Of a stretch of 44,844 bases of DNA, positions 1 through 44,844 are shown piece by piece. The notes below the pieces were generated by a model. That model searched no databases. It worked only from the letters and a program-made list of their open reading frames with translations, and had not been told where the DNA came from. The stretch is from Verrucomicrobiota bacterium JB023 (lineage in GTDB: Bacteria > Verrucomicrobiota > Verrucomicrobiia > Verrucomicrobiales > Akkermansiaceae), in the NCBI GenBank assembly GCA_030673895.1, contig JAUTCR010000076.1, positions 1-44,844 of the forward strand, written 5' to 3'. A program made the position numbers and the translations under genes. Each line of letters starts with the position of its first letter. The stretch's first letter is position 1.

Positions 1-26
1 TGGTAGAGGCTTGGTGCAATCAACCG

Positions 27-317
27 ATGACAACTGAGGAAATCCAAAAATACATCGAGAAGGCAATCGCCGCCAACTTCGAGGGCTACACCACCGAGTC
101 TGGCGAGATGATGACCAGCGAAGACGGAGATGGACGCTTCCTCGGTAAGGTTTATGCGACGCGTTATTCCAATCTCCCCGGAGGACGCATGCTGTTCCTC
201 GTAATAGGAGAGACCGCGAAAAAGCTGCAAATTATCAAATTCGGTAACACCGAATCACTAACTCCAAGTGAAACCGAACTCGACTTTGTCCTCCGCAAGG
301 AGCTAGGGATTACCTAA
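27..317 (+). CDS. Small hypothetical protein (96 aa)
   Basis: I do not recognise this protein. It has 96 residues, no signal peptide and no membrane segment. A charged helical N-terminus (about residues 3-17) is followed by alternating polar and hydrophobic stretches that look like beta strands (residues 37-75, with a hydrophobic strand MLFLVIGE), then a short acidic helix. The ATG at 27 is the first start in the window, so an upstream partner gene could be cut off. The gene converges on the rhodanese gene (stop at 412), and a 15-bp-stem hairpin lies between them. It is real by reading-frame integrity and amino-acid makeup, but its function cannot be inferred. Confidence 0.6.
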   Translation: MTTEEIQKYIEKAIAANFEGYTTESGEMMTSEDGDGRFLGKVYATRYSNLPGGRMLFLVIGETAKKLQIIKFGNTESLTPSETELDFVLRKELGIT

Positions 318-332
318 TCCGAGCGGAAGGGC

Positions 333-380
333 CAAAGAAATGCGGCTCCAGAGGTACAACGCAAAACCTCCAGAGCCGCA
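333..380 (-). terminator. Intrinsic terminator for the rhodanese gene
   Basis: Positions 341-355 and 366-380 form a 15-bp stem with 13 matches and one 2-bp internal mismatch around a 10-nt loop. Read on the minus strand the stem is followed by a T-rich run (TTTCTTT), which suits termination of the minus-strand rhodanese transcript ending at 412. On the plus strand there is no U-tract, so it would act at best as an RNA-stabilising hairpin for the small gene ending at 317. Confidence 0.7.
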
Positions 381-411
381 GTCAATTTCCCGCGAAGGGA
401 AATGGAAAGCT

Positions 412-960
412 TCACTTCACCGGTACGCAGCAGGATTCCCCGTCGCAATGAGTCCGATTCCATGGCATCTTGGACAAAAGAATGGCGAGACCACACCAAC
501 CGGTCGCTCCCGCGAGGGTCAGACCAGCCCCGAAGAATGCCGCGCCGAAGGCAAAGGCGGGGTTCACGAAATATGCGAGAAGCGAAAACGCAAGCACTCC
601 GAGACCGATTGCCAATTGAACCTGTCGCATCAAGGGGAGAACCTTCATCTCTTGGCGGGTCAGGGGTTGGTTGGCTTGTTCCCAAGCCGCGACGCCTCCC
701 TCAAGAATGACAAGATCGTGAAAGCCTTTAGCTGCAAGAAGGTGGTGGGCCTTCTCTGCCCGCTTGCCAGATTGACAGACGAGCACATATCTCTTTCCAA
801 GATCCAAGCGAGAACACGTGTCAGCCAATTGATCGACCGGGTGATGCAGAGAGCCTTCAATGTGCTTGTCTGAAAATTCGATGGGAGTCCGGACATCAAG
901 CGGGAGGGCTTGATTGCTTGAAAGCAACGAGGCGACCTCGGTGGGGGATTGAGTGTTCAT
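412..960 (-). CDS. YgaP-like membrane rhodanese (rhodanese + DUF2892)
   Basis: A 182-aa sulfurtransferase. Residues 1-100 form a single rhodanese domain with the LDVRTPIEF entry motif and the persulfide-carrying active loop CQSGKR, catalytic Cys62. Residues about 110-160 hold two hydrophobic helices of the DUF2892/YgaP C-terminal type, anchoring the domain to the inner membrane. The extreme C-terminus is Cys-rich (HCDGESCC). This is the architecture of E. coli YgaP, which handles sulfane sulfur at the membrane. The ATG at 960 is 178 bp from the divergent ArsR-type gene, and a perfect inverted repeat sits 14-33 bp upstream of the ATG, so repression by that regulator is likely. Domain call is firm; the physiological sulfur donor is not known. 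Confidence 0.92.
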   Translation of the reverse strand: MNTQSPTEVASLLSSNQALPLDVRTPIEFSDKHIEGSLHHPVDQLADTCSRLDLGKRYVLVCQSGKRAEKAHHLLAAKGFHDLVILEGGVAAWEQANQPLTRQEMKVLPLMRQVQLAIGLGVLAFSLLAYFVNPAFAFGAAFFGAGLTLAGATGWCGLAILLSKMPWNRTHCDGESCCVPVK

Positions 961-973
961 TGTCTCTGAATGA

Positions 974-993
974 TTATTCCTATAAAGGAATAA
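974..993. promoter_or_regulatory. Candidate ArsR operator (inverted repeat)
   Basis: A perfect 8-bp inverted repeat, TTATTCCT-ATAA-AGGAATAA, lies 14-33 bp upstream of the rhodanese ATG, in the divergent region shared with the ArsR-type gene. A degenerate copy of one half (GATAAAGGGATAG, 1115-1127) lies 12 bp upstream of the regulator's GTG start. Symmetry, AT-richness and position fit ArsR/SmtB operators. That the neighbouring regulator binds here is inference. Confidence 0.6.
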
Positions 994-1138
994 ACGAAGA
1001 AAGGCAAATGAAAAGATGTTCAGCTGCTGACTAACGAGAAGGGGGTTTTCTTCAAGCCGTTGACTGCCATTGCTCTAGAGGAGGGTGGACCACTTTTTAG
1101 ATTGAAAATATGCCGATAAAGGGATAGATGAATCCAGA

Positions 1139-1495
1139 GTGAAAAGCGGTTCGAAAGCATCCACAACGGAGGGTCGTGTCACGCCCGAGGGGTTGGAGAA
1201 ACTCGCGGGGGTCTTTCGCGTCTTTGGCGAGGCTGGCCGTCTGGCTCTTTTACAGGAACTGAAAGAGGGGGAGAAGACGGTCGGCGAGTTGGTGGAGCTT
1301 TCCGGTATCGGTCAGGCCGGCGTGTCCAAGCACCTCAAGATGATGCATGATGCCGATATCTTGAGTCGGCGGAAGGAGGGGACGAAGGTCTATTACGCAG
1401 TTTCTGATCCAATGGTGTTCGAGTTATGCGATCTCGTCTGTAGCAAGCTCGTGCGGGAGCAGGAGCAGCTGCGGGCCATCGAATACGTTATCTAG
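1139..1495 (+). CDS. ArsR/SmtB-family transcriptional regulator
   Basis: A 118-aa winged-helix repressor. The recognition helix region is GQAGVSKHLKMM (residues 58-69), followed by a wing around residues 76-88. The start is GTG 1139: the nearby ATG at 1128 hits a stop after four codons. Divergent from a YgaP-like rhodanese, it resembles the YgaV/BigR/SqrR persulfide-sensing group by context. The first sensor cysteine of that group, expected in the LLQELKEGE segment, is not there; the only cysteines are Cys97 and Cys101 in ELCDLVCSK of the C-terminal helix. Effector could therefore be reactive sulfur sensed through a CxxxC pair, or a metal. Family call is secure, ligand is not. Confidence 0.9.
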   Translation: MKSGSKASTTEGRVTPEGLEKLAGVFRVFGEAGRLALLQELKEGEKTVGELVELSGIGQAGVSKHLKMMHDADILSRRKEGTKVYYAVSDPMVFELCDLVCSKLVREQEQLRAIEYVI

Positions 1496-1727
1496 CTTGC
1501 TCTGCGAAGGCCTGCTCGCCTATCAGATCCGAAAGCAAAACAGAAGTTGTCCTCCTGCGGAAGGTTGCGAAAAGACTTCGCTAATCCACATCCGGTGGCT
1601 GCATTTCCTTTCCCCGCAGCTCCGGCTCGCGCAAGGCTGACCTTGTTTCCGAGCCAAAATAGAGCGTGGGAGGCTGTTCCTCTTGGGCGAGGAAAGTTCG
1701 AGGCCTAATGAAGGCAATCGTGCTTGC

Positions 1728-3092
1728 TCAATCAAGGAATTTGCCGGGATTGAGGAGGTTGGCTGGGTCGAGCGCTTCTTTGATCTGATGATGGAGCGCG
1801 AGAGCTCCAGGATGAAGCGCGTCCTTGAACCAGCGCTTTTTGGCTAGTCCGACTCCGTGCTCACCGGTGATCATGCCCTTGTTGGCAATGATCCAAGTGA
1901 AGAGCTGGTCCAGCGCCTCGTCAGCAGGCTTCTTTTTAACGGGGTCGTCATAGTCCTCCACCATCAGGTTGACGTGGATGTTGCCATCCCCGGCATGACC
2001 AAAGCATGCTACGGGGATTGTCGTAGAAGCGGCGAGTTCTTGGGCGAACTCGACCAACTCGACCAGCTTGGAGCGGGGGACTACGATGTCTTCATTGAGC
2101 TTGGTGAGCCCGGTAGCGCGCAGGGAGTAGGAGAACTCGCGGCGGAGCTGCCAGACGGCTTCGCAGGCCTCGTCATCGGCATGAATCTCGATGCCTAGAG
2201 CTTGGGCGGATGCGAGGAGCGTCTTAAGCTCCGCGAGCTCGGATTCGACGGCGGCATGTCGGCCGTCCACTTCCACAATTAGGTGGGCCTTGCCAGCGGG
2301 GAGATTTTCGGGACCCAGATAATTGCGGGCTGCCTGGAGGGTGAAGGCATCGGTGATCTCAAGAGCTGAAGGAAGGTGGCCATTGTCGAGAATGGTCTGC
2401 ACGGCGGCGGCTGCCTGCTGGAATTCGGCGAAGGTGGCCGTCAGCATAGCGCGGCGCTGCGGGTGGGGGATGAGGCGCAAGGTGGCTTCGGTGACGACGC
2501 CAAGCAAACCCTCCGAGCCGACGAAGAGTTCGGTCAGGGAGAAGCCGGTCTTGTTCTTGTGGCAGCGCGAGCCCAGGCGGGCGACGGTGCCGTCGGCGAG
2601 AACCACTTCGAGGCCCATGACGTAGTTCTTGGTCACGCCATACTTGAGGCAGCGGGGGCCGCCGGCATTGGTGGCGATATTGCCTCCCAGTGAGCACTCC
2701 TTGAGGGAGGCGGGGTCTGGCGGGTAATACCAGCCCCGGGCGGCGGCGGCATCCTGCAGGTCCCGCGTGATGACCCCGGGCTGCACACGGGCCAATCCGT
2801 CCTCGGGAGAGAGTTCGATGATTTCCTTCATACGGGCCACGGAGAGGACGATGCCTCCCTTCTCCGGTACCGCGCCGCCTACGTAGCCGACTCCCGCGCC
2901 CCGGGTGGTGACCGGGATGCCTCGCTCGTGGGCGAAGGCGAGTGTCTTGGAGACATCCGCCGTGCTTTCGGCGAAGACGACCACCTCGGGTGGGGCGGCA
3001 TAGTTCCACTTATCGATGGAGTGGATCTTGAGGGTATCTGGCGCGGTGGAGACCTTGTCAGCCCCCAAGAGTGCGTTCAGCTCGTTGTGCAT
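1728..3092 (-). CDS. FAD-linked oxidase, GlcD / D-lactate dehydrogenase type
   Basis: A 454-aa soluble flavoprotein of the VAO/PCMH family. The N-terminal FAD-binding half holds PVTTRGAGVGYVGGAVPEKG, a variant of the TRGxGTG pattern, and the SLGGNIATNAGGPRC segment around residues 140-155 that contacts the pyrophosphate. The C-terminal FAD-oxidase cap carries the metal and substrate histidines in GHAGDGNIHVN and the signature GEHGVGLAK. Length is normal for GlcD. It oxidises a 2-hydroxy acid such as glycolate or D-lactate. GlcE and GlcF subunits and an iron-sulfur partner are absent nearby, so a stand-alone D-lactate or 2-hydroxyacid dehydrogenase is as likely as glycolate oxidase. Monocistronic, converging on arsR. 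Confidence 0.9.
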   Translation of the reverse strand: MHNELNALLGADKVSTAPDTLKIHSIDKWNYAAPPEVVVFAESTADVSKTLAFAHERGIPVTTRGAGVGYVGGAVPEKGGIVLSVARMKEIIELSPEDGLARVQPGVITRDLQDAAAARGWYYPPDPASLKECSLGGNIATNAGGPRCLKYGVTKNYVMGLEVVLADGTVARLGSRCHKNKTGFSLTELFVGSEGLLGVVTEATLRLIPHPQRRAMLTATFAEFQQAAAAVQTILDNGHLPSALEITDAFTLQAARNYLGPENLPAGKAHLIVEVDGRHAAVESELAELKTLLASAQALGIEIHADDEACEAVWQLRREFSYSLRATGLTKLNEDIVVPRSKLVELVEFAQELAASTTIPVACFGHAGDGNIHVNLMVEDYDDPVKKKPADEALDQLFTWIIANKGMITGEHGVGLAKKRWFKDALHPGALALHHQIKEALDPANLLNPGKFLD

Positions 3093-3410
3093 GCCCGTTT
3101 ATGCGGCAGGGTCGACCCTCTTGGCCACGATTCCTTTCCGAATTTGTCAGCATGAATTGACGCACAGGAGCTTAAAAGACAGGGGAATCCTGGCCCGTGG
3201 CGTCCAATGTGGCGGGATTGCCACAATTTTGAAGCGTTCGCCTCTTGCTTTTTCCGCCAGAAGGTGCGGCTCGATGGAATACTTCCTGCAGCTGCCCCGT
3301 CCCAAAGGTGACCGCCTCAATCGGTCATGGGAACCATCCATTGTTCTGAAACTGACGAGGCCTCTGCCCTTGACCTACTGATTACCGACTAGCGCCCAAC
3401 TCTCTCTTCT
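3093..3410. other. Divergent intergenic region, 318 bp
   Basis: This gap separates the minus-strand FAD oxidase from the plus-strand DinB operon, so it should hold two promoters. Short open frames here have no recognisable protein character. A TTGACC element occurs at about 3370, 40 bp upstream of the DinB ATG, but I see no convincing matching -10 box. I find no RNA gene or strong hairpin. Confidence 0.4.
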
Positions 3411-3914
3411 ATGGAATCTTCTCCTGCCGCACCCGACGAGGCCCTCCGCCAGCTGGATGAGCTCATCTCAAGCATCGATGAGCCGACCTTCCGCCGCTCA
3501 TCCAAGTTGTTGCCCGGAGGGACAATCGGCTCGCATGTCCGTCATTGCATCGAATTCTATCAATGTCTCATCGACGGGGTGGAGGATTGTCGGGTGGACT
3601 ACGATGCGCGTCGTCGGGAGCCGGGGATGGAGGCTTCTCCTCTCAATGCGAAGCGGGCTCTGCGACAAGTGATTTCCAACGGGCGTGCCCTGCTGGCAGA
3701 CAAGGGGGCGAATCTGGCTCTTGACGTGAGAGAGTCGGCCGACGATTGGCGGAATTCCAGTCTGGGACGGGAGCTTGGCTTCGTCTTTAGCCACACCATG
3801 CATCACCTGGCCCTCATCGGCGTGATCCTGCGTGAGGCCGGGGTTGACCTGCCGGAGGGGTTCGGGGTGGCTCCTTCCACCCAGCGATTCATGCAATGCC
3901 AGGCGGCCTCCTGA
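3411..3914 (+). CDS. DinB-superfamily protein
   Basis: A 167-aa all-helical protein of the DinB/YfiT-like four-helix-bundle type. The histidines expected to bind a divalent metal are visible in SHVRHCIEFYQ (about residue 44) and in FSHTMHHLALIG (about residue 127), the usual positions for the family. DinB-type proteins act as metal-dependent thiol S-transferases or have unknown roles; no thiol substrate can be named here. It starts an operon: the next gene begins 4 bp after its stop, and the run continues through NRDE, two acyltransferases and an esterase. Fold call is good; function is open. Confidence 0.82.
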   Translation: MESSPAAPDEALRQLDELISSIDEPTFRRSSKLLPGGTIGSHVRHCIEFYQCLIDGVEDCRVDYDARRREPGMEASPLNAKRALRQVISNGRALLADKGANLALDVRESADDWRNSSLGRELGFVFSHTMHHLALIGVILREAGVDLPEGFGVAPSTQRFMQCQAAS

Positions 3915-3918
3915 TCCC

Positions 3919-4653
3919 ATGTGTACGATGGCTTGGCTTAGCGAAGGTGAGAGGTTTTTTCTCGCCTTTAATCGCGATGAAGCGGTCGCCCGGTCCGCCG
4001 CGCTTCCTCCCAGCCAGCGCGAGGGAGAGCGTTCCTTCATTGCTCCGCAGGACCCTGTCGGGGGCGGGACGTGGCTGGCCGTCTCAGATGAAGGCACCTG
4101 TTTTGCGCTGCTGAACAACTATCAGGCCAGTGCGGCTAAAGCGACCAGTGCGCCGGCCCGAAGCCGGGGCGAAGTCGTCTGGCAACTGGCCGGGTCTCGC
4201 GATTGGAGCGAGCAGTGGAAGACGATAGAAGCTGGGATCGACGACTATGCTCCGTTTCATCTTCTGGTTCTCCAGAAGAATGAAGTCCTCCTTAGGAATT
4301 GGGATGGCAAGCAGATGGAGGAAGGTTCCTTAGACAGCCAGCTCGGTGTTTTTAGTAGTTCCTCGCTCCTCACCAAGCCGGCCATCGCGATCAGGGAGAA
4401 GTCTTTTTGGAACTACTGGAAGAATCGTCATGAGCAGGGGATACGAATGCTGCAAAGCTTTCTGGATGGTCGAGCGGATGACGATCGGGAGACCTCCCCA
4501 ATGACGGATCGGGGGGATCGCCGCACGGTGAGCCAATCGCAGATTGAGATCGGTGGAAGCAAGATTGCCTTCCGCTATCGGGAGTGCCAAGGCTCGCTGG
4601 AGTCGGTCGGGCCGTGGCAGAATGTGGTGTTGGATCGGAAGTGCAATTCATGA
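3919..4653 (+). CDS. NRDE / TANGO2-family protein
   Basis: A 244-aa protein of the NRDE (TANGO2) family. The start at 3919 is chosen because it gives the family's conserved N-terminal MCT and places the NRDE motif (FNRDEAVAR, residues 17-25) correctly; a longer in-frame version would overlap DinB by 83 bp. Also typical are the GGGTWLAVSD segment and the following FALLNNY. The fold is Ntn-hydrolase-like with Cys2 as candidate nucleophile; in eukaryotes TANGO2 is linked to lipid or haem handling, but no bacterial reaction is settled. It begins 4 bp after DinB and overlaps the downstream acyltransferase start by 4 bp (ATGA), so translation is probably coupled. Confidence 0.85.
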   Translation: MCTMAWLSEGERFFLAFNRDEAVARSAALPPSQREGERSFIAPQDPVGGGTWLAVSDEGTCFALLNNYQASAAKATSAPARSRGEVVWQLAGSRDWSEQWKTIEAGIDDYAPFHLLVLQKNEVLLRNWDGKQMEEGSLDSQLGVFSSSSLLTKPAIAIREKSFWNYWKNRHEQGIRMLQSFLDGRADDDRETSPMTDRGDRRTVSQSQIEIGGSKIAFRYRECQGSLESVGPWQNVVLDRKCNS

Positions 4654-5462
4654 GCAAGCCATCTCCCAAGCAACCGTTCTTCGACACGTCGCAGTGGATC
4701 TCCGCGCCGGGTTACTCCTTCCTGCAGCCCATGGTCGAGCGGATAAGCGGGATCACCCAGCTCAATGACTTTCATCAAGAGGCAGGTCCGGTGAGCGGGG
4801 AAACGACTGAATTCGCTTCGCAAGCCCTTCGTTACCTGGGCGTGTCCTGGCGTCTCGATGCCGCTCAGCTCCCCGAGCGGGACGGACGGGGCTGGCTGGT
4901 GCTGGGAAATCATCCCACCGGACTGATTGAGGCCTTGGTCATGTTCACTCTCCTTGAGCGAATCGCGTTGGATGACTGGGCCTTGTTAGGGAATGTCTTC
5001 GTTGCGTCCAAGCCGGAGTTCGCATCGCGGGCTATCGCGCTGGACCCCTTCAACAAGGGCGGAGGAAGGCGGGTCAATGCCTCGGGCTTTCGGCGCGCGG
5101 CCAAGCTGCTTCGCTCCGGCGGAGTCGTGGGTGCCTTTCCCGCAGGGCGGGTCTCCGGGAAGCTTGATCGGCAGGGGCGGGCGATAGACCAAGCTTGGTC
5201 CCTACATTTCGTCAAGTTGGCTCGAGCGACTGGAGCTCATATTCTCCTAGCGGGTATGCCTTGGAAGCCTGGCTTGGCCTTGCGCTGCTTCCCTCCCTCC
5301 TGGCCATCGGCGCGGGCCTTGTTATTGCCCCGCGAAGCCTTGCGGGTTTGTCAACGGGAGCAAGTCGTCCGCCTGCGTCCGGCTCCTACTAAGTTGGACC
5401 CCGATGCACGCATCGCCACGGGTCAGCTCCAGAATTTTTGCCATGAACTCCATGAGTCTTGA
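4650..5462 (+). CDS. PlsC-like O-acyltransferase (OlsA/GlsA-like)
   Basis: A 270-aa LPLAT-superfamily acyltransferase. The active-site histidine lies in GNHPTGLIEAL; related proteins have an HPxGGxD pattern, so the catalytic Asp position carries Glu here. The second block AFPAGRVSGK followed by AWSLHFVKLARATGA matches the acyl-acceptor region of hemolysin-type LPLATs. No long transmembrane helix is evident, so peripheral membrane association is expected. The ATG overlaps the NRDE stop by 4 bp. The next gene is an OlsB/GlsB-like N-acyltransferase overlapping by 20 bp, the pairing seen for ornithine- and glycine-lipid synthesis, where this enzyme would add the second acyl chain to the hydroxy group of the first. 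Substrate remains inferred. Confidence 0.82.
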   Translation: MSKPSPKQPFFDTSQWISAPGYSFLQPMVERISGITQLNDFHQEAGPVSGETTEFASQALRYLGVSWRLDAAQLPERDGRGWLVLGNHPTGLIEALVMFTLLERIALDDWALLGNVFVASKPEFASRAIALDPFNKGGGRRVNASGFRRAAKLLRSGGVVGAFPAGRVSGKLDRQGRAIDQAWSLHFVKLARATGAHILLAGMPWKPGLALRCFPPSWPSARALLLPREALRVCQREQVVRLRPAPTKLDPDARIATGQLQNFCHELHES

Positions 5463-6348
5463 AGCCATTGCCAACGAAACCCCGCCCGAGGCGTTGCTGC
5501 CCGAGGTCAGCCAACTCCGCGCCGCCCCGGCAGCCCGCGTCCTGCAGCGCGGCCACTTCGAGGTCTTCCGAACAACCCGGGAGGAGTCTCCTTCGCTGTT
5601 TCGCGAGCTCTGTCGCCAGCGTGAGATCACCTTTCGCCTCGCGGGACAAGGATCCGGGCATGCGCTCGATGTCACTACCGAGGACGACTGGTATGAACAG
5701 CTCGTCCTCTGGGATAGCCAGTCCGAACAATTGGCAGGTGCCTACCGCTTGGGCAATACCGCAACTGTTATCCCCGAGCGCGGGATTGCCGGGCTCTATC
5801 TCGCGCACATGTTCGACTTCGAGGAAGAGTTCTTTGTCCGAGATCATTGTGCCCTCGAGCTGACACGCTCTTTTGTGGGCAAGGATTATCAGAATGACCG
5901 CTTGGCTCTCCCTTTGCTTTGGCAGGGCTTGGGTGTGATGGTGCAGCGGCTGCAAGTGACGAGAATGTTTGGCTCCGTCACCTTGTCAGCCGACTTCAGC
6001 GAAGAGTCCCGGGCCGCGATGGTGTCTTGGCTGACCCGCTATCGTCGTCATCAGCCTGCGCCCCTGGCGCGTGCCCTGGTCAAGTTCCCGGATGAAACCT
6101 CGCCGGGCTGGGATCCAAGCCGTTCGATCGACGAGCTGCGGGAGTCCATCGTGGACCACGAAGGGAAGCCGAAGCCGATCCCGCCCCTCCTCCGACATTA
6201 CTTGAAGTTAGGGGCCTCATTTCATGATTTTCACATCGAGGCCTCCTTCGGCGATGCCGTCTATTGCTTGCTTGAGGTGGAAATGGCAGGGATGCCGTCC
6301 ACCCACCGCGCGAAGTTCATTCCTACAGAAGAAAAGAAACTTTCCTGA
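5443..6348 (+). CDS. OlsB/GlsB-like N-acyltransferase (GNAT, Acetyltransf_5)
   Basis: A 301-aa GNAT-fold acyltransferase of the former hemolysin group (Acetyltransf_5). Recognisable blocks are LAGAYRLGNTATV in the first half, ELTRSFVGKDYQND around residues 135-150, and LLWQGLGVMVQR just after, which match amino-acid N-acyltransferases that load 3-hydroxyacyl-ACP onto ornithine or glycine. The start is ATG 5443 or, 9 bp later, ATG 5452; both lie inside the upstream gene, so translation is coupled. With the preceding O-acyltransferase it could make a phosphorus-free aminolipid. Which amino acid is used cannot be read from sequence. Confidence 0.82.
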   Translation: MNSMSLEAIANETPPEALLPEVSQLRAAPAARVLQRGHFEVFRTTREESPSLFRELCRQREITFRLAGQGSGHALDVTTEDDWYEQLVLWDSQSEQLAGAYRLGNTATVIPERGIAGLYLAHMFDFEEEFFVRDHCALELTRSFVGKDYQNDRLALPLLWQGLGVMVQRLQVTRMFGSVTLSADFSEESRAAMVSWLTRYRRHQPAPLARALVKFPDETSPGWDPSRSIDELRESIVDHEGKPKPIPPLLRHYLKLGASFHDFHIEASFGDAVYCLLEVEMAGMPSTHRAKFIPTEEKKLS

Positions 6349-6369
6349 AGCAGCGGGGTTAGCTTGTTG

Positions 6370-7602
6370 ATGAGCCTACTGCGCGCGAAGACATTCTTGG
6401 TCCTCCTCGGCCTATCGGCGCTTCATGGCCAGCTACCGGTCGAGCTGGAAGAGGACCCCGAGGCGCCGGGGTGGCACGAGCGCTCCTTGGAGCATGACGA
6501 TTTGACCCGCTGGTATCTCATCTATCGTCCTACCGATTTGCCAGCGAATGCGCCGGTGGTGATTCTGCTGCACGGAGGCGGGGGAGGGATGCGGACCACC
6601 TTTCGGGAGAACCGCGGCGCCACGCTGCGTTGGCCCTATCTCGCGGAAGAGGAAAAGTTCGTCCTGGTCGCGCCGAATGGCGTTGATGCGGATACCGGCG
6701 ACACTTACGGGGATTCGCAGAACTGGAGCGACTTGAGCCCGAGGGAAAGAAACGGCTACTCGATGGTGGACGATGTCGGATTCCTGCGGAAGCTGATCGA
6801 TGCCGTCGTTTTGAGTGAGGAGGCTGACCCCTTGCGGTTTTACTTCACGGGGGTTTCGAACGGGGGTGGCATGAGCATGCGGGCGGGCATTGAGCTCGGC
6901 GGACGGACGGCAGCGATTGCGACCTTCTCCAGCAATCTGACCGTGGTGGATGAGGATATTCCGGCTCCACAGCGCCACCTTGCCGTCCTCATTTGCAGCG
7001 GGACCGAGGACCCGCTGATGAAATACGAGGGCGAGCCTGACAGCCTGCGATCCGCTGAGGAGACGGTTGCTTGGTGGATCGATGCTTCTGGCGCAGAGGC
7101 GAGTCCATCGGCTCAATACCTCATCCCCGATATCGAGGCTGATGATGATTGCCTGGCTTATCGCTTCGATTACCAAGCCGGGCCGGGTGGAGCACCGGTC
7201 AGCTTCATCAAGGTCGAAGGAGGGGGGCATGGCATGCCCTCGGTGGACTATCAAACCGCTCCGTTTTGGGAGAACCTGATCGGCCCTCAGTGTGGCGATT
7301 TCGAAAGTGCCGATGTGGCGTGGGAGTTCCTCCGTGCGCATTCCATTCCTCTGGATCCGCGACTTGAACTGCAGGAGATTGCTCATCGTGAGGGCGGTTT
7401 CACCGTCCAGCTTGCGGTTTCCGGGGCCTATCCGGGCGGTAACGTGGTGATTGAGACTTCTGACCAGCTTGACGACCCTGATGCTTGGGCGCCCGTGCTG
7501 ACTGATGTCCTCGGGGATTTGGGCGAATTGACCGGGCAAACCGTTGAGCGACCGGCGGGGCGGCTGTTTTTCCGGGTCTGCACCGCGCCCTTGGGGCGCT
7601 AA
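6370..7602 (+). CDS. Secreted PHB-depolymerase-like esterase
   Basis: A 410-aa exported alpha/beta hydrolase of the polyhydroxybutyrate depolymerase / LpqC / feruloyl-esterase type. An N-terminal signal peptide ends near residue 23 (ALHGQ). The oxyanion region VVILLHGGGGGMR precedes the nucleophile motif GVSNGGGMS with Ser163; the likely Asp is in GTEDPLMK and the His in GGGHGMPS. A C-terminal beta-rich tail of about 80 residues follows. ATG 6370 is preferred over two preceding in-frame TTG codons. It is last in the DinB-NRDE-acyltransferase run, 21 bp after the N-acyltransferase. Substrate could be a polyester or an esterified polysaccharide. Confidence 0.85.
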   Translation: MSLLRAKTFLVLLGLSALHGQLPVELEEDPEAPGWHERSLEHDDLTRWYLIYRPTDLPANAPVVILLHGGGGGMRTTFRENRGATLRWPYLAEEEKFVLVAPNGVDADTGDTYGDSQNWSDLSPRERNGYSMVDDVGFLRKLIDAVVLSEEADPLRFYFTGVSNGGGMSMRAGIELGGRTAAIATFSSNLTVVDEDIPAPQRHLAVLICSGTEDPLMKYEGEPDSLRSAEETVAWWIDASGAEASPSAQYLIPDIEADDDCLAYRFDYQAGPGGAPVSFIKVEGGGHGMPSVDYQTAPFWENLIGPQCGDFESADVAWEFLRAHSIPLDPRLELQEIAHREGGFTVQLAVSGAYPGGNVVIETSDQLDDPDAWAPVLTDVLGDLGELTGQTVERPAGRLFFRVCTAPLGR

Positions 7603-7793
7603 AGAGCAATTGGATTAGGAAAGCCCGATGAGGACTCGAGAGCATCCGCGGGGGCAGTTGTCTTGCCGTTCTTCTTCCGATGGGTAAAGCAGTAGTGCCA
7701 AAAGGTTTGAGTTGATGCCGAAATCGACAGGCTTCGGCAGCAAGGACGCGCTGTCTTGACTGAAACGGGGGCATCACCGAAGCTCGCCGCCCT

Positions 7794-9497
7794 ATGAGCA
7801 ACGAGGACAAGCGGCGATACTCTTCGGAGGTTTTGGATGGCGCGGACCGGGCACCCTCCCGGGCCATGCTTTACCCGGTCGGTTTCAAGAAGGAAGACTT
7901 CCAGAAACCAGTCGTGGGGGTGGCCTCCACGTGGAGCCAGGTCACGCCCTGTAATTTCCACATCGATGCGCTCGCCAAGGAGTCGGCCAAGGGCGTCGAT
8001 GCGGCGGGAGGCAAGTCGGTTGTCTTCAATACCATCACCATTTCGGACGGCATCTCCATGGGAACCGAGGGGATGAAGTATTCACTGGTGAGCCGCGAGG
8101 TCATCGCGGATTCCATTGAGACCGTCGTCGGCTGCGAGGGCATGGATGGCTATGTCGCCATTGGCGGATGTGATAAGAACATGCCGGGCTGCGTGATCGC
8201 GATGGCGCGGATGAACCGGGCGTCGGTTTTCGTCTATGGAGGCACTATTCTCCCTGGCTGCGCGACGGTGAAGGGGGAGGAGAAGGACTTGGATATCGTC
8301 TCCGTCTTCGAGGCTGTCGGTAAGCATGCCAGCGGTGAATACTCGGATGATGAATTGCAGACCGTGGAAGAGTCGGCCATCCCCGGCGCGGGTTCCTGTG
8401 GTGGCATGTACACGGCGAATACGATGGCGAGCGCGATTGAGGCGCTCGGCATGAGTTTGCCAAATAGTTCGGCGCAGGCTGCCATCTCAGATGATAAAAA
8501 GCGCGACTCTTTCGATGCCGGTGCCGCCGTGCTCAATTTGCTCGAGAAGGGGATCAAGCCGCGCGATATCATGACTCGCAAGGCCTTCGAGAACGCCATC
8601 ACCGTGGTCATCGCCTTGGGGGGCTCGACCAATGCCGTTCTCCACCTCCTCGCCATGGCGCATGCCGCCGAGGTGGAGCTGTCCATTGATGATTTCACCG
8701 AAATCGGGAAGCGGGTCCCCGTTCTCGCCGACCTCAAGCCGAGCGGCAAATACGTGATGGCCGAGCTTGTCAAAATCGGCGGAACCGTTCCGCTCATGAA
8801 GATGCTTCTCGAGGCTGGTCTTCTTCACGGAGATTGCCTCACCGTGACCGGCAAAACCGTTGCTGAAAACTTGGCCAACTCACCCCTCGAGTATCCCGAG
8901 GGTCAGGACGTGGTCCGGCCTCTCGACAATCCCATTAAGAAGGATAGCCACCTGCGCATTCTCTATGGGAACCTCGCGCCGGGAGGCGCGGTAGCCAAGA
9001 TCTCGGGTAAGGAGGGACAATCCTTCACCGGTCGGGCACGCGTTTTCGATTGCGAGGAGGATGGCATGAAGGCCATCCTCGACGGCTCCATCGTCGCTGG
9101 TGACGTCATCGTAATTCGTCGCGAAGGGCCCAAAGGAGGACCCGGAATGCGCGAGATGCTGGGCCCAACCGCTGCGGTCATGGGGCGCGGACTCGGGGAC
9201 AAGGTGGCCCTCATTACTGATGGCCGCTTCTCCGGGGGGAGCCATGGCTTTGTCGCGGGTCACATCACCCCCGAAGCCTACGATGGCGGCCCGATTGGTC
9301 TTCTCGAAGATGGAGACCAAATTACGATTGATGCCGTAGCCAACCGCATTGATGTCGCCGTCAGCGATGAGGAGATGGCGAGCCGCCGGGCCAAGTGGGT
9401 CAAGCCGGAGCCACATTACACCCGCGGGGTGCTGGCCAAGTTTGCCAAACTCACTTCCACCGCCAGTGAGGGTGCAGTCACTGATGCGGGTCTCTAA
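7794..9497 (+). CDS. ilvD: Dihydroxy-acid dehydratase
   Basis: A 567-aa IlvD/Edd-family enzyme converting 2,3-dihydroxy-3-methylbutanoate or -pentanoate to the 2-oxo acids of valine and isoleucine synthesis (EC 4.2.1.9) in the cytoplasm. The three cysteines that can ligate the iron-sulfur cluster are in TPCNFH (Cys53), [10 protein letters not shown] (Cys126) and [14 protein letters not shown] (Cys202). The C-terminal [19 protein letters not shown] block is typical of the family and the length is normal. No other ilv genes lie nearby. The 190-bp upstream region has a TTGACT at 7756 without an obvious -10 and no visible leader peptide rich in branched-chain codons. Confidence 0.96.
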
Positions 9498-9521
9498 CCG
9501 GCGTGGCTGATCCGAGAGGTG

Positions 9522-10181
9522 ATGAACTCCAAGCCTCCGGAACAGACTGGAACTTTACGAAGGAAAGGCAGACTCTGGTTAGAGTTTGTCTTTCTTTTGA
9601 TAGCCACTCCGATCCTGTTGGCGGTCCCCGGGCTGGGACCGATCAAGAGTTTACCTGCGCTGGCGGGGCTGCTCTACTGTCTTGGGGTGGCTAAACGCAG
9701 CGGTTGGCTGACGAGGGAGCTGCTGCTCGGCCTTCGAAATGATTGGAAGCCTTGGCTTGTTCGGGCGGGGCTTGTCCTCGGAGCCTGCACGGGGATGATG
9801 ATGCTGCACGATCCGGAGAAGATGTTTCTCGTGCCCCGGCTCGATGCCGGGATGTGGGTCACCATGATCCTGGTCTATTCATTTCTCTCCGTTTATCCAC
9901 AGGAGTTTCTCTATCGGCTCTTCTTCTTCGCGCGGTATCAATGCCTGTTCCGCTCTGTCCCTCTTCTCATTACCGCGAACGCGGTGGTCTTCTCCTTGGC
10001 GCATCTCATGTTCTGGAACGCCTTGGTGATGGGGATGACCTTGGTTGGAGGTTTCCTCTTCGCCTTCACCTATCAACGAACGAAGTCCTTGCTTCTCGTT
10101 TCGCTGGAGCATGCCCTCTACGGCTCGTGGATCTTCACTTTGGGGATGGGTGAGATGTTGGCCTTCCCGATGCCTGAGTGA
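9522..10181 (+). CDS. CPBP-family intramembrane metalloprotease-like protein
   Basis: A 219-aa integral membrane protein with about six hydrophobic helices. CPBP (Abi/Rce1) motifs are present: motif 1 as YPQEFLYRLFFF (normally EExxxR; first Glu is Gln here, the second Glu and Arg are kept), motif 2 as FSLAHLMFWN (FxxxH) and motif 3 near LEHALYGS. In this superfamily Glu and His coordinate water or zinc for cleaving prenylated or peptide substrates. ATG 9522 follows a good GAGAGG Shine-Dalgarno and is preferred over the GTG just upstream. It lies 24 bp after ilvD, possibly cotranscribed, and converges on the next gene. Target is unknown; bacteriocin self-immunity is one role known in the family. 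Confidence 0.82.
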   Translation: MNSKPPEQTGTLRRKGRLWLEFVFLLIATPILLAVPGLGPIKSLPALAGLLYCLGVAKRSGWLTRELLLGLRNDWKPWLVRAGLVLGACTGMMMLHDPEKMFLVPRLDAGMWVTMILVYSFLSVYPQEFLYRLFFFARYQCLFRSVPLLITANAVVFSLAHLMFWNALVMGMTLVGGFLFAFTYQRTKSLLLVSLEHALYGSWIFTLGMGEMLAFPMPE

Positions 10182-10219
10182 GGCCGCGCCGGAGGGATTG
10201 CGAGCACAGCGCGGGGTGC

Positions 10220-11176
10220 CTAGCTTTGTCTGGTTGCTTGAGAGGCTTCGGCTACTTGAAGGCGGCGATCGAAATCGCTGCGGATGAAGTGGATGAGGAA
10301 GTTGCCCAAGCTGCGCGATATGGCGGAGAGATTTTTAGCCGCGAGGCCATTGGGGTGGGCCGTCAGATTGCCATGGGCGAAGACATGGCGCATGCAGGCT
10401 GCGAGGTTGAGCACCGCGAAGTCCTGGCCGTCGCGGTAGCGTTTCAGGTAAGTCTCGTGTCGGGTATCGACCGATTGGGCACAGAGGAAATTGATGAGGA
10501 GCTCTCCGGGATCGAGAGCTCGACAGTGAGCGGCAAGCTCCTTGATGTGCTTGCGCGGGTGATGGGCGAAGAGACTGCGATAGGGAGCACGATCACTAGC
10601 TAACTCGGCATATCGCTCGAAGGCCGACCAGGCGAAAAAGGAGCGGGTCAAGGCATCGTATCCGAGGAGCGTCTCCTCGGTGAAGCCGTTCAACTTCATG
10701 CCTTCGAAGGAGACGGCCAGCCGGAAGCGATTGACGAAGCGGTAGAAGTCAAACTTCGAGCCGACAAAGGCGAGCGGCTGCAGCTTGTCATCATTCGCTT
10801 TGATCAAGGCTCTGGCGCGGCAGAAACCCGGGAGGGCCTCTTCGAGGTAGTCGTATTCATTTTCTGATTCCTCGGCTTGCTCGGGGAGAAGTGAGCAGGA
10901 TTCGATTTCCCCCGGACTGAAGGAGACGCTACCGATCTGTAATCTCGGTTCCGCCTCGCCCGGTCCCTGGGTGGAGGATTGCAGCCGGATGATCCCGGTG
11001 AGCGGCTTGAAGTGTTCCTTGAGTTGAAGCTGCACGCGCTTGCCGAAGCGGAAGCCGAATTGTCGCTCCAGGTTCTTCCGGGCCGTTTCCTTTTCCGCGA
11101 CCCAGCGCTCATAGCCGCTCTCATCGGCAGAGGCATCAAAATCAAAAAATCCCTGGCTACGGTCGTTCGTTGACAT
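10220..11176 (-). CDS. Unknown protein with HEPN-like RHxxxH motif
   Basis: A 318-aa cytoplasmic protein I cannot assign to a named family. The first 110 residues are charged with an RQFGFRFGKRVQLQLKEHF segment; the remainder is mostly helical and contains AACMRHVFAHGNLTAH (about residues 271-286), which fits the R-x4-H signature of HEPN domains followed by a HG turn. There is no signal peptide or membrane helix. ATG 11176 is taken as start; an in-frame TTG 24 bp upstream is possible. No nucleotidyltransferase antitoxin (MNT) lies next to it: its flanks are a convergent CPBP gene and a divergent GH2 gene. HEPN membership is an inference from one motif. Confidence 0.65.
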   Translation of the reverse strand: MSTNDRSQGFFDFDASADESGYERWVAEKETARKNLERQFGFRFGKRVQLQLKEHFKPLTGIIRLQSSTQGPGEAEPRLQIGSVSFSPGEIESCSLLPEQAEESENEYDYLEEALPGFCRARALIKANDDKLQPLAFVGSKFDFYRFVNRFRLAVSFEGMKLNGFTEETLLGYDALTRSFFAWSAFERYAELASDRAPYRSLFAHHPRKHIKELAAHCRALDPGELLINFLCAQSVDTRHETYLKRYRDGQDFAVLNLAACMRHVFAHGNLTAHPNGLAAKNLSAISRSLGNFLIHFIRSDFDRRLQVAEASQATRQS

Positions 11177-11439
11177 CAGATCGGATGCCGATAATCGCAA
11201 AAGTGGGGAGGAGGTGACAGGGGAAAAATCAAGTCAGGAGAGGCCAGTCGGACCGATTCTCACCTTTTTCTGCAAAAGAGGCTCCTGAGCCTCGTAGGAA
11301 GGGGAGCCTAATCCAGATTGGGTAAATTCGGTAATGATTGTTCGGTATTGCTTGTCAAAGGGCAGGGTCGAAACCATTTTTCCGATGAATCAACACATTG
11401 CCGTTGTCCTTCGACGGCGGTATATCACCTTCCATCAGA

Positions 11440-13953
11440 ATGTTACCTCCCAGTTCATTGACCTTTCCATCGCTGCTTTGTGCAGCCTCGTTTGCTGTGC
11501 TTCCCAGTTCGCTGGTTGGAGCGGAATCCTCCGACGGAGCCCCGGCAGAGACGGTGGCGACCACTCGTGAGCGTCTGAACTTCGATGCCGACTGGTCCTT
11601 TATCCAGGAAGACGTCGAGGGTGCCGAGAAGCCTGACTTCGACCACTCGCAATGGCGTTCCCTCGATTTGCCCCACGATTGGAGCGTCGAAGGCCCCTTC
11701 GACAAGGAGGCTCCCTCGGGGGCTGCTGGCGGCTACCTACCCGGCGGCATTGGCTGGTATCGCAAGACCTTCACAAGTCCTTCGGACCCCGCGGTGCAGA
11801 CTTTTATCGAATTCGACAGTGTCTATAAGAATAGCGAGGTCTGGATTAACGGCGAGCTGCTGGGCAAGCGACCCTTTGGTTACATCGGCTTCCAATACGA
11901 CCTCACCCCCCACCTCAAGGAAGAGGGGGAGAACGTGATCGCAGTCCGCGTCGATAATTCCCTGCAGCCTTCATCCCGGTGGTACACCGGATCCGGCATC
12001 TACCGGCATGTTTGGCTGACCCATACGGACAAGGTCCACGTGACCCACTGGGGCACGCAGGTGACCACCCCGGAGATTAACGAGAAATCCGCGAAGGTGA
12101 TGGTCAAGACGACCCTCCGCAATGATTACGAGGAGGAGAAAACGATCACCGTGCGTCAAGCGGTGGACGGTGAGAACGTGAGCACCGAGGTGACTCTGGC
12201 CGCCGGTGAGGAGACCACCGTGGAGCAGAGCCTGCAGGTGGCCGAGCCCAAGCTGTGGTCGCCCGAGACGCCGAACCTCTATGAGCTGGAAACCACTCTC
12301 TTGCTCGGTGACAAGCAGGTGGATGATTACACCACCACCTTCGGGGTCCGTGAGATCACCTTCGATGTCAACAAGGGGCTCTTCGTCAATGGCAAGAGCA
12401 CCATCATGAAGGGTATGTGCAACCACTCTGACCTCGGCCCGCTCGGGGCGGCTCTCTGGGATGATGCCCTGGAGCGTCGTTTGAAAATGCTCAAGGAAAT
12501 GGGCTGCAATGCGTTGCGCACGGCGCATAACCCGTCTTCTCCCGAGCTGCTTGAGATGGCCGACCGCATTGGCTTCCTCGTCGTCAATGAGACCTTCGAC
12601 AAATGGCGCTATGGCTGGAAGGCCGAGGACGGCACCCTGGTGGCCAACCGCGAGCGTCCTGCCGTCAAATACGGCTATCATCTCCACATTGATGAATGGT
12701 GGGAGCGGGACCTCTCTGACCACATCAAGCGCGATCGCAACCATCCTTCCGTCATCATGTGGAGCGTGGGCAACGAGAATCCAGAGGCCCAGAAGTATGG
12801 CGAGCTGGAGACCGTGCGGAAGATGCGCGAAGTCTGCCACAAGCTGGACCCGAGCCGGAAGATGACCGCCGGGGTCAACTTCATGTCCGGCGCTAACGAG
12901 ACCGGCTTCCCCGAGGAGCTGGACATCGTCGGCTACAATGGCGGAGGCGGTTCCTGCTTCCAGTACGAGGCGGATCACCTTCGCTTCCCGAACCGCTTCA
13001 TCTACGCCTCCGAGGTTCCACACTCCCTTCAGACCCGGGGCGAGTATCGCAGCCACTCCCGCTACCGTGAGCCCAAGCACCAGCCTGCGGACCTGACCCC
13101 GGAGGAAGTCTTCCCGGAGACTCACAACAAGTATGAATCATCCTACGACAATGCCGGGGTGCGCATCAGTGCGCGTGATTCCTGGCGCTTGACCAAGACC
13201 CTTCCATTTGTGGCAGGTGAATTCCGTTGGACCGGATTCGATTACATCGGCGAGTCCGGCGGCTGGCCGCGCGTGTTGGGTAATTTCGGCATCATCGATC
13301 TGGGGAATTTCCCCAAGGATACCTACTACTTCTATCAGAGCCAATGGACGGATGAGCCCATGCTGCATCTCTTCCCACACTGGACTTGGGAGGGTAAGGA
13401 AGGCACTGAGATCCCGGTCTGGTGTTATACCAATGCCGATAGCGTCGAGCTCTTCCTCAATGGTGAGTCGCTCGGCTCCAAGACCTTCACTGAAGAGCAC
13501 GACATGCACATCGAGTGGCTGGTGCCCTATGAGGCGGGGGAACTGAAGGCAGTCGCGACGAAGGACGGCAAGGTCATCGGAACCTCCATCCATAAGACTG
13601 CGGGTGAGGTGGCTTCCATCGACCTCACCAGCGACCGCGAGAGCCTGGAAGTGGGTGCTAGACAGCTAGCCTACCTCGCTATCGAGATGAAAGATGAGGC
13701 TGGCACCATGGTCCCCAAGGCGGCGACACCAATCCAGCTGAGCATCGACGGCCCAGGCCGCATCGTGGCTGTTTGCAATGGCGACCCCATGGAGTCGACG
13801 GGCTATCTCAATCGCGATACCGTCACCACCTTCAATGGTTTGGCCCGCGTGATCATCACCACGACAGGTGAGCCAGGAGAAATCACCGTTACCGCCAGCT
13901 CCGAGGGCTTGGAGGGAGCCTCCGTCAACGTGATGGCTGTCCCCGCCGAGTAA
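11440..13953 (+). CDS. Secreted GH2-family glycosidase (beta-galactosidase type)
   Basis: An 837-aa exported glycoside hydrolase family 2 enzyme. A signal peptide covers about residues 1-29 (cleavage near LVGA-ES). The sugar-binding jelly roll begins at LNFDADWSF, with LPHDWSVEGPF and GGIGWYRKTF; an immunoglobulin-like domain follows, then the TIM barrel with MKGMCNHSDLG, RTAHNPSSPE, the acid/base GNE (Glu446) and the nucleophile in YASEVPHS (Glu525), then GEFRWTGFDYIGE. C-terminal Ig-like domains include a bacterial invasin-like strand region after residue 700. ATG 11440 is chosen because it yields a clean signal peptide. It likely cuts beta-linked galactose or related residues from polysaccharide. 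A strong terminator follows, so it is probably monocistronic. Confidence 0.93.
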   Translation: MLPPSSLTFPSLLCAASFAVLPSSLVGAESSDGAPAETVATTRERLNFDADWSFIQEDVEGAEKPDFDHSQWRSLDLPHDWSVEGPFDKEAPSGAAGGYLPGGIGWYRKTFTSPSDPAVQTFIEFDSVYKNSEVWINGELLGKRPFGYIGFQYDLTPHLKEEGENVIAVRVDNSLQPSSRWYTGSGIYRHVWLTHTDKVHVTHWGTQVTTPEINEKSAKVMVKTTLRNDYEEEKTITVRQAVDGENVSTEVTLAAGEETTVEQSLQVAEPKLWSPETPNLYELETTLLLGDKQVDDYTTTFGVREITFDVNKGLFVNGKSTIMKGMCNHSDLGPLGAALWDDALERRLKMLKEMGCNALRTAHNPSSPELLEMADRIGFLVVNETFDKWRYGWKAEDGTLVANRERPAVKYGYHLHIDEWWERDLSDHIKRDRNHPSVIMWSVGNENPEAQKYGELETVRKMREVCHKLDPSRKMTAGVNFMSGANETGFPEELDIVGYNGGGGSCFQYEADHLRFPNRFIYASEVPHSLQTRGEYRSHSRYREPKHQPADLTPEEVFPETHNKYESSYDNAGVRISARDSWRLTKTLPFVAGEFRWTGFDYIGESGGWPRVLGNFGIIDLGNFPKDTYYFYQSQWTDEPMLHLFPHWTWEGKEGTEIPVWCYTNADSVELFLNGESLGSKTFTEEHDMHIEWLVPYEAGELKAVATKDGKVIGTSIHKTAGEVASIDLTSDRESLEVGARQLAYLAIEMKDEAGTMVPKAATPIQLSIDGPGRIVAVCNGDPMESTGYLNRDTVTTFNGLARVIITTTGEPGEITVTASSEGLEGASVNVMAVPAE

Positions 13954-13981
13954 GGGGCTTCGGACTCTGCCATTTTCCACG

Positions 13982-14023
13982 AAAGCAGCCGCTTGGAGAC
14001 AAGCGCGCTGCTTTTTCTTTTTC
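13982..14023 (+). terminator. Intrinsic terminator after the GH2 gene
   Basis: AAAGCAGC-CGCTTG (13982-13995) pairs with CAAGCG-C-GCTGCTTT (14000-14014), a 14-bp stem with a single bulged C, closed by a GAGA tetraloop and followed by TTCTTTTTCT. It lies 29 bp after the GH2 stop. This is a textbook Rho-independent terminator. Confidence 0.92.
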
Positions 14024-14134
14024 TAGGGGAACCCGTCGAAGACCACTTTCATTGGGCGGGATGGCTCGTCCAAGTGGCGAGAATGTCACTTCATTGACCG
14101 CGTGTGGCAGCTGATCGGGAGAGATGCTGGAACG

Positions 14135-15661
14135 ATGTGGAGCCGCGTCTCAGTCGCTTATTGGTTCAGTCTCATCCTGTTGGCCCAAGGGGAATGCCTC
14201 GCGGGCGCGTTCGGGGAGACGCTGCCCCATGAGTTGCTGGCCGGAACGAACGATGCGACGCCGGTCTATGAGCAAAAGGGGCAAGAAGATGGTCCCACCG
14301 TGCTCATCGTTGCGGGCCTTGCGGGTGATCAGCCGAGTGGGGTGAACGCGGCGGAGAGCATTCGCCACTGGCGGCCCGCGGCAGGGCGTCTGGTGGTGAT
14401 TCCACGCGTCAATTCGTCCGCTCTAGCCGCAGGGACGGCTCTCACCCCGGGAGAGCCTGCCACTTCGGCCAATCTCCATCAGGCTTTTCCTAAGGATGAC
14501 GGGCCTCTTGAGGCTCGCAGCGCCATGGGGAGGGCTCTCTGGCGGTTCGCCAATCGACTCCAGCCGGATGTTGTGATCTCTCTTGAGGCATCCGAGGTTG
14601 ATTATGGTAATGAGAAGTTCGGCACGGGGATTCACCACGCGGGACAAGGGACCCGAGGCTTGGCCGAAGCAGCGGTCAAGGCTGCGGGCGAGAGTCGATG
14701 TCTCGGCCGAGACGCTCCTGTCCTGACGGGCAAGGCATTCCCGCAGGGCAGTTTCTGTCGGGCAGTTAACCACCATCTCGCTTGCAAAGTCTTGGCCATC
14801 GAGGCGTATCGTTCCCACTCAGGCACCACGCGGACGCGGAGTGCGAGGCAGCATCGGTGGGCCGTTTGGGGCGTGCTTGATGCCTTGGGGATGTTGTCTG
14901 CAGACCATTCCCCTGATGAGATTTTGCCTCCTGCTGACGGACGGTTGAGAGTCGCAGTTTATACAGGCCCGGGGGCTGTCAGCGGGAGTGGGCATGGGCC
15001 TCATTGGTTGATTCGGTCCTGGTCTCATCTGGATGAGATGAACTTCGTCCCCCTCGGCCCGGAGGAGGTGAGAGGCGGCGCACTGGCGGGGTTTGATCTC
15101 GCTTATTTCGGAGGCGGCTTATCGACTTCGCAGGGTAAGGCCCTTGGCCAGAAGGGGAGGGACAAGCTGCGGCAGTTCATCCGAGATGGAGGAGGCTACG
15201 TCGGGGTCTGCGCCGGATTCTTTCTGCTCATGCCGTCGTCGTCCGGCCAGTCGCTAGGGGTGATCCAAGCTGAACTTGTCCTGCCCAAGCATCGGTATTG
15301 GGACAAGGCCCACGTGGATATCGAGCTGACTGAGGAGGGGAACGTTCTCTTGGGCGATGGCGGGGCAGGTGCAACGGGACCGAGACGGCTGAAGTCAACT
15401 TATTCGGGTGGACCGGTGGTTAAGCCATCGAGTCGGGGAGAGGTTCCCTATGAGGTGCTCGCCATTTACCGTGAGGAGAAGGCCAGAGTGGCCGCTCAGG
15501 TCGGCAAGATGATCGGAGCGCCCGCAATCATTCGGGCTCAATATGGTCAGGGGACAATCATCGCGCATAGCTGTCATCCCGAGCGGGCTCCCGGCCCCCA
15601 GAGCTGGTTCTATGAATCACTCAGGCTGGCTGCGGCTGAAAATTCGACCATTGTCAGATAA
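14135..15661 (+). CDS. Fusion of AstE/aspartoacylase-like pseudoenzyme domain and BPL_N domain
   Basis: A 508-aa protein with a probable signal peptide (residues 1-25). Residues about 30-265 resemble succinylglutamate desuccinylase/aspartoacylase (M14-like): GPTVLIVAGLAGDQPSGV followed by LVVIPRVN. The zinc ligands are missing: the HGDE motif reads AGDQ (Ala63, Gln66) and the later DLHE motif reads SLEAS (Glu151 for His). Residues about 265-500 are a BPL_N-type class I glutamine-amidotransferase-like domain, with GGGYVGVCAGFFLL retaining the nucleophile-position Cys359 and a HSCHPE segment near the end. ATG 14135 is preferred over GTG 14102 for the signal peptide. The fold calls are good; the activity of the combined protein is unknown. 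Confidence 0.8.
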   Translation: MWSRVSVAYWFSLILLAQGECLAGAFGETLPHELLAGTNDATPVYEQKGQEDGPTVLIVAGLAGDQPSGVNAAESIRHWRPAAGRLVVIPRVNSSALAAGTALTPGEPATSANLHQAFPKDDGPLEARSAMGRALWRFANRLQPDVVISLEASEVDYGNEKFGTGIHHAGQGTRGLAEAAVKAAGESRCLGRDAPVLTGKAFPQGSFCRAVNHHLACKVLAIEAYRSHSGTTRTRSARQHRWAVWGVLDALGMLSADHSPDEILPPADGRLRVAVYTGPGAVSGSGHGPHWLIRSWSHLDEMNFVPLGPEEVRGGALAGFDLAYFGGGLSTSQGKALGQKGRDKLRQFIRDGGGYVGVCAGFFLLMPSSSGQSLGVIQAELVLPKHRYWDKAHVDIELTEEGNVLLGDGGAGATGPRRLKSTYSGGPVVKPSSRGEVPYEVLAIYREEKARVAAQVGKMIGAPAIIRAQYGQGTIIAHSCHPERAPGPQSWFYESLRLAAAENSTIVR

Positions 15662-15736
15662 GGACTTCTTAGGAATGATACACATGGAGACGAGGGAAGA
15701 GCCCTGGTCTGCCATCTGACCCCCAATATTAGCGAT

Positions 15737-15940
15737 ATGAACGAACTGAAAGAAAAGCTGCAGGATGTCCTCAATCTTGACGATGAAATGGCCGACAAGG
15801 CGGTGGAAATCGTGACTGATTTCCTGAAGAGCAAGCTGCCCGAGAATCTTCACGGCCTCATCGATAACTTCGAGTCCGGCGGTGCGGAGGCAGCCGGTAA
15901 GGCCATGGATATGGTCAAGGGCTTCATGGGCGGGAAGTGA
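15737..15940 (+). CDS. Small helical protein (67 aa)
   Basis: A 67-residue acidic helical protein without signal peptide or cysteines. Residues 1-35 (MNELKEKLQDVL, DEMADKAVEIVTDFLKSKLP) and the glycine-rich end MVKGFMGGK resemble small uncharacterised helical proteins related in style to DUF937/DUF2267, but I cannot assign a family. ATG at 15737 lacks a clear Shine-Dalgarno. Its stop overlaps an in-frame GTG of the next reading frame, and a UUCG hairpin terminator lies 33 bp downstream. Expression as an abundant small cytoplasmic protein is plausible; role unknown. Confidence 0.65.
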   Translation: MNELKEKLQDVLNLDDEMADKAVEIVTDFLKSKLPENLHGLIDNFESGGAEAAGKAMDMVKGFMGGK

Positions 15941-15972
15941 AGCCAGATAATTTAGAAAGATTACACAATCGG

Positions 15973-16007
15973 GCATTTGAGTCTTCGGGCTCAAATGCTA
16001 TTTTTTT
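15973..16007 (+). terminator. UUCG-tetraloop intrinsic terminator
   Basis: GCATTTGAGTC (15973-15983) pairs with GGCTCAAATGC (15988-15998), with one G-U pair, around the loop TTCG. The closing pair is C-G, giving the very stable cUUCGg tetraloop. A TATTTTTTT run follows immediately. It would end transcripts of the 67-aa gene, yet its T-run ends only about 5 bp before the ATG of the LysM lipoprotein gene, so it may also act as an attenuator for that gene. Confidence 0.88.
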
Positions 16008-16011
16008 GGCG

Positions 16012-16701
16012 ATGAAGCATTGGCACTGGTTCCTGCTCCCTTGTGCGCTGCTGCTTGTCGCCTGCTCTGATACGGGAGGGAGCAAGTCCGCGGACATTTA
16101 TCACCCGGATTTTGGGCCTTTTGACGAGAATGGGGATTATATCGAATCCCTCGCCGACGCGCCGGTGAAGAAAAACCATTTCTCCCGCAAGAAGGCTCCG
16201 GAACCGAAGCGCAAGATCGAGAAGAAGATCGAGCCCAAGCGGGTCATCGTGAAGAAGGAAAAGAAAAAGGAAACGCCCAAGCCCGTTGTCTTGGCCCGAA
16301 CGACGAGCGAGCCTGCCCGCCGAACAATCACCATCACCCAACCTGCCTCCACCAGAGCGACCCAGACAACCTATCGGGCGAGCACAAGCTCGAGCTCCCG
16401 GACGACGAGTGCCGCATCCAAGCCCACCACCGTCGTCTCCAAACCAGCGAGCCAACCGAAGCCAAGCCCGGCCACTCGCTCGACCTCTCAGCCTACTTCC
16501 AAGCCGAAGCCCACTCCGAAGCCGAAGGCCGTGGTCGTCAAGCCCAAGGCGAAGGCGCCTATCCGGCATCGGGTGACCTCCTCGGATACCCTCTACAGCT
16601 TGAGCCGGAAATACAGCACTTCGGTAAGTGCCATCCAGAAGGCCAATGGCCTCAGCGGGACCACCATCATCACGGGCAGCACCATTCTGATTCCTCGCTA
16701 A
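16012..16701 (+). CDS. LysM-domain lipoprotein
   Basis: A 229-aa exported lipoprotein. The N-terminus MKHWHWFLLPCALLLVAC ends in a lipobox (LVAC, lipid-anchored Cys18). Residues about 55-185 are a low-complexity linker rich in Lys, Pro, Ser and Thr (repeated PKP and TSS), long enough to span the periplasm. The C-terminal 46 residues form one LysM domain, starting RHRVTSSDTLYSLSRKY and ending GSTILIPR, which binds peptidoglycan. ATG 16012 is chosen for the lipobox; a GTG at 15937 overlapping the previous stop would add 25 residues. Its start directly abuts a terminator hairpin. Likely a cell-wall tether or envelope organiser; no catalytic domain is present. Confidence 0.9.
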   Translation: MKHWHWFLLPCALLLVACSDTGGSKSADIYHPDFGPFDENGDYIESLADAPVKKNHFSRKKAPEPKRKIEKKIEPKRVIVKKEKKKETPKPVVLARTTSEPARRTITITQPASTRATQTTYRASTSSSSRTTSAASKPTTVVSKPASQPKPSPATRSTSQPTSKPKPTPKPKAVVVKPKAKAPIRHRVTSSDTLYSLSRKYSTSVSAIQKANGLSGTTIITGSTILIPR

Positions 16702-16703
16702 GC

Positions 16704-18254
16704 TCAGCCACCGGTGCTGCCGGCAGCCGGCGGAGCGGGAGGATTGAGGATATTCTTCAGGCCGATCAACGCCTTGGCTTCTGGAAGATCCGCGAAGCGT
16801 TGCTGGCCTTCTCTAATGAGCTCGAGGGCCTTGTCCTTGTCGTGACGGTGGCGATAGATCTCGATGCGGTGCAAGGTCTGCCGCAGTTTGTCGGCATCAC
16901 GAGGATAGATTCGTTCGGCGGAATCGAAGAAGGCGAGTGCCTGCTCGGTGCGACCCTCTTGAAGGAGACGGAGGCCTAGCGCTTCATAAAGTTTACCAGA
17001 ATTCATCTTGGCCGCAGCGGTGCGGACCTTGGTCATTAGCTTGGCATCATCCCGTCCCCAGTTCTTGACCGCGAGGCGAAAGGCCCGGTAGGCGCGATTG
17101 TCTTCCGCGAAGGAAGGCTCCTTCCGGAAGTCAGCGTAGGGCCGGTAGAGCGGGTCCCCGATGACCAGGCTTTGCCAGGAGTGGGCGGGGATGGCCATGT
17201 GGGCGGCTTCGACCAGGGAGAAGCCCTTCAGCAACCGGTCATGGAAGATTTCGAAGTCGTGGGTCAGGGTCAGATAAGGTTCCCAGACATTGCCCAGGGT
17301 CGCGGTCGCGCCGGCAGCGATCAGCGGCCCGGTCCAGCGCTTCTTGGTGTTGCGCAGCTCTGAGGCCGAGAAGGAGTGGAGGTGGACGGCGATGGCTCCC
17401 GGCTTGAATACGAAGCGAGGGTTAAGCAACGGGCCATTGCGGTGGTGGGCGTACCAGCCGAAGTAGAGGGCGGCGTCCGTCATGGGATAGTTGGTGAGGA
17501 AGGTGTCCCGATTCGTATCCATTACGGTGGGGATGCCCTCCTTGAGATTGCGCCGTGCGATGGCGCGGATCCAATCGTCTCCCGCCTCATAGCCTTTCCC
17601 CTTGCGGGCTTGGTCGAGATAGCAGGTGCCCCAGAGCCCGGTCTTCTCGACCGCCAGCGCATCGGCCATCATGCGCTCACAGTCGGCGACAGTCGGCCCA
17701 TCAATGCGGCAGGTTAGAAAGAGGGCCGGGATTTGCGCCGTGAGGAGCTCGGACTGGTGCTTGTAATAAGGATTGGTGAGGGGGCCGGAGGCGGAGGTGC
17801 CTTGGATGCCGAAGAGAGCGAGCTCGGAATCGACCGAGGCTTCGTCTTGTTTGCCAGGCTCGATGCGCTGGGGCTTCCCATTGGCGCCCTTCGGCGTTGG
17901 TGTCCGCTTGATGCGATAGGGCAGGCCTCTCATGAGGAGGATGACTTGCCGCTCATTGGCCAGGGGTACGATGCGTCCGGTGGCGTCAGGGCCGCGGCGC
18001 CACCATTGCTTCTCATCATATAGGTTGATGAGAGGGTCGCGGATGAAGGTGTTGTAATCCTCGCGGGAGATGGTGCCGCCCTCCGGGGTCGCGAGGCCGA
18101 CGAGATTCTCCGCAGGAATATTCCGGCCCTTGGCATAGGTTTCCGCCAAGGCCTTGGACGAGGCATCTTGCTGGCGGTAGAGGACCAGAACGCGCTTGGG
18201 CTCGATGGCTTGCGTGGTGAGACAGGTGACGAGGAGGAGAAGAAGGATTCTCAT
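16704..18254 (-). CDS. TIGR03790-family secreted protein with TPR-like tail
   Basis: A 516-aa protein of the TIGR03790 family, found mainly in Verrucomicrobiota and related phyla and without assigned function. A signal peptide occupies residues 1-17. The body contains family blocks RVLVLYRQQD, SKALAETYAKGRNIP, MRGLPYRIKRTP, WGTCYLDQARKGKGYEAGDDW, LYFGWYAHHRNGP and AVHLHSFSASELR. Residues about 390-505 are TPR-like (LYEALGLRLLQEGRTEQALAFF). ATG 18254 gives the signal peptide; a GTG 27 bp upstream is less likely. The stop lies 2 bp from the convergent LysM stop. The next upstream gene on this strand is a metallo-hydrolase 80 bp away. Confidence 0.85.
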   Translation of the reverse strand: MRILLLLLVTCLTTQAIEPKRVLVLYRQQDASSKALAETYAKGRNIPAENLVGLATPEGGTISREDYNTFIRDPLINLYDEKQWWRRGPDATGRIVPLANERQVILLMRGLPYRIKRTPTPKGANGKPQRIEPGKQDEASVDSELALFGIQGTSASGPLTNPYYKHQSELLTAQIPALFLTCRIDGPTVADCERMMADALAVEKTGLWGTCYLDQARKGKGYEAGDDWIRAIARRNLKEGIPTVMDTNRDTFLTNYPMTDAALYFGWYAHHRNGPLLNPRFVFKPGAIAVHLHSFSASELRNTKKRWTGPLIAAGATATLGNVWEPYLTLTHDFEIFHDRLLKGFSLVEAAHMAIPAHSWQSLVIGDPLYRPYADFRKEPSFAEDNRAYRAFRLAVKNWGRDDAKLMTKVRTAAAKMNSGKLYEALGLRLLQEGRTEQALAFFDSAERIYPRDADKLRQTLHRIEIYRHRHDKDKALELIREGQQRFADLPEAKALIGLKNILNPPAPPAAGSTGG

Positions 18255-18334
18255 AAGAAAACAGCCTTGGCCGGGCCCCAAGGTAACGGGCCCGCGTGTC
18301 GTGTCCAGCCACAGGGTTCGCCTTCTGCCGGACT

Positions 18335-19117
18335 TCAGGGTAAGTCGACCTTCAGGCCATCGTAGGCGATAGCGACCGTAGGCGGCAGGGTGAGGGAGGT
18401 TTCCTCATAGTCGAGATCATGGGTCAGGTGGGTCAGCAGCGTGGCCCGGGGAGACAGAGTGGCCGAAGTGGCGAGGGCTTCCGAAAGGCTCATGTGGGTG
18501 GGATGCTCCAAGTGGCGCAGCGCATCGATGATGAGGAGATCAAGGCTGGCGAGATGCGCCATGGATTCCGGCGGAATCACCTTCACATCGGGCAGATAGG
18601 CGAAGCGGTATCCGCTGGCCAGGGTGAAAAGTAGGCCGTGGGTGGGATTGGCTCCATGGATAACGGGGAGGGGCAGGACCCTGATGCCGGGCAGGGAAAA
18701 CTCGGTGTAATCCTCGAAGCGGCGCGGGTCCGGGCGGACGTAATTACGAGCCGTATTGCCAAAGGCCCAAGGAAACATGCGCTCCAACGTCGCCAGGGTG
18801 TTTGCGGAACCATGGAGAGGAAGAGCGTCTTCCCGCCGCCAACAGAAGGCGCGTAATTCGTCAAAGCCGACCACGTGATCGGCGTGGTCGTGCGTGTAGA
18901 TCACCTGGTCGACCTGGGTCAGCCCCTCGCGTAAGGCTTGCTCGCGGAGATCCGGCCCGGAGTCGATGAGCAGAGTCGTCTCCGGAGTCTCGAGAGAGAT
19001 GGACGAGCGAGTCCGATTGTTCCGGGGGTCGCTTGAGGTGCAGACCGGGCAGGGGCATCCAATGACGGGAACTCCGACGGAGGTTCCCGTCCCGAGGAAT
19101 GTGATCGTCGAACTCAA
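18335..19117 (-). CDS. PhnP-like metallo-beta-lactamase-fold hydrolase
   Basis: A 260-aa cytoplasmic MBL-fold phosphodiesterase-like protein. It opens with TFLGTGTSVGVPVIGCPCPVC, where the Cys cluster corresponds to the structural zinc site of PhnP-type enzymes. The active site carries THDHADH (about residue 76), later His in VIHGANPTHG, Asp in YLPDVK and His in LTHLTHD. The start codon is TTG 19117: an in-frame stop lies five codons upstream and no ATG precedes the conserved fold start. PhnP acts on cyclic ribose phosphates; outside a phn operon, as here, these homologues may be general cyclic-nucleotide or lipoate-related hydrolases. Divergent from the MuiA-type gene. Confidence 0.88.
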   Translation of the reverse strand: MSSTITFLGTGTSVGVPVIGCPCPVCTSSDPRNNRTRSSISLETPETTLLIDSGPDLREQALREGLTQVDQVIYTHDHADHVVGFDELRAFCWRREDALPLHGSANTLATLERMFPWAFGNTARNYVRPDPRRFEDYTEFSLPGIRVLPLPVIHGANPTHGLLFTLASGYRFAYLPDVKVIPPESMAHLASLDLLIIDALRHLEHPTHMSLSEALATSATLSPRATLLTHLTHDLDYEETSLTLPPTVAIAYDGLKVDLP

Positions 19118-19190
19118 GGTGAGTCTTTTCTAACCCATTTATGCCTCTTGAACAGCCTGCAAGGTGAAAAGCCCCGGCGGTGAAGGGTTG

Positions 19191-19225
19191 GCGGGGAGAG
19201 GCGGCGGGGAGAGGCGGCGGGGAGA
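19191..19225. repeat. Short 13-bp tandem repeat
   Basis: The 13-bp unit GCGGGGAGAGGCG occurs twice in direct tandem (19191-19203, 19204-19216) and a third time for its first 9 bp. It lies in the 251-bp gap between the divergent metallo-hydrolase and MuiA-type genes. No function is evident; it could be a slippage-prone purine-rich tract. Confidence 0.75.
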
Positions 19226-19368
19226 ACCCGATACTACTGCAGGTTTCGTTGCATTCTGTCTTTGGGCGAGACAATCGAGGAAGAATGTCTGAAAATGCTG
19301 TTTTTTACGCACTTTTTACAGAAAAGGCCCGGGTGGTGGCGTTTGCTGAATTGACGACTGTTATCAAA

Positions 19369-21234
19369 ATGAAAACGAAAACAATGCTATCGATCGGCCT
19401 CGCAATCGCAGGAGGCATGAGCTTCATCAAGGCGCAGGAGGCGCCGGAGGAACCACCCGGGAAAAGTGTGGAGAAGCCCGCCTCGAAGAGCGGGCAAGGG
19501 ATCCAGGAGGTGACCCTGTATCAGGGGACGGCTTTGGTGACCCGGCGGATCACCATCCCGGAGGAACGCGGAGGCTCTTTCGAGATGGTGGTGAAGGGGC
19601 TGCCGACAACGACGGATCCGGAGTCGGTCTTCGTGGATGGCTCGTCGGGGCTGGAGATTCGTTCGGTGACCTGCCGCATGCGTTCCAGTGAGGAAACCCT
19701 GCGGGTGGAGACGGAAGTGAAGAAGCTGGATGATCGCATCGATGAGCTGGAGCGGAAGATTAGCAATGCGCGTAATGAGATTGCCCTCCGCCGGATTCGG
19801 CAAGAGTTCCTCCGCAATCTCGGGAACTTCGTGGCTCCCGCGGCGAGGCAGGAGATGGAGCACGGGGTCCTGCAGGCAGAAGAATTGTCCAAGGTGACGC
19901 AGATGCATTTTGAGGAGTACGAGACCGCCTCCCAGGAAATCATGAAACTGGACTTCGAGATCGATGATGACAGCGAGGAACTTTCCCGACTGCGCTCGGA
20001 GAGAGGCAAACTTGTGGCCGGGCCGACGCAGATCTACGATGCGGTGGTCTTTGTGGAGAAAGAGGCCGGAACCAAGGGAGAATTCTCGCTAAACTATCTG
20101 GTGAAGGATTGCGGTTGGTCACCGGTTTACAATGTGCGGGGTCAATCCGGAGGCGACGAGGTGAAGGTGGAGCTGAATGCCCTCATCCATCAGGTGAGTG
20201 GCGAAAGCTGGGAGAAGGCCCGGCTCATCCTCTCGACGGCTTCCCCGACAGTGAGCGCGCAAAATCCAGAGCTCACACCCTTGCATGTCCAGGTCCGGCA
20301 GGGCGGTGTTCTGCCTCAACGGGAGGATGTGGCTCAGGTGGCCGAACAAGTCGATCGATACAACCGCGCCCTGCAGGCCAAGAAGAAGGCGAACAAGATG
20401 GTCCATAGCGGACGGTCCGTCGAGGAGGTTGCCAAGGCTAATTACGAGGCCAACGAGTTTGCCGCCAGCGCGCAACTGATCGAGCTGTCCGAGCAGCTGA
20501 ATCAGTTTCAACGATTGGGAGGAGGCAAGGAAGAGGAAGAACTAGCCATCCAGTATGAGCTGCAACGACCCGTCTCTCTGGTAAGCAGGCGGGAGGCGCA
20601 GATGGTGCCAGTGCTCGAGGCGGATTGCCCGGCTTCCTTTTACCACATCGCCACGCCCGTGCTCACCAGCGCGGTCTTCCGGGAGGCGGACTTGGTGAAT
20701 ACCAGTGGTGAGGATCTTCTGGGCGGTAAGGTGAATGTTTACCTGGATGATGAGTTCATCGGCCGCACCGAGATGCCGACCATCGCCCGTGGGCGGAATT
20801 ACACGCTGGGTTTCGGAGTCGATGGCCAGTTGAGGGCGCGTCGTAATTTGGTGGAGCGAACCGAAACTGTCCAAGGCGGTAACCGGCAGGTAGCAATCGG
20901 TGTCGAGGTGGTGCTGGATAACTACAAGGAGCAGCCAATCAATCTCCGTCTGCGGGAGAGGACCCCCTTCATGGAAGACACGGCCAGCTTGCGGGTCTCG
21001 TTGAGCGAGACCTCACTGCCCTTGAGCCGGGATCGCGACTACACCAGATTCGAGCGTCCCAAGGGTATCCTTCGCTGGGATCTCCTCGTCGAGCCAGGCA
21101 CGGGTGAGAAGTCCACAACGCTGAACTACGCTTACCGGCTCGAGTTCGACAAGAGCTTGACCCTGGAGGAGATCAGCGGAGAGAAGGCCTCCATCCTCCG
21201 CAGCGAGTTCATGGAGCGGGCCCGCCGCCGATAA
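19369..21234 (+). CDS. MuiA-family (DUF4140/DUF4139) secreted protein
   Basis: A 621-aa exported protein. A signal peptide (residues 1-22, ending FIKAQ) precedes a DUF4140 domain (VTLYQGTALVTRRITIP, about residues 44-60), a long charged coiled coil (about residues 115-220) and a DUF4139 domain starting near NYLVKDCGWSPVYNVRG and running to the C-terminus. This is the mucoidy-inhibitor MuiA architecture. A DUF4139 insertion of about 80 residues rich in Ala, Lys and Glu (around residues 320-390) adds further helix. ATG 19369 is preferred because it gives a signal peptide. Biochemical role of the family is unknown, probably envelope-associated. It converges on the VWA gene. Confidence 0.88.
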   Translation: MKTKTMLSIGLAIAGGMSFIKAQEAPEEPPGKSVEKPASKSGQGIQEVTLYQGTALVTRRITIPEERGGSFEMVVKGLPTTTDPESVFVDGSSGLEIRSVTCRMRSSEETLRVETEVKKLDDRIDELERKISNARNEIALRRIRQEFLRNLGNFVAPAARQEMEHGVLQAEELSKVTQMHFEEYETASQEIMKLDFEIDDDSEELSRLRSERGKLVAGPTQIYDAVVFVEKEAGTKGEFSLNYLVKDCGWSPVYNVRGQSGGDEVKVELNALIHQVSGESWEKARLILSTASPTVSAQNPELTPLHVQVRQGGVLPQREDVAQVAEQVDRYNRALQAKKKANKMVHSGRSVEEVAKANYEANEFAASAQLIELSEQLNQFQRLGGGKEEEELAIQYELQRPVSLVSRREAQMVPVLEADCPASFYHIATPVLTSAVFREADLVNTSGEDLLGGKVNVYLDDEFIGRTEMPTIARGRNYTLGFGVDGQLRARRNLVERTETVQGGNRQVAIGVEVVLDNYKEQPINLRLRERTPFMEDTASLRVSLSETSLPLSRDRDYTRFERPKGILRWDLLVEPGTGEKSTTLNYAYRLEFDKSLTLEEISGEKASILRSEFMERARRR

Positions 21235-21253
21235 GGCCGCTGGCGGAAGGCTT

Positions 21254-21292
21254 GGGCTGGGAGTTCTCGAAGGAGAAAGCCCAGCCCGTTTT
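21254..21292. terminator. Hairpin terminator between convergent genes
   Basis: GGGCTGGG (21254-21261) pairs with CCCAGCCC (21280-21287), and an inner stem TTCTC/GAGAA (21264-21268 with 21273-21277) stacks inside it. GTTTTC follows on the plus strand. It sits 20 bp after the MuiA-type stop and 27 bp before the VWA-gene stop, so it serves mainly the plus-strand gene. Confidence 0.78.
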
Positions 21293-21318
21293 CGGAGCAA
21301 TGACTGTGAGAGCAATAA

Positions 21319-24045
21319 CTAGCGCCGATTCTTGGCGCGATCAAAGCGTGAGGAGCGCGCGGAGCTCGATTTCGGAGGAGAAGGCATTGGCGCGGACTCT
21401 TTTGGTTTCTTTGGCTCCTTCGGTTTGTTTGTTTCCCCGGGCGGCTTGTCCGATCCGGGTCGGACGGTGACCGGTGGAAGTGGCTGCCGCTTGGAAAGAG
21501 GAAGTTGGGGAAGGGTCCATCCGGTGCGGGTGATGAGGGCATCGGCGAGCATCAGCAGGAGGGCTAGGATGCCCAATGGGAGCCTCAAGTCGCTGGAATA
21601 AGTTGCCGGGGGCCGAAGCCAAGCCTTGGAAAGATCAATCAGCTCTCTGCCTCCCGAGCTGTTGGATACGCTGCGTAGTTCGGCGAGGCGGTCTGGATCG
21701 AAGGTCCATTCTGTCGATGAGCCGACGGCGACCGGCCCGAAGGGGAGGGCATACTTGCCAGCCTGCACCGAGCCCTTGACGACGGAGCCCTCCTCCAGCT
21801 CCCGCGTTAGGGTGAATTCGCCCGGGGCGAGGCGCTTCCATGTCACCTCATAGGGCCGACTGCCCGGGCCGTTCTCGAGAAATTTCACCGTCGGCGGGCG
21901 CGCGGAGAAGACGTCGCTCCACTCCTCGATGTCATAGAGAAGGTCCAACGTCAGGGTGGTCCCTTGCAGCCGGTGGCGCATACCGAGCCCGGGGGGAATG
22001 GCATCACCCGAGACCCAATTGGCGACTGACTGCATGAAGTTACCGTAGCCAGGCCATTGCCGTTGACGTTGCGAGAATTCGCCGCCCAGGGGGAAGGAGA
22101 TGGCCATCGTGCGTCCGAGGCCCCGGCGAGCATGGGCAACCAAGGGGGCAAGGTACTCGTCCTGGGCAACGAGGGAAGTCGTCGCGTCCGGCCGAGCGTA
22201 CGATAGATTGTAGCCATCGACAGCAGGCAGCCAGTCGATTTGCCCCTGGAAAATCTCTGCCCCTCGCCCGGTGGGCTGCGTTCTAACAGGCTCTTCAATG
22301 AAGGCTGAGCGAGCGATGGTCACCGTCTCTTGCGCAAAGAGCTTGGGGATATCCATGGCATTGGTGGTGAAGAATGAGCGTCCATTCCCAAGGGTGGCAA
22401 TCTCTTCAAGGAGGGCCGCATCCGAGTCCGCCTTGGTGCCCAGTCCGATGACGGAGACGGTCGCTTCCTCCTTGGTCATCTCCTTGAGCAGGGTCTTGTA
22501 GGCCCCCGGCTCCTCGGAATCTGCGGCATCGGAGAAGAGGATGATATGCTTCGTTCCGACCTTGGATTTCTTCAGCTGGTCCCAAGCGGCTTTGAGGCCT
22601 CGATAGACATAGATGCCTCCCCCCTGCGACTGGACGCTGCGGGCTTTGCCAATGAGTTCATTCTTTCGATTCTTGATCTGGGTGAGCTTGACGATGTTAT
22701 GAGGCTCGGAATCAACAGCGAGGATGGCGACCTCGTCCATCATTCCTAACAGGTTGATGGCATCTGCGGCCCCGTTGTTAGCGAGGTCCATCTTGGTCAC
22801 CATCTTGCCTCCGGCATTGGCTGTGGCCCCCATTGAGCCCGAGCGATCCAGTACGATGGCGAGCGCAACCGCGAGCTTACGGTGCTCGTTCTTCAATTCC
22901 ATGGAGACGGGAAGAAGGGCATCGATGGATGACTCGAAGTAGCCGCCGGAACCAAAGGATTGTTTGCCACCGGCCATGAGAAATCCTCCGCCTTGTTCTT
23001 CCACATAAAAGGGTAGGGCATCGAGGAAGTCATTGGGAATCTCGAAGGCGGGGACGTTGTTGATCAGGACAGCCTTGGCCCCGGAGAGCATGCCGGGACG
23101 CAAAGTCGCCGGATCGCGAACGACTTGCAGGGAATAGCTTTGGTCGACGAGGACTTCTTCCAGAGGGTCGGGATCGTATTTGGAGACCAAGAGAACCCGG
23201 GGCCCTCCAATGACTTCGATCCATCTCTCGGAGGCGTTATTGCCCGGGTGGGCGTCCTCGAGCGGCGGAGTGCTTAGCGCAGGCTGGATCTCTGCGCGGT
23301 ATTGGTAGGAGCCGGTGCGGAGAAGCCGGTCGGTGAATTCGATTCTGCCCACCCCGTTGACAAGCTTGACGGAGGTCTCTTCAAGCAGCCCCTCGTTGCG
23401 AAAGATACGGAGGGGGACCTCCTTGTCCTCGGCACCCCGCACGGTGATCGAGAGCACAAAGGGCTCCCGCACCTGCGTCCGCTCGGGCACATGGAGACGG
23501 CTGAGGGAGTAGTCGTCCGCCGTTTCATCTCGGACGAGGCGGAAGTCAAAGGGCACACCCTGAGCCTTCAATTTAGCCGAAGCCGAAGCGAGAGACTCGG
23601 TAGCAAAGCCATCGGTGAAGGCGAGGATCCGGGCGGGGCGCTCGGAGCTGGCGAGAGCAAGCGCATTCTGAATGGCCAGATTCGTGCGGGTGAGCTTGCG
23701 GGAGCCGGTATAGACGGCCTGATCGTTTTGGTTCTGATCGATGACCTCGGCCGCATAGTCGATGTAATGAATCTCATCTCGCCGCGAAGGTTTCGAGTTT
23801 TCGAGAATCTCTTTCCACTCGGGTAATCCTTGGTCGACGAGATCCTCGGTTGACTCTGAGCGGTCGAGAAGCACCCAGAGGTCCAGCGCCTTTTGCTGTC
23901 TGGTGATCCGGGGGTCGGCCAGGATGAGTGTCAGGATGGCCAAAAGAAGCAAACGAAGAGGCAGGAAGAGCCGGAGCTTCTTCCAGATGAGACCCAGAAC
24001 GAGAAGGGCAGGGAAGAGAATAAGGAACTCGGGCCGCTCGAACAT
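21319..24045 (-). CDS. VWA and amidotransferase-like domain membrane protein
   Basis: A 908-aa membrane protein. Two N-terminal hydrophobic helices (residues about 5-45) precede a first VWA-like domain with LWVLLDRSEST, which keeps the DxSxS MIDAS core. An Ig-like section and a glutamine-amidotransferase-like segment follow (GGFLMAGGKQSFGSGGY), into which a second VWA domain is set, with VLDRSGSMGATA as its MIDAS and LFSDAADSEEPG later. A C-terminal helix near LGILALLLMLADALI and a Pro/Lys/Ser-rich cytoplasmic tail end the protein. The architecture is of the BatA-neighbour large VWA proteins, usually near MoxR ATPases, which are absent here. ATG 24045 is preferred over upstream GTG/TTG. Probably a metal-dependent adhesion or assembly scaffold. 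Confidence 0.88.
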   Translation of the reverse strand: MFERPEFLILFPALLVLGLIWKKLRLFLPLRLLLLAILTLILADPRITRQQKALDLWVLLDRSESTEDLVDQGLPEWKEILENSKPSRRDEIHYIDYAAEVIDQNQNDQAVYTGSRKLTRTNLAIQNALALASSERPARILAFTDGFATESLASASAKLKAQGVPFDFRLVRDETADDYSLSRLHVPERTQVREPFVLSITVRGAEDKEVPLRIFRNEGLLEETSVKLVNGVGRIEFTDRLLRTGSYQYRAEIQPALSTPPLEDAHPGNNASERWIEVIGGPRVLLVSKYDPDPLEEVLVDQSYSLQVVRDPATLRPGMLSGAKAVLINNVPAFEIPNDFLDALPFYVEEQGGGFLMAGGKQSFGSGGYFESSIDALLPVSMELKNEHRKLAVALAIVLDRSGSMGATANAGGKMVTKMDLANNGAADAINLLGMMDEVAILAVDSEPHNIVKLTQIKNRKNELIGKARSVQSQGGGIYVYRGLKAAWDQLKKSKVGTKHIILFSDAADSEEPGAYKTLLKEMTKEEATVSVIGLGTKADSDAALLEEIATLGNGRSFFTTNAMDIPKLFAQETVTIARSAFIEEPVRTQPTGRGAEIFQGQIDWLPAVDGYNLSYARPDATTSLVAQDEYLAPLVAHARRGLGRTMAISFPLGGEFSQRQRQWPGYGNFMQSVANWVSGDAIPPGLGMRHRLQGTTLTLDLLYDIEEWSDVFSARPPTVKFLENGPGSRPYEVTWKRLAPGEFTLTRELEEGSVVKGSVQAGKYALPFGPVAVGSSTEWTFDPDRLAELRSVSNSSGGRELIDLSKAWLRPPATYSSDLRLPLGILALLLMLADALITRTGWTLPQLPLSKRQPLPPVTVRPGSDKPPGETNKPKEPKKPKESAPMPSPPKSSSARSSRFDRAKNRR

Positions 24046-24421
24046 GTCCCGAATATGAGGCAACACGCGCCAAGGGGGAGGGAAATTCGCGGGAAATTTA
24101 ACAACCTTGGCTCAGCATCATTTGGGCATTGATAATCAATGGCGAACGCGCCAAGGGAAGGGCGCGGTTTCTCGCAACTTGGTCCCGTCTTTCTTCTCAA
24201 TCAGGCTGCTAGGCGCCTTCAGCCCGAGCCAGCTCCGGGAAGGACCCGGGCTAATGAGGCTCGAAATGATGGGGCCGATGCCATTCATTTGATCTTAGCT
24301 TGGGCCATCGTGCCATGAATCGGCTCAGGATGGCGATGGAAAGAATATCTCAAGGTTGGGGAGGCTGGCAGTGCGCGTACGTTCACTTGTTCGAAGGATG
24401 ACCTTCTGTTAGTCATCAATC
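24046..24421. other. Divergent intergenic region with two inverted repeats, 376 bp
   Basis: This gap separates the VWA gene from the DUF5685-like gene. It holds a 15-bp palindrome, CATTGAT-A-ATCAATG (24127-24141), and a GATGAC/GTCATC inverted repeat with a 9-nt spacer (24397-24417) ending 4 bp before the ATG at 24422. Either could be an operator; the second could instead fold over the ribosome-binding region. No recognisable coding region or RNA gene is seen. Confidence 0.45.
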
Positions 24422-25486
24422 ATGTTCGGTTTCCTGCAAGCTCCTAGCAATCCGTGTTGCGGGCAGACTCCTTCGCTCTGGAGAGGACACTTTTGCGGAT
24501 TGGCCACACGCCTGCATCAGGATTTTGGAGCGTGGGCTCGAATGCTGGTGAACCGTGATTCCACCTTTCTGGCTTTGTCCGCCGCCGGAAGCGGGGACCA
24601 GGCCCGGATAGCGACTTGTTGTAACCCGCTCTCGCCTCCCAAACCGATCTATGACCAGGGCCCGAATGTTAGTTATGCGGCCGACATCGCGCTCTGTGGC
24701 CTCAGCATGAAACTACGAGACGATCGTGATGATGAGGGCTGGGGGCGAAGGCTGCTTTCCCGAGCTGGTCTCGCTAGTGTATCAGGAGCGGTGGACAAGG
24801 CTGTTGCTCGCCTCAACGGACTAGGTTTTCCTTCGCATGAAGTCTTACAGACGATTAGTGCTCAGGGTCGGCTGGAGGCCGAGCGTCCCGACGCGCTACG
24901 AGCAGCGGGACCAACCTCCGAAGCTTATGGGCGAATTTTTGGATTCGCGGGATCAATGAACTCTTCGTCAGGCACTGAGTCGAATCTGGAAAAAATCGGG
25001 CACTCCCTTGGTCGTTTGATTTACTGGGATGATGCTTGGAGAGATTGGCGGAAGGATCAGAGAAAAGGACGATTCAATCCTCTGCAAGTGACTTCTGCAG
25101 ATGAGCTGAGAACGCTCATTGAAAACGAATTTGTTCGCCTCGAGGCTGAGGTTGAACAGTTAAGAGAGAGCCCATCACGAAACGTGCTGCAGCAGGTGGT
25201 GACCCAAACCCGCCCGCGGTTGCCAATGGAAGGGGAAACACCGGAGGAGGAGAAGAAGAGGAAGGAGAGGGAAAAAGAGTTGCGGCGGAAAAGAAGACGC
25301 GAGCAGGGAGACGATTGTTATAACAGGTGCGAATGCTGCTCTTGCTACGATTGCACAGGGTGTCTCACCTGTGGAGGGCGGACGGCGACAGGGAGTAAAG
25401 GGGCTTGTGATGCGTGTTTTGATTGCGGTCCCGGTGACCGTGGTTGCATCGACTGTAATCCTTGTGATGGATGTTCGTGTTGTTAG
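24422..25486 (+). CDS. DUF5685-like protein with cysteine-rich tail
   Basis: A 354-aa protein. The N-terminus MFGFLQAP with HFCGLATRLHQDFG and DSTFLALS follows the DUF5685 pattern, as do CCNPL (66-70) and the aspartate-rich segment LRDDRDDEGWG (99-108). A second segment, LIYWDDAWRDWRKDQRKGRF (199-218), follows the family's D-rich C-terminal block. Residues 275-297 are a highly basic helix, and residues 299-354 contain 17 cysteines, mostly as CxxC steps (CTGCLTC, CDACFDC, CIDCNPCDGCSCC). No signal peptide is clear. The paired Asp motifs recall all-alpha isoprenoid synthases, but that is inference; DUF5685 has no known function. It leads a group with two tiny membrane proteins and a racemase. 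Confidence 0.78.
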   Translation: MFGFLQAPSNPCCGQTPSLWRGHFCGLATRLHQDFGAWARMLVNRDSTFLALSAAGSGDQARIATCCNPLSPPKPIYDQGPNVSYAADIALCGLSMKLRDDRDDEGWGRRLLSRAGLASVSGAVDKAVARLNGLGFPSHEVLQTISAQGRLEAERPDALRAAGPTSEAYGRIFGFAGSMNSSSGTESNLEKIGHSLGRLIYWDDAWRDWRKDQRKGRFNPLQVTSADELRTLIENEFVRLEAEVEQLRESPSRNVLQQVVTQTRPRLPMEGETPEEEKKRKEREKELRRKRRREQGDDCYNRCECCSCYDCTGCLTCGGRTATGSKGACDACFDCGPGDRGCIDCNPCDGCSCC

Positions 25487-25494
25487 ATAAAGAA

Positions 25495-25677
25495 ATGACG
25501 GTGCAAGATTTGACGACGGGAGTAGGGCAGTTTCTAGGTCCGGTATTGGGGATCTACCTGGCTTTTAAGTTGACGAATTGGTCATTGCTCACCGTGCTGT
25601 TAGTTGGTGGTTTCGGTGGATTGGTAGGGGGTGTGTTTATGGGGCTTTTTGTCGCCTTTCTGTTGCGCCATCTTTAA
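25495..25677 (+). CDS. Small membrane protein (60 aa)
   Basis: A 60-residue protein with two glycine-rich hydrophobic helices (about residues 10-28 and 33-56, with VLLVGGFGGLVGGVF) separated by a short polar turn. ATG 25495 follows a purine-rich stretch (AGATAAAGA) and starts 8 bp after the Cys-tail gene's stop; an in-frame ATG at 25471 overlapping that gene is possible. No family recognised. Tight spacing suggests cotranscription and possibly a membrane partner for the preceding protein. Confidence 0.6.
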   Translation: MTVQDLTTGVGQFLGPVLGIYLAFKLTNWSLLTVLLVGGFGGLVGGVFMGLFVAFLLRHL

Positions 25678-25775
25678 AGTCTCCGTTCGCGAGCGGGTTG
25701 CATGGCCTTGACATAGCGTGGTGCTTGCGAAGGGGGCTACCGCTCGCTAGCCTCGGGGGAGCTTTGGGCGCAAGA

Positions 25776-26474
25776 ATGAAAAAATTTGGTCTGATCGGGG
25801 GAACTTCCTGGCACTCGACGGTGGAATACTACACCACGATCAATCGTACGATCAACGAACACTACGGAGACAATACAAATCCTCCTCTCCGATTGATTAA
25901 TCTCAATCAGAAGCTCATTCACGATTACCAGCGTGCGGACGATTGGGATGGAGTGGCCGGTGTCTTCATCGATGCGGTGAGAGAACTCAACAGTCTCGAA
26001 GTCGAGGGAATGGCCCTTTGTGCCAATACTCCACATAAGGTGTATGACCGGTTGGCAGAGCAATCGACGAGTCCGATTCTTCACATTGCCGACTCGATAG
26101 GATCTGAAGTCGAAGAGGTGGGGATCACAACGGTCGGTCTCTTGGGAACTCGATTCACCATGTCGGAAAATTATATCAAATCCAGACTTTGTGAACACTA
26201 TGGTATCAAGACGCTAGTTCCCAGCGAGGAGCAGCAAGAACTCATCCAAAAGCAGATCTATCACGAATTGTCAGTCGGCCAATTCACCAAGGAAACTAAA
26301 GAGCTCTGCCTCACCATCGTTGCCGAAATGGCAGAGCGAGGTGCGGCGGCAATTGTCCTCGGGTGTACTGAGTTTCCTTTGCTTCTCAAAGAAATTGAGA
26401 TGCCAATTCCTGCCGTGGACTCAATCGCCTGTCATTGCCGGGATATTTCTCGCTTCATTCTTGAGTCTAGCTGA
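25776..26474 (+). CDS. Aspartate/glutamate racemase family protein
   Basis: A 232-aa cofactor-independent amino-acid racemase. The start MKKFGLIGGTSWHSTVEYY is the family hallmark. The two catalytic cysteines are in ALCANTPHK (Cys82) and VLGCTEFPLL (Cys197). Length and both motifs fit the aspartate racemase / YgeA group, which interconvert L- and D-amino acids via the two-Cys proton relay. ATG 25776 is used; the frame is open farther upstream but without homology. It lies 98 bp downstream of the small membrane gene. The substrate (Asp, Glu or a broader set) cannot be decided. It is intact. Confidence 0.93.
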   Translation: MKKFGLIGGTSWHSTVEYYTTINRTINEHYGDNTNPPLRLINLNQKLIHDYQRADDWDGVAGVFIDAVRELNSLEVEGMALCANTPHKVYDRLAEQSTSPILHIADSIGSEVEEVGITTVGLLGTRFTMSENYIKSRLCEHYGIKTLVPSEEQQELIQKQIYHELSVGQFTKETKELCLTIVAEMAERGAAAIVLGCTEFPLLLKEIEMPIPAVDSIACHCRDISRFILESS

Positions 26475-26567
26475 ACTCATCATGATGGGTGGGCCGTCTG
26501 TTGCCGGTATTAAGATGTCGGATGATTATGTTTTATCTTGTTGGCTAAGCAATGCGGTGTTAGTGGA

Positions 26568-26798
26568 ATGCTGATGAGTAGCCGCGGTAAATCATTTCTG
26601 AAGGGTGGCCTGGGTTGCTTGGGTATCTTTCTTTTGCTTGGCTTTGTCGCCGTTCTTGCTGGAGGCAGTATGCACTTGGATGCCGGAGGAGTGATTCTCT
26701 TGCTTCTCATTGGCGGGGGATTGGGGCTCATCGGACATTGGATCTATCAGAAAGGGGTCCATGATGCGGAGGCTGAGGACGAGACGGAAGATTGGTAA
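26568..26798 (+). CDS. Small membrane protein (76 aa)
   Basis: A 76-residue protein with two transmembrane helices (about residues 15-35, GCLGIFLLLGFVAVLAGG, and 40-60, VILLLLIGGGLGLIGHWI) and an acidic C-terminal tail (DAEAEDETEDW). Basic residues before the first helix place the N-terminus in the cytoplasm. ATG 26568 or ATG 26574 can start it. No family is recognised. It is 93 bp after the racemase and may belong to the same transcription unit. Confidence 0.6.
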   Translation: MLMSSRGKSFLKGGLGCLGIFLLLGFVAVLAGGSMHLDAGGVILLLLIGGGLGLIGHWIYQKGVHDAEAEDETEDW

Positions 26799-26911
26799 GG
26801 CGGTCTTCCCGCAGGAAAATGGATCCGGCTGAGGGCGAGGGTGAACCGCCGCATTCGGCGGGTAGCCGGCTGAAGAGGCCTCGGGAAGAAGGAATTTTTA
26901 GTAAGGGGCCT

Positions 26912-26931
26912 CCTTAAACGAGCGTTTAAGG
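26912..26931. promoter_or_regulatory. 20-bp palindrome upstream of the SGNH hydrolase
   Basis: CCTTAAACG-AG-CGTTTAAGG is a perfect 9-bp inverted repeat with a 2-bp centre, ending 22 bp before the SGNH hydrolase ATG. No T-run follows, and a 2-nt loop is too short for an RNA hairpin terminator, so an operator for a dimeric regulator is the better reading. It may control the hydrolase and sulfatase genes. No regulator is adjacent. Confidence 0.55.
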
Positions 26932-26953
26932 GGCGTAGTCTCTCAACGAAATA

Positions 26954-27676
26954 ATGAAACAAATGGCTCAGCCCAAACAATTTCCGCTTCCAGCCTTGCT
27001 GCTGGTCTGCCTTCTCATGATCAGCTTGCTGGCGACCTCCCCCGCACAGGCTGCGGAGAAGGCCAAGGTCCTCATCATCGGTGATTCCATCTCCATCGGT
27101 TACACGCCTCATGTCAGAAAAGCGCTGTCCGAGCGTGCGGAGGTCAAGCACCACAAGGGCAACGCCCAGCATACAGGCACTGGACTGGAGAAACTGGACG
27201 ATTGGCTGGGTGAGGAAGAATGGGACGTCATCCACTTCAACTGGGGCCTGTGGGACCTCTGTTACCGTCACCCCGATTCGAAGGTCCAGGGAAAGCGAGA
27301 TAAGGTCAACGGCACGTTGACGACCCCCCTCGAACAGTATGGGGAAAATCTGGATACTCTCGTCAGCCGTCTCAAAGAGACTGGCGCGGAGTTGATCTGG
27401 GCCAGTACGACGGTCGTTCCCACCGGAGAAGCTGGACGAAAAGTGGATGATGATCTGCGCTACAATGCAATGGCTGCCAATGTGATGAGCAAGCATGGCA
27501 TCGCCATCAACGACCTTAATGCCGTCTCCCGCACCTTCCCGGAAGGCCTGTTCGTGAAACCTGGCGATGTTCACTATACCAAAGAGGGCTATCGAAAGCT
27601 GGGTGCGGTGGTGGCCGAGGCAATCACCCGGAAGCTTGTCTCCGAACAAGATGAGGCAACCAAATCAGAAGACTGA
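26954..27676 (+). CDS. Secreted SGNH/GDSL hydrolase
   Basis: A 240-aa exported serine esterase of the SGNH superfamily. A signal peptide ends at SPAQA (about residue 33). The block I motif VLIIGDSISIGY carries the nucleophile Ser45, block II/III equivalents are the Gly in the HHKGNAQHTG region and Asn in FNWGLWDL, and block V is GDVHYTKEG with the catalytic Asp and His. It may deacetylate carbohydrates. It stands 65 bp upstream of a sulfatase on the same strand, and the pair could act on esterified, sulfated glycans. A palindrome lies just upstream of its start. Confidence 0.9.
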   Translation: MKQMAQPKQFPLPALLLVCLLMISLLATSPAQAAEKAKVLIIGDSISIGYTPHVRKALSERAEVKHHKGNAQHTGTGLEKLDDWLGEEEWDVIHFNWGLWDLCYRHPDSKVQGKRDKVNGTLTTPLEQYGENLDTLVSRLKETGAELIWASTTVVPTGEAGRKVDDDLRYNAMAANVMSKHGIAINDLNAVSRTFPEGLFVKPGDVHYTKEGYRKLGAVVAEAITRKLVSEQDEATKSED

Positions 27677-27741
27677 CGAAAATTGCCCGTTCGTCCATTA
27701 GCTCCTTCAGGCAATGAGACGATGACGACTAGAAAATCGCC

Positions 27742-29187
27742 ATGAAGAGGGGGCTTGTTCTAATCGTCCTAGGTTTCGCCTGTCGACTCTTCGGCGAGCC
27801 CAATCTCGTGGTGATCATGGCCGACGACTTGGGCTATGGTGATCTGGGTTGTTATGGCGGGACTGACATCGCCACGCCTCATATTGACCAGCTTGCCGAG
27901 GAGGGGGCTCGCTTCACCTCTGCCTATGTGACCTGGCCGATGTGCGGTCCATCGCGAGCGGGTTTTCTCACGGGCAGAAACCAGTCGACCTTTGGCTTCT
28001 ATCAGAACCCGTCGCTGCCCTTCGATCCGGCGCAGGGCTTGCCCCCGATCGAGACGTTCGCGAGCCTTCTTCAAGAAAGAGGCTACGTGACGGGAGGAGT
28101 CGGCAAGTGGCACATGGGAACCTCCGATGAGCAGCATCCCAATGCCATGGGCTTTGATGACTGGTATGGCTTCCTCAGTGGCGGGCTGATGTATTACCCG
28201 CTCGATCACCCTTCCTACAATGGGCGGTTCACTCCCTTGTCGCGTCCGGCCAAGTGGCGGGATATTCACCACACTTTGCCGGTGATTCACAACCGCCGTC
28301 CGGTGGAGTGGAAGCAATACCTCACGCGGGAACTAACTGATGCGGGTATCAGGTTCTTGGAGAAGAATCACGAGGAGCCTTTCTTTCTCTTCATGTCCTA
28401 CAATGCTCCTCACCTCGACTTGGAAGCGCCTGAGGAGACGATTGCCAGGTATCCGCCAGCTGAGATGAGCAAGGTCCCGAGAGTGACCCCGAAGGCTCGC
28501 TCCATCTACGCGGCAATGGTCGATGAACTCGATCAAGGTGTCGGGCGCTTGTTAGGGAAGCTGGATGAGCTTGGCCTGGAGGAGGAGACGGTCGTGTGGT
28601 TCCTCAGCGACAATGGAGGGATGAAGAGGACTAGCGACAATCGGCCGCTGCGGGGGAGCAAAGGCACGCCCTACGAGGGTGGGATTCGGGTGCCCATGAT
28701 TGTTCGTTGGCCGGCAGGGATTGCCGAAGGCCTCGTCTTGGATGAGGCGGTCACCTCCTTGGATATTGGCGCGACCGCACTGGCCATGGCCGGTGGATCG
28801 CCGGAGAAGTCTGGACTCGATGGCAAAGACATCGAGGCCTACCTAACGGATCCTTCCTCGGCTTCTCCCCATCAGGAGCTCTATTGGCACACCGGCAAGG
28901 CTCCGGGCGAGACCGGTGTGATCCGGCAGGGAGTTTACAAATTGGTGATTAAGCCAAAGCGGAAAGAACTCTATCACCTTGGCCGGGACTTGGGAGAGGA
29001 GAAGAATCTGGCCGCAGCTGAACCCGATCGGGTGGAGGCGATGCTCACGCGATGGAGAAAGTGGAATGAGAACAATCCTCCAGCCCTGTGGGGGCCGCCG
29101 CAGAAGCCCTATCAATATGCCTCCTACGATTGGTTGCAGGGGAGCCAACATTATCGTGCGAAGAGTGCTGAGTCGGCCAAGCCTTGA
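27742..29187 (+). CDS. Sulfatase (arylsulfatase-like, Cys-type)
   Basis: A 481-aa exported sulfatase. A signal peptide covers residues 1-18. Metal-binding NLVVIMADDLGYGDLGCYGG (Asp28, Asp29) is followed by the sulfatase signature CGPSRAGFLTGR; Cys68 must be converted to formylglycine for activity. The second signature is GYVTGGVGKWHMG, and the late calcium-site motif is LSDNGGMK. It hydrolyses sulfate esters in the periplasm, probably of polysaccharides. The SUMF1-like proteins at 40-42 kb lack the cysteines needed for formylglycine formation, so the maturase must lie outside the window. Neighbouring SGNH hydrolase suggests joint glycan de-esterification. Confidence 0.95.
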   Translation: MKRGLVLIVLGFACRLFGEPNLVVIMADDLGYGDLGCYGGTDIATPHIDQLAEEGARFTSAYVTWPMCGPSRAGFLTGRNQSTFGFYQNPSLPFDPAQGLPPIETFASLLQERGYVTGGVGKWHMGTSDEQHPNAMGFDDWYGFLSGGLMYYPLDHPSYNGRFTPLSRPAKWRDIHHTLPVIHNRRPVEWKQYLTRELTDAGIRFLEKNHEEPFFLFMSYNAPHLDLEAPEETIARYPPAEMSKVPRVTPKARSIYAAMVDELDQGVGRLLGKLDELGLEEETVVWFLSDNGGMKRTSDNRPLRGSKGTPYEGGIRVPMIVRWPAGIAEGLVLDEAVTSLDIGATALAMAGGSPEKSGLDGKDIEAYLTDPSSASPHQELYWHTGKAPGETGVIRQGVYKLVIKPKRKELYHLGRDLGEEKNLAAAEPDRVEAMLTRWRKWNENNPPALWGPPQKPYQYASYDWLQGSQHYRAKSAESAKP

Positions 29188-29244
29188 GGTCTCGGTGCTC
29201 TGAAAACGCCTGACGAGCTTTCGGGAAATTGGGGAGAATCTGTG

Positions 29245-29265
29245 GCAAGCGAAGGCATCGCTTGC
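29245..29265. repeat. 8-bp inverted repeat (hairpin)
   Basis: GCAAGCGA-AGGCA-TCGCTTGC is a perfect 8-bp stem with a 5-nt loop, 57 bp after the sulfatase stop and about 120 bp before the zwf start. No T-run follows, so it is not a standard intrinsic terminator; it may stabilise the sulfatase mRNA 3' end. Confidence 0.6.
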
Positions 29266-29386
29266 GCTCATCTGAGAAGCGACGGCTCCATTCTGACTTA
29301 GGTTGTTCAGGGATGATGAATCCAATTCATGGATTTTTGCTCATTTGGGTTTTGCTTGGTGCGCCGTTTGTTGGAAGAACAGGCCT

Positions 29387-30916
29387 GTGAGCAATCCGTT
29401 TCGTGAAGATTTGGTGGCGAGACTTCGTGCAGAGGCCTGCACGGTGGTGATTTTTGGCGCGACGGGGGATTTGACCCACCGGAAGCTCGTGCCTGCCTTG
29501 TATAATTTGGCGGTCGATGGCGAGCTGCCACCCGGGGTGCGGATTGTCGGTTTTGCCCGTCGCGATTGGTCGGACGATTACTTCCGCGAGAGTCTGGAGA
29601 AGATCAACAAGGAGGTATCCCGCAGTGGCCACGATGATGCCGTGTGGGAGAGCTTCGCCCAGACCATCGAGTATCACCGCAGCGAATTCGGTGATGCGGA
29701 TGGATACAAGTCTCTGGCCGAGCGTCTGGACGCGATTGATGCGGAGCGGGGGGACAAGGGCAACCGTCTCTTCTATGTAGCCAGCGCGCCGGAATTTTTC
29801 GATGACATCCTGGAGCATCTGCGGGATGCGGGGCTGAATGAGTCCAACCACGGTTGGTCTCGAGCAATTGTGGAGAAGCCCTTCGGCACCGATCTAGCGA
29901 CGGCACAGCACCTCAATAGTGTGGTTAATGCGACCTTCGACGAGGCGGATACCTACCGCATCGACCACTATCTGGGTAAGGAAACCGCGCAGAACATTAT
30001 GGTCCTGCGTTTCGCCAATGCGATTTTCGAGCCTCTCTGGAACAGCCGCTACGTGGACCATGTCCAGATCACCTGCGCCGAGCACTTCGGGATGGAGGGC
30101 GGCCGGGGCGGCTACTACGACAAGTCTGGAGCCCTGCGTGACATGGTGCAGAATCACCTCCTCCAGCTCCTCAGCCTCGTTGCGATGGAGCCGCCGACGG
30201 ACCTCACTGCCGATGGCGTCAGGGATGAGAAGGTGAAGGTTTTCCGCTCCCTGAGACAGTGGGACACGCCGGAGAAGGTGGCGGAGAATGTCGTCCGTGG
30301 GCAATATGTCGAGGGCTACATCAATGGCGAGGCCGTGCCCGGCTATCGCGAGGAGGACCGAGTCAATCCCGAGAGTGAAACCGAAGCCTACGTCGCGCTG
30401 CGGGTGATGATCGATACCTGGCGCTGGAGCGGGGTCCCATTCTACGTGCGCATGGGCAAGCGCTTGCCGAAGAAAGCCACCGAGATTTCGATTCACTTCA
30501 AGGAGGTCCCCAACGTTCTCTTCAACGCCGTTCCCGGTGGAGTGCCGGGAGGCAACGTGCTGGTTATCCGGATTCAGCCGGATGAGGGCATCTCCTTGCG
30601 GATGAATTCCAAGTTACCCGGCCCGGCTGTCCGCATGGAGCCGGTGAAGATGGATTTCCACTACTCCAATAGCTTCGGTAAAAGTAGCCCCGAGGCCTAT
30701 GAGCGTTTGCTGCTCGATGCCATGGCAGGGGATGCGACGCTCTTCGCCCGCCGCGACGAGGTGGAAGAGGCTTGGCGCTTCGTGGATCATATCGAGCGGG
30801 CCTGGCATGAGAGCGATAACAAGCCTCCCATGGCGGAATTCGCAGCCGGCAGCTGGGGTCCCAAGGAGGCTGACGAAATGTTGGCGAAGGACGGTCGCAG
30901 CTGGCGCAGGCTTTAA
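29387..30916 (+). CDS. zwf: Glucose-6-phosphate 1-dehydrogenase
   Basis: A 509-aa cytoplasmic enzyme oxidising glucose-6-phosphate to 6-phosphogluconolactone with NAD(P)+ (EC 1.1.1.49), first step of the oxidative pentose phosphate route. The dinucleotide motif is FGATGDLTHRKL, the substrate and catalytic motif is RIDHYLGKE, and EKPFGTD lies just before it. The start is GTG 29387, preceded by purine-rich GGAAGAACAGG; a longer frame from 29303 adds a non-homologous N-terminus. It is followed after 18 bp by an OpcA-like gene, the assembly/allosteric partner known in cyanobacteria and actinobacteria. Confidence 0.96.
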   Translation: MSNPFREDLVARLRAEACTVVIFGATGDLTHRKLVPALYNLAVDGELPPGVRIVGFARRDWSDDYFRESLEKINKEVSRSGHDDAVWESFAQTIEYHRSEFGDADGYKSLAERLDAIDAERGDKGNRLFYVASAPEFFDDILEHLRDAGLNESNHGWSRAIVEKPFGTDLATAQHLNSVVNATFDEADTYRIDHYLGKETAQNIMVLRFANAIFEPLWNSRYVDHVQITCAEHFGMEGGRGGYYDKSGALRDMVQNHLLQLLSLVAMEPPTDLTADGVRDEKVKVFRSLRQWDTPEKVAENVVRGQYVEGYINGEAVPGYREEDRVNPESETEAYVALRVMIDTWRWSGVPFYVRMGKRLPKKATEISIHFKEVPNVLFNAVPGGVPGGNVLVIRIQPDEGISLRMNSKLPGPAVRMEPVKMDFHYSNSFGKSSPEAYERLLLDAMAGDATLFARRDEVEEAWRFVDHIERAWHESDNKPPMAEFAAGSWGPKEADEMLAKDGRSWRRL

Positions 30917-30934
30917 TCCGAAGCACATTGGACC

Positions 30935-31993
30935 ATGAATGAGATTCTGGGAAAACCCGTGGCCGTGGGTGACATCGCCAAAGAGCTCAAAAAGCTCTGG
31001 GAGGCCGATGAGGCGGCGACCAATGCCTCGCTGATGAACTTTGCCATCTACTCCGAGCAGACGGGAAGTCTGGAGCGGAATGCTGGCGCTATCCAATCGC
31101 TCACCCGGGAGCATGCCTGCCGTGCCATTCTGGTCGAGATGGAGCGGGAAGCCCCCGAGGCCAAGGCAGAAGCCTGGATCACCGCGCAATGCCACCTCGC
31201 CCATGGGAAGAAGTCGGTGTGCTGCGAGCAGCTGGCCTTCCTGCTCAAGGGCAAGGCAATCGGCCGGATGCGGAACACGGTCTTCTCAAATCTTGGCAGC
31301 GATCTGCCGCTCGTCTTCTGGTGGCAGGGAGAGTTGTCCGAGCTGTTCGAGGAACGGCTCTATCGCATCATGGACAGGCTCATCGTCGATAGCTCCGAGT
31401 GGTGCGACCTTGCCAGCGGCTTCGGCAAGATTCGCTCAGCGGTCAATGACTCCCGTTGTCTGATGGCGGTCCAGGATCTCGAGTGGACCCGTTGCTTTCA
31501 CTTTCGTCTCGCCGTGGCGAGCCTCTTCGACGATCCCATCGCCCAAGAATCGCTGCCGTCCATCAAGCATGTCACCATCGGGGGCGACAAGGTCCATCGG
31601 TCCTGTCAGCTCATGTTCACGTCCTGGCTCGCGACTCAGGCCGGATGGACTCTCTCCGAGATGCGGCCGGATGGCTGCGTCTTCACGACGGATTCGCGGC
31701 AGGTGGAGGTCACTTTTCTTAATGAAGGGGAGGCTCCCTTAACCCAAGTGGAGCTGTCCGACGGGCAAACGACAATCAGTGTGCGTCGGCAGAAGGATGC
31801 GCCGCATCTTGATCTGGCGCTGCTCGCGGAGGGGCATGAGGTCCGCCAAGTCGCTCCTGCGGATCCTCTTGATCAGGTCGAGCTGGTTGCCGAGCAGCTC
31901 TCGCGGGGAGGAAAGAATTCACTCTTTCGCAGCACTTGGCCGATGCTTTTCCAGATGATCGGGATGGAAAAAGGCGAGCCCTTGTGTGCTTGA
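30935..31993 (+). CDS. opcA: OpcA-like glucose-6-phosphate dehydrogenase assembly protein
   Basis: A 352-aa soluble protein matching the OpcA family, which activates and redox-regulates glucose-6-phosphate dehydrogenase. Family-like segments are TNASLMNFAIYSEQ near residue 30, SEAITAQC-type AEAWITAQCHLA near residue 85, and SDLPLVFWWQGELSE near residue 130. Cysteines cluster at VCCEQL, a possible redox site. It follows zwf by 18 bp on the same strand, the arrangement known in other phyla, which supports both the identification and a joint transcript. Confidence 0.88.
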   Translation: MNEILGKPVAVGDIAKELKKLWEADEAATNASLMNFAIYSEQTGSLERNAGAIQSLTREHACRAILVEMEREAPEAKAEAWITAQCHLAHGKKSVCCEQLAFLLKGKAIGRMRNTVFSNLGSDLPLVFWWQGELSELFEERLYRIMDRLIVDSSEWCDLASGFGKIRSAVNDSRCLMAVQDLEWTRCFHFRLAVASLFDDPIAQESLPSIKHVTIGGDKVHRSCQLMFTSWLATQAGWTLSEMRPDGCVFTTDSRQVEVTFLNEGEAPLTQVELSDGQTTISVRRQKDAPHLDLALLAEGHEVRQVAPADPLDQVELVAEQLSRGGKNSLFRSTWPMLFQMIGMEKGEPLCA

Positions 31994-32061
31994 GAAATTC
32001 TTTTCAAGTTTACTCACTAGTCGCTTTGCGGCGGTGATGGCGAGGTGCTAGACTTGGCGCC

Positions 32062-32901
32062 TTGAGTTGGGCCTTTTTCAAAGATTATTGGCGGGATGGG
32101 GTGCAGATCCTTCTCCTCTGGGTCGTGATCTATCAGCTCTACCGGGCGTTTCGCGCCACCCGGGGGGCTCGAATTCTCGTGGGTCTCTCCATGATCCTGG
32201 TCGGCCTGACCTTGATCTCCAGCCTGCTCCAGCTCGAGGAGGTGAACTGGATTCTCCGGCAGGCGGTCTTCATCCTTGCCTTTGCCCTCCTCATTATTTT
32301 CCAGCCGGAGATTCGCAGCGGTTTGGCCCGTATCGGGAGCACGCGCTTCTTTTCCTTCGAGCGTCGTCAGCAGATCGAATTCCTCGAGCTTCTTGAGGAT
32401 GCCGTGGTGCAGTTGTCCAAGAAGCGCTTTGGGGCCTTGTTTGCTTTTGAGCGGAGTATCTCGCTCAAGGAAGTGGTGGAAACCGGGATCAAGCTCGATG
32501 CCGAGCTTTCCGTCGAATTGGCGATGACGATGTTCTTCCCCAAGACCGTGTTGCATGATGGAGGAATCGTCCTCAATGATGAGCGGATCGTCTCCGCGGC
32601 CTGCGTCTTCCCGGTGAGTCAGAAGGAACTCTCGGACCGCTCGCTGGGCTTGCGTCATCGGGCCGCCATCGGGGTGACCGAAGAGACCGACGCGGTCGCC
32701 GTGGTGGTGAGCGAAGAGACGGGCTCAATCTCCATTGCCGTGGAAGGGAAGCTGGAGAAATTTAAGAACGAGGCCGAATTCCGTGCCCGACTGCGCGATA
32801 TTTTACTTAATGATGAAGAGGAAAAGGACAATGAGGATCCGCAATCTGACAGCCAAGATCGCTTCGCTGGGGCTAGCGATAGCAGTCTGGTTTCTGATTA
32901 G
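32062..32901 (+). CDS. cdaA: Diadenylate cyclase CdaA
   Basis: A 279-aa membrane enzyme condensing two ATP into cyclic di-AMP (EC 2.7.7.85). Three N-terminal transmembrane helices (about residues 12-28, 37-54, 64-80) precede a linker and the DAC domain with the motifs HDGG (Asp166-Gly168; usually DGA) and RHR (198-200). The last 35 residues are acidic and disordered. The start is TTG 32062, since the conserved N-terminus begins SWAFFKDYWRDGVQI. The coding end overlaps a tiny CdaR-like gene by about 70 bp. C-di-AMP controls potassium and osmolyte balance; no receptor or phosphodiesterase is in the window. Confidence 0.95.
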   Translation: MSWAFFKDYWRDGVQILLLWVVIYQLYRAFRATRGARILVGLSMILVGLTLISSLLQLEEVNWILRQAVFILAFALLIIFQPEIRSGLARIGSTRFFSFERRQQIEFLELLEDAVVQLSKKRFGALFAFERSISLKEVVETGIKLDAELSVELAMTMFFPKTVLHDGGIVLNDERIVSAACVFPVSQKELSDRSLGLRHRAAIGVTEETDAVAVVVSEETGSISIAVEGKLEKFKNEAEFRARLRDILLNDEEEKDNEDPQSDSQDRFAGASDSSLVSD

Positions 32902-33037
32902 CGACCACCTCGATAGTCAGAACAATCTCAATCGCATCGAGGAGGAAGCTCCTCTCGGACTGGCTCCAGCAGTGAACCCGGATATCCAGGGTGCCAAGGA
33001 GGTCGAGGAGGTGCCGGAGAAGCCGACTGTCCACTGA
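32831..33037 (+). CDS. Miniature CdaR/YbbR-like membrane anchor (68 aa)
   Basis: A 68-aa single-pass protein. Basic RIRNLTAKIASLGLAIAVWF leads into one transmembrane helix, ending ISDHL, and an acidic soluble tail of about 40 residues (EEEAPLGLAP ... PEKPTVH). The helix and its place right after cdaA match the anchor of CdaR, the YbbR-domain regulator of CdaA, but no YbbR beta-repeats follow. ATG 32831 follows a strong AAGAGGAAAAGG; ATG 32813 is alternative. It overlaps cdaA out of frame by about 70 bp, so translation is probably coupled. It could be a reduced CdaA partner or a decayed remnant. Confidence 0.75.
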   Translation: MRIRNLTAKIASLGLAIAVWFLISDHLDSQNNLNRIEEEAPLGLAPAVNPDIQGAKEVEEVPEKPTVH

Positions 33038-33055
33038 GCGTCATCGTCAAGATTC

Positions 33056-33709
33056 ATGAACAAGGGGATTCTGATAACCGGGACCGATACCGGCTGTGGC
33101 AAGACTTATGTGAGCTGGCTACTCGTGCGGGAGTTGAGGAAGGCCGAGGTGGACGCCGTGGGCTGGAAGCCGGTCTGCTGCGGTGATCGTGAGGATGCTT
33201 ATGCTCTGGAAGATGCCAGCGATGGCTTGTTGAGCGTCGATGAGATCAATCCGGTTTGGTTCCGTACTCCCATTGCTCCGTTCCCAGCTGCCGAGCTGGA
33301 GGGGGGAGGGCTCGACCTTGACGACCTGGCCAGCAAAGGGGAGGCCCTGCGTCAAAAGCATGTGGTCCTTGGAGAAGGAGTGGGCGGCTGGGAGGTCCCC
33401 ATGACCGCGGAGGCTGATTTTTCCGATTTCGCCAAAGCCCTGGATTGGCCGATCATTCTCGTGGTGGGGAACAAGTTGGGTGCGCTCAGCCATGCTCTCC
33501 TCACCGCCCGCGCCATTGAGGCCAAGGGAGGGCGCCTCGTGGCAGTGGTATTGAATCAAGTTCAAGAGGAACAGGACGTTGCCGGAGTGACCAATGGCGG
33601 CGTGCTAAGGCAACGCTTCGGCGACCTCTATGCAGGGGAAGTGATGCATGGAGCGGAAGTCATCGAGCCAGATGTGCTCGCCATCTTGCGCGCACGCCTC
33701 GCGGTGTGA
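33056..33709 (+). CDS. bioD: Dethiobiotin synthase
   Basis: A 217-aa P-loop enzyme closing the ureido ring of dethiobiotin from diaminopelargonate, CO2 and ATP (EC 6.3.3.3). The P-loop GTDTGCGKT occupies residues 9-17; the substrate segment reads KPVCCGDREDA where many BioD have KPVxTG, and EGVGGWEVPM is the conserved metal/nucleotide block. Length is typical. It begins 18 bp after the CdaR-like gene; no other bio genes are adjacent, so biotin synthesis is dispersed in this genome. The next gene, trpB, has its own 80-bp leader. Confidence 0.92.
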   Translation: MNKGILITGTDTGCGKTYVSWLLVRELRKAEVDAVGWKPVCCGDREDAYALEDASDGLLSVDEINPVWFRTPIAPFPAAELEGGGLDLDDLASKGEALRQKHVVLGEGVGGWEVPMTAEADFSDFAKALDWPIILVVGNKLGALSHALLTARAIEAKGGRLVAVVLNQVQEEQDVAGVTNGGVLRQRFGDLYAGEVMHGAEVIEPDVLAILRARLAV

Positions 33710-33789
33710 GCCCCCTCCGAACGGATGGAATCGCTCCCGCGTGATCGTTTTGGGGTTTGCTTGTCGCTGGAACGTGGCATCTTGCCGGT

Positions 33790-35016
33790 GTGACGGTGAA
33801 GGATTTGCAGAGTTTGCCCGATAGGAGCGGCCACTTTGGGGAGTTTGGCGGAATGTTCGTGCCCGAGACGCTGATGACTCCCTTGCGGGAGTTGTCAGAA
33901 GAGTATGACAAGGCACGGCAGGACCCCGCGTTTCAGGCGGAGTTGGACGGGCTTCTTGCCGACTACTGCGGCCGGCCCACGCCTCTGTATTACGCGGAGC
34001 GGCTGACCGAGAAACTCGGCGGAGCCAAGGTCTATCTCAAGCGGGAGGATCTCCTGCACACCGGCGCACACAAGATCAACAATGCGGTCGGACAAGTCCT
34101 GCTTGCCAAGCGTCTGGGGAAGAAGCGCATCATTGCAGAAACCGGAGCCGGTCAGCACGGGGTCGCCACGGCGACTGTCTGTGCCCGCTTCGGGATGGAG
34201 TGTGTGGTGTATATGGGCGCTGTCGATATGGAGCGCCAGGCTCTCAACGTGGCTCGCATGCGCCTCATGGGCGCCGAAGTCCGCGGCGTGGAAGCTGGCC
34301 AGCGCACTCTCAAGGAGGCGGTCAATGAAGCCATGCGCGATTGGGTCGCGACGGTGGAGACGACCCACTACATTCTCGGCTCGGCTTTGGGTGCCCACCC
34401 TTTCCCGATGATGGTGAGAGACTTTCATCGGGTGATTGGCACAGAAGCCCGCGAGCAAATTTTGGCCAAGGAGGGTCGACTGCCCGACATGCTGGTAGCC
34501 TGCGTGGGCGGTGGCTCCAATGCGATTGGGCTTTTCCATCCCTTCCTGGGTGATGAAAAAGTGCGCATGATCGGCGTCGAGGCCGGAGGCGATGGCATCA
34601 TCCCCGAGCGCCATGCGGCTCGCTTCCAAGGAGGCAAGCTCGGCGTCTTGCAAGGCACCAAAACCTGGTTGCTGGCCAATGATGACGGTCAGATCGAGTT
34701 GACTCACTCCGTCAGTGCGGGTCTGGACTACGCGGCAGTGGGCCCTGAGCACGCCAATCTACAGAGTCTCGGTCGGGCGGAATACACTTACGCTACCGAC
34801 AAGGAAGCCTTGGAAGCCTTCCGGGAACTGGCTCAGACCGAGGGCATCTTACCCGCTCTGGAGACCAGCCATGCCATTGCCTATGTCTGCAAGGTGGCGG
34901 GCAGCATGCCCAAGTCGGACATCATCGTGGTCAGTTGCTCCGGCCGAGGTGACAAGGATGTCGCGCAGGCGGCCAAGTATCTTCTCGGTGAGGATGCCCT
35001 GAAGCCTACTTCCTGA
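33790..35016 (+). CDS. trpB: Tryptophan synthase beta chain
   Basis: A 408-aa PLP enzyme joining indole and serine to tryptophan (EC 4.2.1.20). The lysine that binds PLP is Lys95 in [21 protein letters not shown] provides the phosphate loop, and [12 protein letters not shown] the family C-terminal block. It is of the TrpB1 type that pairs with TrpA, but trpA is not in the window. The start is GTG 33790, giving a normal N-terminus ([17 protein letters not shown]). The stop overlaps the tail of the convergent cytochrome gene by 11 bp. Confidence 0.96.
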
Positions 35017-37171
35017 GGCGGGAAAGCAAAGCCGCCCGCTCGTCTATCCGCTGACTGAGGTTCAGAAGCTCTTCCTGTGTTTCTGGCGAAGCTTCTTCGC
35101 CGGCTAGTTCTTGGAAGCGTTTTCGATCCACCTGCTGCTGACGCTCAAGTTCGGCGAGTTGGCGAGATTCCCAGTAAGCGATTTCCTCGCGAAGTTTGCT
35201 GGCTGCGTCTGCCGCTTCGCGAAGCTTTGACGCAGGCTCCTCGAGAGCCTTGCGAAGGGCGGGCCGCTCTTTTTCCAGCTTGGCGAGCTCCGTCCTGTTT
35301 TGCTTCAGCAAGCCCTTTAGCTCATGAGCCCGGCTGCCAATGACCTCCCGACTGCTCTCAGCGTTCATCTTGCGCGCCAGTTGCAAGTCACGCTGCTTTT
35401 TGACTTCGATAAGCTCATCTTCCCATTCTTGGAGATCCGACTTGAGGCGGTTGATGGCGGTGGTTGATTTCTCATCGGCCTCGTCGGGTGGACTCAGCTT
35501 TGCCAGCTTTTCCTGCCCTTGTCTGATGTTACTGGTAAGCTGCTGCAGGGAGGGTTTGAGTGCTCCCAGTTGTTCGCTCGCGGCTTTGAGCTTCGCTTCC
35601 GCTTGGGCAAGTGACTTCGTGAAATCAGCTAACCTCGCCTTGTTCGCTTCATGGGCATTTTGGATTCGCGTCAGGCGTTGCTCGAGGGCGTTTAGCTGAG
35701 ACTTTGCTTTAGCATGGACGGCTTCCGCTTGACCAACATGATCCTCCTGTCGGGTGAGCCTTTCTTCAAGCGCCTGCAGGCGATCGGCCAAGAGCGGGGG
35801 ATTGGAGTCCAAGGTGGCGACCTCCTTTCCTTTCTTGTCGTAGACAGTGATCGTGCCATCGAAGCCAGCGGCGAAGAACCGACCCTGGTCGTGTGAGATG
35901 GAGACGGCGGTGGCCAGTTCTGTCAGCCCCTTGATGTCGCGGAGGTTACTGAAGTCCGGCTTGAGAATCTTCAGGGTTTGGTTTCGTCCCGAGGTCATCA
36001 GGTGGCCGTTGGTGGCATAGTGGAGGGAGGTGACGCCCGGGCCATGGGCGGTGATTCTCTTGATGCTTTCTCCCTTTTGGATGTCCCAGATGATGAGGTT
36101 TCCGTCCTCACTTGCACTGGCCAAGAGTTGGGAATCGGAACGGAACGAGAGTCCGGATATCGCTCCCTGGTGCTCGCGGAGGGCATGAATTTCATTGCCG
36201 TCCCGGTCCCAGATGTGAATCCCGCCGTTGCGATCTCCACTGGCAATGAACTTGCCATCGGGGGACCAACTGAGAGTCGTGATCCAGTCGGTATGTTTTT
36301 TGATGGAGGCGAGTTGCTGGTTCTCGCGGGTATCCCAGATTTTGAGCAACCGGGAGGGCCCGCCGAGAGCGACCCGGGAAAGGTCGGGCGAGAGCGCGCT
36401 AGCCAGCACCGAGTCGAACTCCCTCCCGGCGGTGAAGAGTTCGGCTCCAGTCGTGATGTCCCAGACCACCGCTTGGCCCGACTTCCCGGCGATCCCTCCT
36501 CCCGCGATGAGGAAGCGACCCGACGGATCGAAGCAAAGGGTCTCGGGCTGACCTTTGGGGAAGGGCAGGGAACCGAGGAAGCGCAAGCTCTCCGTATGGT
36601 AGAAGAGGACTTGCTTCTGTCCCGCCACGGCAAGAAGGGGGGACCAGGGGGCGGCAGCCATTGCCGGAATCAGGCCCGGCCGGCTGGCCACGAAGGAAGG
36701 ATCGAGAGAGAGGCCTGCTGGCATGGGCGGCGGGCCCTCGGGCTTGCCCGTTGTGGGCGTGATTTGCAGGGTGAACTTTGGCTTCTCGACCTTGCGGGCT
36801 GAGGAATTCTTGGTCTCCAAGAGCCCGCCGTCGATCCAGGCTCGGATCAGGTTAGCGGCATCCTTTCCTATCTTATCTCCCTCGGGAGGCATGACCGGCT
36901 CGGCAGAGCCGGTGGTAACGAGAAAGAGCTTGGAAGAGGAACCATCCCCGGGGGTCGCAACCAAGCCACCAGAGCCCCCTTGGAGAAGCGCGGGGTAGGA
37001 GGAGAGATCCAAGTCACCTTTCTTCTTGTCAGGATTGTGGCAATTCAGACAAGACTGTTCAAAGAGGGGATAGATGTGATCCTCGTAGGTGATCTTCTCT
37101 TCCGCTACGAGCGGAACCGCGAACAAGATAGTGCAGCCAGCGAGAGGCTTACGAAGAAGCGAGAGGGACAT
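35006..37171 (-). CDS. Secreted c-type cytochrome with WD40 repeats and coiled coil
   Basis: A 721-aa periplasmic protein. A signal peptide (residues about 1-23) leads to a planctomycete-type cytochrome c domain with heme motif CLNCH and distal-ligand region EPVMPPEGD (about residue 92). WD40 repeats with WD/WDT ends follow ([29 protein letters not shown]), about residues 170-460, forming a propeller. The last 260 residues are a long charged coiled coil ([10 protein letters not shown] onwards). It lies 6 bp downstream of the DUF1549/DUF1553 gene on the same strand. Such protein pairs are typical of Planctomycetes and Verrucomicrobia; electron donors and substrates are unknown. Confidence 0.88.
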
Positions 37172-37177
37172 GGAGGT

Positions 37178-39982
37178 CTAGTGATTGAAGAGAAACTCCT
37201 TGGAGTTCATTAAGGCCCAGAATAAGTCGGTATCGAAGTCGATGAGTTCCTTCGGGCCGGTGTGGGCGCTCCGCTTTTCCATCAGATGCTGCAGCTCCCC
37301 GCTGTTAGGCTCCCGGCAGAGGGTGAGGAGATAGAGCGAGCGGATGATGGGTTCGCCTTCACGTTGATGTTCCTTGTGCAGGTCTCGGACAACGCCTCCC
37401 CGGAGCACCCGCTGGTGGGTGGAGTCACCATTAAGGAGGTGCAGGGCTTGAGACAGGTTGGGCTCCATGCTGACTTCGCAAGAGCAGACGGTCGCCCTCG
37501 TCGCCCGTCCGAAGGTGGTGAGGAAGTAGTTGGACGTGTTGCCATCTGCGATTTGTACGGCGCTGGCTCCGGCGGGTAGCCCCTTGAACTTGTTCGGTGT
37601 GCGGGTGACTTGGGCAATCACATCGAGCAGGATTTCTGCTCGTAGGCGACGGACCCGGGCTTTGGAAAAGTTGGTTTCATCCAGCTTGTTCGACTCATTG
37701 GGAATCGTGGACAGCTGATAGGTGCGGGAATTGCAGATGTCCCGCACCAGAGCGCGAAAGTCGAAGTCGTACTCGATGAACTTGTTTCCCAGAGTATCCA
37801 GCAGGGCGGGATTGGAAGGCGGGTTAGAGATGCGGGCGTCATCCACCGGATTGGTGATGCCAATACCCATGAGGTGGGCCCAGATGATGTTGGCGGCATT
37901 CTGCGCAAACCAAGGATTCTCTTCCGAGGTCAGCCAGGCGGCGACCGCCTCGCGACGGGTGACGTCCCCATCCTCGAAAACAGCGCCACCCAGGAATTTT
38001 GGCTGCGCATTCTTCTTGGTCACCGGGTTTTGGATCTCACCATTGCCATCGAAGATGATCTGCTCATGCGGGTCCTCCGCCCGCTTCCGCTTCACTTGGG
38101 CGAAGAAACTCGCAAAGCCATAGTAGTCTTCCATCGTCCAGCGATCGAAGGGATGATTGTGGCACTGCGCACATTGAATGCGCGTCCCGAGGAAAACCTG
38201 GGCCACGTTCTCGGTGATCTTGCGGACATCCCTTTCAATCTTGAAGTAATTGGTTTGAGGCTGGGAGAGGGTGCCTCCCGAGGAAGCCAGGAGTTCTCGC
38301 ACGGTCTCGTCGAAAGGTTGCTTGGCCGCAATCCGCTCGCGCAGCCATTCATACCAAAGGTTGGCTGATTTGTAGCTGACTTGATTGGCGTTGCTTCCCG
38401 TTGAGCGGATCTGTAGGAGCTCGGCCCACTTCATCACGAGGATTTCGGTGAACTCCTTCCGCTCGAGCAGCTCGTCGATGAGCAGGCTGCGCTTGTCAGG
38501 ATGGGGGTCGGCTAGGAACTCTTCTCGCTCGGATGGAGTCGGTAGTTGGCCGACGATGTCGAGATAGATACGTCGGAGGAAGGTCTCGTCATCACAAATC
38601 CCGGAGGGAACAATGCGGAGCTTGAAGAGCTTCTCGTGGACGAGTTCGTCGATGTAGTTGTGGGCCTCGAGCTTCGGTTTTTGGTAAGAGGTGTTTTTGG
38701 GGATAACGATGTTGTTCGTCCCTTCGGTGAAGGTGTGGAAGCGGGCCATGAGGAAAGCTTCACCCCTCTGACCCGATACGGCTTGCCCGGTTGACTCGTT
38801 GACCTTGACCGCTTGATCATTCGACGAAGTGAAGGAGGAAAGGGAAGTGACATCGCGGTCGGTGCCATCGGAGTAGTGAGCCTTGACGGTCAGCTGGAAC
38901 CGTTTGCGCTCTCCCTGGGAGAGAGTGGAGGGTGGTTCTACGGTGATTCTCGTAGGAAGAGCGATATCCTTGGGGTCATCCTGGGCTCCATTCTCGATCC
39001 AAGTTAGAAGCGTCTGGTAGAAAGGATGTTCCTTGTCGAAGAGCTTGCCGCCCGTGTGAGGAACCGCGCCGATGGCCTTCGTCAGGAGGAGAGATTCTTC
39101 TGGAATGGCGAGGTTGATGCGGCGACCCAATTGTTCGGTGGTCATGCGCTCATGATCCCCCTTGGGATCATAGCCGAAGAGGGAAAGCATGAAGCCATCC
39201 TGTCCTCTCGCCGAGCCATGGCAGGAGCCGGTATTGCACCCTGCTGCCGTGAGGGTGGGGATGACATCCTGCTGGAAGGACACGGTTCTTTCCTTGGTGG
39301 CATCCTTCACCACAAGGGGGATCTCAGCTGTCTGGCCTCGGAATTCGACCCGGATCGTAGTCTCTCCGTCGGCTTGGGGGCGAAGGGTGGTTCCCTCCAG
39401 GGTGGCTAAGTCAGGATTGGCCAAAGAAATGAGTGCCGAACCACTGACGTCGCGGGTAGTGGCGTCTTGCGAGGTGGCGACAATGACAAGGCGGTGAAAA
39501 TCGGTGCGGGTTTCCAACGCAACCCGCGAGGGATAAACCTCGATTTTGGCCAGCTCGGGGTCGGGCTCACGAGGATTTTCGTAGGGAGGTGCTTTCTCCT
39601 TGGCCTCCAGCGTCACTCCTTCCGGCCATGGGGCGCCTGCTTCTAGCCAACTGGCCAGCACGTCAATATCTTCTGCAAGCAAATGCTCGCGCTCCACTTT
39701 TTCCGTGGAGGGGGGCATGAAGCCCTCGGCATCGTGGGGGAGGCGAACGCGCCGAAGCAGCTCGGATTCCTGCGGATCGTCCTCGTCGAAGGCGAGTTCT
39801 TCATCACCACCGAGGAGAAAGTCATCCTCGGTGTGCAAGCGAAGCCCTCCCTTACCCTCCTCAGCCCCATGGCACTCGATGCAGTTTTGTTCGAGAATCG
39901 GACGCGCTGCTTCAAAGGCCGGATGAGCAGCCAAAGGAATGGTGAACGCGAGCCAGCAGGCTGGTAGAGCGGAGATAGCCAT
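37178..39982 (-). CDS. DUF1549/DUF1553 cytochrome-like protein
   Basis: A 934-aa exported protein. After the signal peptide comes a PSCyt1-like domain with CIECHG (about residue 34) and an MPPS segment. Ig-like (BIG2) strands follow, then a second cysteine motif CNTGSCHGS with GFMLSLFGYDP, a second BIG2, DUF1549 (about residues 440-650) with CAQCHNHPFDRW, and DUF1553 (about residues 680-930) containing GNKFIEYDFDFRALVRDIC. Motif order is standard for the family, which is abundant in planctomycetes and has no settled function, though a role in carbohydrate or sulfate-ester redox processing is suspected. Upstream gene of a two-gene unit with the WD40 cytochrome. No DUF1501 partner follows. Confidence 0.92.
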   Translation of the reverse strand: MAISALPACWLAFTIPLAAHPAFEAARPILEQNCIECHGAEEGKGGLRLHTEDDFLLGGDEELAFDEDDPQESELLRRVRLPHDAEGFMPPSTEKVEREHLLAEDIDVLASWLEAGAPWPEGVTLEAKEKAPPYENPREPDPELAKIEVYPSRVALETRTDFHRLVIVATSQDATTRDVSGSALISLANPDLATLEGTTLRPQADGETTIRVEFRGQTAEIPLVVKDATKERTVSFQQDVIPTLTAAGCNTGSCHGSARGQDGFMLSLFGYDPKGDHERMTTEQLGRRINLAIPEESLLLTKAIGAVPHTGGKLFDKEHPFYQTLLTWIENGAQDDPKDIALPTRITVEPPSTLSQGERKRFQLTVKAHYSDGTDRDVTSLSSFTSSNDQAVKVNESTGQAVSGQRGEAFLMARFHTFTEGTNNIVIPKNTSYQKPKLEAHNYIDELVHEKLFKLRIVPSGICDDETFLRRIYLDIVGQLPTPSEREEFLADPHPDKRSLLIDELLERKEFTEILVMKWAELLQIRSTGSNANQVSYKSANLWYEWLRERIAAKQPFDETVRELLASSGGTLSQPQTNYFKIERDVRKITENVAQVFLGTRIQCAQCHNHPFDRWTMEDYYGFASFFAQVKRKRAEDPHEQIIFDGNGEIQNPVTKKNAQPKFLGGAVFEDGDVTRREAVAAWLTSEENPWFAQNAANIIWAHLMGIGITNPVDDARISNPPSNPALLDTLGNKFIEYDFDFRALVRDICNSRTYQLSTIPNESNKLDETNFSKARVRRLRAEILLDVIAQVTRTPNKFKGLPAGASAVQIADGNTSNYFLTTFGRATRATVCSCEVSMEPNLSQALHLLNGDSTHQRVLRGGVVRDLHKEHQREGEPIIRSLYLLTLCREPNSGELQHLMEKRSAHTGPKELIDFDTDLFWALMNSKEFLFNH

Positions 39983-40115
39983 AAGACAGCAGCTAGAAAC
40001 GCGGCTGTGGCGAAGTTTCTATCGCGGCTCTGGCATAAGGCCCGCGCAAACGGCACGGCTTTTTTCGGTCCGGCTATCGGCTCAAAGGCTGGGATGAAGG
40101 CTTAGCCTTCGGAAT

Positions 40116-41279
40116 TCACATGTCCTCGGCGTTGAATTCCGAGCTCCAGAAATCGTTGTTCCACGCCTGATGCATCTCTTCCAAAGAAGGAACCTCAACA
40201 GGTCGGACGACGCGAAATCCGACATGCTGGGCAGCGGTGTGATACCAGACCGACTTCGGAATTTGCGGGTCCATCATCTTCCAATTCGGCTTGGAATGAG
40301 CACGGGCCGCTGAGCGGAGAGCTGCTGCAGAGTCTTTCCAAGAGCCTCCGCGAATGACCCGGGGATAACGTTTCTCGGGAAGGACGAAAGGATCTTCAAC
40401 CCCGTCGTCCCACTGTTGCAATCGGTCCGCGTGATAGCCGTCTAGCACCCATTCCGCGACATTGCCATGCATGTCGTAAAGGCCCCAGGGGTTGGGTTTC
40501 TTCTGCCGAACAGGCCGGTAGCTTCCCCGCATGGCGTTCTCGTCAAAGGTGTTGCCGTCGAACCAGGCATAATCTCTTAGGGACGCGGGATCGTCACCGA
40601 AAAAGTAGGCCGTCTTGCTCCCGGCCCGGCAGGCATACTCCCATTCGGCTTCCGTGGGCAGGCGATAGAAATGCCCGGTCTGGGCGGTTAGCCATTGGCA
40701 AAACTTGGTCGCCGCCATGTGGGTCATGTCCATGGCGGGGTACTCAGGGCGATTGGGAAATTGATCTCCTCCGAACATGAGCGCGACCATCACCTGCGTG
40801 GTCGGCTGGCTGACCGCGTCGACGAGTTTTTCCTTTGGGTCGACGGGGTCAGTTGAATAGCGATCGCCATCGTAGTTGATCGTGCCGTCCTTGTTTCGGC
40901 TTTTGGAGCCATCGGTGTCATTCTCGTAGAAGGGGCGGAAAAGCTCCCAAGGGATCTCGATTTCCGACATCCAGAAGGCCGAGATGGCAACTTCAGTCTG
41001 CGGCCCTTCATCGGCCTTTCGGCCTTCTTCCGACGGGGGAGAGCCCATAGAAAATCGACCAGCAGGAATGGGAACGAACTTCAGCTCCGCATCCCCCGCA
41101 CGGGGTACGGTCTCTTGGTAGGCTACGCCGACTGGTTGCTCCTTCGAGCTATCCAGAACCAAAGCGTGCAGCTTTTTGGTCAAGGGGAGCTGCTGGGCGA
41201 GGATTTCCTCTTTGGTGGGATAGTCGACGGCGAGGCAGGGAAGCAGGCTGCCTGTTAGAAGGAGTAAAGGAGCTTTCAC
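40116..41279 (-). CDS. SUMF1-like (FGE-fold) secreted protein, copy 1
   Basis: A 387-aa exported protein of the formylglycine-generating-enzyme fold. A signal peptide (about residues 1-17) precedes a short linker and an FGE domain: GRFSMGSPPSEEGR, FRLPTEAEWEYACRAG-like YRLPTEAEWEYACRAG, NPWGLYDMHGNVAEW and RVIRGGSWKDS are typical. The pair of catalytic cysteines that true FGE uses near the C-terminal RGGS block is absent; only structural Cys in FCQWLT and YACRAG remain. Start is GTG 41279. It is about 65 percent identical by eye to the next gene, 27 bp upstream, a tandem duplicate. It therefore is a non-catalytic or differently acting SUMF1 member. Confidence 0.88.
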   Translation of the reverse strand: MKAPLLLLTGSLLPCLAVDYPTKEEILAQQLPLTKKLHALVLDSSKEQPVGVAYQETVPRAGDAELKFVPIPAGRFSMGSPPSEEGRKADEGPQTEVAISAFWMSEIEIPWELFRPFYENDTDGSKSRNKDGTINYDGDRYSTDPVDPKEKLVDAVSQPTTQVMVALMFGGDQFPNRPEYPAMDMTHMAATKFCQWLTAQTGHFYRLPTEAEWEYACRAGSKTAYFFGDDPASLRDYAWFDGNTFDENAMRGSYRPVRQKKPNPWGLYDMHGNVAEWVLDGYHADRLQQWDDGVEDPFVLPEKRYPRVIRGGSWKDSAAALRSAARAHSKPNWKMMDPQIPKSVWYHTAAQHVGFRVVRPVEVPSLEEMHQAWNNDFWSSEFNAEDM

Positions 41280-41306
41280 AAACGCATTCCAGCAGGTTCA
41301 AAAGGA

Positions 41307-42464
41307 CTACAGGTCCTCGGCATTGAATTCCGGAGCGCGGAAGTCATTGTTCCAAGCGCGGTGCATTTCCTCCAAGGTAGGCGTTTTGAAGGGTCTCACC
41401 ACGCGGAAGCCGACGTGCTGGCCGTTGGTGTGATACCAGACGGACTTGGGGATTTGGGGGTCCTGGGTCTTCCACATTGGCTTGGAAAAGAGGCGGGCAG
41501 CCGAGCGAAGCTCGCTAGAGAGATTGTCCCATGAACCTCCTCGGACGACACGGGGGTAGCGGGTGGTGGGCCAGTTGACGGGGTCCTGCACACCGTCCTC
41601 CAAGGAGGCATAGAAGGTGGCGTCATAGCCATCGAGCACCCACTCGGCGACGTTGCCGTGCATGTCGTAGAGACCCCAGGGATTCGGCTTCTTCTGTTTG
41701 ATCGGGTGGTAGACGAAGTCGGAATTATCCATGTGCCAGGCGTAGTCATCGAGGTTCGCATCAGCAGGGATGGAGTAAGGAGTGGTCGTCCCGGCGCGGC
41801 AGGCGTATTCCCACTCGGCCTCGGTCGGCAGGCGGTAGAAATGACCCGTCTGGGCGGTGAGCCATTGGCAAAACTTGGTCGCTGCCATGTGGGTCATGTC
41901 CATAGCAGGGTAGTTCTCCCCGTTATTGAACTGACCGGCCACGAACATGTCGTGATACTGCGTCGTGGGCTGGCTGACGGCATCGACGAGATCGCCATCG
42001 AGCTTGGGCGCATCCGTGGTGTAGCGATCCCCGTCATAATCGATGGTGCCATCCTTGTTGCGGGGCTTGCTGCCGTCGGGGTCGTTTTCGTAAAAGGGGC
42101 GATAGAGCTTCCAGGGGATCTCGGTCTCGGACATCCAGAATCCGGAAATAGCGACCTCCTTCTGTGGTCCCTCATTGTCCCGGCGGCCTTCCTCACTCTC
42201 AGGGGAGCCGAGAGTGAACGTGCCTTCCGGAATGGCCAGCATCTTGAGCGTCGCGTTGTCGGCTCGCGGCACCGTCTCCTCGTAGCTTTTTTGCTCTGTC
42301 TCCTTCTTGATGACGAGCTCATAGAGCTTCTTCGTCAGCGGAAGCTGTTGCGCGGAAAGCTCTTCCTTGCCCGGCTCTGTTGATGGGTCTTGGGCAAAAA
42401 GGGAAGTGGCGATTAAGAGGGAAGGGAGGGTGAAACGGAGCATGAGAGGAATGGGTCGGGGCAT
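41307..42464 (-). CDS. SUMF1-like (FGE-fold) secreted protein, copy 2
   Basis: A 385-aa exported paralogue of the neighbouring SUMF1-like protein. The N-terminus MPRPIPLMLRFTLPSLLIAT is a signal peptide; the start could also be ATG 42443. FGE-fold blocks include GTFTLGSPESEEGR, YRLPTEAEWEYACRAG, NPWGLYDMHGNVAEW and RVVRGGSWDN. As in copy 1, the catalytic cysteine pair of formylglycine-generating enzymes is absent. Both copies share the ending EEMHxAWNNDFxxxEFNAED, which looks like a conserved lineage-specific tail. Sits between copy 1 and the Tat-exported oxidoreductase, 79 bp downstream of the latter. Confidence 0.88.
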   Translation of the reverse strand: MPRPIPLMLRFTLPSLLIATSLFAQDPSTEPGKEELSAQQLPLTKKLYELVIKKETEQKSYEETVPRADNATLKMLAIPEGTFTLGSPESEEGRRDNEGPQKEVAISGFWMSETEIPWKLYRPFYENDPDGSKPRNKDGTIDYDGDRYTTDAPKLDGDLVDAVSQPTTQYHDMFVAGQFNNGENYPAMDMTHMAATKFCQWLTAQTGHFYRLPTEAEWEYACRAGTTTPYSIPADANLDDYAWHMDNSDFVYHPIKQKKPNPWGLYDMHGNVAEWVLDGYDATFYASLEDGVQDPVNWPTTRYPRVVRGGSWDNLSSELRSAARLFSKPMWKTQDPQIPKSVWYHTNGQHVGFRVVRPFKTPTLEEMHRAWNNDFRAPEFNAEDL

Positions 42465-42543
42465 AAGGCTGAATTTCCCCGGAATCAACCGCTGGGCGGC
42501 TGAAACCGGGGAAAAACAAACCAACTGAACTATGAACAAGCGG

Positions 42544-43833
42544 TCAGGAAATCTTGAACTGGCCAGGGATGGGCAGCGGTCCGGGGGTGAAATCGTCTTC
42601 GAACGCGAAGTCGTCAGGACCGAGGTCGAGAGGTGAGTTCATCATCTCATCCCAAGTGACCCGCTGGCCGGTGTAGGCCGCCAGCGTCCCGAGGAGGGCC
42701 AGGCCGGTGGAGTTGCACATGTAGTCAGCGGACTTGATCTGCTTGCCGGAACGGAGAGCGGCGAAGAGCTCGTCGTGCTCGTTCTGATACATGTTGGTCT
42801 CTTCACCAGAGAAACGCCAGGTGGTCTTGCCGGAGGTGTCCTTGGTGTAGCAACGGCCAGGTCCAATCATGGTGCCATTCTCACAAACGACGCGGTCGAT
42901 GACCTCATTGTGGCAGCCGGGGATCTGGCGCTGACCGACGTGGGCGAAGACTCCACCTTCGTATTCGTAAACGACAGAGTTGTGGTCATAGACATTGCCG
43001 GGGTCCGTCCGGCCAATCTTGCCTCCGTTGGCCACGGCGGCAATCGGGAGAGCGTCCTTCATGGCCCAAGCCACCTTGTCGACGGTGTGGATGGCCTGCT
43101 CGAGGATAGGTCCGCCGGAGAGGTAGTCGAAGTTGATCCAGTTCGCCACATGCCACTCGTGGTCGCCCATCCCTTCAGGCTTCTTGGCGTCATTGGCCAA
43201 AGGACGGACGGGGCTGGTCAGGTAGGTGCCGTAGATGGACTTCACTGCGCCAAGGTCTCCACTGTGAACTTTCTCGTATCCGGCGATGACACCGGGTGCG
43301 AAGCGCCAGCAGAAGCCGTGCTGGATAGAAAGCCCCTTGGCTTCGGCCTCCCGGGCGGATTTGAGGACCGCGCGCAAGCTGGCCGGGTCGACCGCCATCG
43401 GCTTCTCGATGAACATGTGCTTGCCAGCAGCAGTAGCCGCCTGGATGTGCTTGGGGCGGAATCCTGGAGGGCCGCAAAGGAGGACAACGTCGACTCCGGA
43501 GTCGATGAGCTTCTGATAAGCGTCGAGTCCGACGAACTGGCGCTCGGGAGCCACCTTGGCGCGCTCGCCCAGGGCGGCGACATTGTTGGCGCAACGCTTC
43601 AATGGAGCTTCGAAAGCATCAGCAGCAGCCCAGAAGGTGGTGTTGGGGTCCGCCTTCAGAGCTTGCGTGATGGCTCCGGTTCCGCGTCCGCCACAGCCGA
43701 TCAGGCCGACCTTGATGGTCTCGTTGTTAGCCCCTTGTGCATTGGCGATGTGGGGGAAGCTGACGGCGGCAACGGCGCTGGCAGCGGCCGTTGTTTTCAA
43801 GATTTGGCGACGATTGGGATGATCGGTTGTCAT
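42544..43833 (-). CDS. Tat-exported Gfo/Idh/MocA-family oxidoreductase
   Basis: A 429-aa periplasmic oxidoreductase. The N-terminus carries a twin-arginine signal (NRRQILKTTAAASAVAAVSF, Arg8-Arg9), so the protein is exported folded with cofactor. The Rossmann fold opens with KVGLIGCGGRGTGA, followed by EKPMAVDPA, the Lys-Pro motif of the family. C-terminal alpha/beta domain includes WINFDYLSGGPILEQAIHTVD. Related planctomycete/verrucomicrobial proteins act on sugars or sugar acids with tightly bound NAD(P). Same-strand neighbours are the SUMF1-like pair (downstream) and an alpha/beta hydrolase (upstream, 78 bp). Confidence 0.93.
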   Translation of the reverse strand: MTTDHPNRRQILKTTAAASAVAAVSFPHIANAQGANNETIKVGLIGCGGRGTGAITQALKADPNTTFWAAADAFEAPLKRCANNVAALGERAKVAPERQFVGLDAYQKLIDSGVDVVLLCGPPGFRPKHIQAATAAGKHMFIEKPMAVDPASLRAVLKSAREAEAKGLSIQHGFCWRFAPGVIAGYEKVHSGDLGAVKSIYGTYLTSPVRPLANDAKKPEGMGDHEWHVANWINFDYLSGGPILEQAIHTVDKVAWAMKDALPIAAVANGGKIGRTDPGNVYDHNSVVYEYEGGVFAHVGQRQIPGCHNEVIDRVVCENGTMIGPGRCYTKDTSGKTTWRFSGEETNMYQNEHDELFAALRSGKQIKSADYMCNSTGLALLGTLAAYTGQRVTWDEMMNSPLDLGPDDFAFEDDFTPGPLPIPGQFKIS

Positions 43834-43911
43834 AGTCTGTGCTTAGTTACTATCAAAATTGCGTGGTTCTGTCTCGGTTTTTTGATTTTGACGGGAAAAA
43901 TATCAGTTCAT

Positions 43912-44844
43912 TCAAGAGTGTTGTAAGAAAAACGAAGCAAGGTCGGCATAGATTTCATGTCCCTTGAGGAGGACATCGTTGTGACCGGCCTTCTCAATCA
44001 GGCGGAGAGTCTTTGTCTCCGTCGCCAATTCTTCGCTAATGCGTTGGGCATGAGAGGGTGGAATGAGTGAGTCTTGCAGGCCGTGTGCCAGAAAGACGGG
44101 ACAAGAGATTTTCGCCGCAGCCTCTTCGGGGGAAATACTGCGTGGCGAAAAGCCATGGCGTAATCGCGCATTGAGGTCGACCGCAGGGATGAGTGGGCGT
44201 GCCAGTCCGGCGAGCACGGGCCCTTCTCCCTGCACCGAGTCCCACATGAGATCCTCGAGCTTGGCGAACGTGCTGAGTGAGGCCACGGAATGGACGAGTT
44301 CGGGGTGAGCCGCCGCCAATTGAAGGGCGATGGCTCCGCCCTGCGAAATGCCGAAGAGACCCACCTGAGGGGAGGTTCCGTGGTTTTGGCTGGATTCCCT
44401 GATGAGCTGCGAGAGGAGAGGGATCTCACGCGGACCAAAGGACGCAATCTGGGCTGGATGGTCGCCATGACCCGGGAGGTCAGGAATGAGGCAGGTGAAG
44501 CCGACCGCGCAAAATCGCTCGGCAATCGCGAGATGGTGCTCCTTGCGCCCTCGAAAGCCATGAAGAAGGAGAAGCGTGCCTTGGGGCGCAGTGAGATCCG
44601 CCTCCATGCTCCGTGCCTTGAACTGTTCGCGCAGCAGTTCTCCTTTGCTCGAAGTCCGAGCCTGGGGGCGGCAGATGAGGTAGGGCGTTTCACCGGGGCC
44701 GGTCGCCTGGGTGATGCTGAACCCATGGGCCTCCGGATTGGTGAGCAGGGCCAGCTGCTTCTCGCCCAGAGGCTTGCGGGTTGGTCGGGTCAGCTTGTCA
44801 GTTGCTTCCTGGGTAACAACGAGGCCAATGATGAGAAGGGTGAG
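43912..44844 (-). CDS. Secreted alpha/beta hydrolase, 5' end cut by window
   Basis: The frame is open from the stop at 43912 to the window end, 310 codons, so the gene is partial and its start lies beyond 44844. The first visible residues, LTLLIIGLVVTQ, look like the hydrophobic core of a signal peptide. The hydrolase fold begins TLLLLHGFRGRKEHH; the nucleophile Ser is in FGISQGGAIAL, the Asp in AHGLQDSLIPPS and the His in AGHNDVLL, a complete triad. An internal ATG at 44607 would remove the export signal and about 79 residues. Probably a periplasmic esterase, lipase or peptidase of the S33-like group; substrate unknown. Confidence 0.85.
   Translation of the reverse strand, partial: LTLLIIGLVVTQEATDKLTRPTRKPLGEKQLALLTNPEAHGFSITQATGPGETPYLICRPQARTSSKGELLREQFKARSMEADLTAPQGTLLLLHGFRGRKEHHLAIAERFCAVGFTCLIPDLPGHGDHPAQIASFGPREIPLLSQLIRESSQNHGTSPQVGLFGISQGGAIALQLAAAHPELVHSVASLSTFAKLEDLMWDSVQGEGPVLAGLARPLIPAVDLNARLRHGFSPRSISPEEAAAKISCPVFLAHGLQDSLIPPSHAQRISEELATETKTLRLIEKAGHNDVLLKGHEIYADLASFFLQHS

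Follow-up and report, generated by a model that had tools for sequence, protein, structure and literature searches.

The DUF5685 family as a putative branch of the all-alpha isoprenoid synthases with a conserved cysteine-rich tail

The window, by which we mean the whole stretch of DNA analysed, comprises 44,844 nucleotides of a contig from Verrucomicrobiota bacterium JB023 (JAUTCR010000076.1, positions 1 to 44,844). In it a gene for a DUF5685 protein, P0001, is followed by an Asp/Glu racemase-family gene and two genes for small hydrophobic proteins, with the following features:

24422..25486, + strand: DUF5685 protein P0001, 354 aa (Pfam PF18937, E 1.2e-25)
24422..25231, + strand: predicted all-alpha isoprenoid-synthase-like domain, residues 1-270 (AlphaFold2 model and VIA match to 4jxy)
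24455..24622, + strand: conserved core cysteines C12, C25, C66 and C67, a possible metal site (conservation in alignments)
24710..24733, + strand: first Asp-rich motif, KLRDDRDD, with K97, D100 and D104, close to the C terminus of helix 81-104
25007..25081, + strand: second Asp-rich motif, residues 196-220, LGRLIYWDDAWRDWRKDQRKGRFNP (G197, Y201, D204, D208, D212, N219)
25241..25303, + strand: charged linker helix, residues 274-294 (DSSP on the AlphaFold2 model)
25316..25483, + strand: Cys-rich tail, residues 299-354, 17 Cys, pLDDT < 50
25495..25677, + strand: small hydrophobic protein of 60 aa (unmatched in Pfam up to E 1)
25776..26474, + strand: Asp/Glu racemase-family protein, 232 aa (PF01177, E 1.1e-36; TIGR00035 above cut-off)
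26568..26798, + strand: small hydrophobic protein of 76 aa (unmatched in Pfam up to E 1)

The open reading frame and its length are as an earlier sequence-only reading of the window had given them, and the assignment to DUF5685 proposed there is sound: in a Pfam scan P0001 scores 90.8 bits, well above the gathering cut-off of 26.7, over residues 1-231, with the charged helix and the Cys tail falling outside the matched region. PF18937 is a Pfam family without an assigned function; in the full-text literature searched we found no functional description of DUF5685, the name occurring only in a list, and no mention of PF18937. Neither PF00494 nor PF00348 is among the Pfam matches of P0001 in a scan up to E 1, and a search by sequence for solved relatives returned a single match at chance level (E 0.87). 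P0001 is the sole DUF5685 match in its own genome (E <= 0.001), which also carries two SQS_PSY genes, separate from the DUF5685 gene. The family spans no fewer than three distant groups of bacteria, namely Verrucomicrobiota/Kiritimatiellota, Clostridia and Actinomycetota. That the window gene came from a phage or a plasmid is disfavoured: tblastn gave no match in either collection, a plasmid DNA search gave none, and there was no relative among the viral contigs. No Rfam family was found at its gathering score in the window.

The sequence-only reading further took the gene to lead a cluster of small genes, with which it might form a membrane or redox module. Of the two tiny proteins that it placed directly after the gene the 60-aa protein is indeed found there, whereas the 76-aa protein comes after the racemase; their two-helix character is read off their hydrophobic sequence. 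All four genes share a strand, separated by gaps of 8, 98 and 93 bases, coordinates and gaps that depend on the start codons which we chose, and could on this ground be viewed as a small membrane/redox operon headed by the DUF5685 gene. However, no homologue of the 60-aa protein, the racemase or the 76-aa protein was found near DUF5685 in 24 relatives (blastp E <= 0.5, ORFs of 50 aa or more). Among these are Roseibacillus persicicus (L030) and R. ishigakijimensis (L031), for which about 8 kb on each side was covered. The flanks searched extend up to 8 kb; on the downstream side they reach 1979 bases or more in 19 of the 24 loci and just 1-345 bases in L032, L033, L040, L048 and L049. A survey of shared neighbours, which at blastp E 1e-6 considered ORFs of 50 aa or more and listed the families recurring in four or more of 25 stretches (rarer ones would escape it), likewise yielded no conserved unit with the small proteins or the racemase. 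Because this neighbourhood was not found in the 24 relatives examined, neither the leading of a cluster nor the module with the downstream genes is supported; we consider the operon very improbable and reject it.

The Cys-rich tail has a different standing. The 17 cysteines first noticed in the last 56 residues (299-354) are borne out; the next-best 56-residue stretch among the 229 window ORFs of at least 60 aa has 6 Cys, and none of 20000 shuffles of P0001 reached 17 Cys per 56 residues. The helix in front of it had been described as basic: a K/R-rich helix is predicted at residues 274-294, but it is also rich in acidic residues: the 28 positions preceding the tail include 12 K/R and 10 D/E. 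All 21 full-length proteins from the window, Verrucomicrobiota and Kiritimatiellota possess a Cys-rich tail, with 8-21 Cys within 24-57 residues, and in each of them the tail has more acidic than basic residues and contains only 1-7 large hydrophobic residues (this count leaves out, from the 24 loci, L040, L048 and L049, which are cut by contig ends, and L052, which has a broken ORF). Across ten pairs of genes the pN/pS of the tail is 0.05-0.41 and is greater than that of the body in two; 0-8 tail cysteines are replaced per pair, and those kept show synonymous TGT/TGC differences between the paired genes. The P0001 tail had no match elsewhere in its own genome, and no metallothionein model was among the Pfam matches of the tail up to E 1. 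As judged from these comparisons, the Cys-rich tail is a conserved feature of DUF5685 within the phylum.

Conservation in the body of the protein was followed in alignments and in a set of 29 DUF5685 proteins, which spans Verrucomicrobiota/Kiritimatiellota, Clostridia and Actinomycetota and leaves out L049 and L052 (L006, whose N terminus is cut, is in alignments A1 and A3 and served as a query, and is not in this set). C12, C25, C66 and C67 are invariant in alignment A2 (24 sequences), and C25 together with a Cys at 66 or 67 is kept in all 29 proteins across the phyla. The two Asp-rich segments noticed in the sequence are both present, and D100, E152, D204, D208, D212 and N219 are kept in 29/29 proteins, with D104 in 28/29; K97, D100, D104, D204, D208, D212 and N219 are invariant in A1 (23 sequences). 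In the DUF5685 model DSSP places D208 just past helix 185-207, which has D204 near its end, and D212 in helix 209-214, so that each of the two Asp-rich motifs sits where a helix ends on its C-terminal side. From these helix positions we infer that the motifs may face one cavity.

The first motif shares the form RxxDDxxD with the SQS_PSY proteins compared, and the spacing of the second, Gxxx[QY]xx[ND]xxxDxxxD, is also found in all 29 SQS_PSY proteins (29 of 30 loci, L060 having been dropped by a length filter); the second motif occurred in none of 5800 shuffles. The two motifs at the expected separation, a pattern picked after the DUF5685 sequences had been seen, are found in 24/29 DUF5685 proteins including that of the window, in 29/29 SQS_PSY proteins and in 0/29 polyprenyl synthases (again 29 of 30 loci, L105 having been dropped by the length filter). 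The five DUF5685 proteins that this pattern misses are L054 and four from Actinomycetota. The likeness of the second Asp segment to the squalene/phytoene synthase pattern, as suggested in the sequence-only reading, extends to the spacing of both motifs. Counting against the isoprenoid-synthase reading, a D of the quoted terpene-cyclase motif corresponds in DUF5685 to A205, which does not vary in A1 or A2.

Structure prediction and a fold search, which had been put forward as a check on this reading, point in the same direction. Two AlphaFold2 models, made for different query proteins from the same 24 sequences, have mean pLDDT values of 82.6 (window protein) and 82.4, and in the first of these the ten-residue blocks of residues 21-290 have mean pLDDT 84-98. 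The best PDB fold matches listed are trans-isoprenyl diphosphate synthases and MoeN5. In VIA, the first model matches the polyprenyl synthase 4jxy with Z 19.9 over 237 residues at 2.9 A (model residues 6-269) and the second with Z 18.8 over 239 residues at 3.0 A; by the tool's own note, five mostly helical models that lack a clear match typically reach a best Z of 14. Foldseek against the PDB gave a best E of 6.2e-5 for the first model and nothing at E <= 0.001 for the second (best E 2.3e-3), the latter result counting against the fold link. Squalene/phytoene synthases are not among the 50 VIA matches listed for either model, though they could still lie further down. In hhalign, DUF5685 aligned with SQS_PSY over the second motif at E 0.21 and with polyprenyl synthases at E 0.079, neither value being significant; the control pair of SQS_PSY and polyprenyl synthases, two known relatives, was not significant either (E 0.15), and the comparison does not tell SQS/PSY from polyprenyl synthases here. 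As regards the subfamily, the nearest solved structures are polyprenyl synthases, and yet the motif spacing points to SQS/PSY. The link to isoprenoid synthases as such, which the sequence-only reading had offered tentatively, is backed by the predicted fold, the conserved Asp constellation and the squalene/phytoene-synthase-like motif spacing.

The predicted fold, the conserved residues predicted to bind metal and the conserved Cys-rich tail together suggest that DUF5685 is probably an unstudied branch of this superfamily. Specifically, we favour, at a probability of roughly 0.55, an uncharacterised all-alpha (class I) isoprenoid synthase branch that putatively uses Mg2+ and a prenyl diphosphate and bears a metal- or thiol-binding tail. 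By analogy with class I terpene synthases and squalene/phytoene synthases, Mg2+ and the diphosphate of the prenyl diphosphate would be held by the Asp residues in helix 81-104 and segment 204-212, and the domain would thereby ionise or transfer a prenyl group. More tentatively, the Cys/Asp/Gly tail on its charged helix might act through metals or thiols as a module for docking, anchoring or regulating the enzyme.

It is conceivable, if rather doubtful, that the family instead comprises pseudoenzymes, in which the isoprenoid-synthase fold serves as a scaffold or metal sensor, with the core cysteines (C12, C25, C66/C67) and the Cys tail binding Zn, Cu or Fe-S, while prenyl diphosphates would no longer be turned over by the Asp residues. 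The equal conservation of C25 and the Cys at 66/67 with the Asp residues (29/29) would agree with such a role, as would the very Cys-rich, predominantly acidic tail with its few large hydrophobic residues. No SQS_PSY or polyprenyl synthase homologue was found near the DUF5685 gene in the window stretch or in the 24 relatives' loci, and among 38 related genomes SQS_PSY genes are present in 36 as against DUF5685 in 8. Yet five Asp residues held at class I metal-motif spacing in three distant groups are more than a scaffold should need.

Beyond Verrucomicrobiota/Kiritimatiellota, our sample consists of two Clostridial and four Actinomycetota records. All four Actinomycetota homologues end in a Cys-rich segment (7-18 Cys in the last 60 residues), whereas both Clostridial proteins are devoid of a Cys-rich end. 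In both Clostridial records the next gene codes for a J-domain/TPR protein whose final 30 residues contain 7 or 9 Cys, and this separate protein appears to supply the Clostridial tail module; in the enzymatic reading that we favour, the module would there be provided in trans. A tblastn search of plasmids with the J-domain/TPR protein matched 88 records, and of the 30 listed just the two Clostridial ones hold long matches; a scan of viral contigs with the J-domain alignment gave at least 80 loci, with matches reaching residues up to 127 of 203; and the genome of the window contains one strong DnaJ match and one weak match below the cut-off.

The association of a Cys-rich tail, in cis in the 21 full-length and four Actinomycetota proteins and on the adjacent gene in both Clostridia, with a domain of this predicted fold raises the unlikely idea that the enzyme prenylates thiols, those of its own tail in Verrucomicrobiota and Actinomycetota or of its J-domain/TPR partner in Clostridia, generating a lipidated cysteine string for membrane attachment. 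Within the superfamily, peptides are prenylated by ComQ, PalQ and the P domain of ChrPC, in all cases so far on Trp, and a 2026 review states that Trp is the target of every trans-IDS-like prenyltransferase characterised (PMC13290415). The tail, however, is acidic and polar, and metal binding fits its cysteines at least equally well. We regard DUF5685 as a bacterial protein S-prenyltransferase of the all-alpha isoprenoid synthase fold lipidating a cysteine string, in its own or its J-domain/TPR neighbour's tail, as a putative assignment that is quite unlikely to be right. Were it correct, this would be a new kind of bacterial protein lipidation, and the protein an unrelated bacterial counterpart of the lipidated cysteine string proteins. 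The superfamily placement, with an intact Asp constellation and with a tail rich in Cys that is carried in cis or by a J-domain protein encoded next door, makes for a concrete biochemical test.

With SQS_PSY (PF00494), DUF5685 shares the motifs [RK]xxDxxxD and Gxxx[QY]xx[ND]xxxDxxxD, and at a similar separation, 100-114 residues in DUF5685 as against 118-121, and once 138, in SQS_PSY; DUF5685 differs in having Y or H in place of Q and a Cys-rich core and tail. The trans-isoprenyl diphosphate synthases and MoeN5 are the best fold matches of the model over residues 6-269, but the second motif of DUF5685 takes the form D-x3-D-x3-D, and of the 29 polyprenyl synthases 11 have the second pattern, three the first and two both, in no case at a DUF5685-like separation. 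Like DNAJC5, the eukaryotic cysteine string protein, the Clostridial partner joins a J domain to a Cys-rich end; it differs in having TPR repeats, and homology is claimed for the J domain only. Finally, ComQ and PalQ are described as peptide prenyltransferases of the superfamily to which we assign DUF5685 by its predicted fold, though their target is a Trp of a separate peptide (PMC13290415, PMC5331326); the second motif of ComQ is reported to be no longer Asp-rich (PMC5331326), whereas that of DUF5685 is fully kept.

The protein of 354 residues encoded by the forward-strand ORF at 24422-25486 matches DUF5685 (PF18937) over residues 1-231 in a Pfam scan. Its AlphaFold2 model, built with 24 sequences, shows an all-alpha body predicted with confidence, whereas confidence in the tail is low; the model's best PDB matches in Foldseek are isoprenyl diphosphate synthases (E 6.2e-5; by VIA, Z 19.9 over 237 residues at 2.9 A). 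A second model, of a Kiritimatiellota homologue (L050), gave Z 18.8 over 239 residues at 3.0 A by VIA; Foldseek was weaker on it (best E 2.3e-3), with the same kind of enzyme in the top rows. As the identical 24 sequences, reordered, were used, this second model tests the query and not the alignment. The predicted folds speak for the link to isoprenoid synthases that the sequence-only reading had drawn from two Asp-rich segments.

An examination of 29 DUF5685 sequences shows that D100, E152, D204, D208, D212 and N219 are invariant, while D104 is present in 28 and replaced by Glu in the remaining one. Both Asp motifs occur at the expected separation in 24 of the 29, in 29/29 squalene/phytoene synthases (PF00494) and in 0/29 polyprenyl synthase proteins (PF00348), counts that indicate consistency rather than independent discovery because the pattern was composed after inspection of the DUF5685 sequences. 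Among the polyprenyl synthase proteins the second pattern was found in 11, the first in three, and both in two but at other separations. The five DUF5685 proteins missed are four from Actinomycetota without the second pattern (Tyr 201 to His), two of which also lack the first, and that of Pusillibacter faecalis, without the first (Lys 97 to Gln). Profile-profile comparison of DUF5685 with either synthase family was not significant, nor was that of the control pair, the two synthase families themselves. We consider DUF5685 most likely to be a putative prenyl-diphosphate-using enzyme. It is unlikely to be the ordinary squalene or phytoene synthase of these genomes, since genes for the latter are present in 36/38 related genomes versus 8/38 for DUF5685.

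The occurrence of DUF5685 is patchy across the genomes scanned: 8/288 of the phylum, 22/260 of the family, 8/38 close relatives and, among 14 controls, Thermotoga maritima. A profile search of genome contigs recovered 24 loci, whose record titles all name Verrucomicrobiota, Kiritimatiellota or PVC-group organisms; one, from a metagenome-assembled genome (L052:8001-9052), has an internal stop in the reading frame, reflecting either a broken gene or an assembly error. Homologues from other phyla (two Clostridia, four Actinomycetota) came solely from a plasmid collection. Five of these six exceed the Pfam cut-off; the Subdoligranulum variabile protein, outside that scan, shares 36% identity with the Pusillibacter protein across 95% of the latter.

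The 17 cysteines noticed earlier in the final 56 residues are borne out by direct count, and 0/20000 shuffles reach 17; of the 229 window ORFs examined, every other one has at most six in any 56-residue stretch. All 21 full-length proteins examined (the window's and those of 20/24 loci) possess such a tail, 24-57 residues long and containing 8-21 Cys (30-53%), preceded by a stretch with 5-12 K/R per 28 residues. Over 10 pairs, tail pN/pS is 0.05-0.41 and below that of the body in eight, ratios that are rough because synonymous sites are near saturation in several pairs. Kept tail cysteines frequently differ by synonymous codons, with 0-8 cysteines replaced per pair. The four Actinomycetota homologues have 7-18 Cys in their final 60 residues. 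That DUF5685 is a putative metal-binding pseudoenzyme ranks next after the prenyl-diphosphate-using enzyme.

Neither Clostridial protein has any Cys in its final 30 residues, but in each case the product of the next gene is a J-domain protein that has TPR-like repeats and whose own final 30 residues contain 7 or 9 Cys:

L054:5337-7259, Pusillibacter faecalis: DUF5685 gene, then directly the J-domain/TPR gene with Cys-rich end
L057:5677-7282, Subdoligranulum variabile: DUF5685 gene, then directly the J-domain/TPR gene with Cys-rich end

No rule can be drawn from just two cases. Pusillibacter also has an RseC-family gene before the DUF5685 gene, with ispD-ispF some 4 kb upstream. In L006/L123, a homologue from the window's phylum, Sel1 repeats are joined to a DUF5685 domain that is truncated by the start of the contig (L123:14-1183). 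Large related proteins are encoded near DUF5685 in Nocardia (L055:228-3218), where the protein carries TPR repeats, and Nonomuraea (L059:1321-3654); their match may reflect repeats alone.

The sequence-only reading had placed DUF5685 at the head of a cluster with a racemase and two small membrane proteins. This arrangement was not supported: no homologue of these three lies near DUF5685 in the 24 loci (flanks up to 8 kb each side; at most 345 bases downstream in five). Their adjacency in the window is therefore most likely incidental. Sulfatases, presumably abundant in this bacterial group, are the sole gene family recurring beside DUF5685 in at least four of the 25 stretches, which comprise the window and the 24 loci (five, the window among them); other recurring clusters are overlaps of DUF5685 in other frames. 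No squalene/phytoene or polyprenyl synthase homologue was detected within these flanks in the window or the 24 loci. Upstream in the window, a DUF4139/DUF4140 protein (19180-21234) is encoded convergently with a large VWA-domain protein (21319-24066).

DUF5685 appears in PMC9403866 as a bare name within a list, the sole mention in a full-text search of a library with few subscription papers and no bioRxiv preprints; PF18937 had no mention there, and the fold may already have been assigned elsewhere. In their second motif, squalene/phytoene synthases and DUF5685 share the D-x3-D-x3-D spacing. This spacing also corresponds to positions 1, 5 and 9 of the class I terpene cyclase motif as quoted in PMC7839719, [N/D]DXX[S/T]XX[K/R]E, which differs at position 2, where DUF5685 has an invariant Ala (A205; alignments of 23 and 24 sequences, A1 and A2). 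It is also possible that DUF5685 is a putative self- or partner-prenylating enzyme; this, if true, would be new, because the characterised trans-IDS-like prenyltransferases, as a review presents them (PMC13290415), all target Trp.
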